From positions 1 to 52,558 of the forward strand of contig BQIW01000025.1 of the NCBI GenBank assembly GCA_021604105.1: a stretch of 52,558 nt of DNA, in the 5' to 3' direction. The stretch's first letter is position 1. The number at the start of each line of letters is the position of its first letter. The stretch comes from Nitrospirales bacterium. GTDB lineage: Bacteria > Nitrospirota > Nitrospiria > Nitrospirales > UBA8639. The translations under genes and the position numbers were made by a program. Below the pieces are notes generated by a model. That model did not search any database and was not told where the DNA came from. It saw only the letters and a list, made by a program, of their open reading frames with translations. Below are positions 1-52,558 of this stretch, piece after piece.

Positions 1-53
1 TCATACGGATACAGCATCTTTCGTCCTAACTGCCAGTTATACACTTCAGGCAT
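1..53 (-). CDS. nxrB: Nitrite oxidoreductase beta subunit NxrB (N-terminus only)
   Basis: Only the first 17 codons are in the window; the gene continues past the left edge. The translation begins MPEVYNWQLGRKMLYPY, which matches the start of Nitrospira NxrB as I know it, the iron-sulfur electron-transfer subunit that carries electrons from the NxrA molybdenum site. A strong ribosome binding site (GGAGG, about 6 bases before the ATG) supports the start. It is in the same direction as nxrA but separated from it by a response regulator gene. The identification rests on a short peptide plus the position downstream of nxrA. Confidence 0.85.
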   Translation of the reverse strand, partial: MPEVYNWQLGRKMLYPY

Positions 54-110
54 TGTCGTCCTCCGTTTCGGTGAAAATGTCGGGGCTGAACGGTCGGAGT
101 CGGCCAACCC

Positions 111-530
111 TCAGGTCGGCAACCCCCCGGTATCAACCCAACAATCTCTTTTTCGTAAATTTCTTAAGGCCATGACCCTGTTTACCATATGACTGAGATT
201 GTGAAGATCTACAGTTTTGATCACTACCTCACAATTCCCTAATTCTTTCATTTCCTGTGGATCTACCCAACCTTCATATGCGGTAAAGATAATTGCTGGT
301 ACAGAAGAAATTTCTCGAATGGCATGCACGGTTTCCACCCCATTCATCCCACCCATTTTATAATCTACCAAGATCACATCAGGTTCATCCCTATGATCTC
401 TCAAAAATTCCATCAAGGCCTCTCCCGATTCAAAAACACGTATCATGCAATGAAAACGGGAAAGTTTTTTCGCAATATTTAACCGGACCACCTCATCATC
501 ATCCACCACAAATACAGAGGGCTTGCTCAC
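111..530 (-). CDS. Single-domain response regulator between nxrA and nxrB
   Basis: This 139-aa protein is a stand-alone receiver domain. The acidic pocket DDD is near residues 10-12, the likely phospho-acceptor Asp is in ILVDYKM (about residue 56), the switch Thr is in FTAYEG and the conserved Lys is in VVIKTVD. No DNA-binding or enzymatic output domain follows, so it probably acts by protein contact, in a phosphorelay, or as a phosphate sink. The start is a GTG preceded by AGGA at about 8 bases. It lies 58 bases before nxrB and about 170 bases after nxrA on the same strand, so it is likely co-transcribed with nxrB. No cognate histidine kinase is in the window. The receiver assignment is firm; the partner and role are unknown. 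Confidence 0.9.
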   Translation of the reverse strand: MSKPSVFVVDDDEVVRLNIAKKLSRFHCMIRVFESGEALMEFLRDHRDEPDVILVDYKMGGMNGVETVHAIREISSVPAIIFTAYEGWVDPQEMKELGNCEVVIKTVDLHNLSHMVNRVMALRNLRKRDCWVDTGGLPT

Positions 531-614
531 CGGCTGGTCCTATCATCTTGTTCATCTTGCTTCCCTCCATAGTTTTCATGCTAAAAGGCTGACAAGAATT
601 TTTTCAACGATCAC

Positions 615-695
615 TAAAAAAAGAAGGAGGCCGGGGGGAGGTATTCATCATATTTCTTTCTAGACGTCAATATAGAAAAAATATCCCCAGCCTCC
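615..695 (-). terminator. Terminator-like hairpin just after nxrA
   Basis: Read on the minus strand, about 8 bases after the nxrA stop codon, GGAGGCTGGGG pairs with CCCCGGCCTCC (10 of 11 pairs) across a loop of roughly 50 bases and is followed by TTCTTTTTTT. The stem and T-run look like an intrinsic terminator or attenuator, although the loop is long. It lies between nxrA and the receiver gene and could lower expression of the receiver and nxrB relative to nxrA, or define a processed 3' end. Confidence 0.55.
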
Positions 696-702
696 AACTC
701 AC

Positions 703-3700
703 CTACACTTTGATCCGGATATGATCACCCTTCAGCCATTTGATCATGAACTCATTCTCCTGGCCTGGCGTAAACCCGGTCCGAACCGGTTCCCACGGCC
801 CCCGTCCGCCGATGCCGCCATCCTCTGCTTTCGTGATCCGGATGAGACATTCCTTCGGCACCGTGTTGACCGCATGATGATCGATTTCAAAACCCCATTT
901 GAATTTCCACTTGTTAGCCATTTTCCCTGGCAACGAATCCAATTGGTGCATCGGCATCAGCCAACTGCGGGTAAAGGATTGCTGCGCCCCATACCGGAAG
1001 TTCGATTGATAGCCCGTATCCAGCGCAATCGCCCGTCCGTCCGGCCGGGTTTCATGGCCCTTCACCGACTTCGCGGTCGACACGTAGGGCGCATGCTTGG
1101 CCATCGTGACATGGTACGGGAAGGCCGGGTTGTACTTCGCCCGGATCATCAACCGCGCCACCTTGTAATACGGGTCACTGGGTTTCCACCCACGATACGG
1201 CCGGTCCACCGGGTTCCCATCGACGTAGACATAGTCCCCGTCGTTGATGCCGCGATCTTTGGCCGCTGATGGGTTGATATGGATTTGATGTTCCCCAACC
1301 CCCGGTGTCCGCTTGTCCATCCGATAGGCATCGCCAAAGTTGGATTCATACATCTGCACCCAGTCATTTACCGACCACTGGCTATGCACCCGATGCCGGG
1401 TCTTCGGCGTCACGCAATAGAACTGATACCCCTTCTCCCAGAGCGGATTGGCGTACCGTTTAATTTCCGCCCAAGGCAACTTGATGTTGCGGACGGTTTT
1501 ATCGTCATGATGTTGCGCCGTGATCGGAATCCCATAGTCATCCGGCCGGATATATGGATTGGATGACATGATCGCATTGGGCAAGTAAGGGGTGGCCTCC
1601 GTCCCTTCACGGTGCGAGATGAAGTTTTCCCCATATTCAATGGCTTCCGGCTCCACCCGGTAGGTCTCCAGGCGTCCGCTGCGCGTCCAATGCGGCTTCG
1701 ATTCATTGGTCTCTTCCCACAATGGAATACGAGGATAAGTCCGGGTCATCACCATCCAACCCTTTTCCGACTTCAACATCGTGTCCGCGTTATAACCATA
1801 CGACGTACTACCGGCATCCAACAACCGTTGCACATACACATCCACACGGTTGTCATAGACAAATTTAAAATAATCTTTAAATCGCCCATCCCCCGTTATT
1901 TCGGTGAGTTTGGCCGCGACGCCCGCGACCGTATCCAAATCGTTCCGCGTGTCATACAACGGCCGGATGCCACCTTTCCATACCTGCATCCAGGGGTTGG
2001 AGACGGTGGCGGTCATTTCAGGATAGGTAAACTCCATCCATCCGTTCACCGCAAATGACACATCGGCGTGATTCACATCTGATGTCATTTCAATGTCCTG
2101 AGTCACAATCGCTTCGATGTGGGGATCCACATTCTTGACCATGTCATAATGGTGTTTTGAATTATTGAGAATATTGACATTCGCCACCCATCGGAGCTTA
2201 CTCGGTGTCGGCATATGCGTCTTTCCGGTAAACACCCGTCGGCCATACTTGGGCGTATTCACAATCAACGCCGTATCACCGTGATTCCAGTAGGTCGTCT
2301 CTTCGCCATAATAATATGGACGGTAACTAATCTCTTTCCCATGGGCATTCGGATCCGTCGTGATCTTGAACGGATTTTCCCCGGTGTGGATCCCAATGCC
2401 TTCCCCCGACCATGGCGTGGCCGCCCAAACACCAACCTTATAGTTTCCTGACCATGTATGACATCCCGAACCGAATTTCCCCATGTTTCCGGTCAGGGTC
2501 ATCACCATGGCCGCCGCACGCCCCATCGACGTCATATGAAAATAATGGCAGACGCCTTCTCCATTATGAATGGCGGCCGGTTTGATGGTCCCGTTATCTC
2601 GAGCCCATCGCACAATAAGGTCTTTCGGACATCGATTAATTTGGTGGACCGTATCCAGATCGTAATCCTGAAGATGGACCTGATACATCTGGTAAAGGGG
2701 CATGACATCTGCCTCTCGCCCACTCAGTAATTTCACCCTGAACGATCCCGTCAACGCCGGATCGAGACCGCTGTTCTTAAAGTGCCAACCCACCAGTTCT
2801 CGGTGAAGCGGGACCGCCTTGTCCTGATTGAGATCCCACACCATAAACCCTCCAAGGCGAGCGATCTGCGAAGACGAAAGCCCTTGCACTTTACCCGAGT
2901 AAGTTTTGGAGAAATCCGGGAAGGCGAAATCTTTAATGACATCGCGCGGATCCAAATATTGCAGAGTATCCGTGCGAATCAACAAGGGTAAATCCGTGCT
3001 GGATCGAATAAAATCGCTGTCCTGAAGACCATCGTCTAAAATAATTTTGCAGGCCCCGAGAAATAACGCTCCATCTGTTTCGGGACGGACCGGCATCCAA
3101 TAGTCGGCCCGTTGTGCCGTTGGATTGTATTCCGGGGTAATGACCACCACTCGACCACCCCGTTCAATAGACTCCAGCTTCCAATGAGCTTCCGGCATCT
3201 TGTTTTCGACGAAATTTTTGCCCCAACTTGTATTCATCTTGCTGAATCGCATATCGGAAAGATCACAGTCGATGGCTTGCGCTCCGGACCAGAATGGTTG
3301 CGAAGGATCCTGGTCACCGTGCCAGGTCAAATTATTAAAATACCGCCCACCCTGGGCATTATCCGGTCCAACTTTTCTCACCCAACTATCCAACAAAGCT
3401 CCACATCCACCGTTCATTCGGGTAATGCCCATTTTGCCTATGACACCCAACACGGGCATACCGGCACGGAATTTCATGCTCCGCACACCTGAGCCCTTCA
3501 TCATCTCGATCATTTCCGGAGGATACCCTTGTTCCCGTAGTCGCCTGGCACCGGCCTCGCCGCTATACCGGTTGGCGATCACGATCATGGCCTTGGCCAA
3601 ATAGGTAAACGCGGTATCCCAGGAGACCCGCAACATATCATCCAAATAGCGCGCATTGAATTTATATTTCGTCATGACCGTTGGGTCTAATTCAGGACTT

Positions 3701-4140
3701 CCGTCATCCATCCAGGCTTTCCAGCCGCGCCGCATCAAAGGCCCCTTTAAACGATATGGACCATACACCCGGCGATGGTAGGTATACCCCTTCAAACACA
3801 TCCGGGGATTATGGGCAAAAGTTCCCCGATTCCCGTACATATCCTCATAGGTTTGATGATCGTAGTTTTGCTCTACGCGCATCACGACCCCGTTCCGGAC
3901 AAACGCACGAATACGACAGGCATGCGTGTCATTCGGGGAACAACACCAGGTAAAGGAACTGTCATACCGGTATTGATCGTGGTAGACCCGCTCCCAGGAG
4001 CGATCAGGGTATTCACCCAATGGATTGCCCACCTCCACAACGGGTTGTAATGCCGTCAATGCCAACGCGTTATCCGCCAACGCCACAGCAGCCACAGTGC
4101 CTGCCGTCATTTTTAAAAATTGTCTTTTTGTTACCAACAT
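703..4140 (-). CDS. nxrA: Nitrite oxidoreductase alpha subunit NxrA
   Basis: This is the catalytic molybdopterin subunit that oxidises nitrite to nitrate, in the type II DMSO reductase family. The protein is 1145 aa, the size expected for Nitrospira NxrA. It starts with a Tat-like signal (TKRQFLKM, a KR rather than RR pair, then a hydrophobic stretch ending in DNALA), consistent with the periplasmic orientation known for Nitrospira. The iron-sulfur ligand region follows with Cys in WCCSPNDTHACRIRA (about residues 66-80) and NPRMCLKG (about 112-119). The stretch YFNNLTWHGDQDPSQPFW is typical of the enzyme. I chose the ATG at 4140 because AAGGAGG sits 8 bases upstream; a TTG one codon earlier is in frame. 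A small membrane protein and a cytochrome bd-like gene precede it on the same strand, suggesting an electron-transfer operon. Confidence 0.97.
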   Translation of the reverse strand: MLVTKRQFLKMTAGTVAAVALADNALALTALQPVVEVGNPLGEYPDRSWERVYHDQYRYDSSFTWCCSPNDTHACRIRAFVRNGVVMRVEQNYDHQTYEDMYGNRGTFAHNPRMCLKGYTYHRRVYGPYRLKGPLMRRGWKAWMDDGSPELDPTVMTKYKFNARYLDDMLRVSWDTAFTYLAKAMIVIANRYSGEAGARRLREQGYPPEMIEMMKGSGVRSMKFRAGMPVLGVIGKMGITRMNGGCGALLDSWVRKVGPDNAQGGRYFNNLTWHGDQDPSQPFWSGAQAIDCDLSDMRFSKMNTSWGKNFVENKMPEAHWKLESIERGGRVVVITPEYNPTAQRADYWMPVRPETDGALFLGACKIILDDGLQDSDFIRSSTDLPLLIRTDTLQYLDPRDVIKDFAFPDFSKTYSGKVQGLSSSQIARLGGFMVWDLNQDKAVPLHRELVGWHFKNSGLDPALTGSFRVKLLSGREADVMPLYQMYQVHLQDYDLDTVHQINRCPKDLIVRWARDNGTIKPAAIHNGEGVCHYFHMTSMGRAAAMVMTLTGNMGKFGSGCHTWSGNYKVGVWAATPWSGEGIGIHTGENPFKITTDPNAHGKEISYRPYYYGEETTYWNHGDTALIVNTPKYGRRVFTGKTHMPTPSKLRWVANVNILNNSKHHYDMVKNVDPHIEAIVTQDIEMTSDVNHADVSFAVNGWMEFTYPEMTATVSNPWMQVWKGGIRPLYDTRNDLDTVAGVAAKLTEITGDGRFKDYFKFVYDNRVDVYVQRLLDAGSTSYGYNADTMLKSEKGWMVMTRTYPRIPLWEETNESKPHWTRSGRLETYRVEPEAIEYGENFISHREGTEATPYLPNAIMSSNPYIRPDDYGIPITAQHHDDKTVRNIKLPWAEIKRYANPLWEKGYQFYCVTPKTRHRVHSQWSVNDWVQMYESNFGDAYRMDKRTPGVGEHQIHINPSAAKDRGINDGDYVYVDGNPVDRPYRGWKPSDPYYKVARLMIRAKYNPAFPYHVTMAKHAPYVSTAKSVKGHETRPDGRAIALDTGYQSNFRYGAQQSFTRSWLMPMHQLDSLPGKMANKWKFKWGFEIDHHAVNTVPKECLIRITKAEDGGIGGRGPWEPVRTGFTPGQENEFMIKWLKGDHIRIKV

Positions 4141-4192
4141 CAAACACTCCTCCTTACAAAGGTTGAAAGTTCTGGCTCACGATACGAACCCT

Positions 4193-4381
4193 TTATTCCT
4201 CCTTTCTTAGAGACTGCCTCAACCGATGTCTTTCCCAAACATCCAATTCGGCAGGTATGGCCACCGCGGTTTTTGGGGGATCGACCATAAGATTGGCCCA
4301 TCCCAACAGTAAGACTCCCACGAAGCTGACGATCCCGAAGATCATTTCAATCAGAGGATTGGCAACCCAGAATTCCATCAT
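4193..4381 (-). CDS. Small single-pass membrane protein upstream of nxrA
   Basis: This 62-aa protein has one hydrophobic segment near its N-terminus (about residues 9-31, PLIEMIFGIVSFVGVLLLGW) followed by a charged tail. The start is the ATG at 4381 because AAGGAG lies 6 bases upstream; the longer 68-aa reading would place that ribosome binding site inside the gene. It sits about 50 bases before nxrA and about 140 bases after the bd-like gene. By position it may be an accessory subunit of the cytochrome bd-like complex, comparable in size to the small subunits of oxidases, but there is no sequence match that I recognise. Confidence 0.7.
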   Translation of the reverse strand: MMEFWVANPLIEMIFGIVSFVGVLLLGWANLMVDPPKTAVAIPAELDVWERHRLRQSLRKEE

Positions 4382-4519
4382 CTCGCTCTCCTTCACCATT
4401 CAATCAGTCCGTGTATGCGCCTCACCTTGAATAAGTGAACGCGCCTTTCAAACCCGATCTGGCGCTGATTCTATGAATCCATCATTCATTCACCCCTCAT
4501 AGTTTTCCCATGAAATCCA

Positions 4520-6505
4520 TCAGGAGCGACTGGCCGTTTGAGGCGTGAACTGCGGCACAGCGGGTGATTCCGGCACCTTCGGCATCTCAGGTACCGGCGA
4601 TTTTTTACCGGCAAATGCCGCCAGCCAGAACACGAATAGAATAGTCGACCAGAACAGCAGAACGTTGAAGGAGATCATATTCGCGGCAAACCCGATTGTG
4701 TGGGTATAGGCCCAGGGCGAGTTATCCCGCATCACCTCGTTGACATGCCAGAAGAGGCGGACCGACGAACGGATGTATCCCATCAACGCCATCATCCAGG
4801 TAAATTCCGTGGCCAGTGCAATCAGGGCATATTGCGATCTCGCCGGCATTTTGCCCCATTGAATAGGGCCGGCCATCCTGGCATTTTTCAGCATGGCCAG
4901 ATTCATCGGCATCATTAACAAAAGGCAGGACATTGTGGTGGCCACCTGGGGTACCGAAAGTCCAATCCGGACATTGGCCGGAATAAAATACCCGTAGATA
5001 GCTAACCAAATAATATTGAGACTTCCGATCACGAAAAAACAGGTCATAAAAATATTGCCGAACTTTTTCCATTTCACTGCCGGAATCAAATTGCCTCGCT
5101 GATACCAAATGAAACTCACAATCGTCACAATGATGAGCATATTGATTCCGCCATTTTTGGCAGACATCACCCCATAGTTGCCTAAAACGGGATGCTGTTG
5201 CCCTCCCATGGCTTTCAACTCAGCCGGGGTCATCACAATGGTGTGGGGCGTGATAAATACCAGAAGCCCCACGATCGCAATAAACACCAGATATTTAATA
5301 TATCGTTGAAATCGTTCCGCACCGGGCATCCGTCCGAAGCATTGCCACAAGTAATAACTCGTACTCAGAAAGAGGGCACCGATCATGGTGGCCTGAATGA
5401 TAAACAACCAGGCGAGGAGGCCTCCCATCAGGGTAATGCCCATTTGCTGGCGATAGGCATACACCTCCCGCATGAGCCAATAACCCGCAAACGGCAATGG
5501 GATAAGGAAAATGACTGCAATAAACATTGCGACGTATCCCATCCAGTCGTAATGGGCACGCTCTTCATCAGTTTTAGCGGATAAAAATCGATAGGCCGCG
5601 TAGGCGGCCACGACGCTGCCACCGAAAGCCATATTTCCTAAAATTCGATGAACATTCAGCGGATTCCACAACGCGCTATGAATCGCATGCCAAATATTCC
5701 CGAGGTATCGTCCTTGTTCGTCCACCCCTGCCGGTGACATCATGAAGGCGATCCACGAATTCGCCAAAAACATCAGCACGGTTCCAATGACATTCAGGAC
5801 CACGGCAATACTCAGATGCACCCATTTCAAAACCCCTTCTCTCATCCTGTCCCATCCATAGTAGTAGATATACAGCGTTCCGCTTTCGGCGACGAAGAGC
5901 AGCGCGTAGATGTGCATGACAGGACGGAAAATCCCTGAGAGATAACTAAAAAATGTGGGATACAGTGTAAGAAAGGTGAAAAGAAGAATACCTCCAAGGA
6001 TCGCGGTCAACGAATATGCCGTCAGACTGATTCTGATGAAATCATAGGCCAACTGGTCGTATTTCTTGGCCATGGCCTTGTCTTTGGTCACCATGCCAAT
6101 GAACTCAATCACCATGCAGAAAATGGGAACGGCCAAGACGAAACTGCCGTAATACAAATGCTGCTGGTTCGCAACCCAAATCAGTACTCGACTTTCGAAA
6201 TTTCCATAGCGCGGATAATCATGCGTATTGTTGGCCGTGAGTGGCGCAGTCTCACTGGTTACTACTCCCTCTGTTTTGTAATAAATATCCCGTCCCATTT
6301 CGACCGGCGCTGCGTCTTCCTCACCCTCAACCACTTCCTGAGGAGGCTGAGGACTTTGCCCTCCCCCCGACGCGATGGCTTCACCATTTCCAAATAGGAC
6401 CGGTATCGCTACACCGATGGGAAGCAGCAACATTGCCGCAATCATGCCGACCAGAATAATTGCTCCATTTTTTTTAAGTTTCATTCCCCCACGCATTGCT
6501 CTCAT
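4520..6505 (-). CDS. Cytochrome bd oxidase subunit I-like membrane protein
   Basis: This 661-aa polytopic protein has more than ten hydrophobic segments and the general pattern of CydA-like subunits, for example VHRILGNMAFGGSVVAAYAA and PFAGYWLMREVYAYRQQMG. Nitrospira genomes are known to encode divergent bd-like proteins proposed to function as oxidases or in quinone-linked electron transfer. The N-terminus has a signal-like segment (about residues 10-40) and a Pro/Glu-rich acidic linker before the core; the C-terminal tail is Pro-rich (PVPEMPKVPESPAVP). I chose the ATG at 6505, preceded by GGGGGGAG; an in-frame start at 6694 would add 63 residues with no visible function. Same-strand placement before the small membrane protein and nxrA suggests a link with nitrite oxidation. 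I cannot tell whether all haem ligands are kept. Confidence 0.8.
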   Translation of the reverse strand: MRAMRGGMKLKKNGAIILVGMIAAMLLLPIGVAIPVLFGNGEAIASGGGQSPQPPQEVVEGEEDAAPVEMGRDIYYKTEGVVTSETAPLTANNTHDYPRYGNFESRVLIWVANQQHLYYGSFVLAVPIFCMVIEFIGMVTKDKAMAKKYDQLAYDFIRISLTAYSLTAILGGILLFTFLTLYPTFFSYLSGIFRPVMHIYALLFVAESGTLYIYYYGWDRMREGVLKWVHLSIAVVLNVIGTVLMFLANSWIAFMMSPAGVDEQGRYLGNIWHAIHSALWNPLNVHRILGNMAFGGSVVAAYAAYRFLSAKTDEERAHYDWMGYVAMFIAVIFLIPLPFAGYWLMREVYAYRQQMGITLMGGLLAWLFIIQATMIGALFLSTSYYLWQCFGRMPGAERFQRYIKYLVFIAIVGLLVFITPHTIVMTPAELKAMGGQQHPVLGNYGVMSAKNGGINMLIIVTIVSFIWYQRGNLIPAVKWKKFGNIFMTCFFVIGSLNIIWLAIYGYFIPANVRIGLSVPQVATTMSCLLLMMPMNLAMLKNARMAGPIQWGKMPARSQYALIALATEFTWMMALMGYIRSSVRLFWHVNEVMRDNSPWAYTHTIGFAANMISFNVLLFWSTILFVFWLAAFAGKKSPVPEMPKVPESPAVPQFTPQTASRS

Positions 6506-6963
6506 GTCTCTCCCCCCAAAATCATTTGACTCATCTGGCATGCAAACATTCTTTTTCGCTAAGAAATTTTTCATCAAGTTTTCCGACATTGCCGTCTTGT
6601 TGGTACGACCAATTTTCATTTTTATTTTTCTGTATATTGGTGAACGCTCTGCATGGGCCATGCCCAAAAAAAATAATTCAATGGCCTCAGACAATCCCTA
6701 GTAAATCATAGTGTGTGGGCCGTCTTTATCCGGGTGTTACATCCACAGGCCAATCATACGCCCACGAAAGGACGTGGTGGGTGGTGGTGGCCACCCACCG
6801 GTTTACGTGGCTGGACCCGGGAAAATGCAGGGAGTATAGAAGAGGGAAAAAACTAGGAGCATGACGAAGAACGATACGGTACCTGCAAACCCGATCACGC
6901 TTCGGAAGGGCGGGAGTCCCGAAGAGCACAATTGGGATCGGAGGATGTGGTCAGAAAGGCCAA
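6506..6963. other. Intergenic region upstream of the bd-like/nxrA genes
   Basis: No convincing gene is present. On the minus strand this should carry the promoter for the bd-like gene. A hairpin CCACG-N6-CGTGG followed by TGG lies at 6762-6780, with a GC-rich quasi-palindrome around GGTGGG...CCCACC just to its right (about 6778-6800). A single TGTTACA lies at 6734-6740. I see no clear -24/-12 or -35/-10 pair. Confidence 0.5.
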
Positions 6964-7557
6964 TTACACCGCAGGATCGAAAAGGTGCTGAAACATGGGG
7001 AATCGCATCGTACAAATATGCCCTCCCGCTAAAGCCGCCTCACACACATCGTGAGGAGAACGGATACCGGCGAGAAGTACCTGAGTGGAGAGACCATAGC
7101 TTCGAAAGACGGTGACAATGTCTCGAGTGATATCGTATCCGTTGGATTGATTGTCGCCGGAATGATCGAGGCAAATGGACACACACCAGGCACCGGCTTT
7201 GGCGGCAATCAAGGCTTGTGTGACGGAAAAACACAAAGACACATTCACCCGTATGCCTTCGGCTGTCAACCGCTTAGTCGCCTTGAGACCGTCAGGCGTC
7301 AAAGGACATTTCACCAAGACATTTTTGTGGATTTTCGATAATTCTTTGCTTTCCTTGACGATGGCCTCTTCTTCAATACTCAACACGCCGACACTGATCG
7401 GACTATCCACATGACGACAGATTTCTCGAATTCCCTGATAAAAATTCAGCCCCTGCTCGGTAACCAACGTGGCGTTCATGGCTATTCCATCCAGAATCCC
7501 CAGCCTGCCAATCTCATGAATTTCTGTGAGGCTCACCGTGTCGAGATAAAATTTCAT
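6964..7557 (-). CDS. Diverged TalC-type transaldolase / fructose-6-phosphate aldolase-like protein
   Basis: This 197-aa protein aligns along its length with the small transaldolase (TalC/FSA) barrel: MKFYLDT at the start, AMNATLVTEQG where the family has TTNPTL, the Schiff-base Lys in VLVKCPLTPDG (about residue 84), and VNVSLCFSVTQALIAAKAGA. Several usual features are altered. VSAEV is ISVGV, losing the conserved Glu; the S(P/T)F-G-R-DD segment reads VSICLDHSGDN; and the C-terminus stops about 15-20 residues early, after FQHLFDPAV. The fold is therefore probable, but standard aldolase or transaldolase activity is doubtful. It may act on a different substrate or be decaying. It sits upstream of the bd-like/nxrA genes in the same direction. 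Confidence 0.75.
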   Translation of the reverse strand: MKFYLDTVSLTEIHEIGRLGILDGIAMNATLVTEQGLNFYQGIREICRHVDSPISVGVLSIEEEAIVKESKELSKIHKNVLVKCPLTPDGLKATKRLTAEGIRVNVSLCFSVTQALIAAKAGAWCVSICLDHSGDNQSNGYDITRDIVTVFRSYGLSTQVLLAGIRSPHDVCEAALAGGHICTMRFPMFQHLFDPAV

Positions 7558-7824
7558 GAACGTTCATTACTCATGAACAGGAATGACCTTTCTCGCCGTT
7601 ACAAGCCCTGCCGCAATCATGGCGTACCACTCTCACCTCACTTCCTTTAAAGAGAATGAGGCTCAGGACAACAACTCTCTTTATTTGATCTCAATTAGCT
7701 GGCTTAGCGTTGCTATGCATACAATAAGCCAGGGTTCGTTTGATAACCCATCAGGTAAAAATTCATAAAATTTACGTTGATTCACATAAAATGCTCATGG
7801 GGTGATGAAGATGGAATTGCATAG

Positions 7825-7840
7825 CCACGAGAAACCGTGG
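7825..7840. repeat. CCACG-N6-CGTGG hairpin, second copy
   Basis: The arms CCACG and CGTGG are separated by six bases and followed by TGG. The element at 6762-6780 has the same layout and a similar loop (AAAGGA there, AGAAAC here). The two copies flank the talC-like gene. Neither has a T-run, so they are not ordinary terminators. Confidence 0.35.
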
Positions 7841-7970
7841 TGGTCTCACGATTCAAACCTTTCTATTCCGTGACTGGTCTTCCGCCGAGATGTCAAAAAA
7901 ATTGGAAAAGGAGAAGTGGAGAAAGGAGGAGGAGTTTAAAAATATGTGAGGTGATTCGCTAGATTCTCGT

Positions 7971-8150
7971 TGAACGCCAAGGACCTCACTTTCTAATCCG
8001 GGCACGGAGCGTATTTGTGGCCAATCTGAATTGTGACGATGTGCCATGCCCAACTCGATCTGCCAACTGCTGCCGGCCAAATGACTGGAAAATAGATGGC
8101 CGCGTGCAAAATCGACTATTCCAGCCGGGGCTTCGGTGCGAACGTCCCGT
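7971..8150 (-). pseudogene. Decayed C-terminal tail of a sigma54-dependent regulator
   Basis: This stretch resembles, base for base over long runs, the 3' end of the intact regulator at 16227-17762. Shared blocks include CTTTCTAATCCGG, CTCGATCTGCCAA and a match around TTCCAGCCGGGGC. On the minus strand a short frame still reads SSWQIE, the counterpart of SNWQIE in the intact Fis-type helix-turn-helix, but frameshifts and substitutions break it. The AAA+ and GAF parts are missing. It is best read as the remnant of a third GAF-AAA+-Fis activator. Confidence 0.7.
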
Positions 8151-8205
8151 TACAAAAAATCAAGCGGCACCAGCACCAGTCAAGATCCATCCCTTCAATG
8201 AATCT

Positions 8206-8736
8206 TCACTGAGGTTGTTCCATCTGATGAAGCGCGAGAGACTCTGTGGGATAACCGGCTCTCATTAAAACACGGCGTATGGTTGCAAACACTGCGGGGG
8301 AATCGGAATAGGCAGCTACTGATACCGGCGAGACTGCCTGCACACGCCGGAGGAGATCCTCGATCACGTCACCGGTAACCTGTTCGCATTGCGCATACAC
8401 CCCTTCTGAGCCTTCCTCCAGGACATTGTGAGAGTCAAGAATCCTTCGGATTAACTCAATGATGGCTCGCGTGGGTGTCGGCATGACCAACGTGCCAAGT
8501 GCACCATGATCAAGCCGGAGCTTGTCGGTCAAGGGAAGTGGGGTGCCGCCTCTTAGTCGTTGAACGGTTGGAAACAGCACCTTTTCCTCCATCGCAATGT
8601 GCCGGAGAAGACCCCTGCGGAATTCTCTATAGGCCTGGTGGTCAATTCTATCCTGTTCGCCAAGGGTCCGCTGCAAGAGATGATCTAACCGCGCGTGATC
8701 CTCTGCCAGGTAATGTTGCACCTTTCCCATTTCCAC
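8206..8736 (-). CDS. Hemerythrin-like HHE-domain protein
   Basis: This 176-aa soluble, helical protein has the His/Glu spacing of hemerythrin HHE cation-binding domains: YLAEDHARLDHLL near residues 9-21, RHIAMEEKVLFP near 45-56, LRLDHGALG near 73-81 and SHNVLEEG near 102-109. Such proteins bind a di-iron centre and are associated with O2 or NO sensing, iron storage or repair of nitrosative damage. The start is GTG at 8736, with AGGAG 6 bases upstream; an ATG two bases earlier is out of frame. It ends next to the decayed regulator and lies just downstream of the SOD gene on the same strand (20-base gap), so the two are probably one stress-response transcription unit. Confidence 0.85.
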   Translation of the reverse strand: MEMGKVQHYLAEDHARLDHLLQRTLGEQDRIDHQAYREFRRGLLRHIAMEEKVLFPTVQRLRGGTPLPLTDKLRLDHGALGTLVMPTPTRAIIELIRRILDSHNVLEEGSEGVYAQCEQVTGDVIEDLLRRVQAVSPVSVAAYSDSPAVFATIRRVLMRAGYPTESLALHQMEQPQ

Positions 8737-8756
8737 ATCGTTCTCCTCTCAGATTT

Positions 8757-9359
8757 CTATTGGCGTTTGGCCACCACATCCCAATTGACATTCAAAAGGA
8801 AGCTTTCAATATATTCCCCCCGTTGGGACGGTTGAAAGTCCAGCAGATAGGCATGTTCCCATACATCCATTACCAACAGGGGTCGAAAGCCTGCGACATT
8901 ACCGAATTCATGGAGACTCACCCAATGATTGGATAATCGCCCGTTATGAGGGTTTTGATAGCAAATGGCCCAGCCGACTCCTCGCATTTTCCCTATGCTG
9001 GAAAAGTCCGTCTTCCAATTATCAAAACTTCCAAAACTCTCTATTATGGCTTTCTCTAAGGAATCCTGACCTTTGAAACCGGTTGATGCTTGGGATGTCA
9101 TATTTTCAAAATATAACTCATGCAGGATCATCCCGTTATATTCAAATCCCAGCCGCCGGGTGAGTTCCGAATAAGCTGGCACTTCCTCCTGATCCACCTT
9201 CCCGTCTTTTAAAATATTGGCAATGAGTTTATTTAGCGTATTCGTAGCCTTGACATATCCTTCATACAGTTTGAAATGCATCTCAAGCGTCTTATCTGAA
9301 ATACCTTTTAATCCTGAAAGGTTAAATTCTTTGGCCGTATACTGTTGGGTTCGGGTCAT
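8757..9359 (-). CDS. sod: Fe/Mn-family superoxide dismutase
   Basis: This 200-aa protein is about the usual length of Fe/Mn superoxide dismutases, which convert superoxide to O2 and H2O2. Candidate metal ligands are His28 (LEMHFKLYEGYV), His80 (MILHELYF), Asp165 and His169 (MDVWEHAYLL). The last motif is the family signature. Whether iron or manganese is used cannot be decided from sequence. There is no signal peptide, so it is cytoplasmic. The start has GAGGAAA about 7 bases upstream. The hemerythrin-like gene follows 20 bases downstream. Confidence 0.95.
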   Translation of the reverse strand: MTRTQQYTAKEFNLSGLKGISDKTLEMHFKLYEGYVKATNTLNKLIANILKDGKVDQEEVPAYSELTRRLGFEYNGMILHELYFENMTSQASTGFKGQDSLEKAIIESFGSFDNWKTDFSSIGKMRGVGWAICYQNPHNGRLSNHWVSLHEFGNVAGFRPLLVMDVWEHAYLLDFQPSQRGEYIESFLLNVNWDVVAKRQ

Positions 9360-10725
9360 AAGAAATTTTCCTCATAGATAACCTGATTAAAAAAATAATA
9401 ATCACCCTGACTAATAAGAGAATACGATAGCATCATAATCCCCCACGGGCACAAACCGACTGTGGCTTCAGGAATCGGTCTCGATTTTTCACCATTTTTA
9501 TTTGGAGAAATACTTGGAAGCCTTATGTTTCGGTTTAATCGGGCTTATCGCCATGATGTTTACTCACAGTTCGGAAAAATCCTCATCCGAACCCAAATGC
9601 CATTTGCTCCGCATGCCCCTGATTTCTCTTTGGTGAAGCTCATGGGTACGCCTCATGCGAAATGACCCTTGGAAATAAGCAAGGCAATGAACATGCCAAA
9701 TGGAACTTGCACTTCCATTTGAATCAATTTTTTTCCAAATGCAGCGTTTCATGATCGAGGGTAGGGAAAGAAAATATGAAGAAAGACTGCTTAGATCCTC
9801 CGTCCCCGGTGTGAGGACTCCACTCTTATAATGCTGAGCAGAGTTTGAAGCTCCCATCATTTTGGCAATGGACGATGGGGAGGGAAATTTCCGCTTATGG
9901 CGCTGGGCTGGCAAGTTTAGATAGGGATGACATGTCATGAACCTTAGAAAAATCTTTGCCCTCAGGGGAGACGTTTTTAGGAAACGGAGTTTTAGTTTTC
10001 GAGGAGAGACTTCTTCATTCGTTCAGGTTTCCTGGTCTCCGGCGTTGGACCGATTGCGCCAACATGGGTTTACAGGTGGTAATCTCCGGCGGCTTCAGGT
10101 TGATAGAGCACCTCCTCAATGTTCAGCTTCCGAGTATCCCAAATCAGGAGCATTCGGGGGTTACGACCTTTCCCGAAGAAAAGAGGCAGAGGACAATGAA
10201 TAAAACGCATGGAAAGCCCTACGGACCATAAGAAGGCTTGTACCACGATTTTTACGAAGCCAGCCCAAATGCAAGAGGCTATAATTTTGGGCAGGGTCCA
10301 AGGAAGAAGATCGCGCCTCCTACCCCGAAAGGCTTGAGCCGTCTAGCTTGGTGGTCTCTCGACCGACCCAAGCGGTTGGGAATTATTCGCCGTATCCGGG
10401 ACCAATACCTGAACGAAATTCTGGACCTCAGAAAAAATGGAGAGGGGCACTTTCATTGTTCCAAACACATTTATCGGTTGAGCGTCAGCAATCGGGGAAA
10501 GACGGGAACAGGAGCAACTCAAAGAAGGGCCTGAGGGACAAAGAGCATCGCAATGGCACAACATTCCAGTAGCGTGATCGACTCGAGTCAGTTTTCCCAT
10601 TCCCCTTTCCCTGTCAGAGGGAGGTTTTCTGGTCGATGATCCACAAGACTTGTTACCACGTGATTCCGAATCCGGTATTGCAGGAAGGAGGGTTCGCATC
10701 TGCCGGAGTGCATGCTTCAGCTCGC
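9360..10725. other. 1.4-kb region without a recognised gene
   Basis: Several ORFs of 90-124 codons occur on both strands (for example 9564-9938 minus and 10343-10699 minus), but they overlap each other, lack good ribosome binding sites and show no family resemblance. The region may be degraded coding sequence. No repeat, terminator or RNA gene was recognised. Confidence 0.4.
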
Positions 10726-11499
10726 TCAGTATCCAGCAAACTCTTCCGTACGAATATCTGCTTTGCCAACGCCAACGTTCTTGAGCATCGTTCGTATGCC
10801 TTTTACCATGGCTGGTGGGCCAACAATATAGTAGAGGGGTGACTCAATCCCTTGTAAATGTCTGGTCAGCATGGCGTGGTCCAGGTACCCGGTATCCCCG
10901 GTCCAGGAACCGTCCGACTTGCCCATTTGGGTCATCGTGCCGACGAAGGTGTAGCTGGAGATCTTCCGCTGAAGATCCTGGAGTTCATGAAGAAACGGCG
11001 CATCTTCCGGATGGCGGTTTGAGTAAAAAAGCACAAGGCGATGGGGAAGGTCTTGCGTAGCGGCTTGCACCAACATGCTCCGGAAAGGTGTGATCCCAAT
11101 TCCGCCGGCAAGAAAAACCAGCGGTCTCGCTGAACTCTCAGGCAACGTCAAGTTTCCAAAGGGGCCTTCAATGTTGACCACGGTTTCAAAAGGCATCTCA
11201 TAGAACACGCGTTTAAAGGCGGTATCCCGCAATCGGGTCACGACCATGAGGTGCTCCTCCGACGGCGCGCCGGCGAGGGTAAAGGCTCGGGTGTAGCCTT
11301 CTGAGTCCGTTTCAGGTGGGGCAGGAAGCGTGAGATCAATGAACTGGCCGGCTTTGAACGAAAAGCCGGCTGGTCGTTCAAAATACAAGGCCATCGTCCT
11401 TTGGGCCACTTCACGGCGTGCGATCAATCTGACCCGATACCCTGAAGCTTCCATGACGTTCGGATTCGATCCTTGATCCTTACTCGCGATGTCATTCAT
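10726..11499 (-). CDS. FAD/NAD(P)-binding oxidoreductase (ferredoxin reductase family), copy 1
   Basis: This 257-aa protein has the two-domain ferredoxin-NADP reductase layout: an FAD-binding barrel (about residues 20-120, with FKAGQFIDLTLP and YTRAFTLAGAP in the flavin-binding positions) and a nucleotide-binding domain beginning FLAGGIGITPFRSML, with YYIVGPPAMV near the end. No 2Fe-2S domain is attached, so it needs a separate electron acceptor. The start has AAGGAG 8 bases upstream. A close paralog lies at 18024-18764 on the other strand, next to sigma54 regulators. It may supply reducing power to a ferredoxin-like or haem partner; the partner is not visible here. Confidence 0.88.
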   Translation of the reverse strand: MNDIASKDQGSNPNVMEASGYRVRLIARREVAQRTMALYFERPAGFSFKAGQFIDLTLPAPPETDSEGYTRAFTLAGAPSEEHLMVVTRLRDTAFKRVFYEMPFETVVNIEGPFGNLTLPESSARPLVFLAGGIGITPFRSMLVQAATQDLPHRLVLFYSNRHPEDAPFLHELQDLQRKISSYTFVGTMTQMGKSDGSWTGDTGYLDHAMLTRHLQGIESPLYYIVGPPAMVKGIRTMLKNVGVGKADIRTEEFAGY

Positions 11500-11570
11500 T
11501 GTGTGATCTCCTTCCTTCTTATGTCCAACACCCCACCACGACGGACACCTGCTCCATTGGGCAAGCGTAC

Positions 11571-11924
11571 CTAGGCCAACTCTTCCAGGAATTCTTTCAA
11601 CACCACGGCCTGGTTATGTTTCTCGTCAGCAGCACCATACAGGAGGGTGATCGTTTTTCGACGGGAAAGCCCTGCAAGCTCTTTAAGCGCTTCCATCGGT
11701 TCAGCAGAGGAAAGCTCATTCCGATACCGCTCCCTGAAGACCTCCCATTTGTCCGGATCATGCCCAAACCATTTGCGGAGAGAACTGCTCGGGGCTAAAT
11801 CTTTTCGCCATGCTGCGATACTCGCCTGTTCTTTGCTAATCCCGCGCGGCCAGATCCGATCCATCAGAATTCTGGTCCCATCCCGACGATTCGCCTCACA
11901 ATAGACACGTTTGATTCGTATCAT
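11571..11924 (-). CDS. DUF488 family protein
   Basis: This 117-aa protein begins IRIKRVYCEANRRDGTRILM and contains DRIWPRGISKE and RKWFGHDPDKWEVFRERY, which are the hallmarks of the YeaO-like DUF488 family. Its biochemical function is not established as far as I know. It is cytoplasmic, with no signal or membrane segment, and of normal length for the short subfamily. It lies between the oxidoreductase and the transaldolase-family gene on the same strand, with short spacers, so it may be part of one operon. Confidence 0.85.
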   Translation of the reverse strand: MIRIKRVYCEANRRDGTRILMDRIWPRGISKEQASIAAWRKDLAPSSSLRKWFGHDPDKWEVFRERYRNELSSAEPMEALKELAGLSRRKTITLLYGAADEKHNQAVVLKEFLEELA

Positions 11925-11962
11925 AAGTTCACTTCTTCAAGGAATGAATGCTCCTTTGTCAT

Positions 11963-13255
11963 CTACAAATACCGCACCAGTTCCCGATCCATGTCCTCCT
12001 GATTCTTCTCAAAGTCTGCATCGGCGAGAAGGCTATACAACTTATCGAGAGACGGTTTCGTCGTGATTGGAGCCTCCAGGTTCGGAATTTTTCCTCCACG
12101 CATGGCCAGCCATTCGTCATCATTGGGAATATAAAAAAAATCTCCAAATCCCGCTTCTTCAAACCGTCGCATCAAATGCCCGCCGTCATCAAGGTCTTGA
12201 TATTCGGTGGTCATCCGGTACTCAAGGAGGAACTCCACGAATTCGGGTTCCACTCTGTATAGCCTGGCAATACGATCAGCTCCCAATTTCGCCACGATAT
12301 GGTCCGGAATTCCAAGACGATCTTCGTACGAGGTGCCGAGCCGAATCTGAATGGAACCGGGTATCATTTCATCCTGGCCGAGAAACTCTTGAAGAACCTT
12401 GCACGGTACGGTATACGCATCGCATCCAGCGGTATGGAGCATACTCCGCCAGTTCCGAAGACTCGCAACGATGAGCTGAGTGTTAATCCCGGGATTTTGT
12501 CTGAGCCGCAGGAGTATCCGCTGTGCTTCCAGAGACACGTGGGCACCGAGCAGCTCGGCTTTGAGCCCCTGGTCTAGCCGTCCCATGAAAATATTTGTTC
12601 GCGTGACATTGGCCAACAGCGCCGCGGCGACGACCTGCCTGGCTGAAAAGGTGGAGGTAAAATTCACCGGGATGCCTTCCTTCTCCAGGTCCCGCACAAT
12701 TAGAAAACATATCGGCGCGTGAGGAGCAAACGGAATTTTCACGAAGGCACTCGAGACCATTCGTCGCAACGAACGGCCAATCTCCTTCGCCTGTTCCGAA
12801 TCAAGTACCAATCTCATATGGAGTTGTAGACTCACTTCCCACGAACGGCCGCTCGCAAAGGCCCGTACCATGTCGCCGCCGACCCTCCCGCAGACAAGGC
12901 TATAGAGCAACGGGATGAGGTCCCCATGCGAAAGTTCTGGCTCTTGTTCGCGAAGCTGCTGTGCCCATTTGGCTGGGTTGTCCTGTTTGAGATACTGTTT
13001 GATGACCTTGGCCAACAGCGGCTGGTTGACGGTGTTGCCATCAATTTCTTTAAGTATGGTCTTCCGATCAACCGTCAAAAGCTCCGCTAACTCTTCCTGG
13101 TTTGCCGTATCGGCATAAATATGGGCCGTTCCCGCGTCTTTTAACGCGGCCAGTAGAGGAGAAGGGATAAGCTGCAGGTTCTCGGGCAAGCCTTGGGGTT
13201 GCCCCAGGGTGATGAGGACGTCATGAACTGTTTGAGATTTTGGTTGTGTGCTCAT
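11963..13255 (-). CDS. Transaldolase-family protein, long form (430 aa)
   Basis: The central region carries transaldolase landmarks: IYADTANQEEL (strand-1 Asp, about residues 45-55), the Schiff-base Lys context FVKIPFAPHAP (about 170-181), and GIPVNFTSTFSARQVVAAA (about 194-212), followed by a barrel C-terminus (GRLDQGL). Transaldolases transfer dihydroxyacetone units in the pentose phosphate pathway. At 430 aa it is longer than TalB (about 317 aa), with roughly 100 extra residues at the C-terminus (EFLLEYRMTTEYQDLDDGG onwards) that I do not recognise. It is the second transaldolase-like protein in the window. Fold assignment is good; substrate is unknown. Confidence 0.75.
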   Translation of the reverse strand: MSTQPKSQTVHDVLITLGQPQGLPENLQLIPSPLLAALKDAGTAHIYADTANQEELAELLTVDRKTILKEIDGNTVNQPLLAKVIKQYLKQDNPAKWAQQLREQEPELSHGDLIPLLYSLVCGRVGGDMVRAFASGRSWEVSLQLHMRLVLDSEQAKEIGRSLRRMVSSAFVKIPFAPHAPICFLIVRDLEKEGIPVNFTSTFSARQVVAAALLANVTRTNIFMGRLDQGLKAELLGAHVSLEAQRILLRLRQNPGINTQLIVASLRNWRSMLHTAGCDAYTVPCKVLQEFLGQDEMIPGSIQIRLGTSYEDRLGIPDHIVAKLGADRIARLYRVEPEFVEFLLEYRMTTEYQDLDDGGHLMRRFEEAGFGDFFYIPNDDEWLAMRGGKIPNLEAPITTKPSLDKLYSLLADADFEKNQEDMDRELVRYL

Positions 13256-13395
13256 CGTTCACCTAATTCTTAGACCTGGTATATTTCCCTCGGAAAGACC
13301 CTCACACACTCCTCTGGCTATTGGCCCAAATGCTCTCTCGTTGGAAAAATGCAAGGAGAGACTCAAGGTATGTTATTCTTAACCAGCGTCCTTGG

Positions 13396-13749
13396 CTATA
13401 TCCCAATCCTCTCCGCCCGGTCACCGACTCGAGGGTATCCCGACTGTAGGGAAACCAGTTCTCTCGGCCCTCCCGAAGATTGAGAGCCCAAAAATAAAAA
13501 TTCCGGATCCATGAGTCCTTGACCACAGGGATAGTTCAGAAGGTCATTGTGAAAAAAATGTCTGCGAGGGTTTTCCGACCAGAGAATTCGTTTCTCCCTT
13601 CGTGATTGGGCGGCGGCCAACGCATCCAATGACAAATGGTCACAGAGATTCCACCCTCGTATGAAATCACTCCGGGAGGATGCATGGCCGCACTGGTCGC
13701 ATTGGAGTCGGCCAACTTTTCTGGTCTGTGGGGGAGCAGTAGGTTTCAT
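13396..13749 (-). CDS. Possible small Cys-rich protein (hypothetical)
   Basis: The ATG at 13749 has AAAGGAG 8 bases upstream, a good ribosome binding site. The product (about 117 aa) contains a CDQCGHAS pair early on and then low-complexity sequence that I do not recognise. Only the first 50-60 residues look protein-like, so it may be a frameshifted or decayed zinc-ribbon protein. It stands alone between the transaldolase-family gene and the repressor. Confidence 0.3.
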   Translation of the reverse strand: MKPTAPPQTRKVGRLQCDQCGHASSRSDFIRGWNLCDHLSLDALAAAQSRREKRILWSENPRRHFFHNDLLNYPCGQGLMDPEFLFLGSQSSGGPRELVSLQSGYPRVGDRAERIGI

Positions 13750-13855
13750 GGACATTTCTCCTTTCGCCTTCTCGACCGGGTTGACAATTTTGCACTAAGG
13801 CTCTCCCGGCTATCGGCAACTGCCATATAAACATCAATCCCATGTAACAAAGCGA

Positions 13856-14500
13856 TTACAGATTCATCCGAAGCCGGACCACCCGTCCAACAATCTTCTG
13901 GTGACTCGTGAGAGGCGTGTCCTTGTATTGAGTGTTAAGCGGATGCAAGATAGATCGCTTCTGATTCTTTTTGAGTTGTCTGAGACAACCCGGATCAGGC
14001 TTACCCGTGTGATCCCAAACGACTACATAATCGCCAGACTGGGGTCGAAGGTCCGGATTCACAAAGACGACCTCCCCTTCATGAAACAGCGGCTCCATGG
14101 AATCATTCTCAACGTGCAGTGCAAATACCCGCGCTCCCGGGAGTTCAGTTTCTACCATCTCCTTACCAGCAGCCAAAAAAGCCAGTGAGTCCTGGTGGGC
14201 CACGATTTGGCTCACCTCAGCCTGGGAAAGGATCGGCACCTTTCGAAACGGCTTAAGATGACCCGCCGAACCATCGTTTTTCTCCTGTGAATTCACGAAG
14301 CCGAGTTTCCCGAAACGTAGCAGATTCGCATCCATGCGAAAGTAGCGAGCCAACTTCTTCAAGATATCTGGGCTCTTTGGAACTCTGCCCTTAAGAATCC
14401 CATGAATCGTGAACGTGGGCACGCCAATGTCTTCCGCCAATTCGTGCTCTGTCAGACCTTCACTTAATTGGTACCGGATGAAATTCCCAAGATTGATCAT
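13856..14500 (-). CDS. S24/LexA-like repressor with N-terminal helix-turn-helix
   Basis: This 214-aa protein has an N-terminal XRE-type helix-turn-helix (about residues 12-50; LTEHELAEDIGVPTFTIHGI) and a C-terminal S24 peptidase-like domain with the nucleophile in VENDSMEPLFHEGE. In LexA and CI the second catalytic residue is Lys; here the aligned segment CLRQLKK has Arg in that place, so RecA-stimulated self-cleavage is doubtful. I chose the ATG at 14500, with AAAGG 8 bases upstream; the reading frame could extend 21 codons further. It may regulate nearby genes or be left over from a prophage, but no phage genes are seen around it. Confidence 0.85.
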   Translation of the reverse strand: MINLGNFIRYQLSEGLTEHELAEDIGVPTFTIHGILKGRVPKSPDILKKLARYFRMDANLLRFGKLGFVNSQEKNDGSAGHLKPFRKVPILSQAEVSQIVAHQDSLAFLAAGKEMVETELPGARVFALHVENDSMEPLFHEGEVVFVNPDLRPQSGDYVVVWDHTGKPDPGCLRQLKKNQKRSILHPLNTQYKDTPLTSHQKIVGRVVRLRMNL

Positions 14501-14631
14501 GGGCACTACCTTTCCCCGAGACTGTTGATTCTCGGTAATTTTCCCTTTCGGGCCATGAACCACATATTTCTCAAGTGGTCCATGGCTCCTTATTCCTCCC
14601 TGTCCGTCACTGGGATCGATAGGGCCGAGGT

Positions 14632-15065
14632 TTAGGGATCAAGACCCATACCGACACCTAGGCCGATCCATGCCAGCAAGAGATCATGCCGCGAGACCGA
14701 GCAGGCCACAACCCCATATTGGTCGATCACGGGTAGGTTGAAGACATGATGCTCTTCCATTTGTTTGGCGGCCTCCTCAATCGGGGTTGAGGATATCACG
14801 GCTAATTGATCTTTGCGCATGATGTCCTTGCGACAAGTTTGCCGAGATCCTTCCCTGCCGCCAGGGCCCGCATAACATCGAACTCATTAATAAATCCCAC
14901 AAAGCGTCCTTCGCCATCCACCACCGGTGAACCGGCCGTATGTGTCGACAGGAGAGCCACCGCGATGGCCAAGCCGTTCTGTTGAGTATGAAATTGTAAG
15001 GTATTGGTCGCAACGATTTGTCCGACCGGGTTTAAGCCTTCTACCGGAATGCCTTGTGTCAGCAT
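14632..15065 (-). pseudogene. Tandem CBS-domain protein with a frameshift
   Basis: Two adjacent frames together give a full two-CBS protein of about 144 residues. The first frame (from the ATG at 15065) covers CBS1 (HTAGSPVVDGEGRFVGFINEF) and runs out after GKDLGKLVARTSC near 14802. The second resumes immediately with the linker DIMRKDQLAVISSTPIEEAA and CBS2 (NLPVIDQYGVVACSVSRHDLL). The break is at GTCGCAAGGACATC, where one extra A would restore the frame, so it is a one-base deletion or a sequence error. The intact CBS pair at 46888-47316 has the same layout. CBS pairs bind adenosyl ligands and act as regulatory modules. Confidence 0.75.
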
Positions 15066-15114
15066 GGTCTTCTTCTTTCATTTCATAGGTCAAAGTACAG
15101 CAAACTCGAAAGCC

Positions 15115-15966
15115 CTAGCGTTGATGGTCCAAATCGTAATTCGACACATCGGTGACCTTATTTTCGTCATCCACAATCAAGACGACCAAATTGCCTTTTG
15201 GCAACGTGGTGAGCTTGTCCAGAACAAGCGGACGGACCTCAAGTGAGTGGACATGACCCTCATGCGTTTGAATGGAAATCGTGTTGTGACCTAAGGTCTG
15301 GAGGATAACACCTGTCACTCTCTTGAAGCTGGTCTTGAGGGACGACTTCTTTTGCCTCAATTGCTGAGCCTCCTTGACAGCCTCGGCGCTCTCATAGGTG
15401 ACATCGGCAATCCCGTGCCGTTCATCAAGGAGGAAGATAACGTGGGCCCTCACTGGAACAGAAGCCACTTTGCTCCTGGCCAGCGGCCTCACAACGTGAG
15501 ACTCCTCCTTCCCATCCTCCGTTTGAATCACAGCCTGTTCATGCCCGGTCATGAGCGGTTGGGCAAGTACGCCCCGTATGATTCGATGGTGATCAATTCC
15601 CCCGAGCAAATGTACATCGACGATCAGATTCTGGTCGTTGACGGTAATCGCCACGCGATCCCCTGGCTTGAGGTCCGGCAACCCCTTGTCCTTTCGTACG
15701 TTCAAAGGAAGGTAACGAGGCTGCAAATCACCGGTATTGACCCGGACATCGGCGCTGCTGGTTTCCTCGACCGTCGCAAGAAGGATCCGTTCTCCGGAGA
15801 GCAATTCATGAAGTCCATCATTTGATTCAGCGGAGGCAAACACGACGGAAGCACATAACACCAACATAGCTACCGGCAAGGTCATCACTGAGACCGTGGA
15901 AACTCTCACGGCTATTAATCTCTGACGTTCAGCTGTCGTTCGGCTCTGTGACCCTGAGGTAACCAT
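15115..15966 (-). CDS. Exported protein of unknown function with repeated beta-rich segments
   Basis: The 283-aa product has a basic N-terminus and a hydrophobic segment (about residues 22-45, ending in ASA), which suggests a signal peptide. The mature part is beta-rich with similar short units such as LPDLKPGDRVAITVNDQNLIVDVH and LTTLPKGNLVVLIVDDENKVTDVS, and also VRAHVIFLLDERHGIADV, so there may be three related repeats. I chose the ATG at 15966 because AAGGAGG lies 5 bases upstream; the frame extends upstream without such a signal. I recognise no family. It follows the sigma54 regulator on the same strand but with a 260-base gap. Confidence 0.75.
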   Translation of the reverse strand: MVTSGSQSRTTAERQRLIAVRVSTVSVMTLPVAMLVLCASVVFASAESNDGLHELLSGERILLATVEETSSADVRVNTGDLQPRYLPLNVRKDKGLPDLKPGDRVAITVNDQNLIVDVHLLGGIDHHRIIRGVLAQPLMTGHEQAVIQTEDGKEESHVVRPLARSKVASVPVRAHVIFLLDERHGIADVTYESAEAVKEAQQLRQKKSSLKTSFKRVTGVILQTLGHNTISIQTHEGHVHSLEVRPLVLDKLTTLPKGNLVVLIVDDENKVTDVSNYDLDHQR

Positions 15967-16122
15967 TGGAACCTCCTTTGTGTAATTAGAATTTTTCTTA
16001 CACCCCACAATGATGCATCTTCTACGCCACTGCGCCACGAGGCCCGATCAGTGAATCCCCCCTAATAAAACCGAATAGGTTCTGATCTGTTTTGACCATA
16101 AAATGAGAAAGGAATTTTTGAT

Positions 16123-16148
16123 CCACGAAAGTCGGTGGGGGTTCGTGG
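16123..16148. repeat. Inverted repeat CCACGAA / TTCGTGG
   Basis: Seven-base arms are separated by 12 bases, just past the 3' end of the sigma54 regulator gene (minus strand). No T-run follows. The arms resemble the CCACG/CGTGG hairpins at 6762 and 7825; the latter sits in the equivalent place beyond the decayed regulator tail. Confidence 0.35.
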
Positions 16149-16226
16149 GCTACAGCCACGCAGCATCGTGGAGGACAGAACCTAGAAATGAAGACAGACT
16201 CTGAAGCGGAGGGAGTTTTACAAAGA

Positions 16227-17762
16227 CTACTTTTTGGGGGTTGAGCTGCTCGGCCGTTGAAGCCCTAACTTTCTAATCCGGCTCCTGAGCGTGCTGGGTG
16301 CCAATCCGAGTTGTTCCGCCGCTCCGCCCTCCCCCTCGATCTGCCAATTGCTGGAGGCCAGAGTCTGAAGAATATGTTGTCGTTCAAAATCAACTAATCC
16401 AGCCGGAGCCTTGGGTTCATGCGTCGCACTCTGAAGTATCAAAAGCCGTTCATCAATGCGCATAACCTTTTGGTGGGAGAGAATCACCGCCCGCTCAATC
16501 ACATTTTCCAGTTCGCGAATGTTACCCGGCCAGGAATACCGGATAAGCCGCTGCAGAGAATCCGGTTCAATCGTTTCGCAGGGCCGCTTGAGTTTAATGG
16601 CATAGTGCTCCAGGAAATGCTGGGCGAGTTCTGGAATATCTTCGGGCCGGGCACGGAGGGGGGGGATGGTAATCGGAAACACATGAAGTCGATAGAAAAG
16701 GTCAGCACGAAAACGACCTTGTTCAATAGCTGAAGGCAGATCGGCATTGGTCGAAGCCATCAACCGAATATCCACCGGGATAGATTGCTTGCCACCCACA
16801 CGATCCACCATCCCATCCTGGATCACTCGTAATAATTTCGCTTGGGTCTCCAAAGGAATTTCCCCGATTTCGTCTAACAACAAGGTCCCGCCATGTGCTA
16901 ACTCAAAACGCCCCTCACGCCTGGAGTCGGCTCCCGTAAATGCACCTTTTTCGTGCCCAAATAATTCGCTTTCGACTAATCCTGCCGGAAGGGCCGCACA
17001 ATTGACTCTAATAAACGGTTTATTCGCACGCATGCTCCAATCATGAATGGCTTGGGCAAGGAGTTCTTTTCCGGTTCCCGTCTCCCCCGTGATCAGGACG
17101 GTCGCCGTCGTAGGAGCAACCTCACGGGCAAGTTCCAGTACATGCTGAAAAACCTGACTCCGTCCTACCATTGCCCCGAAATGTTTTGTCAGTTTGAGTT
17201 CCTCTACCAGATAGATGTTTTCCCGTGCCAACTGCTGACGCAGCAGATTAATTTCCTCATAGGCCTGAACATGATCAATCGCATAGGCAATTTGCATGGC
17301 CACTTGTGATAAAAACTCAATGGCATCTGGATCCGGGTTACCCGCATCAACGCTCCCAAGGTTCAACACCCCCATACATTTTCCTCTGACCAACAACGGG
17401 AGGTTGATCATGCGTCCGAGTCCTTCCTCCACATACCATTGGTCTTCCAGAAAGACCTGCTCCTGTTTGAGATCAGGGCGAACATGTAACATCTTGTGAT
17501 CGTACACCCACCCCATTGCACTCCCAACACGCGGTATCACCGTATCACCTTGGACAACGACCCTCGCCAAATGAGTTGTCACAACATAAAATTGGAACCC
17601 GTCAGACTCACGGTCATATAAGGTCACACTGACCCTGGCCCAGGGCATGACCTGCTCAATCTGCTCGATAATGGCTTGCCAGAGACTGTTGGTATCCCGT
17701 TGTGAATTGAGCACAATCGCAACATTCAGAAGCGCCCGATAATTTCTCTCGATTCGTTCCAC
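16227..17762 (-). CDS. Sigma54-dependent activator, GAF-AAA+-Fis (NorR/FhlA-like), copy 1
   Basis: The 511-aa protein has an N-terminal GAF sensor domain (about residues 10-170), an AAA+ sigma54-interaction domain with Walker A GETGTGKE (226-233), the sigma54 contact loop GAFTGA (273-278) and Walker B LLLDEIG (294-300), and a C-terminal Fis-type helix-turn-helix (about 465-505; [20 protein letters not shown]). The GAF domain suggests direct sensing of a small molecule or gas rather than phosphorylation. The start is GTG at 17762. It is transcribed divergently from the FAD/NAD(P) oxidoreductase at 18024, a typical regulator-target pairing. A paralog is at 19046-20593 and a decayed tail at 7971-8150. 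Confidence 0.93.
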
Positions 17763-17859
17763 CGTCCTTTAATCCTTTCTTGGGTCAGATTCAAGCATAG
17801 TACCGAATGACCTGTCTAATAAGGGCAATGACCTTACCCTTACTTGAAACCTCTGAAGA

Positions 17860-17878
17860 CAATAAAATTTTTTTATTG
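17860..17878. promoter_or_regulatory. Perfect inverted repeat in the divergent regulator/oxidoreductase spacer
   Basis: CAATAAAA-TTT-TTTTATTG is a perfect 8-base inverted repeat about 145 bases upstream of the oxidoreductase ATG and about 100 bases upstream of the regulator start. Its place suits an activator or repressor site, but AT-rich palindromes are common and no binding consensus is matched. I see no convincing TGGCAC-N5-TTGC promoter in this spacer. Confidence 0.35.
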
Positions 17879-18023
17879 TTACGAAGTGAGGAAAAATGGA
17901 TTCGTCCTAATCTGATACGGAAAACCACGAGCCACCAATTGACTCAACACTATACCAAAACGCTAGGATATTATGAGTACGGAATCACCTCATCACATAT
18001 GCTACCGTCAAGGAGCGATCTCA

Positions 18024-18764
18024 ATGGGAAAACTCAACACGCCACCCATTTATCACGTGGCATTGCGAAAGCGGGAGGAAATCGCCAAGGAAACCATGGC
18101 GTTCTACTTCGATCGACCGGCTGATTTCACATTTACAGCTGGTCAGTTTATCGATCTGTCATTACCGAATCTTTCAACATCCGATCCGGAAGGCCATACA
18201 CGGGCATTAACCCTTGCCAGCGCGCCTTCCGAACAACAGCTTATGGTCGCCACCCGTATTCGGGACACCGCCTTTAAACGCATGTTGGCAGAAATGCCCC
18301 TTGAAACGACAATCAACATTGAAGGTCCGTTCGGACAATTCACCCTGCCATCAGAAGATTCCCGAACGATCGTTCTGCTCGCAGGAGGAATCGGGATTAC
18401 ACCTTTCCGAAGTATGCTGGTCGAAACCGTTCATCACAAACTCTCACATCATCTCATTCTCATCTACTCAAATCGGCATCCGGAAGATGCGGCTTTCCTT
18501 TATGAACTGGCAACCCTCCAAAAAGAGAATAACCATTTTACCTGCATTGGCACGATGACAAGCCAAAACGGAGGCACGGAAACCTGGGAAGGTGAAACCG
18601 GTCGGATAGACCATGTCATGCTTAGAAAATATGTTAAAAAGACGGAGACGGCTCTGTATTATGTCGTGGGGCCCCCTGCAATGGTTGATGGATTACGAAA
18701 GATGCTTGAGTCTATCGGAATTCCAAAGACCAGTATTCGCTCTGAAGAATTTATGGGCTATTGA
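18024..18764 (+). CDS. FAD/NAD(P)-binding oxidoreductase (ferredoxin reductase family), copy 2
   Basis: This 246-aa protein matches copy 1 (10726-11499) throughout, with the same flavin segment (FTAGQFIDLSLP, HTRALTLASAP), the nucleotide-binding start LLAGGIGITPFRSMLVE and the C-terminal YYVVGPPAMVDGLRKML. I chose the ATG at 18024, which has AAGGAG 8 bases upstream and aligns with the conserved start of copy 1; an ATG at 17973 is possible. It lacks an iron-sulfur domain. It is flanked by two paralogous sigma54 activators, one divergent and one convergent, so its expression is probably controlled by a GAF-sensed signal. Confidence 0.9.
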   Translation: MGKLNTPPIYHVALRKREEIAKETMAFYFDRPADFTFTAGQFIDLSLPNLSTSDPEGHTRALTLASAPSEQQLMVATRIRDTAFKRMLAEMPLETTINIEGPFGQFTLPSEDSRTIVLLAGGIGITPFRSMLVETVHHKLSHHLILIYSNRHPEDAAFLYELATLQKENNHFTCIGTMTSQNGGTETWEGETGRIDHVMLRKYVKKTETALYYVVGPPAMVDGLRKMLESIGIPKTSIRSEEFMGY

Positions 18765-19045
18765 AAATCTCATGAAGATTGAATTGAGTTCGTTAAGCCA
18801 TTGACGAGGGAAATTTTCAGAACTCCACAACGTAACCGTGATGGACCAATGAACAGATTCCATCATGATCTTAGCGAAGCAAGAGGACAGGACGAAGGTT
18901 CCTGATCTAGGGCGTTCGTATGCTCACTTCTCAATCGAGGGAGGTTTATTTTGGGAGGGCAAAAACGAGGGCATGACCTGATTGGAAAAGTTACTCCGGA
19001 CTACCCGTCTTCTCTTCTCAACCACAAACTCCACAATTGGTTGTA

Positions 19046-20593
19046 TTATTCGGAGTGCCGCTTGATTCCGAATTTTTTCAATCGGCTTCTCAGAGTGCTG
19101 GGATGTAACCCCAAATGCTTGGCCGCTCCTAATGGGCCATCAATTCGCCATTCACACGCGGCTAAGGCTTGTATGATTCGAGTGCGCTCCACGTCTTTTA
19201 ATTGAGTGGGCGGCATGGCATCCATGTCCTTTACCGGTGACTGCAATAACGAGTCTTCCACTTGCACAACCGACGATTGGCAAAGAATCATGGCTCGTTC
19301 AATCACATTTTTCAGTTCCCGTACATTACCCGGCCATGGATACTGAACCAGCATTTCCATTGAACGATCATCGATTTCCTGACAGTTTCGTCGAAATTGC
19401 AGCCGATTTTTCTCCATGAAATGTCGCACAAGAAGGGGAATATCATGCAGACGTTCACGGAGAGGAGGTACCACAATCGGAAAAACATGCAGTCGGTAAT
19501 ATAGGTCTGAACGAAAACGCCCCTCAGCAATCGCCTTGCTTAAATCGCTATTGGTCGCCGCGATAATTCGCACATCGACGGTTTTGCCTTCGATACTGCC
19601 GACTCGTTCCACGATGCCATCTTGCAAAACCCTCAGAAGTTTTGCCTGCGCTTCAACCGGCATCTCCCCGATTTCATCAAGAAACAAGGTGCCGCCATTG
19701 GCTAATTCAAATTTGCCGGGCCTTCCATTCTCCGCACCGGTAAATGCGCCTTTTTCATGACCGAAGAGTTCACTTTCCACCAACCCCGAAGGCAAGGCCG
19801 CACAATTGACTCGAACAAAAGGCTTTACTTGGCGTGGGCTCAACTCATGTATTAACCGTGCTAATAGCTCTTTCCCTGTTCCCGTTTCCCCCATAATGAG
19901 CACGGAGGTCGTGGTTGGGGCAACGGCCTGGGCCAGTTCCAGCACATTTTTAAACTTTTGACTGTTTCCAACCATCGCTCCAAAATCGTGCGAAACTTTG
20001 ATTTCTTCTAGGAGATAGGCATTTTCACGAGCGAGTTGATCCTTCAAGTAGTGAATCTCTTCGTAAGCCCGCACGTGGTCAATGGCAAAAGCAATTTGAG
20101 TCGCCACTTGGCGCAAAAACAGGACGTTTTCCGGATCAGGTTCTCCCGATTCCACACTGCCGATATTCAAAGATCCGATGCAATTATCCCCGACAATCAT
20201 GGGAATATTGATCATTCTTCCCAGACCCTCTTCGTGATAAAACGCATCTTCTAAAAATACCGGATTTTGCTGTATATTGGGACGAACATGAAGACGCCGG
20301 TGGTTATACACCCATCCCATGGCACTGCCTTCTCGAGGGATGATGGCATCACATTTCAACTTCACCACTGACATACTGGTTTCCACCGCGTAAAACCGGA
20401 AGGCATCTATGTCAGAATGATACAGCGTAATCCCCGCACGTTCCCAAGGGATCACCTTTTTAATATGTCCCGTAATGGCTTTCCACAGACCTTCCGAATT
20501 CCGTTGGGAATTTAAGATGTTCGTGACTTCCAGCAAAGTTTGATAGAAGGACCGGTTTAGTTGGTCGGTTAGGTGATTCATTTCGACTATCAT
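19046..20593 (-). CDS. Sigma54-dependent activator, GAF-AAA+-Fis (NorR/FhlA-like), copy 2
   Basis: This 515-aa paralog of the regulator at 16227-17762 has the same order of domains: GAF (about residues 15-175), AAA+ with [14 protein letters not shown] and LFLDEIGE, and a Fis-type helix-turn-helix (AAKHLGLHPSTLRSRLKKFG). Sequence similarity extends into the GAF domain ([17 protein letters not shown] against [17 protein letters not shown]), so the two may sense related signals. The start has GAGGGG 6 bases upstream. It converges on the oxidoreductase at 18024-18764. The exported coiled-coil genes lie upstream on the same strand. Confidence 0.93.
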   Translation of the reverse strand: MIVEMNHLTDQLNRSFYQTLLEVTNILNSQRNSEGLWKAITGHIKKVIPWERAGITLYHSDIDAFRFYAVETSMSVVKLKCDAIIPREGSAMGWVYNHRRLHVRPNIQQNPVFLEDAFYHEEGLGRMINIPMIVGDNCIGSLNIGSVESGEPDPENVLFLRQVATQIAFAIDHVRAYEEIHYLKDQLARENAYLLEEIKVSHDFGAMVGNSQKFKNVLELAQAVAPTTTSVLIMGETGTGKELLARLIHELSPRQVKPFVRVNCAALPSGLVESELFGHEKGAFTGAENGRPGKFELANGGTLFLDEIGEMPVEAQAKLLRVLQDGIVERVGSIEGKTVDVRIIAATNSDLSKAIAEGRFRSDLYYRLHVFPIVVPPLRERLHDIPLLVRHFMEKNRLQFRRNCQEIDDRSMEMLVQYPWPGNVRELKNVIERAMILCQSSVVQVEDSLLQSPVKDMDAMPPTQLKDVERTRIIQALAACEWRIDGPLGAAKHLGLHPSTLRSRLKKFGIKRHSE

Positions 20594-21157
20594 CTATAAC
20601 CCCTCACCCTGTGTAAGTACGAAGGATCATAACCTTACGGTCATATTTGAACAAGCAATGGTGATTCAAAGGCCAAAGTATATAGCTAAATTTCTGTAAA
20701 GAGTGAGCAATTAATGAGCCATTAACAGTTTGCGTATGGTATACCGATAACTATTCTCATTGTCAAAATTGAAATTTCGCCGACATTAAAACTAAACACA
20801 AACATCTATTATTTTTCAATAGCTTAGTAAGGCCAACAACCACATATCCCTGACTGTCTTCTCGTTAACGTAATGAATTAGTTTAATTCAGGAAAAATTA
20901 TTAAAAAAACTTCATGCTTTTTTTCCGCAATTGAGCGAATCCGCACCTGCACGCTGTACTCATTCGCACACCTATTTACCATAGGCATCTCCATGGCTCT
21001 AATCTTTTATTGAACATTTTTGCCTAGACCTTGCTTTGAAGTAGGTCTCACCAAAAGACCTTCGCCTCATATGGTTAGAGCAATTGTGGCTCAAACCTTC
21101 AACATCGGGTGTGAAGGGAGTGACAGGCCTGTTACTCCACAGAGGTCAAAAATGCTT
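20594..21157. other. AT-rich intergenic region
   Basis: No gene is seen. This would hold the promoter of the sigma54 regulator that reads leftwards. Runs of A and T are frequent. I find no clear -24/-12 element and no repeated motif. Confidence 0.4.
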
Positions 21158-21184
21158 AAAAAAAAGCCTGACAAAACATCAGGC
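21158..21184 (-). terminator. Intrinsic terminator of the first coiled-coil gene
   Basis: On the minus strand GCCTGA-N7-TCAGGC is followed by TTTTTTTT, a standard rho-independent terminator, about 130 bases downstream of the stop codon of the gene at 21312-21683. Confidence 0.8.
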
Positions 21185-21220
21185 GGATAAACAATACAGG
21201 TGGGATAGACTATGATTTTT

Positions 21221-21259
21221 CATGGGACGGAGAACTTGTAGCAACCTCTCCGTCCCATG
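21221..21259. repeat. Perfect 13-base inverted repeat before the terminator
   Basis: CATGGGACGGAGA and TCTCCGTCCCATG pair perfectly around a 13-base loop. It lies in the 3' untranslated region of the coiled-coil gene, 37 bases ahead of the terminator hairpin when read on the minus strand. With no T-run it is not itself a terminator. It may protect the transcript end or be part of a small RNA. Confidence 0.6.
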
Positions 21260-21311
21260 GATTAGCGATAGGGATTTATGACTTTTTTCAACTACATCAT
21301 AGAGGAAACGG

Positions 21312-21683
21312 CTACTCCGTCAGCTTGGCCTGGTCAGATTGCCTATAATGCCAAGCGATCTTCTCATTCAGGAGATTCGTATCTCCTTTCAAAGTCGAAG
21401 CAATATGTTTCATGGAACTTCTCTGAATTCCCTTTGGGTCAAAGTGTGGCTTTTTCTCAAAATGGGCAATCCGCTTTTCCAGCTGCTGAACACGGCTCTG
21501 GAGAGATTGGATTTCTCCCTCTTTGGCTTTTGCCGCAGTCATATGATCTTGAATCGACCAACCTTGCGTTTCAAGTTTCCAGGCAGAATTCTGTTCTTGT
21601 CCGTTATCACTAGCCAAAGCAAATTGTGGAAGCCCTAGGAACACACACACCAGAAAAGCTGAAATAAATAATTTGCTATTCAT
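21312..21683 (-). CDS. Exported coiled-coil protein, paralog A
   Basis: The 123-aa product has a clear signal peptide (MNSKLFISAFLVCVFLGLPQ, ending in FALA about residue 24). The mature protein contains WKLETQGWSIQDH, then a heptad-like stretch (EGEIQSLQSRVQQLEKRIAHF), then FDPKGIQRSSMKHIASTL and LLNEKIAWHYRQSDQAKLTE. AGGAGG lies 5 bases before the start. A close paralog is at 22534-22911, and the two share the same motif order. I do not recognise the family; the soluble periplasmic coiled coil suggests a binding or structural role. Confidence 0.85.
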   Translation of the reverse strand: MNSKLFISAFLVCVFLGLPQFALASDNGQEQNSAWKLETQGWSIQDHMTAAKAKEGEIQSLQSRVQQLEKRIAHFEKKPHFDPKGIQRSSMKHIASTLKGDTNLLNEKIAWHYRQSDQAKLTE

Positions 21684-21777
21684 ACCTTCCTCCTTCAGTC
21701 CTTAATCAGTTTCTGGAAATACAGTAGAACTTGCTTTACTGAATGTTGCCCTCGCTCTCATACACAATTTGGTTAAT

Positions 21778-21795
21778 ATCCATTTTTCATGCCAA
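21778..21795 (-). promoter_or_regulatory. TTGG-N10-GGAT promoter-like element for paralog A
   Basis: On the minus strand TTGGCATGAAAAATGGAT lies 95 bases before the start codon. The GG-N10-GG layout resembles a sigma54 -24/-12 promoter, but GG replaces the usual GC at -12. The same layout occurs upstream of paralog B (22979-22996). The assignment is tentative. Confidence 0.4.
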
Positions 21796-21859
21796 TAAGG
21801 TTTTAATAATATTTGCCATTAAATTCAATAATTTACACTCAAACAAAAAATAATTAATA

Positions 21860-21918
21860 TGTAACAATGTTACGCGTAAATGTAACAAAAATGAACAATT
21901 ATGTTACGTTATGTAACA
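21860..21918 (-). promoter_or_regulatory. TGTAACA operator array upstream of paralog A
   Basis: Five copies of TGTAACA or its complement lie in 59 bases, forming two inverted pairs: GTAAC-AAT-GTTAC (21861-21873) and TGTTAC-N5-GTAACA (21902-21918), with a single copy at 21881. The array lies 65-140 bases upstream of the promoter-like element, the usual place for a sigma54 activator site. An equivalent array is found upstream of paralog B. Confidence 0.6.
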
Positions 21919-22042
21919 CAATAAGCAAATCTTCAAACCATGATCAGAGCTCTGAAAGTTATCCATGGGACTGTTGAATATTGTAAAATTTTTGCCGTTT
22001 CATTCTCTTCTGAGTCACGGAGGCTCACCCGAGATAAATAGT

Positions 22043-22163
22043 GGAGTGTTCAAAAAGGCCGGTCCAGCAAGGCCGCAGCCGCTTGGACGAGCGGAGCGTA
22101 CGGAGGAGTACGTGAGCACGGCCTAGAGGCGAGAACGCCGCTGGCGGCATTTTTCAACACTCC
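22043..22163. repeat. Dispersed structured repeat, copy 1
   Basis: The 121-base element has terminal inverted repeats (GGAGTGTTcAAAAA and TTTTTcAACACTCC) and a GC-rich core containing CGGAGCGTACG, AGTACGTGAGCACG and GCGAGAACGCCGCTGGCGGC, each able to form hairpins. The core matches copy 2 at 33674-33819 almost exactly, while stem sequences differ in a paired manner. It lies in the spacer between the two coiled-coil genes. It has no ORF. Confidence 0.8.
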
Positions 22164-22533
22164 CTCCACCTAAAAGAATCTTGGCTCTGGATCGCTGACT
22201 CACTCAAGCTCCTCATACAAAACCAATTGAAACCGCATACAAAGCTTGGCGTGCGATCCCTGACTGCGAGGAAGTCTTAGCGGAACACACTCGCAAGAGG
22301 ATAGAAAGCAACCTGGAGTACTTCGTACAAGGCGGCTTCTGCCTCTAAAAAGAATCCATGCAAAAGCCGGTGAGGCCGGTCAATGTTATGTTCTCGAATT
22401 CGAAGTCAATGCTCCACATCGGCCCGGTGACGATAGAGTGGACAAGCTTCATCCACAGAATTGGCAAATTTCTCACAGACAGTTGATACCGTTAGCCAGG
22501 CAGGCCCTACCGATCTCTTTCCTGGAGGTTCTA
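22164..22533. other. Spacer with a possible gene fragment
   Basis: No intact gene is seen. On the plus strand a short frame near 22230-22348 reads KAWRAIPDCEEVLAEHTRKR and ends at a TAA. It looks protein-like but has no start or recognisable family, so it may be a leftover from a mobile element or deleted gene. Confidence 0.3.
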
Positions 22534-22911
22534 TTACTCCTCTTCTGTCAGCCTGACCTGGTCGGCTTGCCGAAAGTGCCAAGAAATCTTTTCATTGAGA
22601 AGCTTCTCTTTCTTTTCCATTGTGCTGGAAAGAAGCCTTAAGGAACTTCTGGTGAACCCCTTCGGATCAAAGTATGGCTTTTCCTCCAACTTGCTTATGC
22701 GTTTATCCAAATGCCGAATGCGGTCCTCTAAAGACTGGACTTCCTCTTCTTCAGAATTCGCAGCAGCGATATGGTCTTGAATGGACCAACCCTGGGTTTC
22801 CAGTTTCCATTCAGAGATCTGTTCTTTCGTAATCTCACCAGCCGAAACAAATTGTGGAATGCCTAGGAATAACCCCACGAGGAAAAATAACATCCATATT
22901 TTGTGATTCAT
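22534..22911 (-). CDS. Exported coiled-coil protein, paralog B
   Basis: The 125-aa product is a paralog of the protein at 21312-21683. It has a signal peptide (MNHKIWMLFFLVGLFLGIPQ, ending in VSAG), then WKLETQGWSIQDH, an acidic heptad stretch (EEVQSLEDRIRHLDKRISKL), FDPKGFTRSSLRLLSST and LLNEKISWHFRQADQVRLTE. I chose the ATG at 22911 because it aligns with the paralog start and follows GAGGAGG closely (2-base gap); the frame extends ten codons further. It lies downstream of the PAS-type sigma54 activator on the same strand, with a 535-base gap that carries the operator array. Confidence 0.85.
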   Translation of the reverse strand: MNHKIWMLFFLVGLFLGIPQFVSAGEITKEQISEWKLETQGWSIQDHIAAANSEEEEVQSLEDRIRHLDKRISKLEEKPYFDPKGFTRSSLRLLSSTMEKKEKLLNEKISWHFRQADQVRLTEEE

Positions 22912-22978
22912 GGCCTCCTCACTTCCTGCTGTATGCTTCAAAAAATCATCTATATTTTTTCATCTCCTAATCATGTCT

Positions 22979-22996
22979 ATCCAATTTATAGACCAA
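22979..22996 (-). promoter_or_regulatory. TTGG-N10-GGAT promoter-like element for paralog B
   Basis: On the minus strand TTGGTCTATAAATTGGAT lies 68 bases before the chosen start. It matches the element of paralog A at the GG pairs and GGAT, with the same 10-base spacing. It could be a variant -24/-12 promoter or a binding site. Confidence 0.4.
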
Positions 22997-23067
22997 TCGC
23001 CTTAAGGCCGCATTTACATTTAATTTCAACGGCTTAAAATCTGTTAATTAAAATGAACGTGCTGATA

Positions 23068-23118
23068 TGTTACATATAAATGAATCAAAGATGTAACAGC
23101 ATGATACATCGTGTAACA
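23068..23118 (-). promoter_or_regulatory. TGTAACA operator array upstream of paralog B
   Basis: TGTTACA (23068), TGTAACA (23092) and TGTAACA (23112) lie in 51 bases, about 70-120 bases upstream of the promoter-like element. Spacing and motif match the array upstream of paralog A, so both genes are probably controlled by the same protein. Confidence 0.55.
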
Positions 23119-23446
23119 TGCTAGTCTTATATGCCTTCAGCTATGTTTCTTAAATATTTGAATACCGAACAACACCTTAATCTGTAGACGATTAAGGAGG
23201 TGGGATTTTAGTAACGGCTCCCATGCACAAAAGAAGACATGTGGAAAATCTCGCAAACATGCCGACAGGAGACTTCTCACCCGCGCTCGCCGACTAATCT
23301 GGGCGTTTCGGCCTGGTCTGCCGGAGTTGACGTGGTTGGAAGCAAGCCGGACCTTTCGGAATTCTCTCCCACCCGGATTTGCTTAAGCTTGAATGGGTCA
23401 ATGTTCGGTTGGAGGATGAATTATTCGACTGTCTCCCCCAAAAAAA

Positions 23447-25390
23447 TCAAATGGAAGGCGTGTTACGGCGAGAGGGAATTCCGAGACGTGACAGGCGACG
23501 ATACAACGTGAGGCGTGCGATCCCGAGCAGTTTTGCGGCAGCTGAACGGTTTCCTCCCGTCTGCTTCAATGCAGCGAGAATCTTCTCCTTATCTTCATCA
23601 TGGCTTGAAGTTATGTCTTCAGAGATGGCCGCTGAAAGACTTTCATCCTGAATCAGCACCTCTGGCGGTAAATCTTGCGGTCGAATACTCGTCTGAGGAC
23701 ATCGAATGACGGCGAATTCAATAGCATGTTTGAGTTCGCGAACGTTTCCAGGCCAAGCATAGGCCATCAAGAGGCGAAGCGCTTCATTGCTCACGGCCTC
23801 AACGGGCCTTCCTGTTGTCGCCCGATATTGATTCAGAAAATGGCTGATTAACAACGGGATATCTTCCCGTCGTTCACGCAGCGCAGGCAATAACACCCTT
23901 CCAACCCGAATCCGATACAACAGGTCAGCTCGGAAGGTTCCCGCACTGACATCATTAGCAAGATTATGATGGGTGGCCGCAAGCACGCGAACATTCACCT
24001 TGCGAAGCCGAGATTCACCAAGACGGGTAATTTCCCATTCTTGCAGGACCCGAAGCAGACTGGTTTGGACGGTGAGCGGGATATCCCCGATTTCATCCAG
24101 AAACAAGGTTCCTCCTTCAGCGGCTTCGATCAATCCCTGTTGATCTGATACGGCGCCTGTGAAGGCCCCACGCTTATGCCCAAATAATTGGCTGGCGACG
24201 AGTGATTCGGTTAACCCCGCACAATTCACCGCAATAAAAGGAAACTCATTGCGGTGGCTGGCTTGGTGAATGGCACGAGCGACCAATTCCTTGCCTGTTC
24301 CGGTCTCTCCCTCAATAAGAATGGTGGAATCTACACGCGAAAAATCCTGAATTTGCTGGAAAACCAATTGCATAGAATGGCTAGTGCCAATAAGATCCTG
24401 ATATTTGCCCGTCTCTCCCAATAATTGACGAAGGGTCTGCACCTCGGAGGCATCGTACAAGAAAAACATTTTCCGTTCCGGGTCTCGCGGATCATCCCGG
24501 ACATCCACATTGATCCAACGGGTGCACTCTCCACCAACCGCAGACATGCGAACCAAAACCTCCTGCCGTTCCACAGGAGAACGATGCACCATGTCCTCTA
24601 TTTGAGCATGATAGGATGGATCACTAAACAATCCTTGCCAGGATTCACCTGAATAATGAAAATCCGATTTTCCGCATAACTGTTGCGCCGCCTGACTCAG
24701 AAAGGTCACCTTTCCATCCCTGTCGGTCAGGGCAGTCCCAATATGCAATTGATTCAAAATAGCAATAAGATCATCGTGATTCCGCTGGATCTCGCCAATC
24801 AAGCCCTCTAACTTCTCTTCGGCTTCTTTGCGTTGCGCCACTTCCCGCGACAGCAACCGATTGGCCGTCGTCAATTCGGATGTTCTGTCCAGCACCCGCT
24901 GCTCCAGCACATCATGTGCCTGACGAAGAGCGGCTTGCGTCCGCTTCCGGTCCAACTGGAGTCGGACCATTTCTCCCAGTGAATGCAATAAATTTCGCTC
25001 CTCTTGCAGGAAAGGGCCTTCAACTTCCGTCTGACGTTCCTCCAGATACACAACTTCAATTTCACCCGTCGTTCCATCCCGGCAAATAAACTCCTCCCGC
25101 TGGGTCCACGGAGATAACACAAAATTAGGGGTCGTAATTTCCAGATGACCGAAACGAATCCGGGCGGCTGTGACCTCAGGGTATTGCCAGGAAGGCGGAA
25201 TAAGATCGGCAATGCGTTGAAGCAATTCCTGGTCCGATAAGTCTTCGTTGTGGAATAATTGCGTGGTGGAATGAAGTGCGGTCAGTTCCTTCACGCGTTC
25301 CTGGAGATCGTGCAACGTCCGCTTCAATTCTTGGTCAGAACCCTTCAATACGTGGCTATCGGGAGATGACAAGAACCCTTTGTCTTCCAT
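23447..25390 (-). CDS. Sigma54-dependent activator with coiled coil, PAS, AAA+ and Fis domains
   Basis: The 647-aa protein begins with a GAF-like sensory region (about residues 30-150), a long coiled coil (about 150-205; [21 protein letters not shown]), a PAS domain (about 205-320; [20 protein letters not shown]), an AAA+ domain with [14 protein letters not shown] and LFLDEIGD, and a Fis-type helix-turn-helix ([19 protein letters not shown]). There is no receiver domain, so it senses a signal directly or through a partner. It is not a close paralog of the two GAF regulators. Its nearest downstream genes are the two exported coiled-coil genes, which makes it a candidate regulator of them. Confidence 0.92.
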
Positions 25391-26187
25391 GATTTCTTCC
25401 TATGGCACTTTACAACAAGACATGTTCCCAAACGACCTGGGTTATTGTTCTAGAATCTTCGGAACTCTTCTCCGCATGAAAACCCTGAATGTGGTCAATC
25501 GATCTCTTTCACACTCTTGCAAAGGCTTCAGCCCGGTCAATAATGTGGGCTATGGCTTGGCCATTCCATCCCCTCATTCACCAAGATTTTCCGACTGGAC
25601 AGGGTGCTCATCACCCGTGCGCTGAAGAATCCTCTCCAATATTTCACACAGTAAGATCTATTATGAAACTAATCAACCAATTCTACCTGAACAAGATAGT
25701 GGAGTGACCAGACTTCTCCATGATATTGGTAACTTTTTGGGATTACTCAGGGTTATGTCTACCTTGGGTTTGGCTCGATAATACATCAGTTGGACGTTTG
25801 CCAAAACATCCCTAACATCCATAAAGAAAATTGCCATGAAATTAAATTCATCCCTCAAACAGAACATTCACATATGGGAAAATGGATGACCATCTTCCTT
25901 CGGGGTGTCCTGTTTCCCTCGCCGGGCATACCTCACCCACCCATGTTCAAGTAGTAAGGAAGGGTTCACTCGCCAATTTCAACGAAGAACAGGGAAACCA
26001 GAGAGGATGTTAAGAAGAGGACAAAGCAGGGGGCAGCAGTTCACAACCTACGACGACAAAATTTTATTATTAAGACCATTTTTTGACCAGAATATTCATC
26101 ATACGTTTCTCTGTACTCCACCAATCCGTATGGCAATGGATCAAAAACCCTACACTCCATTTTACAGAATGAAATGGATAATTTCTT
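25391..26187. other. 800-base region without an intact gene
   Basis: On the minus strand short frames around 25480-25570 read AIAHIIDRAEAFARV and SIDHIQGFHAEKSSEDSRT, separated by a stop, which look like remains of a coding sequence. Nothing can be assigned. No repeats or terminators are evident. Confidence 0.3.
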
Positions 26188-26574
26188 CTAGTGATGGACT
26201 TCGTGTTTGCGCTGTACGACTTCTCGAATCATCTGCAGAATTTTCCTCTGATCAAAAGGCTTTGAGAGGACGGCCAATGCCCCGGCGTGCGTCGCTCTCA
26301 TTCGCACAGAATTTGAAAGGTTTTCCGTAACCATCACCGTAGGAGGACAACTGATCGCCGCACTCGAAATTTCTTCAAGGAATTCGCATCTGTTCATATG
26401 TGGCATTTGGAAATCTGTAATGATGAAATCAATCGTTGTTTCCTGAATGCATTTGAGGGCAACAATTCCATCTGCCGCCTCTATGCAACGATAGCCCTCT
26501 CGTCCTATGGCCATGCGGAGTATCATGCGACAATTATCACTGTCGTCGACAACCAGAATAGACACAGGATGCAA
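26188..26574 (-). CDS. Single-domain response regulator
   Basis: This 128-aa protein is a CheY-like receiver. It has the acidic pair in LVVDDSDNCRMI, the phospho-acceptor Asp in FIITDFQMPHM (about residue 54), Thr in VMVTENL and Lys in LSKPFDQRK. No output domain is present. The start is uncertain: TTG at 26574 or GTG three codons later, neither with a strong ribosome binding site. No kinase is adjacent. Confidence 0.85.
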   Translation of the reverse strand: MHPVSILVVDDSDNCRMILRMAIGREGYRCIEAADGIVALKCIQETTIDFIITDFQMPHMNRCEFLEEISSAAISCPPTVMVTENLSNSVRMRATHAGALAVLSKPFDQRKILQMIREVVQRKHEVHH

Positions 26575-27246
26575 AAATTTAGGAGGTATCCTATCCAGTG
26601 TCTCCTTCGACCTTCCACTAGAATATGGATTTCCCGGAGAAAGTCTCTGAGAATCGGGAAACCATCCGGGTATTATGAAAGTTCCTCCCTGAAATTGAGT
26701 TCATCCCTATATCTCCCCCACTCTCCACACAACCGCACACATGTATTCCGGAGCTTCATGTGGTTTAGGGATTTCATAATCAAATCCATCACTTCCTATT
26801 TAAGGGCCTTTATCAGCCGCCTCTTGTTTAAAGGGTTCGCGATGACCAAAACTGGCGGACAGGTATTCTTCCGCGAAGTTCCGACACAACACCTAAGGCC
26901 TTCAGGAGACTCAACTCAACGTCCCACAAAACACTATCAACATCCGCATTATTCGGGTAATCCAATCCTTGGAAGGAAGATGGAAGACGTTTAAACGTAA
27001 AAACTCAATCCCACAGGTTCTCTGTCAATGCTTCCCTGTTTTAAGACCGACATGCAAAACTAGAAGGCGTATATAGCTGTCAGGAAGGTCAGACTCATGC
27101 TCAGGCCCCCTCCCCCTAAAGCTCTTTTTTCTCTAAATCGATACGAGCCGAGCCATATCGTGCCCATTCAAGCTTTGCACATTTATTGGATCAGGCTTTC
27201 CGGTCGATGGCCTTCCTAAATCACCCCCCACAAAGCATGGGAAGAT
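26575..27246. other. 670-base region without a recognised gene
   Basis: One plus-strand frame of 198 codons (26398-26994) crosses this region, but it is antisense to the receiver gene and its sequence is unlike a protein family. Nothing else is supported. Confidence 0.35.
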
Positions 27247-27492
27247 TCAATGCCGGGCTCTTCCAGAGCTGCTACTCAATATGCCTTCCCCGGATCGATT
27301 CATGAGAATAACTGGATCCACAATATCGCCACACTGCAGACAGCGAGCGGACCTGAATTCTATTTCATTTTCAACAAGATCAAAAACCGACTCGCTTGCC
27401 ATGAGTCCTCCACATCGACAACACACATCGGATTTAGAACTAGAGGTCGGACAGCCATCAAGGTGATTATTGCGATTTATGTGTGCTTTCAT
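27247..27492 (-). CDS. Small zinc-ribbon protein
   Basis: The 81-aa product carries two Cys pairs, CCRCGG and CLQCGD, about 28 residues apart with a FDLVENEIEFRSAR segment between, which fits a zinc ribbon. The second pair is followed by IVDPVILMNR. I chose the ATG at 27492, with GGGAG 6 bases upstream; the frame could begin 11 codons earlier. It stands alone, opposite in direction to the transporter genes. The function is unknown, perhaps nucleic-acid or protein binding. Confidence 0.65.
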   Translation of the reverse strand: MKAHINRNNHLDGCPTSSSKSDVCCRCGGLMASESVFDLVENEIEFRSARCLQCGDIVDPVILMNRSGEGILSSSSGRARH

Positions 27493-27960
27493 CCGAATCT
27501 CCCGGGAAAATAAAAAGCACATCAATAAAAATTACATGATTATGAGAGAGCATTCAAAATTTCTGACAGTCAAATTTCTCCTATATTTCTCACCAAAACG
27601 GTGCAACCACTATGCCCATCAAATTCAAGCCGGGAGCTAAGAAATTTCCCCATACATTTCAGGCTTGCATCCCGGAGAGAGACAATGAAAACACCTTGAT
27701 AAAAAAATCGAGCGTTGGCGCACAGGCCAGCATGAGCGAAATAGCACAATTACATCCCATTCTTCCCTGTGTTCTTAAATTTATTGACGGATTTCCTCTA
27801 CCAGCACGGCAGTTGGTGTTGAAGAGGGAACTAGTCTCCCTTCTTGAACCCTGTTATCCTGGCCAAGCGGAATCTTTCACACGTTCATCATGACGATGAC
27901 GCATCACCAACATGGCATCATTTGCATTCGGTCCAACCCGACATCAAGAATTTGGTCTAT
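27493..27960. other. Upstream region of the ABC transporter
   Basis: A plus-strand frame at 27612-27893 (93 codons) has no recognisable domain and ends where the extended reading of the transporter ATPase begins. It is probably not a gene. No promoter consensus was recognised. Confidence 0.3.
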
Positions 27961-28710
27961 ATGAAACCGTGGGCTCTGGAAATCCAACAGGGTAGCAAAC
28001 AATTCCCGGATGGCACCTATGCCCTTCAGAACATTGAATGGCGTGTGAAAGAGGGGGAAACCATGGCGCTGATTGGTGAGAGCGGATCAGGAAAAACCAC
28101 TTTCTTGCGTCTCCTGAATCGGTTGATAGCACCAACGACCGGTGCCGTCGTCATTCAAGGCGAGCCCGCCTGCGTACAGGATCCCATTCAACTTCGTCGA
28201 CGCTTGGGGTATGTTCCCCAAGATGGCGGACTCTTCCCTCATTGGACCATCAGGCAAAATGTCTGCCTCGTTCCCCACTTATTAGGATGGTCATCGAAAC
28301 AGCAACTCGATCGAGTCAACAAGCTCTTACCTCTCATGAACCTGAATCCCGCCCAAATTGCCGAACGTTACCCTATTGAACTCTCAGGGGGACAGCGACA
28401 ACGTGTGGCCGTGGCCCGTGCCCTGGCCGCCGATCCAACCATCGTCCTGCTCGACGAACCATTTGGAGCGTTAGATCCGCTGACCCGCCATGATCTGCAG
28501 GACCAATTTCTCTCCCTTCAAACCCAATTGCATAAAACCATGGTTCTGGTGACCCATGACATGTCGGAAGCATTCCGGCTGGGCGACCGGATTACCATCC
28601 TCAAAGAGGGACGCATTCAGCAAGTTGGAACTCCACACGAAATTCTCCATTCTCCTGCCACCCCCTATGTTCATTTGCTCGTTCAGCATTATCACGCTCA
28701 TCGGGGTTAG
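27961..28710 (+). CDS. ABC transporter ATPase, osmoprotectant/quaternary-amine type
   Basis: This 249-aa protein is the ATP-binding subunit of an OpuC/ProV-type importer. Walker A is GESGSGKTT (about residues 38-46), the Q-loop is in GYVPQDGG, the signature is LSGGQRQRVAVARAL, Walker B is TIVLLDEPFGALD and the switch His is in LVTHDM. It lacks the tandem CBS domains that many OpuCA proteins carry at the C-terminus. I place the start at 27961, where the conserved fold begins; the frame stays open to a TTG at 27844, and no clear ribosome binding site settles it. It is followed after 10 bases by the fused binding protein-permease, forming a two-gene transporter. Confidence 0.88.
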   Translation: MKPWALEIQQGSKQFPDGTYALQNIEWRVKEGETMALIGESGSGKTTFLRLLNRLIAPTTGAVVIQGEPACVQDPIQLRRRLGYVPQDGGLFPHWTIRQNVCLVPHLLGWSSKQQLDRVNKLLPLMNLNPAQIAERYPIELSGGQRQRVAVARALAADPTIVLLDEPFGALDPLTRHDLQDQFLSLQTQLHKTMVLVTHDMSEAFRLGDRITILKEGRIQQVGTPHEILHSPATPYVHLLVQHYHAHRG

Positions 28711-28720
28711 CAGGAAGGGG

Positions 28721-30316
28721 ATGCACACCTATCAATTCAGACAGCGGATCCGGAACATTTCTAGAATAATCGTGGTCGGACTTCTTGGACTGCTCTATTC
28801 TCTTTCTCTGCCTGTTTGGGCCTCGGACACCATTGTGGTGGGGTCCAAGAATTTTTTGGAAAGCCGGCTCCTGGCGGAAATGTTTGCTCAACTCATTGAG
28901 GCCCGTACGGAATTAATCGTCACACGTCGCCTGGGACTCGCCGGGACTCAAGTCTGTTTTGAGGCTTTAAAATCCGGGGGGATTGATCTTTATCCCGAAT
29001 ATACAGGAACAGGGCTCGTCACCATTCTCGGTGAACCGCCAATACACGATCGAGTGTCTGTTTTGAACCGCGTTCGCGGGGAGTTTCTTCACCGTTGGGA
29101 CATTTGGTGGCTGGCACCGCTCGGATTTGAGAATTCTTATGCCTTGGCCCTTCGCCGTGATCGAGCACAATCCTTAGAACTCCACACAATCTCTGATCTC
29201 GCGCGTGTAGCCCCACAGATGAAAGCCGGATTTGGGTATGAATTTATCCAGCGAGAAGATGGATTGGTGGGATTGAATAAATCTTACGGGTTACAGTTTC
29301 AGGAAGTAATCGGCATGCAACAAACGTTGAAATATCAGGCCACAGATAAGGGAGAGGTTGACCTCTTAGATGTCTACACCACAGATGGCCGCTTGGCTGT
29401 GTATGATTTTGTCGTCCTGAAAGATGATCGTCAGTTTTTTCCACCTTATGAGGCCGCAGCACTCGTTCGAGGGGAAATACTCAAACGTCATCCGGAATTA
29501 GGACGGGTAATTAGTTTGCTCACCAATGCCATAAACCCAACACGCATGCGTGAATTAAATCTCCGGATTCAGGAACAGGAAGAACCGGTTCCCCAAGTAG
29601 CGCAAAGTGCCTTACGGGCACTTGATCTTGTAGACGACAATCACGTCCAACCAGCCGCCAACACGGAATCTTCCGATTCCATTTTGTCCTACATGTGGAC
29701 CAAACGTTCCGATCTGGCCCTGCGCACAGGAGAACATCTTGGGCTTTCCGGACTAGGGTTGTTCCTGGGCATACTGGTTGCCATTCCATTGGGACTGGCT
29801 CTCGAACGGTGGCGAAAAGGAGCCGAAGCGATCATCCGAATAATCGGCATGTTGCAAACGATTCCCTCCATCGCACTTCTGGCCTTTATGATTCCGATAT
29901 TTGGCGTCGGAGCACTCCCTGCCATCATGGCCTTATGGATGTATTCATTATTCCCAATTCTTCGAAATACCTATTCAGGGTTACGAGACGCAGCTCCAAA
30001 TGTTGTGGAAACCGGGCGAGCCCTTGGCATGACGGAGTGGCAAATTCTCCGCACAATTCGCCTTCCACTTGCTGCACCCACCATCATGGCCGGCATTCGC
30101 ACCTCTGCCATCTGGACCGTCGGGACTGCCACACTTGCCGCCTTTATCGGGGCCGGAGGCTTGGGTGTCCCGATCGTGGCAGGGCTCCAACTTGCGGACG
30201 TCAATTTGATATTGTCCGGAGCCCTACCCGCAACGGTATTGGCCCTGTCGGTTGATGGCCTCTTGGGTCGAGTAGAACAATGGGCCCGGCCACGCGGCCT
30301 GGATCCGGTTCGATAA
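28721..30316 (+). CDS. Fused substrate-binding protein and permease of an osmoprotectant-type ABC transporter
   Basis: The 531-aa product has a signal segment (about residues 12-37, ending in VWA), an OpuAC/ProX-like binding domain (about 38-310; IVVGSKNFLESRLLAEMF, GIDLYPEYTGTG), then a binding-protein-dependent permease domain (about 325-520) with the EAA loop ETGRALGMTEWQILRTIRLP. One polypeptide therefore carries both parts. The ATG at 28721 has AGGAAGGGG immediately upstream. Substrates of the family are glycine betaine, choline, carnitine and related trimethylammonium compounds. In the EgtU ergothioneine importer the binding domain is at the C-terminus; here it is at the N-terminus. egtD lies about 375 bases downstream on the same strand. 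Confidence 0.88.
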   Translation: MHTYQFRQRIRNISRIIVVGLLGLLYSLSLPVWASDTIVVGSKNFLESRLLAEMFAQLIEARTELIVTRRLGLAGTQVCFEALKSGGIDLYPEYTGTGLVTILGEPPIHDRVSVLNRVRGEFLHRWDIWWLAPLGFENSYALALRRDRAQSLELHTISDLARVAPQMKAGFGYEFIQREDGLVGLNKSYGLQFQEVIGMQQTLKYQATDKGEVDLLDVYTTDGRLAVYDFVVLKDDRQFFPPYEAAALVRGEILKRHPELGRVISLLTNAINPTRMRELNLRIQEQEEPVPQVAQSALRALDLVDDNHVQPAANTESSDSILSYMWTKRSDLALRTGEHLGLSGLGLFLGILVAIPLGLALERWRKGAEAIIRIIGMLQTIPSIALLAFMIPIFGVGALPAIMALWMYSLFPILRNTYSGLRDAAPNVVETGRALGMTEWQILRTIRLPLAAPTIMAGIRTSAIWTVGTATLAAFIGAGGLGVPIVAGLQLADVNLILSGALPATVLALSVDGLLGRVEQWARPRGLDPVR

Positions 30317-30690
30317 GGTCTCCAAATCGTCATCTGACATATGAAAACGCCAATCACCGTGACGAATTGTCGGACAAAAGAGCCCCTTACTCATCTGATT
30401 TGGTCGATGCCCTTGTCTTGCCCGCAAACCTCTCTCCCGCTATAGTGAAGAGATTAATGCAATTCCAATACATTCGCCTACATTTACGTACTGCCCTTCA
30501 GTTTTGTTTATTGAAGGCAGATCATGGAAAGTATTCAACGGATCCTTTCTCTCCCTTCAGCATCACACGAGAAAATTTTAAATCGAAGGATGTTCTGATT
30601 CTTGAACCTTTTCGTCTTATTCCCAATTTGGCGCTATCTACCTCTCGGTCTGAGGTTAGATGTCCACAATAGACCCCCTAAGGAGGACTC
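30317..30690. other. Spacer between the transporter and egtD
   Basis: No gene is seen in these 374 bases. A minus-strand frame reads GLFCPTIRHGDWRFHMSDDD but has no clear start or extent. No terminator is evident, so read-through from the transporter into egtD is possible. Confidence 0.3.
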
Positions 30691-31674
30691 ATGACATCGC
30701 AAACAGATCCATCAATTACCATCGACCTTCCACTAACCAGGGAAGACCCAGATGTGGTTAAGACTGAAATTACCCGTGGATTATTAGGCAATCCCAAAAC
30801 CCTTCCTTCCAAACTCTTCTATGATGAACGCGGTTCCACCCTCTTTGAACGGATATGTGAGCTGCCGGAATATTACCAAACCCGCACCGAGCATCACCTC
30901 CTCACCAAGTGGGCTGATGAAATCGTCGGAATCAGCGGAGCAGAAGAACTCGTGGAATTAGGATCCGGCGCAGCCACAAAAACACGAGTACTCCTCGATG
31001 CCATGGCCAGCGTCGACCAACTGCGCTATTTCGTCCCGTTTGATGTCGATGAAACCATTGTCCGACGAGTTTCCGAAGAGCTGGTCCTCGAGTACCCCGG
31101 ACTCCACATTCATGGCGTAGTAGGAGATTTTCTTTTCCATTTGGAGCATATTCCGGAAGGTGGCAAACGCCTCGTGGTCATTCTTGGAGGAACCATTGGC
31201 AACCTCCCTGCTCTTGCCGCTCAAGGGTTTCTCTCCTCCGTGAACTCAGAAATGGCATCCGGAGATTATTTCTTATTGGGAGTCCAGCTCATCACCGAAC
31301 CTCGTCGTCTGGAAGCCGCATATAATGACAGCCAGGGCATTACAGCAAAATTCAACAAAAATATTATTCGAGTGCTTAATAGTCAATTCGGTAGCCACAG
31401 CGATGCAGAATCATTCGACCATGTCGCCAGGTATAATGAAGCCGACCATCGAATTGAAATGTGGCTCCGTTCACGAGAAGATCAAACACTGGACATCCAG
31501 GACTTAGGATTACACATCCATCTCAAACAAGGTGAGGAAATTCGCACCGAAATCAGCACGAAATATGACCGCTCCTTGGCCGAAGAGCTTCTAGCTGCTT
31601 CAGGTTTTGCCATGGTCAAATGGTATTCGGACCCTGACAACCTGATTGGCCTCGCACTCGCAAAAAAACCTTAA
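30691..31674 (+). CDS. egtD: L-histidine N-alpha-methyltransferase EgtD
   Basis: The 327-aa protein is the size and pattern of EgtD, which trimethylates histidine to hercynine with S-adenosylmethionine, the first step of ergothioneine synthesis. Landmarks are PSKLFYDERGSTLFERICEL and PEYYQTRTE near the N-terminus, the SAM-binding LVELGSGAATKTRVLLDAM, and VVILGGTIGNL. AAGGAGG lies 4 bases before the start. It is followed after 92 bases by a PLP enzyme that could act as EgtE. EgtB, the oxygen-dependent sulfoxide synthase, is not in the window. Confidence 0.92.
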   Translation: MTSQTDPSITIDLPLTREDPDVVKTEITRGLLGNPKTLPSKLFYDERGSTLFERICELPEYYQTRTEHHLLTKWADEIVGISGAEELVELGSGAATKTRVLLDAMASVDQLRYFVPFDVDETIVRRVSEELVLEYPGLHIHGVVGDFLFHLEHIPEGGKRLVVILGGTIGNLPALAAQGFLSSVNSEMASGDYFLLGVQLITEPRRLEAAYNDSQGITAKFNKNIIRVLNSQFGSHSDAESFDHVARYNEADHRIEMWLRSREDQTLDIQDLGLHIHLKQGEEIRTEISTKYDRSLAEELLAASGFAMVKWYSDPDNLIGLALAKKP

Positions 31675-31766
31675 GCCGGATGGCTCCAGAAGGGCAGAAC
31701 CTTCTCCATCAGGATTCAGAACTGCCCTAACCTCACACCCGTAAGGTACTCCGCCAACCTACTCCC

Positions 31767-32819
31767 ATGATTTATCTCAACCCGGCAGGACTTGCGCCGT
31801 TCCACCATGAGGTGCAGCAAGAAATTGCACGGACACTTAACACGTTCAGCCACTTGTTATATGCAGAAGCCGGAATCCGGTATTACCGGGACACGCTTCA
31901 GGAATGCCGACGGACCATTGCAGATTGGTTGAAGGTGAACAATAAAGAACGGGTCGCCTTCATGCCCAATTCCACAACTGCATGCAACCTGGTTCTTTCT
32001 CGAATCAATTGGTTACCTGGACATGTTCTTTTGACTACCACTCATGAAAATTCCACGATTCTCAATGAAATCCAAAAACTACGTGACCGAGGAATCCGCG
32101 TGGTTACACTTGACCCGGATGTTCCCTCCGGCTTCCTTCCCGCTCTTGAACGGACCCTAGATGAACAACCCATTCAGGCTATCGTCATCAGTCACGTCTC
32201 TCATTTGGATGGGCGTATCTTTCCCATTACCGCAATCCAGGACTTGGCGCAGTCACACCACACGCTGCTCATCGTAGACGGAGCACAAGCCATCGGACAG
32301 ATTCCGGTTACCTTTCAAGAGATTTCTCCCTACGCGTATTTCTTCCCTGGCCATAAATGGTGCACCGGTCCCATGGGAACCGGTGCGCTGATAATCGGGA
32401 AAGACGATCACCAGGAGACGCAACCCTATTGGGCCGGATACGAAATGGGCACCCACAATATTGGCTTGATCGCGGGATTTGCCAAAGCCTGCCATCTCAA
32501 GGCTCAGCAAAATCCAGATAACCCAATCCTTGAACAGGTGCGAGAAAAATGGAAAGTCTGCCTTGGACACTGTCCTGGCATTCGTATTATCGAAGGGGAC
32601 GGGGCACAGGCTCCTGGCATCTTATCGTTTGCCTGCCTTGACGAACACACGGAACAGGTGATGCATACCCTTTCCTCCACTCATTCCATTGCATGGAAAA
32701 CCCTCACCCATCCCTCACATCCCTCCAACCTTTCGATCCGTATCTCCTGGAATACCGACACGCCAAGTATTGACATTCGCTCAACCCTTGCGTTGTTTTC
32801 CTCACTCTCAAACGAGTGA
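31767..32819 (+). CDS. Class V aminotransferase-fold PLP enzyme, EgtE-like
   Basis: The 350-aa protein has the fold of cysteine desulfurase/isopenicillin N epimerase-type PLP enzymes. It contains FMPNSTTACNLVLS, HENSTILNEI, IVISHVSHLDGR, LLIVDGAQAIGQ (the PLP Asp) and the PLP-binding Lys in FFPGHKWCTGPMGTG. Placed after egtD, it is a candidate for EgtE, the C-S lyase that releases ergothioneine from hercynylcysteine sulfoxide, but related selenocysteine lyases and desulfurases look similar. No strong ribosome binding site precedes the ATG. Confidence 0.8.
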   Translation: MIYLNPAGLAPFHHEVQQEIARTLNTFSHLLYAEAGIRYYRDTLQECRRTIADWLKVNNKERVAFMPNSTTACNLVLSRINWLPGHVLLTTTHENSTILNEIQKLRDRGIRVVTLDPDVPSGFLPALERTLDEQPIQAIVISHVSHLDGRIFPITAIQDLAQSHHTLLIVDGAQAIGQIPVTFQEISPYAYFFPGHKWCTGPMGTGALIIGKDDHQETQPYWAGYEMGTHNIGLIAGFAKACHLKAQQNPDNPILEQVREKWKVCLGHCPGIRIIEGDGAQAPGILSFACLDEHTEQVMHTLSSTHSIAWKTLTHPSHPSNLSIRISWNTDTPSIDIRSTLALFSSLSNE

Positions 32820-32956
32820 GACCCCTTGCACAATATGGGAACACCTTCTGGGTATTAGGCATTCTAGGACAACCAACTTCGAAGAATTTCTTAACTGCAC
32901 GATGACCTGAGACAAAGGGGGCCTTGCTCGCCTATGGTACTTCACAATAAACACTA

Positions 32957-33379
32957 TAACTGTATACTGATCCCCGTTTAATCTCCCAGATTGGGACTAA
33001 GTATTCTGTAGGGGATGAAGCGGGGACCATAGAGGAAAGTCGCCCCGCGAAAACCTGGCTCCGGCTGATGGCGTTAAATGCGGCGGTACAACAGAAGTTT
33101 CCACATGAAGTCAAGGACTGCGGCCTCCCTAATGATAGCCAACAAAGGGTGCCCCCCGGAAGGGGCCTTTCTGTAAGTCTGTCGGGGCATGGCCATCACG
33201 CAAGCATATACCAGTTATAACCATCCAATAGGCAATGCGAACACAAAACGGCTGATACGGAGATGCCGGCCTGGATTTACGAGGTAGTCATTGAAGCCTT
33301 GAAAGGGTGGGGGAGGAAGTCCAACCATGGGTATCTCCATTCGGCGCTGCAGTACCAAACGCCGATGGCATTTAAATAA
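32957..33379 (+). pseudogene. IS3-family transposase (OrfB) remnant
   Basis: One plus-strand frame, interrupted by a TAA at 33218-33220, reads as the C-terminal half of an IS3-type integrase-core transposase. LMALNAAVQQKFPHEVKDCG and NDSQQ correspond to the segment before the DNG(C/S)QPTS motif. TADTE matches NADTERF, and NHGYLHSALQYQTPMAFK matches the typical C-terminal YNEHYLHSALGY-TP-F. The catalytic Asp and Glu context is damaged and the N-terminal part and OrfA are missing, so it is an old, non-functional fragment. No terminal inverted repeats were found. Confidence 0.7.
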
Positions 33380-33673
33380 CAACATTTCGTACACGGAACT
33401 CAATTGCAGACGGCTTGACAAATGGAGTGCAGTTCACTTTGGTTAGGGCCATTCGCTCATCTCAGGCAGTCTCTAATCCGGTAGGCAAGTCCGGTCAATG
33501 CTTGACAGCAACATGTTTCACCGAAGAGAACGAACGGATTCAGCTGGGTTTAAATTGACAAGAAGAGTACTATGGAATGAAAACCGGATTCTCCTTTCAA
33601 TGGGGGGAGTGTTGAATAATAAGGATGTTCAAGGGCAAATTTGCGCAGGATGAGATTCCTCATCAAAGGCTCC

Positions 33674-33819
33674 GGGTCGGTTCAAAAAAGCATGCCCTGA
33701 GTCTTCCCGAAGGGTCCGTCCAGCCAGGCCGCAGCCGTTTTTCCGCGCGGAGCGTACGCTGAGTACGTGAGCACGGGAAAATGGCGAGAACGCCGCTGGC
33801 GGCTTTTTTCAACAGACCC
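33674..33819. repeat. Dispersed structured repeat, copy 2
   Basis: The 146-base element has imperfect terminal inverted repeats (GGGTCGGTTcAAAAAA and TTTTTTcAACAGACCC) and the same GC-rich core as copy 1 at 22043-22163, including CGGAGCGTACG, AGTACGTGAGCACG and GCGAGAACGCCGCTGGCGGC. It carries about 25 extra bases near its left end. An inner stem is TTTTCC/GGAAAA here and TTGGAC/GCCTAG-like in copy 1. It lies about 300 bases beyond the IS3 remnant and about 500 bases before opgG. Confidence 0.8.
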
Positions 33820-34324
33820 ATGGGAGATATCAATCGACAACTTTTCAGAATTTTGTGGATCAATGGACAAAAACTGTTCAAAAACAACGAAGAGCGGGAT
33901 AGATACCAAATAAAAATGTGCTATAATCGCGCCCAAAATGTCCATGAGTAAGAACAAATGCTCATTCAGTCAACGAAGCCGCGAATTGCCTCGAGGTATT
34001 GCTCAAACTTTACATGACCATTTTTTTGCCCGCTACCATCTCACATGGCTTCCCTGTCTACAAAGTCCAATGATAGAAAGAGATCAAGAGGATCTCTCAC
34101 TGCTGTGTTGTTTTACTATAAATTCCTCCCATTTCCTCAGCTTTTCATTCCCCCATATAGTACAATTCACGATGAAATCCGGATCAAGCAGGGGGACCAA
34201 CTCCCTTTTAGCCGACGCAGAATAACTTTCCTCATTGAGCATTCATTCTTAGGGTTGTTCCTCAGTGGGATATTTTATATGGGCCGTTACTGTTTCATAA
34301 TCTTTATAAACGGGAGCGTCAGTG
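33820..34324. other. Region upstream of opgG
   Basis: No gene is supported. The plus-strand frames at 33938-34225 and 34045-34437 overlap each other and lack family resemblance. The promoter of the opg operon is expected here; I did not find a confident -35/-10 pair. Confidence 0.35.
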
Positions 34325-35866
34325 ATGAGAATCTTGTTAGCCGGAATGATCGCGATGTTCATGATGTTCCCCCTGCATGTAGCAGCGGGTTTTACATTCG
34401 ATCAGGTGGTTCAAAAAGCGAAAAACTTAGCGGATAAACCATATGAGGCCCCTCAACTTGTCCCAAAAATAATGCGGGAAATTTCATATGAGGCGTATAA
34501 AGGGATTCGGTTTAATCCTGACCACAGTCTGTGGAAAGAGAGCCAATCGCATTTTCAGGTCATGTTTCTTACTCCGGGTTTGCATTATACCCATCCAGTG
34601 ACCATCAACGTCATCGACGCCGAAGGTTCACGCCCGCTGGTGTTTAAGAAAACCGACTTCGTCTTTGCCGACCCCGAAATAGAAAAACGGGTGCCGCCCG
34701 ATGTAGGGTTTGCCGGATTCAAGCTGACCTTTCCCTTGAAAAACAAAACCGAGCATACTCAGTTTTTGGTCTTTGCTGGAGCGAGTTATTTTCGGGGCAT
34801 CGGAAAGGAAAACGTGTTCGGGTTAGCAGGACGAGGCCTGGCAATTGATACAGGACTTCCCAGCGGGGAAGTTTTTCCTTCATTCACGGAATTCTGGTTG
34901 GTACGCCCGGCTCCAGATGCCAAAGAGATGGTGGTCTATGGGCTACTGGACAGTATCAGTCTCTCTGGAGCCTATCAATTTACCATTGTTCCCGGTAGCC
35001 AGACGAAGCTGAAGGTGCGCACCAAACTTTTCCCCAGAAAACCCATTCAATTATTGGGTATTGCCCCGCTGACCAGCATGTTCTTTTATGGAGAGAATAC
35101 ACCACGGCCAACCGGAGAATGGCGCCGGGAAGTCCATGACTCGGACGGATTGCAGATTCATGATGGCCTCACACGTGAGTGGTTGTGGCGCCCCTTGATG
35201 AATCCTGCCAACCTGGAAATGGATTTTTTTAGTACGGACAATGTACAAGGATTCGGTCTCTTGCAACGGGAGGGAAAATTTTCTGGGTACGAAGATTTAG
35301 GGGCGCATTATGAACAACGTCCAAGCGCCTGGATCGAACCACAGGGTGAATGGGGGCAAGGAAAAGTGGTGCTCGTCCAACTGCCTACCCCCAATGAAAC
35401 GCATGACAACATTGTCGTTTTTTGGACACCCGTAGCGCCCGTGACCCGCGAGACCCCCCTAGAAATGGCCTATGATGTGAGTTTTGGGAAGGCCACGCTT
35501 TCACAAAATCCGTTGGGAACCGTAGTCAACACCTTTATTGGAGATGGCAACCGTATCGGTGGAGGAAATGTTCCGCAGGCGTATCGAATCATTATCGATT
35601 TTGCCGGTGGCCCACTGAGTAAAATGCCTGCTGATGCTCCCATCAGCAGCCAGGTCACGGCCTTGGACAACAGCGATATCCTGGAGCATTTTGTGGAATA
35701 TCATGAACAGATTCAAGGATGGCGATTATCCATCCTGGCCAAACCTCAAGACAAAAAGCCACTTCATTTACGGGCGTTCCTCAAAACCGATTCGGCAACC
35801 TTAACCGAAACCTGGACGTATCGCTTACCAATGAATAACCACATTCTGGCACAAGACAAAGAGTAA
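34325..35866 (+). CDS. opgG: Glucan biosynthesis protein OpgG (MdoG)
   Basis: The 513-aa periplasmic protein is of normal OpgG length. It has a signal peptide (LLAGMIAMFMMFPLHVAAG), followed by FDQVVQKAKNLADKPYEAP, REISYEAYKGIRFNP and SLW near the N-terminus, and FPSFTEFWLVRP, QIHDGLTREWLWRPL and QGFGLLQREGKF in the middle, all typical of OpgG. The protein works with OpgH in building osmoregulated periplasmic glucans. I chose the ATG at 34325, with GGGAG 8 bases upstream; a GTG one codon earlier is in frame. The stop overlaps the next start (TAATG), so translation of the next gene is coupled. Confidence 0.95.
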   Translation: MRILLAGMIAMFMMFPLHVAAGFTFDQVVQKAKNLADKPYEAPQLVPKIMREISYEAYKGIRFNPDHSLWKESQSHFQVMFLTPGLHYTHPVTINVIDAEGSRPLVFKKTDFVFADPEIEKRVPPDVGFAGFKLTFPLKNKTEHTQFLVFAGASYFRGIGKENVFGLAGRGLAIDTGLPSGEVFPSFTEFWLVRPAPDAKEMVVYGLLDSISLSGAYQFTIVPGSQTKLKVRTKLFPRKPIQLLGIAPLTSMFFYGENTPRPTGEWRREVHDSDGLQIHDGLTREWLWRPLMNPANLEMDFFSTDNVQGFGLLQREGKFSGYEDLGAHYEQRPSAWIEPQGEWGQGKVVLVQLPTPNETHDNIVVFWTPVAPVTRETPLEMAYDVSFGKATLSQNPLGTVVNTFIGDGNRIGGGNVPQAYRIIIDFAGGPLSKMPADAPISSQVTALDNSDILEHFVEYHEQIQGWRLSILAKPQDKKPLHLRAFLKTDSATLTETWTYRLPMNNHILAQDKE

Positions 35867-36114
35867 TGCCCCGATCGCTTGCCGAACATACCCTCTCACG
35901 GGTTTGCGATTACCTCTCAGCCATGGGGGTGGAAATAACCCGCGACGTCACGCTACGAGCTCTCATCTTAGTTGAGGCCGGACTGGCTTCAGAGCGGGAA
36001 GATCCACTGCAATTTGTGATGACAAGAATCCATGAACACTTTGCCCTTCAGAATCCGTCTCTTCCCACTACCGCTCCTCCGATCACACGTAGCAGCATGA
36101 GTTTTAAACCATGA
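35866..36114 (+). CDS. Small protein between opgG and opgH
   Basis: The 82-aa product is soluble and mostly helical (SLAEHTLSRVCDYLSAMGVE, TLRALILVEAGLASERED) with a Pro/Thr-rich tail. It overlaps opgG by one base and opgH by four (ATGA), so all three genes are translationally coupled. I do not recognise a family. Its fixed place in the operon suggests an accessory or regulatory role in glucan synthesis. Confidence 0.75.
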   Translation: MPRSLAEHTLSRVCDYLSAMGVEITRDVTLRALILVEAGLASEREDPLQFVMTRIHEHFALQNPSLPTTAPPITRSSMSFKP

Positions 36115-38234
36115 AAATTCGTGAAGCCACAATCGCCGAGGCCCAACATTCGCTGGCCACCCCCAGACGAATAAGCTGGCGAGTTGCCGCAGGGCTCCGG
36201 CGCGTCCTGCTGACCGTATTGGTCCTCATTCAATCATTTGTGGCCGCTTCTTATATGACGGCCATCCTTCCCTATCATGGGGGAAATGTGCTGGAGTCGG
36301 CGATTATTGCTCTGTTTTTTGTATTATTTCTCTGGATTTCCGTTGGATTCTGGATTGGCATGTTCGGATTTATCCTCCGGTGTTTCGGCGGTGATCGATT
36401 TTCACCACTGGGACGCCATACCGCTGCAGAGTTGACCACTCAACCCCTGGCACGGACGGCCGTGGTCATGCCGATCTACCACGAACCCATACAGCGGACG
36501 TTCGGCGGGATCCGCGCAATGTATCGCTCCTTAGAACAGACAGGGCAGATTGACCATTTTGATTTTTTCATTCTATCCGACAGCCGGAACCCAGATGTGT
36601 GGTTGGCGGAACAAGCCGCCTGGCATCGGTTATGTACCGAGTTGGGAGCGGGCGGGCATCTGTTTTATCGGCGCCGGTCTCTGAACCAACATTATAAAAG
36701 TGGCAATATTGCCGACTTTCTTCGCCGCTGGGGTTCCGGCTATGAATACATGATCGTCCTTGATGCAGATAGTCTCATGGGTGGACCCACTCTGGTCACG
36801 ATGGTGCAACTCATGCAGGCTGAACCTCAAACAGGCATCCTGCAAACCAGCCCCACCTTAATCAATGCCCGTTCAATGTTTGCAAGGGTCCAGCAATTCG
36901 CCAATCATGTATACGGTCCACTGTTTACGACCGGCCTTGCCTCCCTGCAGCTTGGAGAAGCCGTCTATTGGGGCCATAACGCCATCCTTCGCACACAAGC
37001 ATTTATGAAACATGCCGGTCTGAAGCGGCTTCCTGGACCAGGACTTTTTCATGGGCCTATTCTCAGTCACGATTTTGTGGAAGCCTCATTTATGGGACGT
37101 GGGGGGTATGAAGTCTGGCTGGAACCGGAACTCTCTCACAGTTATGAAGAATCCCCTCCCACCCTTGTGGATGACCTGCAACGGGATAAACGCTGGGCCA
37201 AAGGAAATTTACAGCACATGTGGCTCATGCTGTTTGAACCCGGATTGCGGCCTGCACATCGCATGGCTTTTTTGAACGGAATTATGTCCTACCTGGCCTC
37301 TCCCTTGTGGTTAATCTTTTTGGTGTTAACAACGATTGAAGCCGCACGTTTGGTCCTGTATCCCATCAATTACTTTCCGGAACCTCATAGTCTGTTTCCC
37401 CATTGGCCTGAATGGAACCCGGAATGGGCCATCATTCTGGCCAGCAGCACATTGTTTCTGCTGTTTCTGCCAAAAATTCTGTCCGTAATCGATGTCATCC
37501 GATGTCGACGGGGCAGACAGCATGGTGGCATCATTCGACTGTTGATCAGTGTCTTCCTGGAAATAGTGGTTTCTACACTTCTGGCGCCCATTCGCATGTT
37601 GGCCCATAGCCGTTTTGTGTTGGAAGCGTTGCTCAATACATCGTTACGGTGGGCCGGCCAGAATCGGACAGATGAAACCGGCTGGTCTGCCGCCATATTA
37701 AATCAGGCCCCGGGGACACTGATTGCCGGATCCTGGGCGGCATTCGCTTTTTGGCTTGATCAGATGTTTTTTTACTGGTCGCTCCCGGTTGCAGGACCAC
37801 TCGTGTTTGCCGCACCCACCTCTGTCTTTCTCAGTCGGGTGGGACCTGGTGAACGACTGAAGCGCTGGGGATTTTTGCAAGTTCCCGAGGAACGTCATGG
37901 CTCACCATTGCTGGATGATGTCTATGCCAGAACCTACCCTCAACTAGAAACGTATACTGAACGATCTTCTCCCGCCATACAAGCTATCCTGGATCCGGTG
38001 CTGAACCAGGTACACCAAGCCATGGCTCATGCGCATCGAGGTGGCAAAAAACAGGAGATGATCCTGGCACTCCGCAAACGATGCTTTCAACATGGCCCAC
38101 AAATCCTCACGCAAAAAGAACTCTGTCACCTGGTACGCGACCGCGCCAGCTTGCAATGGCTGCATGAGCAGGCCTGGCAGGCTCCACCTGATTCCTACTG
38201 GGGCAAAGCCCTTCAGAAGCATTTTCAACACTGA
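36111..38234 (+). CDS. opgH: Glucan glucosyltransferase OpgH (MdoH)
   Basis: The 707-aa inner-membrane protein is a family-2 glycosyltransferase that polymerises glucose from UDP-glucose for periplasmic glucans. It has two N-terminal membrane segments (about residues 30-50 and 62-90), a cytoplasmic GT2 domain with VVMPIYHEP, LSDSRN (Asp157), VLDADS (Asp218/220), LSHDFVEA and the QxxRW-type motif LQRDKRWAKGN, then several C-terminal membrane segments. It is shorter than the roughly 850-aa E. coli protein, mainly at the N-terminus. It starts within the stop of the preceding small gene. Confidence 0.95.
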   Translation: MKIREATIAEAQHSLATPRRISWRVAAGLRRVLLTVLVLIQSFVAASYMTAILPYHGGNVLESAIIALFFVLFLWISVGFWIGMFGFILRCFGGDRFSPLGRHTAAELTTQPLARTAVVMPIYHEPIQRTFGGIRAMYRSLEQTGQIDHFDFFILSDSRNPDVWLAEQAAWHRLCTELGAGGHLFYRRRSLNQHYKSGNIADFLRRWGSGYEYMIVLDADSLMGGPTLVTMVQLMQAEPQTGILQTSPTLINARSMFARVQQFANHVYGPLFTTGLASLQLGEAVYWGHNAILRTQAFMKHAGLKRLPGPGLFHGPILSHDFVEASFMGRGGYEVWLEPELSHSYEESPPTLVDDLQRDKRWAKGNLQHMWLMLFEPGLRPAHRMAFLNGIMSYLASPLWLIFLVLTTIEAARLVLYPINYFPEPHSLFPHWPEWNPEWAIILASSTLFLLFLPKILSVIDVIRCRRGRQHGGIIRLLISVFLEIVVSTLLAPIRMLAHSRFVLEALLNTSLRWAGQNRTDETGWSAAILNQAPGTLIAGSWAAFAFWLDQMFFYWSLPVAGPLVFAAPTSVFLSRVGPGERLKRWGFLQVPEERHGSPLLDDVYARTYPQLETYTERSSPAIQAILDPVLNQVHQAMAHAHRGGKKQEMILALRKRCFQHGPQILTQKELCHLVRDRASLQWLHEQAWQAPPDSYWGKALQKHFQH

Positions 38235-38824
38235 ACAAATTTGGCCCGGACCTACGCATCTCTGGACTATCCCCACCATGACTGTTGCCCGTTTTCTCGT
38301 AGGTCCTCCCCTTGATTCACTTTGAGGTATACTTATCCTGATTAATAATTTTCCGTGGGTAAAGGGAACAATCGGACAATTGCGGCCGTGATCGTCAACG
38401 ATGATGGCATAATTCCAAACTAGTGGACTGCAACGAATAAATGAGTCGGGCTCAATACTGAGATGAATTGATCCTGGATTATTAACATTTTATCGTCTTA
38501 CCGAATTACACCGATTACATACTGAAGTTGGGTTTCCACTCCCTTCCGCGCCGTCCTGCCTATTCATGTCGGAATAGATGTGATGCGAACGATCACGAAA
38601 GAGGCTGTCCCAAAACTGAAAGTTTGGCTGTCAGGGCAGCCACGAAATTCTATGTCTTGCCTTGCCATCACTGGTCAATTCGTCAATGTTTCCTCCAATG
38701 CCGATTCAGGGAAGATTTGCGACGGAACCCTTTTTCAGTGGGTCTTCCGGGATAAGTATATGGTGACATCAGAAGTTCTGACGCAGGGGGAATGTGTGGT
38801 TAACAAGAAAAGCAATCTGACGAG
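38235..38824. other. 590-base region after opgH
   Basis: A plus-strand frame at 38580-38849 (89 codons) has no recognisable domain, no ribosome binding site and overlaps the 3' end of the convergent glycosyltransferase. A short frame near 38360 reads TIAAVIVNDDGI but is closed by stops. No terminator is seen. Confidence 0.3.
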
Positions 38825-39625
38825 TCATGAGGTGTGGGAATACCGATAGAGAGTTTTAATGGACTGAATCCCATCTCTCCAACCAATTTTTTTCCCCTCC
38901 GCTCTAGTTCTAGGTAAATAAGAAATCGGCACCTCTGTCACGCGCCAATTCTTCTGAGCCACTTTCAGCGTGAGCTCCAACTCCAATTCAAACCCTGATT
39001 CTTTGAGCGGGATATCGCTCAAGACTTCCTGTTTAAAAACTTTGTAACCGGTCCATACATCCGTCAACGTTAAACCCGTCGCAGCATTGGTTAACGCCGT
39101 GAAAATCTTGTTACCCAGATAAGAGACCAGTGGCCAACTCCCTTTCCATCCACCCAAAAACCTGGACCCGTAAACAACATCGGCCCGACCTGTTATCACC
39201 GGCACTAACAGACGATGATAATCTTCTGGACTATATTCCAAATCAGCGTCCTGTACGATGACAATACTTCCTCGCACATGCCGAAATCCCGTTTTCAGGG
39301 CTGCCCCCTTTCCTTGATTGTGTTGGTGAGTCAATACCCGGACTTGAGAATAATTTGTACGTGATTCATAGATTATTGCCTGACTTTCTTCGTCCTCTCT
39401 AGGCCCCTGACCAAACTGCTCGTAGAGCCATTCACGAGTTCCATCCGTGGACCCATCATCCACAATGATCAGTTCTTTTGGAATTTCCACCTTTTGCACG
39501 CGGCCGACAAGCGTCTCAATCGTTTTCCGTTCGTTGTAGACGGGAATAACAATACTCACCACCTGAGTTTTTTGCCCCAGTGTATTTTGAAGCGTCTCCA
39601 TATCTCTTTCGATCATTGCGGACAT
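38825..39625 (-). CDS. Family-2 glycosyltransferase (dolichyl-phosphate mannosyltransferase-like)
   Basis: The 266-aa protein is a GT-A-fold enzyme of the DPM1/polyprenyl-phosphate type. It has VSIVIPVYNERKTIETLV, the nucleotide-binding Asp in LIIVDDGSTDGT, NQGKGAALKTGF, the metal-binding VQDADLEYSPEDY, VYGSRFLGG and DVWTGYKVF. No membrane segment follows the catalytic domain, so it may be peripheral. Such enzymes transfer sugars to polyprenyl phosphate for surface polysaccharides. AGGAG lies close before the ATG. It stands alone, convergent with the opg operon. Confidence 0.9.
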   Translation of the reverse strand: MSAMIERDMETLQNTLGQKTQVVSIVIPVYNERKTIETLVGRVQKVEIPKELIIVDDGSTDGTREWLYEQFGQGPREDEESQAIIYESRTNYSQVRVLTHQHNQGKGAALKTGFRHVRGSIVIVQDADLEYSPEDYHRLLVPVITGRADVVYGSRFLGGWKGSWPLVSYLGNKIFTALTNAATGLTLTDVWTGYKVFKQEVLSDIPLKESGFELELELTLKVAQKNWRVTEVPISYLPRTRAEGKKIGWRDGIQSIKTLYRYSHTS

Positions 39626-40033
39626 GATCTCCTATACTCAAAAAATCTCTAGTAGCCTACCATGAACGTTGGAAAAACCCTCCTCATTTTTTGGGGAAAA
39701 TCCACTCCATAAGAAAGTCTTTGATTATTGACTAGGAAATCTCTCAATCATTTTCCATAGTGATCAATCGGAATAGACGGATAGCACCAATGTGTTAATG
39801 GAATTCTCCTCGCAATAGGGGTTTTTTACATTGTCTCAAACACCTGTCCTATCCCAACGTCTTTGTCTCATGAGCCCACTCACGCCACCCGATCCTTTGG
39901 GAAGGAGTGTCTAAAACCAGCTCAATTTCAATTTGTTATTCTGTTCAACCAATTCGGCGCTCCCCCTGCCTCGTATATGGGTTATGGAAATGAACGGGGA
40001 AATTCGAGGAGGAATGGAGAGGGCAGGATAAAC

Positions 40034-40498
40034 ATGCCAGTAGCCTCACCATGGACATTAGAAAGAATATCCAACATCGATCCTGTCACCATACTGCTCA
40101 TGGATGATTTCATGGATAATTTGGTGATCCCTGGAGATATCTTAGAACGATATGGCTATCAGGTTGTATCTGCAGAAGATGGCGAGAATGGGCTTAAACG
40201 CGTTCAACCCGAATTGATATTTATGGATGTGAACATGTCTGGACTTGATGAATTCCAAGCCTGCAAAGGACTGCGAACACAGGAGCACTTTCAGCCTACC
40301 CCGATTATTCCCTTGAGGGCGCCATCTGAAATCGCTCATCCAGACCGGATCTTTACAGCTGGCGGCTCTGAGTGTTGGTCTAAATCCAAAACCGCCACGT
40401 CATTCCAGACCAAATATCATCAATTTTTGAAAGAAAATGTAAGTTGGACTGGGTTTTACATTCACTGCAACCGGAATTCTGTTGGGATGTGCCCCTAG
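40034..40498 (+). CDS. Diverged receiver-domain protein
   Basis: The 154-aa product resembles a response regulator receiver: ILLMDDFMDN (acidic pair), GYQVVSAEDGENGLKRVQPE, LIFMDVNMSGLDEFQACKGL with the Asp (about residue 61), then TPIIPLRAPSE and FTAGGSECWSKSKTATSF. The Thr of the usual ALTA segment is Arg, the Pro after the conserved Lys is replaced, and the last 30 residues are unlike a receiver, so it may be decaying or non-canonical. The start is placed at 40034 after AGGA; the frame continues upstream. Confidence 0.6.
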   Translation: MPVASPWTLERISNIDPVTILLMDDFMDNLVIPGDILERYGYQVVSAEDGENGLKRVQPELIFMDVNMSGLDEFQACKGLRTQEHFQPTPIIPLRAPSEIAHPDRIFTAGGSECWSKSKTATSFQTKYHQFLKENVSWTGFYIHCNRNSVGMCP

Positions 40499-41714
40499 AG
40501 GCGACCTCTATTTTTCAGTGATATTTGAAATTTTCCCATTCAATACACTCCTTTATCTAAATGGATACATGCATCATCCCCAAACATACACAGTCCCACT
40601 CACATGAGAACACCCTCACTACCCTGTCCCCATTGCTCAAATCCTTGCTGGAACCCCTGATTATAGAGACCGGATTTTGACATGGCATCTAAATTGCTGT
40701 TTAATTATAAATATGGATTTTCCTTCAAAATTCTCCATTTTATGATCAATTTGAAGGGAAAATCCCACAGGAAGAGGCATTTACTAGACGCCTATTTGGC
40801 CTATCCACTTTTCACAATCTGGAGAACGTACACATGGTCACCGGTCTACGAAAAAATTCCACTTTTAATCTTTCAACTTGGGGACAACGCGGAACGGCAG
40901 GGTTGGTCGAAGAATGGGAACCCCGAATACCCATTCCTGAAGAAAAGCAACAACCCCGTCGGGGTTCGTCCATCTCAAGTCCTGACTCAAACAAACGACC
41001 CATGGAGGGAGAAGATCAGAAAAAGTAGATCTCACCTCCCTCAACCTAGACTCATTCAAATCGGTGCTTGAGGCATGCCCCCAGCCACCTCCCCGGTCCT
41101 GGCTTTGATGAACCAAGGCTTGAGCTTTCCACTCAAAGAAAAACCTTCCACCAAATTTCCTTTTCCTAAGATCTAACCATATTAATATTAATTGCCTAAA
41201 AATTTACATCTACTATAATTTTTTGATCAAAGACCAATGATGGTTTGGTGACGACGTAACTTCTGCCGCACACTTCATTCCAAACAGCAAGAGGTATCGC
41301 CTCAAACAACAAACATTCGTCCAATGGCAAAACTCCTGGCCTGGTCAGTAGCTGATCGTTTCAAGGAAATTTCAGAGATCTGCTCTGAAGAAAACAGGCT
41401 GCGGGACGATCCCTTGTCCAAGCCGAACAACCCATGCCTACCTTTCAGCGTCACCATAAAATAAATAGGCCTCCATTCGTATCTGCTCCCTAGGTTTACG
41501 TCATGTACCTCTTTCGGTACTTCCCCACGTAATACCAGTCGAAGTTTTCCAAGACTTATGGAGTAATCTCTATTCATTTTTCTCTTTAAAATTAATTACT
41601 TAGATTTCATTCAGTGTTGGCCTGCAGCAACAGCATGGCCATCGGCATCAAGGTTGCTTTTCATTGTAATCAGGAACGGGTAACAGACGACTGATTTATT
41701 AGAAAGGCAACACC
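40499..41714. other. 1.2-kb region without a recognised gene
   Basis: Overlapping frames at 40682-41071, 40710-41028 (plus) and 41302-41577 (minus) are present. The second reads fairly naturally (EAFTRRLFGLSTFHNLENVH, then VEEWEPRIPIPEEKQ) but has no start codon at its beginning. None matches a family. The region may contain degraded genes. Confidence 0.3.
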
Positions 41715-41795
41715 ATGGAAGGGATTTTACTCATCATCATCAGTTGCGTAAGTCTGTTGGGATTGGTTTCGTTGTATTGGTTATGGAGACCATAG
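41715..41795 (+). CDS. Possible 26-aa membrane peptide
   Basis: The frame reads MEGILLIIISCVSLLGLVSL and then YWLWRP before a TAG. It is a single hydrophobic helix flanked by a Glu at the front and an Arg at the end, which fits a small bitopic membrane protein. The upstream sequence has AAAGG about 8 bases before the ATG. Small subunits of respiratory oxidases have this shape, but nothing adjacent shows a partner. Confidence 0.4.
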   Translation: MEGILLIIISCVSLLGLVSLYWLWRP

Positions 41796-42058
41796 ACATG
41801 AACCCTCTTAAAGAAATCCACTCCATCCATTACCATGCCTTCCCTCACGACCTCCATGTTCCCTATTAAATCAGTCAGATGGAATGACTTATTGCTCACC
41901 TATCTTAACTGATTTTTGGTACTGGATTTTTGTCCTTCATTTGGATGTGAACATTTTATTAAGCTGATATCTTTTGTAAACAAAGAAGTCTGTGATTCTT
42001 ACTAGGCCAATTTTTTAACAAATTTTGTGGCCTACAGCTCCTAAAGGAGAAACAAAAG

Positions 42059-42274
42059 ATGGACGACACAATGACCATTAGTCGATCATGTGAAGAGGGA
42101 ATGTACCTTCTTCGGGAAGGCGATTATGTGTGGAGAGTGAACGAAGAGGGGGAGGTGGACTGTGCCGTCCTAGGGGATCCCACTGCATTCGAACTTCTTA
42201 CCTTCATTCAGAAATGGAAAACCCCATCCCGTCGGATCTTTCAAGACTATCCCTTCCAGGATTTTTCTAACTGA
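42059..42274 (+). CDS. Small hypothetical protein (71 aa)
   Basis: The ATG has AAAGGAG 9 bases upstream. The product is acidic and soluble (EEGMYLLREGDYVWRVNEEG, then FELLTFIQKWKTPSRRIF) with no recognised domain. Composition and ribosome binding site suggest a real gene. The flanking regions hold no other genes on this strand. Confidence 0.5.
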   Translation: MDDTMTISRSCEEGMYLLREGDYVWRVNEEGEVDCAVLGDPTAFELLTFIQKWKTPSRRIFQDYPFQDFSN

Positions 42275-42552
42275 CTGATAGGAATTTTTACCCTTCTCCG
42301 ATTTTCATCAACCTGCTGTTGACTGCCTGGTTCTCCGGACCATGCTGGACACTGACACCTTTTGACAAGCCCACGTGAACAACCTTGAAAGCCGAGGCCG
42401 TTCAAGATTTTTCCAATCCTGACGGCCTCGGCTACTAAGTCGACATCTCATTAAACATGCTTGGGGATCCCCCCGCAGTTCAATCATTTATATTGAGGCA
42501 GAAACCACAGACTCTGTGGAACTGAGATCCTTCACTTGCCCCTTCATCCCTT

Positions 42553-43653
42553 TTACTGAACTCGGATGGGAATATACGCCCGATTGTTCGAACCATTCAC
42601 CTCATTGATATCATTGTCCTCATCTACGATAATTCCCAGCCAGTAATTTTGTCCCGCATTCAGAAAATTGGGGATAATGACCGGAATCGTGGTGGTGAAC
42701 ACGTCGGCAGGATGGATCGAGCCAAAAGTTCCCCCACCGATACGGGTATCGCCGTAACTAATAAAGTCATTCGTTGAGACATAGATTCCGAAGGTAACGT
42801 TGGAATGAGTCTGTTTCCCATTATTTTCGATTGTAAATTCGGGCCGTACCACATTTCCTCGATTCACCCGATACCCGGGTTCCCCGGCGATCGTAATACC
42901 CGTCAACGTCCCCGTGTTGGCGCTATTCCGGACTCGTACCCGGCCATGACTGGAATACTCACCGCTGGCTCCGGTTCTTCGCCAGTGGGAAGCGGACACA
43001 TCGTTAAAGGAGGAGCTTTGCGAGCCATAAAGCACCCGCGCCCCATGTGAAGCATCTTCCCCGAAATACGTGATAGCTGATCCCCCATTGGTATGATGGT
43101 GGCGCCAGGAGTCACCCATGACATTGTATTCCCAATTGACATGCATCAGGCCAAGATAGTGCCCCGCCTCATGCACAATGACCGCATCGATGGGACGCCT
43201 TGATCCGGTATACGTAAAATTGGCGTTTTTGTTTTGTGAGGTCGTCCAGGAACGCCCGGTGGAATCCAGCACAGTATCCACTTCATCCAGTCCATAATGC
43301 CATCCGAATAACCAGTAGCAGTGGTAGCGCATGCGGGCCTCTCCTGGAGGAGAAATACTTGAAGCCCAAATTTCATTTTGTCCATTGCCACTCCCCACCC
43401 CGCCGGTTTCAGTCGTATGGTTGATCGAAAACGGCGAGGGGTTCGTATTCGTAATATTCACGCCTCGTTGAGCTGCCTGCAGGACACTCCCGGCCGGGAA
43501 ACTTCCAGTATTGATCCGCGCTGTCGTGGAGTTTCCTCCCCATCGCAATTTCTTGCCACTATCCCCATTACATTCCAGCCAGGACGCCGAAAATGCGGGA
43601 GAACTACACAACACCGCGAGAATCATGGGTACGAAAATTTTTCTCATATTCAT
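42553..43653 (-). CDS. Exported metzincin-type zinc metalloprotease
   Basis: The 366-aa product has a signal peptide (about residues 1-23), a catalytic domain with the zinc motif HEAGHYLGLMH (161-171) and a Met-turn in YNVMGDS (about 176-182), which together define a metzincin of the matrixin type. A C-terminal beta-sandwich (about 255-365; NVVRPEFTIENNGKQTHSNV, VDEDNDINEVNGSNN) looks like a CARDB-type adhesion domain. It probably degrades proteins outside the cytoplasm. Its start overlaps the stop of the upstream gene by one base (TAATG), so the pair is translationally coupled. AAGGAGG lies 10 bases upstream. Confidence 0.88.
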   Translation of the reverse strand: MNMRKIFVPMILAVLCSSPAFSASWLECNGDSGKKLRWGGNSTTARINTGSFPAGSVLQAAQRGVNITNTNPSPFSINHTTETGGVGSGNGQNEIWASSISPPGEARMRYHCYWLFGWHYGLDEVDTVLDSTGRSWTTSQNKNANFTYTGSRRPIDAVIVHEAGHYLGLMHVNWEYNVMGDSWRHHHTNGGSAITYFGEDASHGARVLYGSQSSSFNDVSASHWRRTGASGEYSSHGRVRVRNSANTGTLTGITIAGEPGYRVNRGNVVRPEFTIENNGKQTHSNVTFGIYVSTNDFISYGDTRIGGGTFGSIHPADVFTTTIPVIIPNFLNAGQNYWLGIIVDEDNDINEVNGSNNRAYIPIRVQ

Positions 43654-44615
43654 TATCGAAGTCCCTCCTTAGCATGGATGTCATAGCGCTCTTCATCGCT
43701 TCTTTTAAGTACTGCTTCATCCTTGGCCTCAAGCGCCAAGACCTCATTGTCTGGCACTTCAAACCGGTCTTTCACATTAGCCATCACTATGGGGGATCGA
43801 GGATCGCCCACCTGCTGACTCCACTCACGTATGGCATCAAAAAAGACTTCGGGAGTCAGCGGTTCTTCATAGGTTTCCATTGGAATAGCCTCTGATTCTT
43901 CCGTGACATCTTTGTGGATTGGCAGAATCTGATTACCCAGATTGACCGTCGTGATCTTTGGAGCTTCCCGCTCATAACGGGCCTGCAGTTCTTTCATGCT
44001 CTGTCGGCTCTCCCGGCTCACGCGATCGATATAGGCCTTCATATCAGGTCGTTTCAACAAGGCTTTGAACGAAGGACGTGGTATTTCCATGACATTGAGA
44101 TCGAACCGGGGTTTTCCACCAATGCGTAAAGTTTTGTGGGCTTCCACTACCGGCACTCCCCAACCATTCAACACCTGATTTTCATGTATACGAAATCTTC
44201 CTTCGACACATTCCACCAACTGACAATCGTCGATTTCTCCTCCTTTGACGAACAACACATCGGTTTGTCCAAGGGCAAACGCGGGCGCGGTCGAAACCAT
44301 GTAGACACCACCCTGTCCATCGGCCCCACCGGGAATTCGGAGGGTGACCTTTTTGTCAGGGACTTCCCCTCTCAAAACTTCCAGAACCTGATAAGTCACA
44401 AACGTATGGGGAAGACCATGGGGTTGCTCTTTCGTGGGCTCTGAGTTTCGATATTGGATATCAACAACTTGGCCGTACACAATCAAACCCGCTTCACGAA
44501 CTTTAGATTGAAGTCCGCCTTCGCCGGCATCATTTGGACTATGTCCCCATGCTGCTGAATTGATGGCCACCATGCCAATCATTATCGCTACGTTAAACAA
44601 CACATTGAGTTTCAT
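43653..44615 (-). CDS. Exported protein coupled to the metalloprotease
   Basis: The 320-aa product has a signal peptide (about residues 1-24, ending in AAWG). The N-terminal half is beta-rich (LIVYGQVVDIQYR, TYQVLEVLRGEVPDKKVTLR, then a Gly-rich GGADGQGG); the C-terminal part is charged and helical (SMKELQARYEREAPKITT, then an acidic stretch). I do not recognise the family. Coupling to the protease suggests a partner, chaperone or inhibitor. Confidence 0.8.
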   Translation of the reverse strand: MKLNVLFNVAIMIGMVAINSAAWGHSPNDAGEGGLQSKVREAGLIVYGQVVDIQYRNSEPTKEQPHGLPHTFVTYQVLEVLRGEVPDKKVTLRIPGGADGQGGVYMVSTAPAFALGQTDVLFVKGGEIDDCQLVECVEGRFRIHENQVLNGWGVPVVEAHKTLRIGGKPRFDLNVMEIPRPSFKALLKRPDMKAYIDRVSRESRQSMKELQARYEREAPKITTVNLGNQILPIHKDVTEESEAIPMETYEEPLTPEVFFDAIREWSQQVGDPRSPIVMANVKDRFEVPDNEVLALEAKDEAVLKRSDEERYDIHAKEGLR

Positions 44616-45389
44616 AGAATGCCCTTTCTATTTCATTACGTGAATACAACATTGCAGGAACCGGACGAATCAGTCGTCATTTACGGATCATCGACCACTT
44701 TGTGTGTCAGTTTCCTGCATTGCATCTGAATCTTGTGCGCTTGCTTTCTGGGCATGCACCCTCCTTGGTGAGTGAAAAGAAAAAATATTTCTGCAGCCTG
44801 CTAAAGCAACCTCAATGCCAGAATCCTCAATGAAAAAAAATCATCGTATTCATGGGAAATTTGAGTATTTTTCAATCCAAAATTTTTTCGATCGACTCCT
44901 CGTTACCGGAGAAAGCCAACACCATTAGATACGAAAGGTATCGATTCAGATACGCACACTGATTTCCAAACACGATCCCTTGCCCTATCGCCTATCGTTC
45001 GCTTATTCATTTTCATGCACCTATCAAAACAGGACCCCCTTGGCGTGAAAGACGGATGCCCAGAAACGATGCGGCAAAAACGGGATGAGCCGGCTTTAGA
45101 TCACCGAGAACACCTTACTGACCGTTAAAAGAGATTTGAATCAATACCGACGCGGGAGGGGAGCAGCATCGAAACTGTTCTACAGGTTTGGCCTTCCATA
45201 AGGGCACGATGCCGGGAGTAGTTCCCTGAAGATGAGATTGAGAAATGTCATAGGAGATTTCACAGTATTTCGAACCGATGGTATTCAGGAACAATTGGAG
45301 GGGTTAGGCATACAATTCTTATATGGAGGGGATCGGGTCAAAAACGGATCGGGAAGTCGGGCGTTGATGGATTTCCTAATGGGGTCTAG
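44616..45389. other. 770-base intergenic region
   Basis: A plus-strand frame at 45232-45453 has no family resemblance. At about 45034-45051 the plus strand has TTGG-N10-GGAT, like the elements before the coiled-coil genes, but no TGTAACA array accompanies it. Nothing else is supported. Confidence 0.3.
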
Positions 45390-45657
45390 ATGGCACTCAA
45401 TGAAAGTTCTGATTTCCTTATTCTCTCTCGCTGGGAAGACGGTAAGGGATTAATCAGGATCTCACATCTGTCGACCGGAGAGGTTTGGGTCAAAACCATT
45501 GGAAATCGAAACATCCCTAGCCACTGCCGCGGTGAAAGAAACGGAATTTGACACCAAGGTCTCGCCGGATGGTCAAATGACTCTTACTGTTGTGGAAGGG
45601 GATCGTGGAATTGGGCACTGCATTCGGAACCTGCCAGATCAAAACTTCCGCACTTAG
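45390..45657 (+). pseudogene. Possible small gene with a frameshift
   Basis: The first frame from the ATG at 45390 reads MALNESSDFLILSRWEDGKG and continues to KTIGNRN; a second frame then reads LEIETSLATAAVKETEFDTK and VSPDGQMTLTVVEGDRGIGH to a TAG at 45657. Joined, they would make a protein of about 88 residues with natural composition. A good terminator lies 120 bases downstream. No family is recognised. Confidence 0.35.
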
Positions 45658-45775
45658 CTATGGGAATCGCGGGAAAAAATGCATGAAGACGGCTCCCGTC
45701 GATGTAGACCCAAAATCGCGTGGGCCCAAGGTATTCGACAGTCGCAATTACCGTTCCGTTATCACCATAAAGAGA

Positions 45776-45810
45776 GCCCGTTCGGACAGGCCCGAACGGG
45801 CCCAATTTTT
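45776..45810 (+). terminator. Intrinsic terminator
   Basis: GCCCGTTCGG and CCGAACGGGC form a perfect 10-base stem with a 6-base loop, followed by CCAATTTTT on the plus strand. It would end a plus-strand transcript covering the possible small gene at 45390-45657. Confidence 0.75.
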
Positions 45811-45912
45811 CGTGTTGGGATCTGGTCTAGTGGATTGTTCGTGCCATTTCTTTCTCTAGTATTCCTTTCCACGATTGCCCTTGGCAATGTAGCCAACCTT
45901 GTCCTGGGCATT

Positions 45913-46752
45913 TCAACCTTTCAACACTTTCGATAGGGGTAAGACTTGTTCTCCAGACGCTTTCTCCAAGCGTTCCTCCAGCCGCTTGAGGGCTATTTGT
46001 GTTTCTCGTAAATCTTTGAGTATCTCTTTTTGTGTGACCGGAGCTTGAAGCTCGGCCAGACGTTCAGCTTTGGCTTCATCGAGGTTATTGATCACCACGG
46101 CAATAAACAGATTAATTACGACAAATGTCCCTAGAACCACAAAACTGACAAAAAAGATCCAGGATAATGGATGAAAATCCATGGCGGTATACATCACATC
46201 AGTCCAATCTTCCAGGGTCACGACGCGAAATAGGGTCAACAGCGAGATCCCTAATGATCGCCAATGCGTCGGGTCGTGCTCATGAAACAACTGATAGCCC
46301 ATGATGGCATAGACATAAAAGATCACGCCCATGAGGGTCATGACATGAATCATGCTCGGAATAGATCTGACTAAGGTTGAAACGATGAGACGGAGTTCGG
46401 GAATGGTCGAAATGAGACGAACCACCCGCAACAATCGTGCTAACCGGGCAATCATGGCAAATTCACCCGTCGCTGGAATCAACGAAAACACGATGACGGA
46501 AAAATCAAAAATATTCCAGCCATCTCGAAAATACCGATCAATCTGAGGTGCCACAGCCACCATTTTGACAAGGGCTTCCAGAATAAAAATTCCAAGAATG
46601 ACATGATTCCCCCAATGCATCAGGGCACCATAATGTTCCACCAATTCCGGTGAGGTTTCCAGGCCCAGAATGACCCCGTTAATGAGAATAAAGGCAATGA
46701 TCCCGTACTCAAACCATGGGGCATGGACAATCTGATTCGCTCGATCTTTCAT
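45913..46752 (-). CDS. Voltage-gated cation channel of the bacterial NaV type
   Basis: The 279-aa protein has six membrane segments in the BacNaV layout. S4 carries regularly spaced arginines (RLARLLRVVRLI, about residues 103-114), the pore helix and filter read LFRVVTLEDWTD (about 174-185), S6 is FVVLGTFVVINLFIAVVINN, and a C-terminal coiled coil follows (LKDLRETQIALKRLEERLEK). Known channels such as NaChBac have TLESW; here the Ser is Asp. I chose the ATG at 46752; a TTG three codons earlier is possible. Such channels form homotetramers. Confidence 0.93.
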   Translation of the reverse strand: MKDRANQIVHAPWFEYGIIAFILINGVILGLETSPELVEHYGALMHWGNHVILGIFILEALVKMVAVAPQIDRYFRDGWNIFDFSVIVFSLIPATGEFAMIARLARLLRVVRLISTIPELRLIVSTLVRSIPSMIHVMTLMGVIFYVYAIMGYQLFHEHDPTHWRSLGISLLTLFRVVTLEDWTDVMYTAMDFHPLSWIFFVSFVVLGTFVVINLFIAVVINNLDEAKAERLAELQAPVTQKEILKDLRETQIALKRLEERLEKASGEQVLPLSKVLKG

Positions 46753-46887
46753 CGTGGTCAACTCACAGGCTCATCGCGCATTCATACCCTGAAATCAGGA
46801 AGAAAATGCGCGCCGATTCATTCGTGTTGGGAAATGGGAGGTATGAACTCAGTAAAGGAAAGCCTTCGTGCAACTCCTCGGGGAGCT

Positions 46888-47316
46888 TCAACTCCCCGAT
46901 GTTTGCAAATAACCCCGCAGTAAATCTCTTCGCGCAACGATCCCGATTAATCTCCCCTTCGAGTCCACGACCGGCACCCGAATCAAATGATTATTTTGCA
47001 GGACATCGATAAGCGTCAGCACATTGGTATCTTGCGTGACCGATATCGGATTGGCAGTCATAACGTCACCTGCCGTCACATCTTCCAAATTTTTTCCTTT
47101 GCGCAACGCCTTAAGTAAATCAAACTCGGAAACGATTCCCACCAATTTCGAGGTTTCGTCGATGATGGGAACCGAACCAAATCCTTCCATCATATATGAG
47201 GCCAATAACTTGGCTTCAGAATCCTTCATGCCGGATTGCACTTCCTTCTCCATAACACTGCCCACGGTTAAATGCCCAAATTTACTGGCCCGCAAAGCTG
47301 CGACATCATCACTCAT
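46888..47316 (-). CDS. Tandem CBS-domain protein
   Basis: The 142-aa protein consists of two CBS motifs: GFGSVPIIDETSKLVGIVSEFD followed by LLKALRKGKNLEDVTAGDVMTANPISVTQDTN, and IRVPVVDSKGRLIGIVARRDLL. It has no other domain. Stand-alone CBS pairs bind AMP, ATP or SAM and regulate partner enzymes or channels. A frameshifted relative is at 14632-15065. It lies upstream of the ion channel on the same strand. Confidence 0.92.
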   Translation of the reverse strand: MSDDVAALRASKFGHLTVGSVMEKEVQSGMKDSEAKLLASYMMEGFGSVPIIDETSKLVGIVSEFDLLKALRKGKNLEDVTAGDVMTANPISVTQDTNVLTLIDVLQNNHLIRVPVVDSKGRLIGIVARRDLLRGYLQTSGS

Positions 47317-47448
47317 ATGGTTTTTTCCTTTTTTGAGTAGAAGTTCATACCCACGTCGTGGCTCTTTGAATAATTGCAGTGCCCCGATTCACAATTCAAT
47401 AGAAAGGTGCATTCATCTTCACATTTCCCCGATATTGTACCTGATGAG

Positions 47449-48366
47449 TTACCAAGGGAAAAGATGGTATTTCCCACATGCCACTTCCAACACTCCTTCA
47501 GGGTTCCAGTTCTTCAACTTAAGATCGGTAGCCAGATCCGCATCCCATGCCTCCTGCGGAACCAAGCCCACAATTTCACTTTCCTGAATTTCCACACCCA
47601 ACCCATGTGACACACGTTCCACAGCATGAAATGCCGCTCGCAGGGACGTTTGCCGGAAATCCGTCAGATTCATGGACACCTGCACAAGATCTTTTGTTAA
47701 CAAGAAAACTCCCATAGCCTTAAGCGCAGGCAAGCCTCCTCCCGAAGACCGGATCGTAGAGGCAATACGACGAGCCACGTGAATATCCTGGCTGTTGAGG
47801 ACCACATTAAAGGCAATCAAGAAGAAACGGGCCCCGATTGCGACCGCTCCTGCCGTAGGATGCAATACGTTTGGGCCAAAATCCGGTTTCCAATCTTTCT
47901 CTTGATCCATCCGTTCCTGTAACCCAGAAAGCCCTCCCCGCCGTAAAACGTCCAGCCTAGCCCGCAAAGGCACGATAGCAGACCGTTCATAGAGAAAGAC
48001 GGGAATACCCAATTCTTGCCCGACCCGCCTGCCCAAATCGTTGGCATAGCCAGCACACTCCTCCATCGTCACGCCTCGTAAGGGAATCCATGGCACCACA
48101 TCAACCGCCCCGATGCGTGGATGCTGACCATGATGTCTGCGGAGGTCGATATTATGCTGTGCTTCTTGAATAAACTGAAAAAGTGCCGCGGCCATGGCCT
48201 CCGGCTCCCCTGCAAGGGTAAAAACTGACCGATGATGATCAGAATCCATATGAAGATCAAGTAAGGCCACATTGGGTACCGACTGAATACGCTCAGTCAA
48301 TAAAGCAAGTACGGCCTTGTCCAGGCCCTCACTTACATTCGGCACACATTCCACCAATCGATCCAT
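47449..48366 (-). CDS. ftcD: Glutamate formimidoyltransferase
   Basis: The 305-aa protein matches the formiminotransferase domain: VECVPNVSEGLDKAVL at the N-terminus, DLHMDSDHHRSVFTLAG, HPRIGAVDVVPWIPL, and NVVLNSQDIHVARRIASTIR with GGLPALKAMGVFL. This enzyme transfers a formimino group from formiminoglutamate to tetrahydrofolate in histidine catabolism. It is single-domain, without the cyclodeaminase part of the animal enzyme. No other hut genes are nearby, so the role may be one-carbon supply. AAGGAA lies about 7 bases before the ATG. Confidence 0.92.
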   Translation of the reverse strand: MDRLVECVPNVSEGLDKAVLALLTERIQSVPNVALLDLHMDSDHHRSVFTLAGEPEAMAAALFQFIQEAQHNIDLRRHHGQHPRIGAVDVVPWIPLRGVTMEECAGYANDLGRRVGQELGIPVFLYERSAIVPLRARLDVLRRGGLSGLQERMDQEKDWKPDFGPNVLHPTAGAVAIGARFFLIAFNVVLNSQDIHVARRIASTIRSSGGGLPALKAMGVFLLTKDLVQVSMNLTDFRQTSLRAAFHAVERVSHGLGVEIQESEIVGLVPQEAWDADLATDLKLKNWNPEGVLEVACGKYHLFPW

Positions 48367-48630
48367 GTCCGCTTCCTTGGATTTTCCCTACACGGCAAAG
48401 AACCTGCGGTTCATGCCTCATGGGGGCACAAGCCGGAACAGGCTTTTGTTGACACTGAAAAAAATACCATATTATAGTCGATTAAGCGGTAAGCCTCATC
48501 CTTGGATAATACATCCAGGCAAAATCAACCCTTACAAAGGCCAAGAGCTGCTATACTCCGTAACAATCCGCCTATTGCGAAGACTCTTTAAGAGGCCACC
48601 CATCATTTTTCTGAGAAAGAAGGTGACATC

Positions 48631-49161
48631 ATGAACGCCACCCACGTTGAACCAGCAACCGCCTTAGCCGAACTCAAAGAAACCAAACCTGATAAAGTGA
48701 CACTTGTTGTCCTGAGTGGAGATATGGACCGCGTCATGGCGGCACTAATTATCGCCACGGGCGCTGCAGCCATGGGCATGCAGGTGACGATGTTTTTTAC
48801 CTTTTGGGGATTGAATGCCATCCGGAAGGAAAATGTGAGTAGCTCCCCTAAGGATTGGCTTCGTCGAGCCTTTGGATGGCTGAACAAAGGGGGAGCCAGC
48901 CGTCTACCCCTCTCACGGTTTCATTTCGGAGGTCTCGGAACTACCATGATGAAAAAGGTGATGAAAGATAATCGTATGCCCGGCATACCCGAACTCATGG
49001 AAACCGCCAAAGACCTGGATGTGAAGATGATTGCCTGTACAACAACACTGGGACTGATGGGCATCTCCAAAGACACGTTGATCGACGGAATCGATCAACT
49101 TGCCGGAGTCAGCACGTATCTCGCGGAAGCCCGGCACGGATCCGTAAACTTATTTATCTAA
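48631..49161 (+). CDS. DsrE/DsrF-like sulfur-relay protein
   Basis: The 176-aa protein belongs to the DsrE/DrsH-like family. It has KVTLVVLSGDMDRVMAALII and AAAMGMQVTMFFTFWGLNAI in the N-terminal fold, and a Cys in MIACTTTLGLMGI, the usual place of the persulfide-carrying Cys. These proteins pass sulfur in thiol relays with TusA. The next gene, 23 bases downstream, encodes TusA. Confidence 0.9.
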   Translation: MNATHVEPATALAELKETKPDKVTLVVLSGDMDRVMAALIIATGAAAMGMQVTMFFTFWGLNAIRKENVSSSPKDWLRRAFGWLNKGGASRLPLSRFHFGGLGTTMMKKVMKDNRMPGIPELMETAKDLDVKMIACTTTLGLMGISKDTLIDGIDQLAGVSTYLAEARHGSVNLFI

Positions 49162-49184
49162 CGACCAACACAAAAGGATTTATC

Positions 49185-49427
49185 ATGATACCAGCCGACG
49201 TTAAACTCGATACATTGGGATATTTTTGTCCGATGCCCATCATTCTGACTTCAAAAAAAATCAAAGAACTCGCCTCAGGGCAAGTGCTCGAAGTGATTTC
49301 GGATGACGAGGGCATTAAAAAAGATATGCCGGCCTGGTGCGAAACAACCGGACACGCCATGGTTGGTATGGAAGAAGAAGGTGCCGCGGACAAAAAAGTG
49401 TACAAAGCCTACGTCAAAAAGGCTTGA
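49185..49427 (+). CDS. tusA: TusA-family sulfur carrier
   Basis: The 80-aa protein has the TusA signature in LDTLGYFCPMPIILTSKKI, where the Cys carries the sulfane sulfur, and VLEVISDDEGIKKDMPAWCE. It is of normal length. AAAGGA lies 6 bases before the start. With the upstream DsrE-like gene it forms a sulfur-transfer pair, possibly for thiolation of cofactors or tRNA, or for thiosulfate handling. Confidence 0.93.
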   Translation: MIPADVKLDTLGYFCPMPIILTSKKIKELASGQVLEVISDDEGIKKDMPAWCETTGHAMVGMEEEGAADKKVYKAYVKKA

Positions 49428-49808
49428 GATTCTCCCCTTGGAATTTCTCTTTCCCCGAGTCTCATTACTATTGAATCACCGTGGAATGGGAAGCCGGAGT
49501 AGAATCCGTCAAGCACTAATTTTTCCAACAACTACCCTATCCCAACGGTCCTACGTAAAGAGTGCTCCCCGCCTTCCTTTGTCCCCCCATTCCCTGGGGG
49601 CGAGAAAATATGGATGATTCCACAATGACACACGTCCGTTAAATGATATCGTGTTCAGAATATTGAACGTCGAGTCGTCACTATAGAAATTTTCCTCCTT
49701 GACATACTAACCACCTCGTCTCTTTTCAGAGGCACAGTTTCTTCAGCATGGGTAACCCCGTCTTTAATGTAGGCCAAGTGTTGGAAGAATAACCAACAAT
49801 TGGCCCCT
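49428..49808. other. Spacer without a gene
   Basis: No coding region, repeat or terminator of note is seen between tusA and the decayed dehydrogenase. Confidence 0.4.
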
Positions 49809-50280
49809 TCAACTAACCTTACATACGACCCTGAACCTTGCTTCACCACTCATCATACCCTCATACGCTTCAGCCGGGTGTTCAAGAGGAAAGTCTTCTA
49901 TCATTGGCTTTATACCAGTCATCATCATAATTAATCCTCGGAACCACCCCACGTTGGCAAAGGACAAAATCGCCTCGGTGGCATGGCTCACAACGGCCAC
50001 ATGTCCTCCGTGCCACCCCACGCCAACCCGTTGGCCCTGAGTCCATCCCTTCACACCCGGACCCATCTGCTCGATGATACCGGCAATTTCATGTCCGGGA
50101 ATACGTAGACACTCAAGACCGGGCCATAGACTTTCCTTCGAGAACACATCGCTGTGACAGATACCGCAGGGTTAGACCTAAACCAGAACCTGCCCTGAGC
50201 CAGAATTAGGCACCTTCCACCCGACGAATTGCAAAGAAGCCATTGCCTGCCGAACTTCCACGGCTTTCAGCCTTTTCATG
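49809..50280 (-). pseudogene. Decayed zinc-dependent alcohol dehydrogenase
   Basis: Read on the minus strand, the N-terminus is MKRLKAVEVRQAMASLQFVG and ends in GSGQVLV followed by TAG and TAA where the family has K and E. The frame then continues CGICHSDVFSKESLWPG, IPGHEIAGIIEQMGPG and QRVGVGWHGGH. After that it jumps to VSHATEAILSFANVG and the C-terminal DFPLEHPAEAYEGMMSGEAR, so about two thirds of the middle, including the coenzyme-binding domain, is deleted. Two stops plus the deletion make it a clear pseudogene. Confidence 0.85.
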
Positions 50281-50647
50281 TGAATACTCCTTATTTATTC
50301 ACTATAAAATTTCTCTCGGCTTGGACCCGCTCGAACCACAAGCCTCAGGCCGGTACCGAAAAATATCACTCGATCTATCGTGACAGATCAGAAAACTCTA
50401 AGAAAGGTGGATATAGGCGGTATCGGACTTTTGGTTTTCACTTTCAACGTTGCTGCCGACACAGCCATAGGACTTCCGGCATAACTTCCCGTAAACCATC
50501 CCGATGGTGAGCTAACTTTATCTACACGCGCCAGCTAAAACCAAGGGTTCTACAGAGGTTGGTCTTACACTCCTCACTGATATTATAAAAAGAGGTGGGG
50601 GTGTCGGAGAAGCATCAAAGAAAAGAGGATAATAGAAGGAGAAATCT
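50281..50647. other. Spacer without a gene
   Basis: Short frames on both strands lack family resemblance. The region holds the likely promoter of the DsrE gene, with AAGGAG just before its ATG. I see no clear operator. Confidence 0.35.
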
Positions 50648-51007
50648 ATGGCACGCTTTGTCATTGCCGGAAGTAAAGGGACGGACGATCCAACAATGGC
50701 CACCCTTCCGTTTATCGCCTCACAAGAGGCTCATAAACAAGGGCATGAGGTCGTGTTGTGGCTTCAGGCCGAGGCCGTCGTCTTAGCAAAAAAGGGTATG
50801 GTAGATGGTCTACAGGGAGTCGGGCTGCCGGCATTGAAGGTGTTAGCCAATACCATTCTGTCTCAGGGTATTCCTCTGTAGGTCTGTTCAGCCTGTGCGA
50901 TCGCCCGACAAATTAATGAATCTGATCTCGAGGTGGGTGCGGTCATGAAGGGCATGGAGGATTATGTCAAAGCTGGGGCCGAAAGAGATCGCAATCTTTC
51001 GTTTTAA
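50648..51007 (+). pseudogene. DsrE-family protein with an in-frame TAG
   Basis: Over 119 codons the frame matches a complete small DsrE protein: FIASQEAHKQGHEVVLWLQA, AKKGMVDGLQGVGLPALKVL, then the Cys motif VCSACAIARQ. A TAG at 50879-50881 interrupts it just before VCSACA, where relatives often have Tyr (as in PIYVC), so one base change from TAT or TAC would explain it. Both halves stay in frame, so decay is recent, or the stop is read through. AAGGAG lies 6 bases before the ATG. Confidence 0.75.
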
Positions 51008-51051
51008 ATTCCTTCCCGGAAGGATCCAGAATGCTGTAGGTGATGTGGGGA

Positions 51052-52455
51052 TCACTCTGGCCGAACCATCTGTTCCGGACGGATCAAGGTATTGAATTCT
51101 TCTTCAGTCACAAAACCGCTGGCGATAGCTTCTTCGCGCAGAGTGCGTCCATTTTTTAAGGCCCCTTGAGCAATTTTGGCAGCCTTATCGTAACCAATGT
51201 GAGGAACCAATGCCGTGACCAGCATCAGGGATTGTTCCATCAGCTCGGAAATACGGCCGATATTGGGCTCAATGCCCACAATGCATTTATCGGTCAAACT
51301 CATGACGGCATCCCCGATGAGACGGATGGATTGAAGTACGTTGTACGCAATGACGGGTTTGAACACATTGAGTTCAAGATGCCCCTGTGCGCCGGAAATC
51401 GTGATGGTCGTGTGATTCCCGATAACCTGCGCACAGACCATGGTCATGGCTTCGCATTGAGTGGGATTCACCTTTCCCGGCATGATGGAAGAACCCGGCT
51501 CATTTTCCGGCAGTGAGAGTTCTCCAAGACCGGACCGCGGACCGGAACTTAACAAGCGAATATCATTGGCAATTTTATTCAGACTGACGGCGAGAACATT
51601 GAGCGCGCCGGAGATTTCCACCATGGCATCATGCGTAGCCAACGCTTCGAATTTATTGGAAGCCGAAAGAAAGGGCAGCTGCGTATACCTTGCGACTTCT
51701 TCAGCAAACTTCTCACCAAACCGGGGCTTTGCATTCAATCCCGTACCGACAGCCGTACCGCCTTGCGCAAGGGGATACAGACGTTTTAGACCATCCTGAA
51801 TCCGGTCAATCCCCAATTGCACCTGGGCCGCATATCCTGAGAATTCCTGACCCAATGTGAGAGGAGTGGCGTCCTGCAAATGGGTTCGTCCGATTTTGAT
51901 AATATCTTCCCAGGCTTGCGACTTATCCAACAAAACTCGGTGCAGATGTGCTAGGGATGGAATCAGAACATGGTGCAGTTGTTCAACTGTCGCAATATGC
52001 ATCGCCGTGGGGAAGACATCATTGGAAGACTGGCTGCAATTGCAATGATCATTCGGATGAACGGGCGTTTTTGATCCGAGCGTCCCGCCCAGGCGCTCAA
52101 TGGCCAGATTGGCGATCACCTCATTGGCGTTCATATTGGACTGTGTGCCGGAACCGGTTTGCCAAATCACAAGGGGAAAGTGATCGTCCAACTTGCCGTC
52201 GATCACATCCTGTGCCGCATCAGCAATAGCCTTGCCGGTAGTTTCATCAATGGTGTTCAGAGTGACATTCGTTAGCGCCGCGCAACGCTTGACGATACCC
52301 AACGCCCGGATCAGAGGGCGAGGCAAACGCTCCCGGCCTATTTGAAAATTTTCCAAGGAACGTTGGGTCTGTGCACCCCAATATTTGTCAGCCGACACGG
52401 GAATCGAACCAAAGGAGTCGGTTTCGATACGAATATCCTTCGTCTTATTTTTCAT
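51052..52455 (-). CDS. fumC: Fumarate hydratase, class II
   Basis: The 467-aa protein is of normal FumC length and has the superfamily signature [15 protein letters not shown], the active-site strings [27 protein letters not shown] and [16 protein letters not shown]. It catalyses the reversible hydration of fumarate to malate in the TCA cycle; Nitrospira uses the reductive cycle for CO2 fixation, where this step runs in reverse. It is oxygen-stable and iron-free, unlike class I. AGGGGAG precedes the ATG closely. It converges on the broken DsrE gene. Confidence 0.97.
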
Positions 52456-52558
52456 GGCTCCCCTAATGAGTATCGTTTAGCCATTGATTGTGTGTGGAAT
52501 GCCCGATGGCCGACTGACTCCTTTGAGGCTGGACTCTCCGGAACCCTTGTCACTCCGG

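Follow-up and report, generated by a model that had tools for sequence, protein, structure and literature searches.

Two tandem genes for predicted exported proteins

The DNA analysed here, referred to as the window, is a stretch of 52,558 nucleotides from a Nitrospirales bacterium. It carries two tandem paralogous genes on the reverse strand. Gene A (21315..21683, (-)) codes for a 123-amino acid protein predicted to be exported and helical or coiled-coil, as judged by its open reading frame, its signal-peptide-like N terminus and its homologues in the genus, which are 73-97% identical. Gene B (22543..22911, (-)) codes for a paralogue 56% identical to A. Although the open frame of B extends upstream to a TTG, the ATG at 22911 is favoured as the start by the ribosome-binding site and by the homologues. 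Several genomes of the genus carry A and B together, and a second genus of the family has a similar pair (G028). Both proteins have a signal-peptide-like start, are predicted to be helical and share an invariant KP..D.KG..R motif. Neither matched a Pfam or NCBIfam family, and a search of solved structures returned generic coiled coils only.

Two genes for putative activators lie close to the pair: one upstream of B (23447..25390, (-)), with a PAS domain, an AAA+ sigma54-interaction domain carrying the GAFTGA motif and an HTH_8 domain, as assigned by domain matches, and one downstream of A (19046..20593, (-)), of the GAF-AAA+-HTH_8 type. In the region 16227-20593, two GAF-AAA+-HTH_8 activators (58% identical) flank a divergent FAD/NAD oxidoreductase gene (17973-18764), an arrangement that is syntenic in several genomes of the genus. 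Genes of a glycine-betaine/choline-type ABC transporter (27844-30316) are also found near the A/B module and are syntenic in G011 and G019. An intrinsic-terminator-like hairpin 3′ of A (21166..21184, (-)) is a consensus match only, and the count of such hairpins in the region was not above that in shuffles. The A-B intergenic segment 22043-22170 has inverted ends (GGAGTGTTCAAAAA ... TTTTTCAACACTCC) and resembles a dispersed repeat element; similar ends also precede genes in L045 and L038. No RNA described in Rfam was detected in the window.

A conserved layout upstream of A and B

A sequence-only reading of this DNA had proposed that each gene is preceded by TTGG-N10-GGAT, 68-95 bases before its start, and by a cluster of TGTAACA sites further upstream, five for A and three for B. 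Both elements were found where that reading had put them. The putative -24/-12 promoter of A (TTGGCATGAAAAATGGAT; 21778..21795, (-)) lies at position -112 and ends 95 bases before the ATG (21683), and that of B (TTGGTCTATAAATTGGAT; 22979..22996, (-)) lies at position -85 and ends 68 bases before the ATG (22911). These assignments rest on the TTGG-N10-GGAT match and on comparison with relatives. In the window as a whole, TTGG-N10-GGAT occurs 9 times (3.6 expected), mostly within open reading frames, and TGTAACA also occurs 9 times (3.5 expected; 1 of 100 shuffles reached 9). Since these counts are only modestly above shuffles, by themselves they are weak evidence. A further TTGG-N10-GGAT at 25726-25743 (+), between the PAS activator gene and the open reading frame at 25905, lacks a TGTWACA array and probably arose by chance.

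The DNA upstream of 22 related genes from 13 genomes was then compared. The -24 GG, the -12 G and the 10 bases that separate the -24 and -12 doublets are present in 22 of 22 promoters, the last being equal to the spacing at two other putative sigma54 promoters, and all 22 carry TGG-N8-TTG or TGG-N8-ATG. The exact GGAT is not universal, and GTAT, GATT, GATG and GCTG also occur among the relatives. At the equivalent place the G028a promoter has a canonical sigma54 sequence, TGGCGTTAAATTTGCT.

The putative activator-site array of A (21860..21918, (-)) is composed of five TGTWACA-type half-sites, three exact and two CGTAACA, with centres at -121, -111, -90, -77 and -69 from the TGG. The array of B (23068..23118, (-)) contains three exact TGTWACA half-sites plus TGTATCA, with centres at -120, -110, -100 and -76. 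Among the 22 promoters the half-site centres fall near -121, -111, -101, -90, -77 and -69, although each promoter lacks some of them and positions vary by a few bases. When up to one mismatch was allowed, the upstream block of the 22 promoters contained 100 TGTWACA sites compared with 20 ± 4 in shuffles, while 6 were found farther upstream (5.3 in shuffles) and 2 in the spacer (5.6 in shuffles). Furthermore, the half-sites are phased at ∼10.5-11 bp, a property unremarked in the sequence-only reading; none of 1000 random placements matched it, though the sequences are related and this is not an independent test. As the 22 sequences are not independent, the shuffle figures serve as a guide only. 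In a literature search, we found no description of a sigma54 upstream activator sequence (UAS) with a TGTAACA or TGTWACA half-site.

Between the half-sites and the promoter of both genes we observed an additional element, TAA-N4-TTGAA, which the sequence-only reading had missed. Its start is 39-42 bases upstream of the TGG in 19 of 22 promoters and, read on the opposite strand, it is close to the consensus for integration host factor (IHF). The textbook IHF consensus is WATCAANNNNTTR. The IHF-like element of A (TAAATTATTGAA; 21824..21835, (-)) starts 41 bases before the TGG, and that of B is TAAGCCGTTGAA (23025..23036, (-)); both were assigned by sequence match. Genes for IHF alpha and IHF beta are present in the genome, both above an NCBIfam cut-off. 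The consensus is perfect upstream of A in G003 and G015, and most other promoters have one mismatch, which counts against the IHF part of the interpretation.

The complete layout (TGTWACA half-sites, IHF-like element and TGG-N8-TTG) precedes 22 genes in 13 genomes with near-fixed spacing, and it is shared by the two paralogues and by different genera. In the DNA upstream of A, few stretches are as well conserved as the upstream block and the promoter. The sequence-only reading had also proposed a genome-wide search for TGTAACA clusters at a set distance from the promoter element. In pattern searches of 21 genomes of the genus, a composite pattern with fixed spacing gave 8 matches, every one at A/B loci, and the reversed control gave none. 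In the genome studied here, the composite with up to two mismatches matched A alone, since the spacing at B, shorter by one base, does not fit it, and the strict pair TGTWAC-N4-TGTWAC had no match besides the A array. The promoter and array elements are absent from the distant A paralogues of the same genome (C22, C59 and C105). Since the genome-wide searches match only A, they show no wider regulon, though these patterns would not catch sites that are looser or shifted. The spacing kept between A and B and between genera, together with the locus specificity of the composite pattern, is stronger support than the shuffles. A chance origin of the motifs in AT-rich intergenic sequence, as the modest window-only counts might suggest, is hardly credible in view of 22 promoters with near-fixed spacing and of 8 composite matches against none for the control in 21 genomes.

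The same region could be read as a sigma70 promoter, with TATAAA as its -10 element, under a repressor or under an OmpR/PhoB-type activator bound to 10-bp direct repeats. TATAAA is indeed present in several promoter copies, and the 10-bp spacing of the half-sites resembles that of tandem OmpR-family sites. However, relatives have ATGAAA, TTTAAA, TATGAA, TGTACT or TGACTC in place of TATAAA but keep TGG-N8-TTG or TGG-N8-ATG; a scan for promoters returned no sigma70-type match that overlaps the elements on the same strand, and no OmpR/PhoB-type regulator gene was seen beside A and B. We consider a sigma70 promoter very unlikely.

The base following the -12 G

The sequence-only reading had judged the GG at -12 unusual for a sigma54 promoter, and the comparison agrees. 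Of the 22 promoters, 14 have G after the -12 G, 4 have T, 3 have A and 1 has C, so that the GC doublet expected at -12 is represented by its G in 22/22 and by its C in just 1/22. The T or A of some relatives had not been noticed in the sequence-only reading. At two other putative sigma54 promoters of the genus, in contrast, C was found in 8/8 and 8/8 orthologues (16/16). These canonical-looking sites (TTGC; at about 1501 in both L081 and L087), which are conserved in the genus, are intergenic and lie before a gene resembling an exopolysaccharide-export gene and before a response-regulator-like gene. They are predicted promoters chosen for having C in this genome, and they show that, where it occurs, C persists across the genus. 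Hence, the lack of C belongs to the A/B promoter family and not to the genus. The absence of the second -12 base in 21/22 promoters, though the genus keeps C at two other putative promoters, counts against a sigma54 assignment. Two RpoN paralogues, considered as a cause of the GG, were rejected, as the genome has a single RpoN, with an ordinary RpoN box.

At the NtrC-dependent RpoN promoters of Escherichia coli the -12 GC is weakly conserved, and this has been linked to complex stability (PMC8743547); an activator-reliant A/B promoter is thus a reasonable reading. The locus-specific lack of C suggests that the A and B promoters are tuned to rely on their activator. A stronger version, in which selection bars the consensus C and thereby restricts opening by sigma54 polymerase to this activator, and in which the activator or sigma54 region I perhaps reads the -12 base, is a speculation that we regard as rather doubtful.

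Candidate activators and a proposed mode of regulation

The sequence-only reading had pointed to the adjacent PAS-type activator gene. Its product (23447-25390) has the characters of a bacterial enhancer-binding protein (bEBP), namely a sigma54-interaction AAA+ domain, the GAFTGA motif and a Fis-type HTH. In core-group genomes the gene lies immediately before B; it adjoins A-like genes in G000, G003, G004, G011, G013, G015, G017, G019, G020, G028, G024, G010 and G032, and codes for a recognition helix that is near-identical among relatives. In the last four of these genomes its relatives (62-74% identical) adjoin A-like genes that are preceded by arrays of TGTWACA or TGAAACA. The GAF activator (19046-20593) is a weaker candidate. 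Sigma54-dependent promoters whose arrays are bound by this protein, or by both activators, would be compatible with its sigma54-interaction and HTH_8 domains and with its gene's synteny next to A among core-group genomes (86-97% identical). In G010, G024, G028 and G032, however, its orthologues (70-76%) are on other contigs or far off, whereas the arrays and the PAS activator remain with the A-like genes, so that only the PAS activator keeps its linkage across genera. A role for the GAF protein at the arrays is therefore unlikely. The PAS protein is likely the driver of A and B, on the strength of a linkage that does not prove which activator binds.

We propose, with a probability of about 0.8, that A and B have a pair of sigma54 enhancer-dependent promoters driven by the PAS activator. 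As the sequence-only reading had supposed, sigma54 promoters with upstream activator sites best account for the inter-genus layout, the TGGCGTTAAATTTGCT of G028a, the IHF-like element, the GAFTGA/HTH_8 activator and the presence of RpoN. A separate RpoN-dependent promoter would transcribe each gene. The PAS-AAA+-Fis protein would occupy the phased TGTWACA half-sites, some 70-120 bp ahead of the -24 element, probably in the form of several dimers that come together as a hexamer. With the DNA bent by IHF at TAA-N4-TTGAA, the activator would then remodel the closed complex of sigma54 and polymerase at the expense of ATP. This closed complex is probably weaker where G, T or A stands for C at -12, which would make expression strictly activator-dependent. 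In published cases, the distance of sigma54 UASs upstream from the promoter is about 70-150 bp (PMC3844500).

The A/B family shares with glnA, nifH and Pu-type sigma54 promoters with IHF a putative UAS array, an IHF-like candidate bend site, the -24 GG, the 10-base spacing, the -12 G and a GAFTGA bEBP, but differs from them in the TGTWACA half-site and in having G, T or A for the -12 C in 21/22 promoters. The zraP gene, which is controlled by ZraR, codes for a small exported helical protein and has its sigma54 activator encoded nearby. A and B are likewise predicted small exported helical proteins near a sigma54-activator gene; unlike in that system, a PAS domain but no receiver domain was identified in the likely A/B activator, and A and B match no Pfam or NCBIfam family. 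By this likeness A and B may be envelope-stress proteins, which is a guess. PEP-CTERM genes with PrsR offer another parallel: a conserved upstream box and a sigma54 motif precede single exported-protein genes, with a matching Fis-type activator (PMC1569441). A and B too are single genes for predicted exported proteins with an upstream box, a sigma54 motif and a putative Fis-type activator. The -12 GC, however, is present in PEP-CTERM promoters (PMC1569441), A and B were placed in no NCBIfam family, and their putative regulator scores under the PEP_resp_reg cut-off.

A promoter family without the -12 C, inside genomes that keep C elsewhere, is a natural experiment on the role of that base in sigma54 promoters. 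The locus represents a compact conserved regulatory module of Nitrospirales that joins an uncharacterised exported-protein family to a predicted activator and a predicted operator; since the last two are contained in one module, the activator-site pairing is directly testable.
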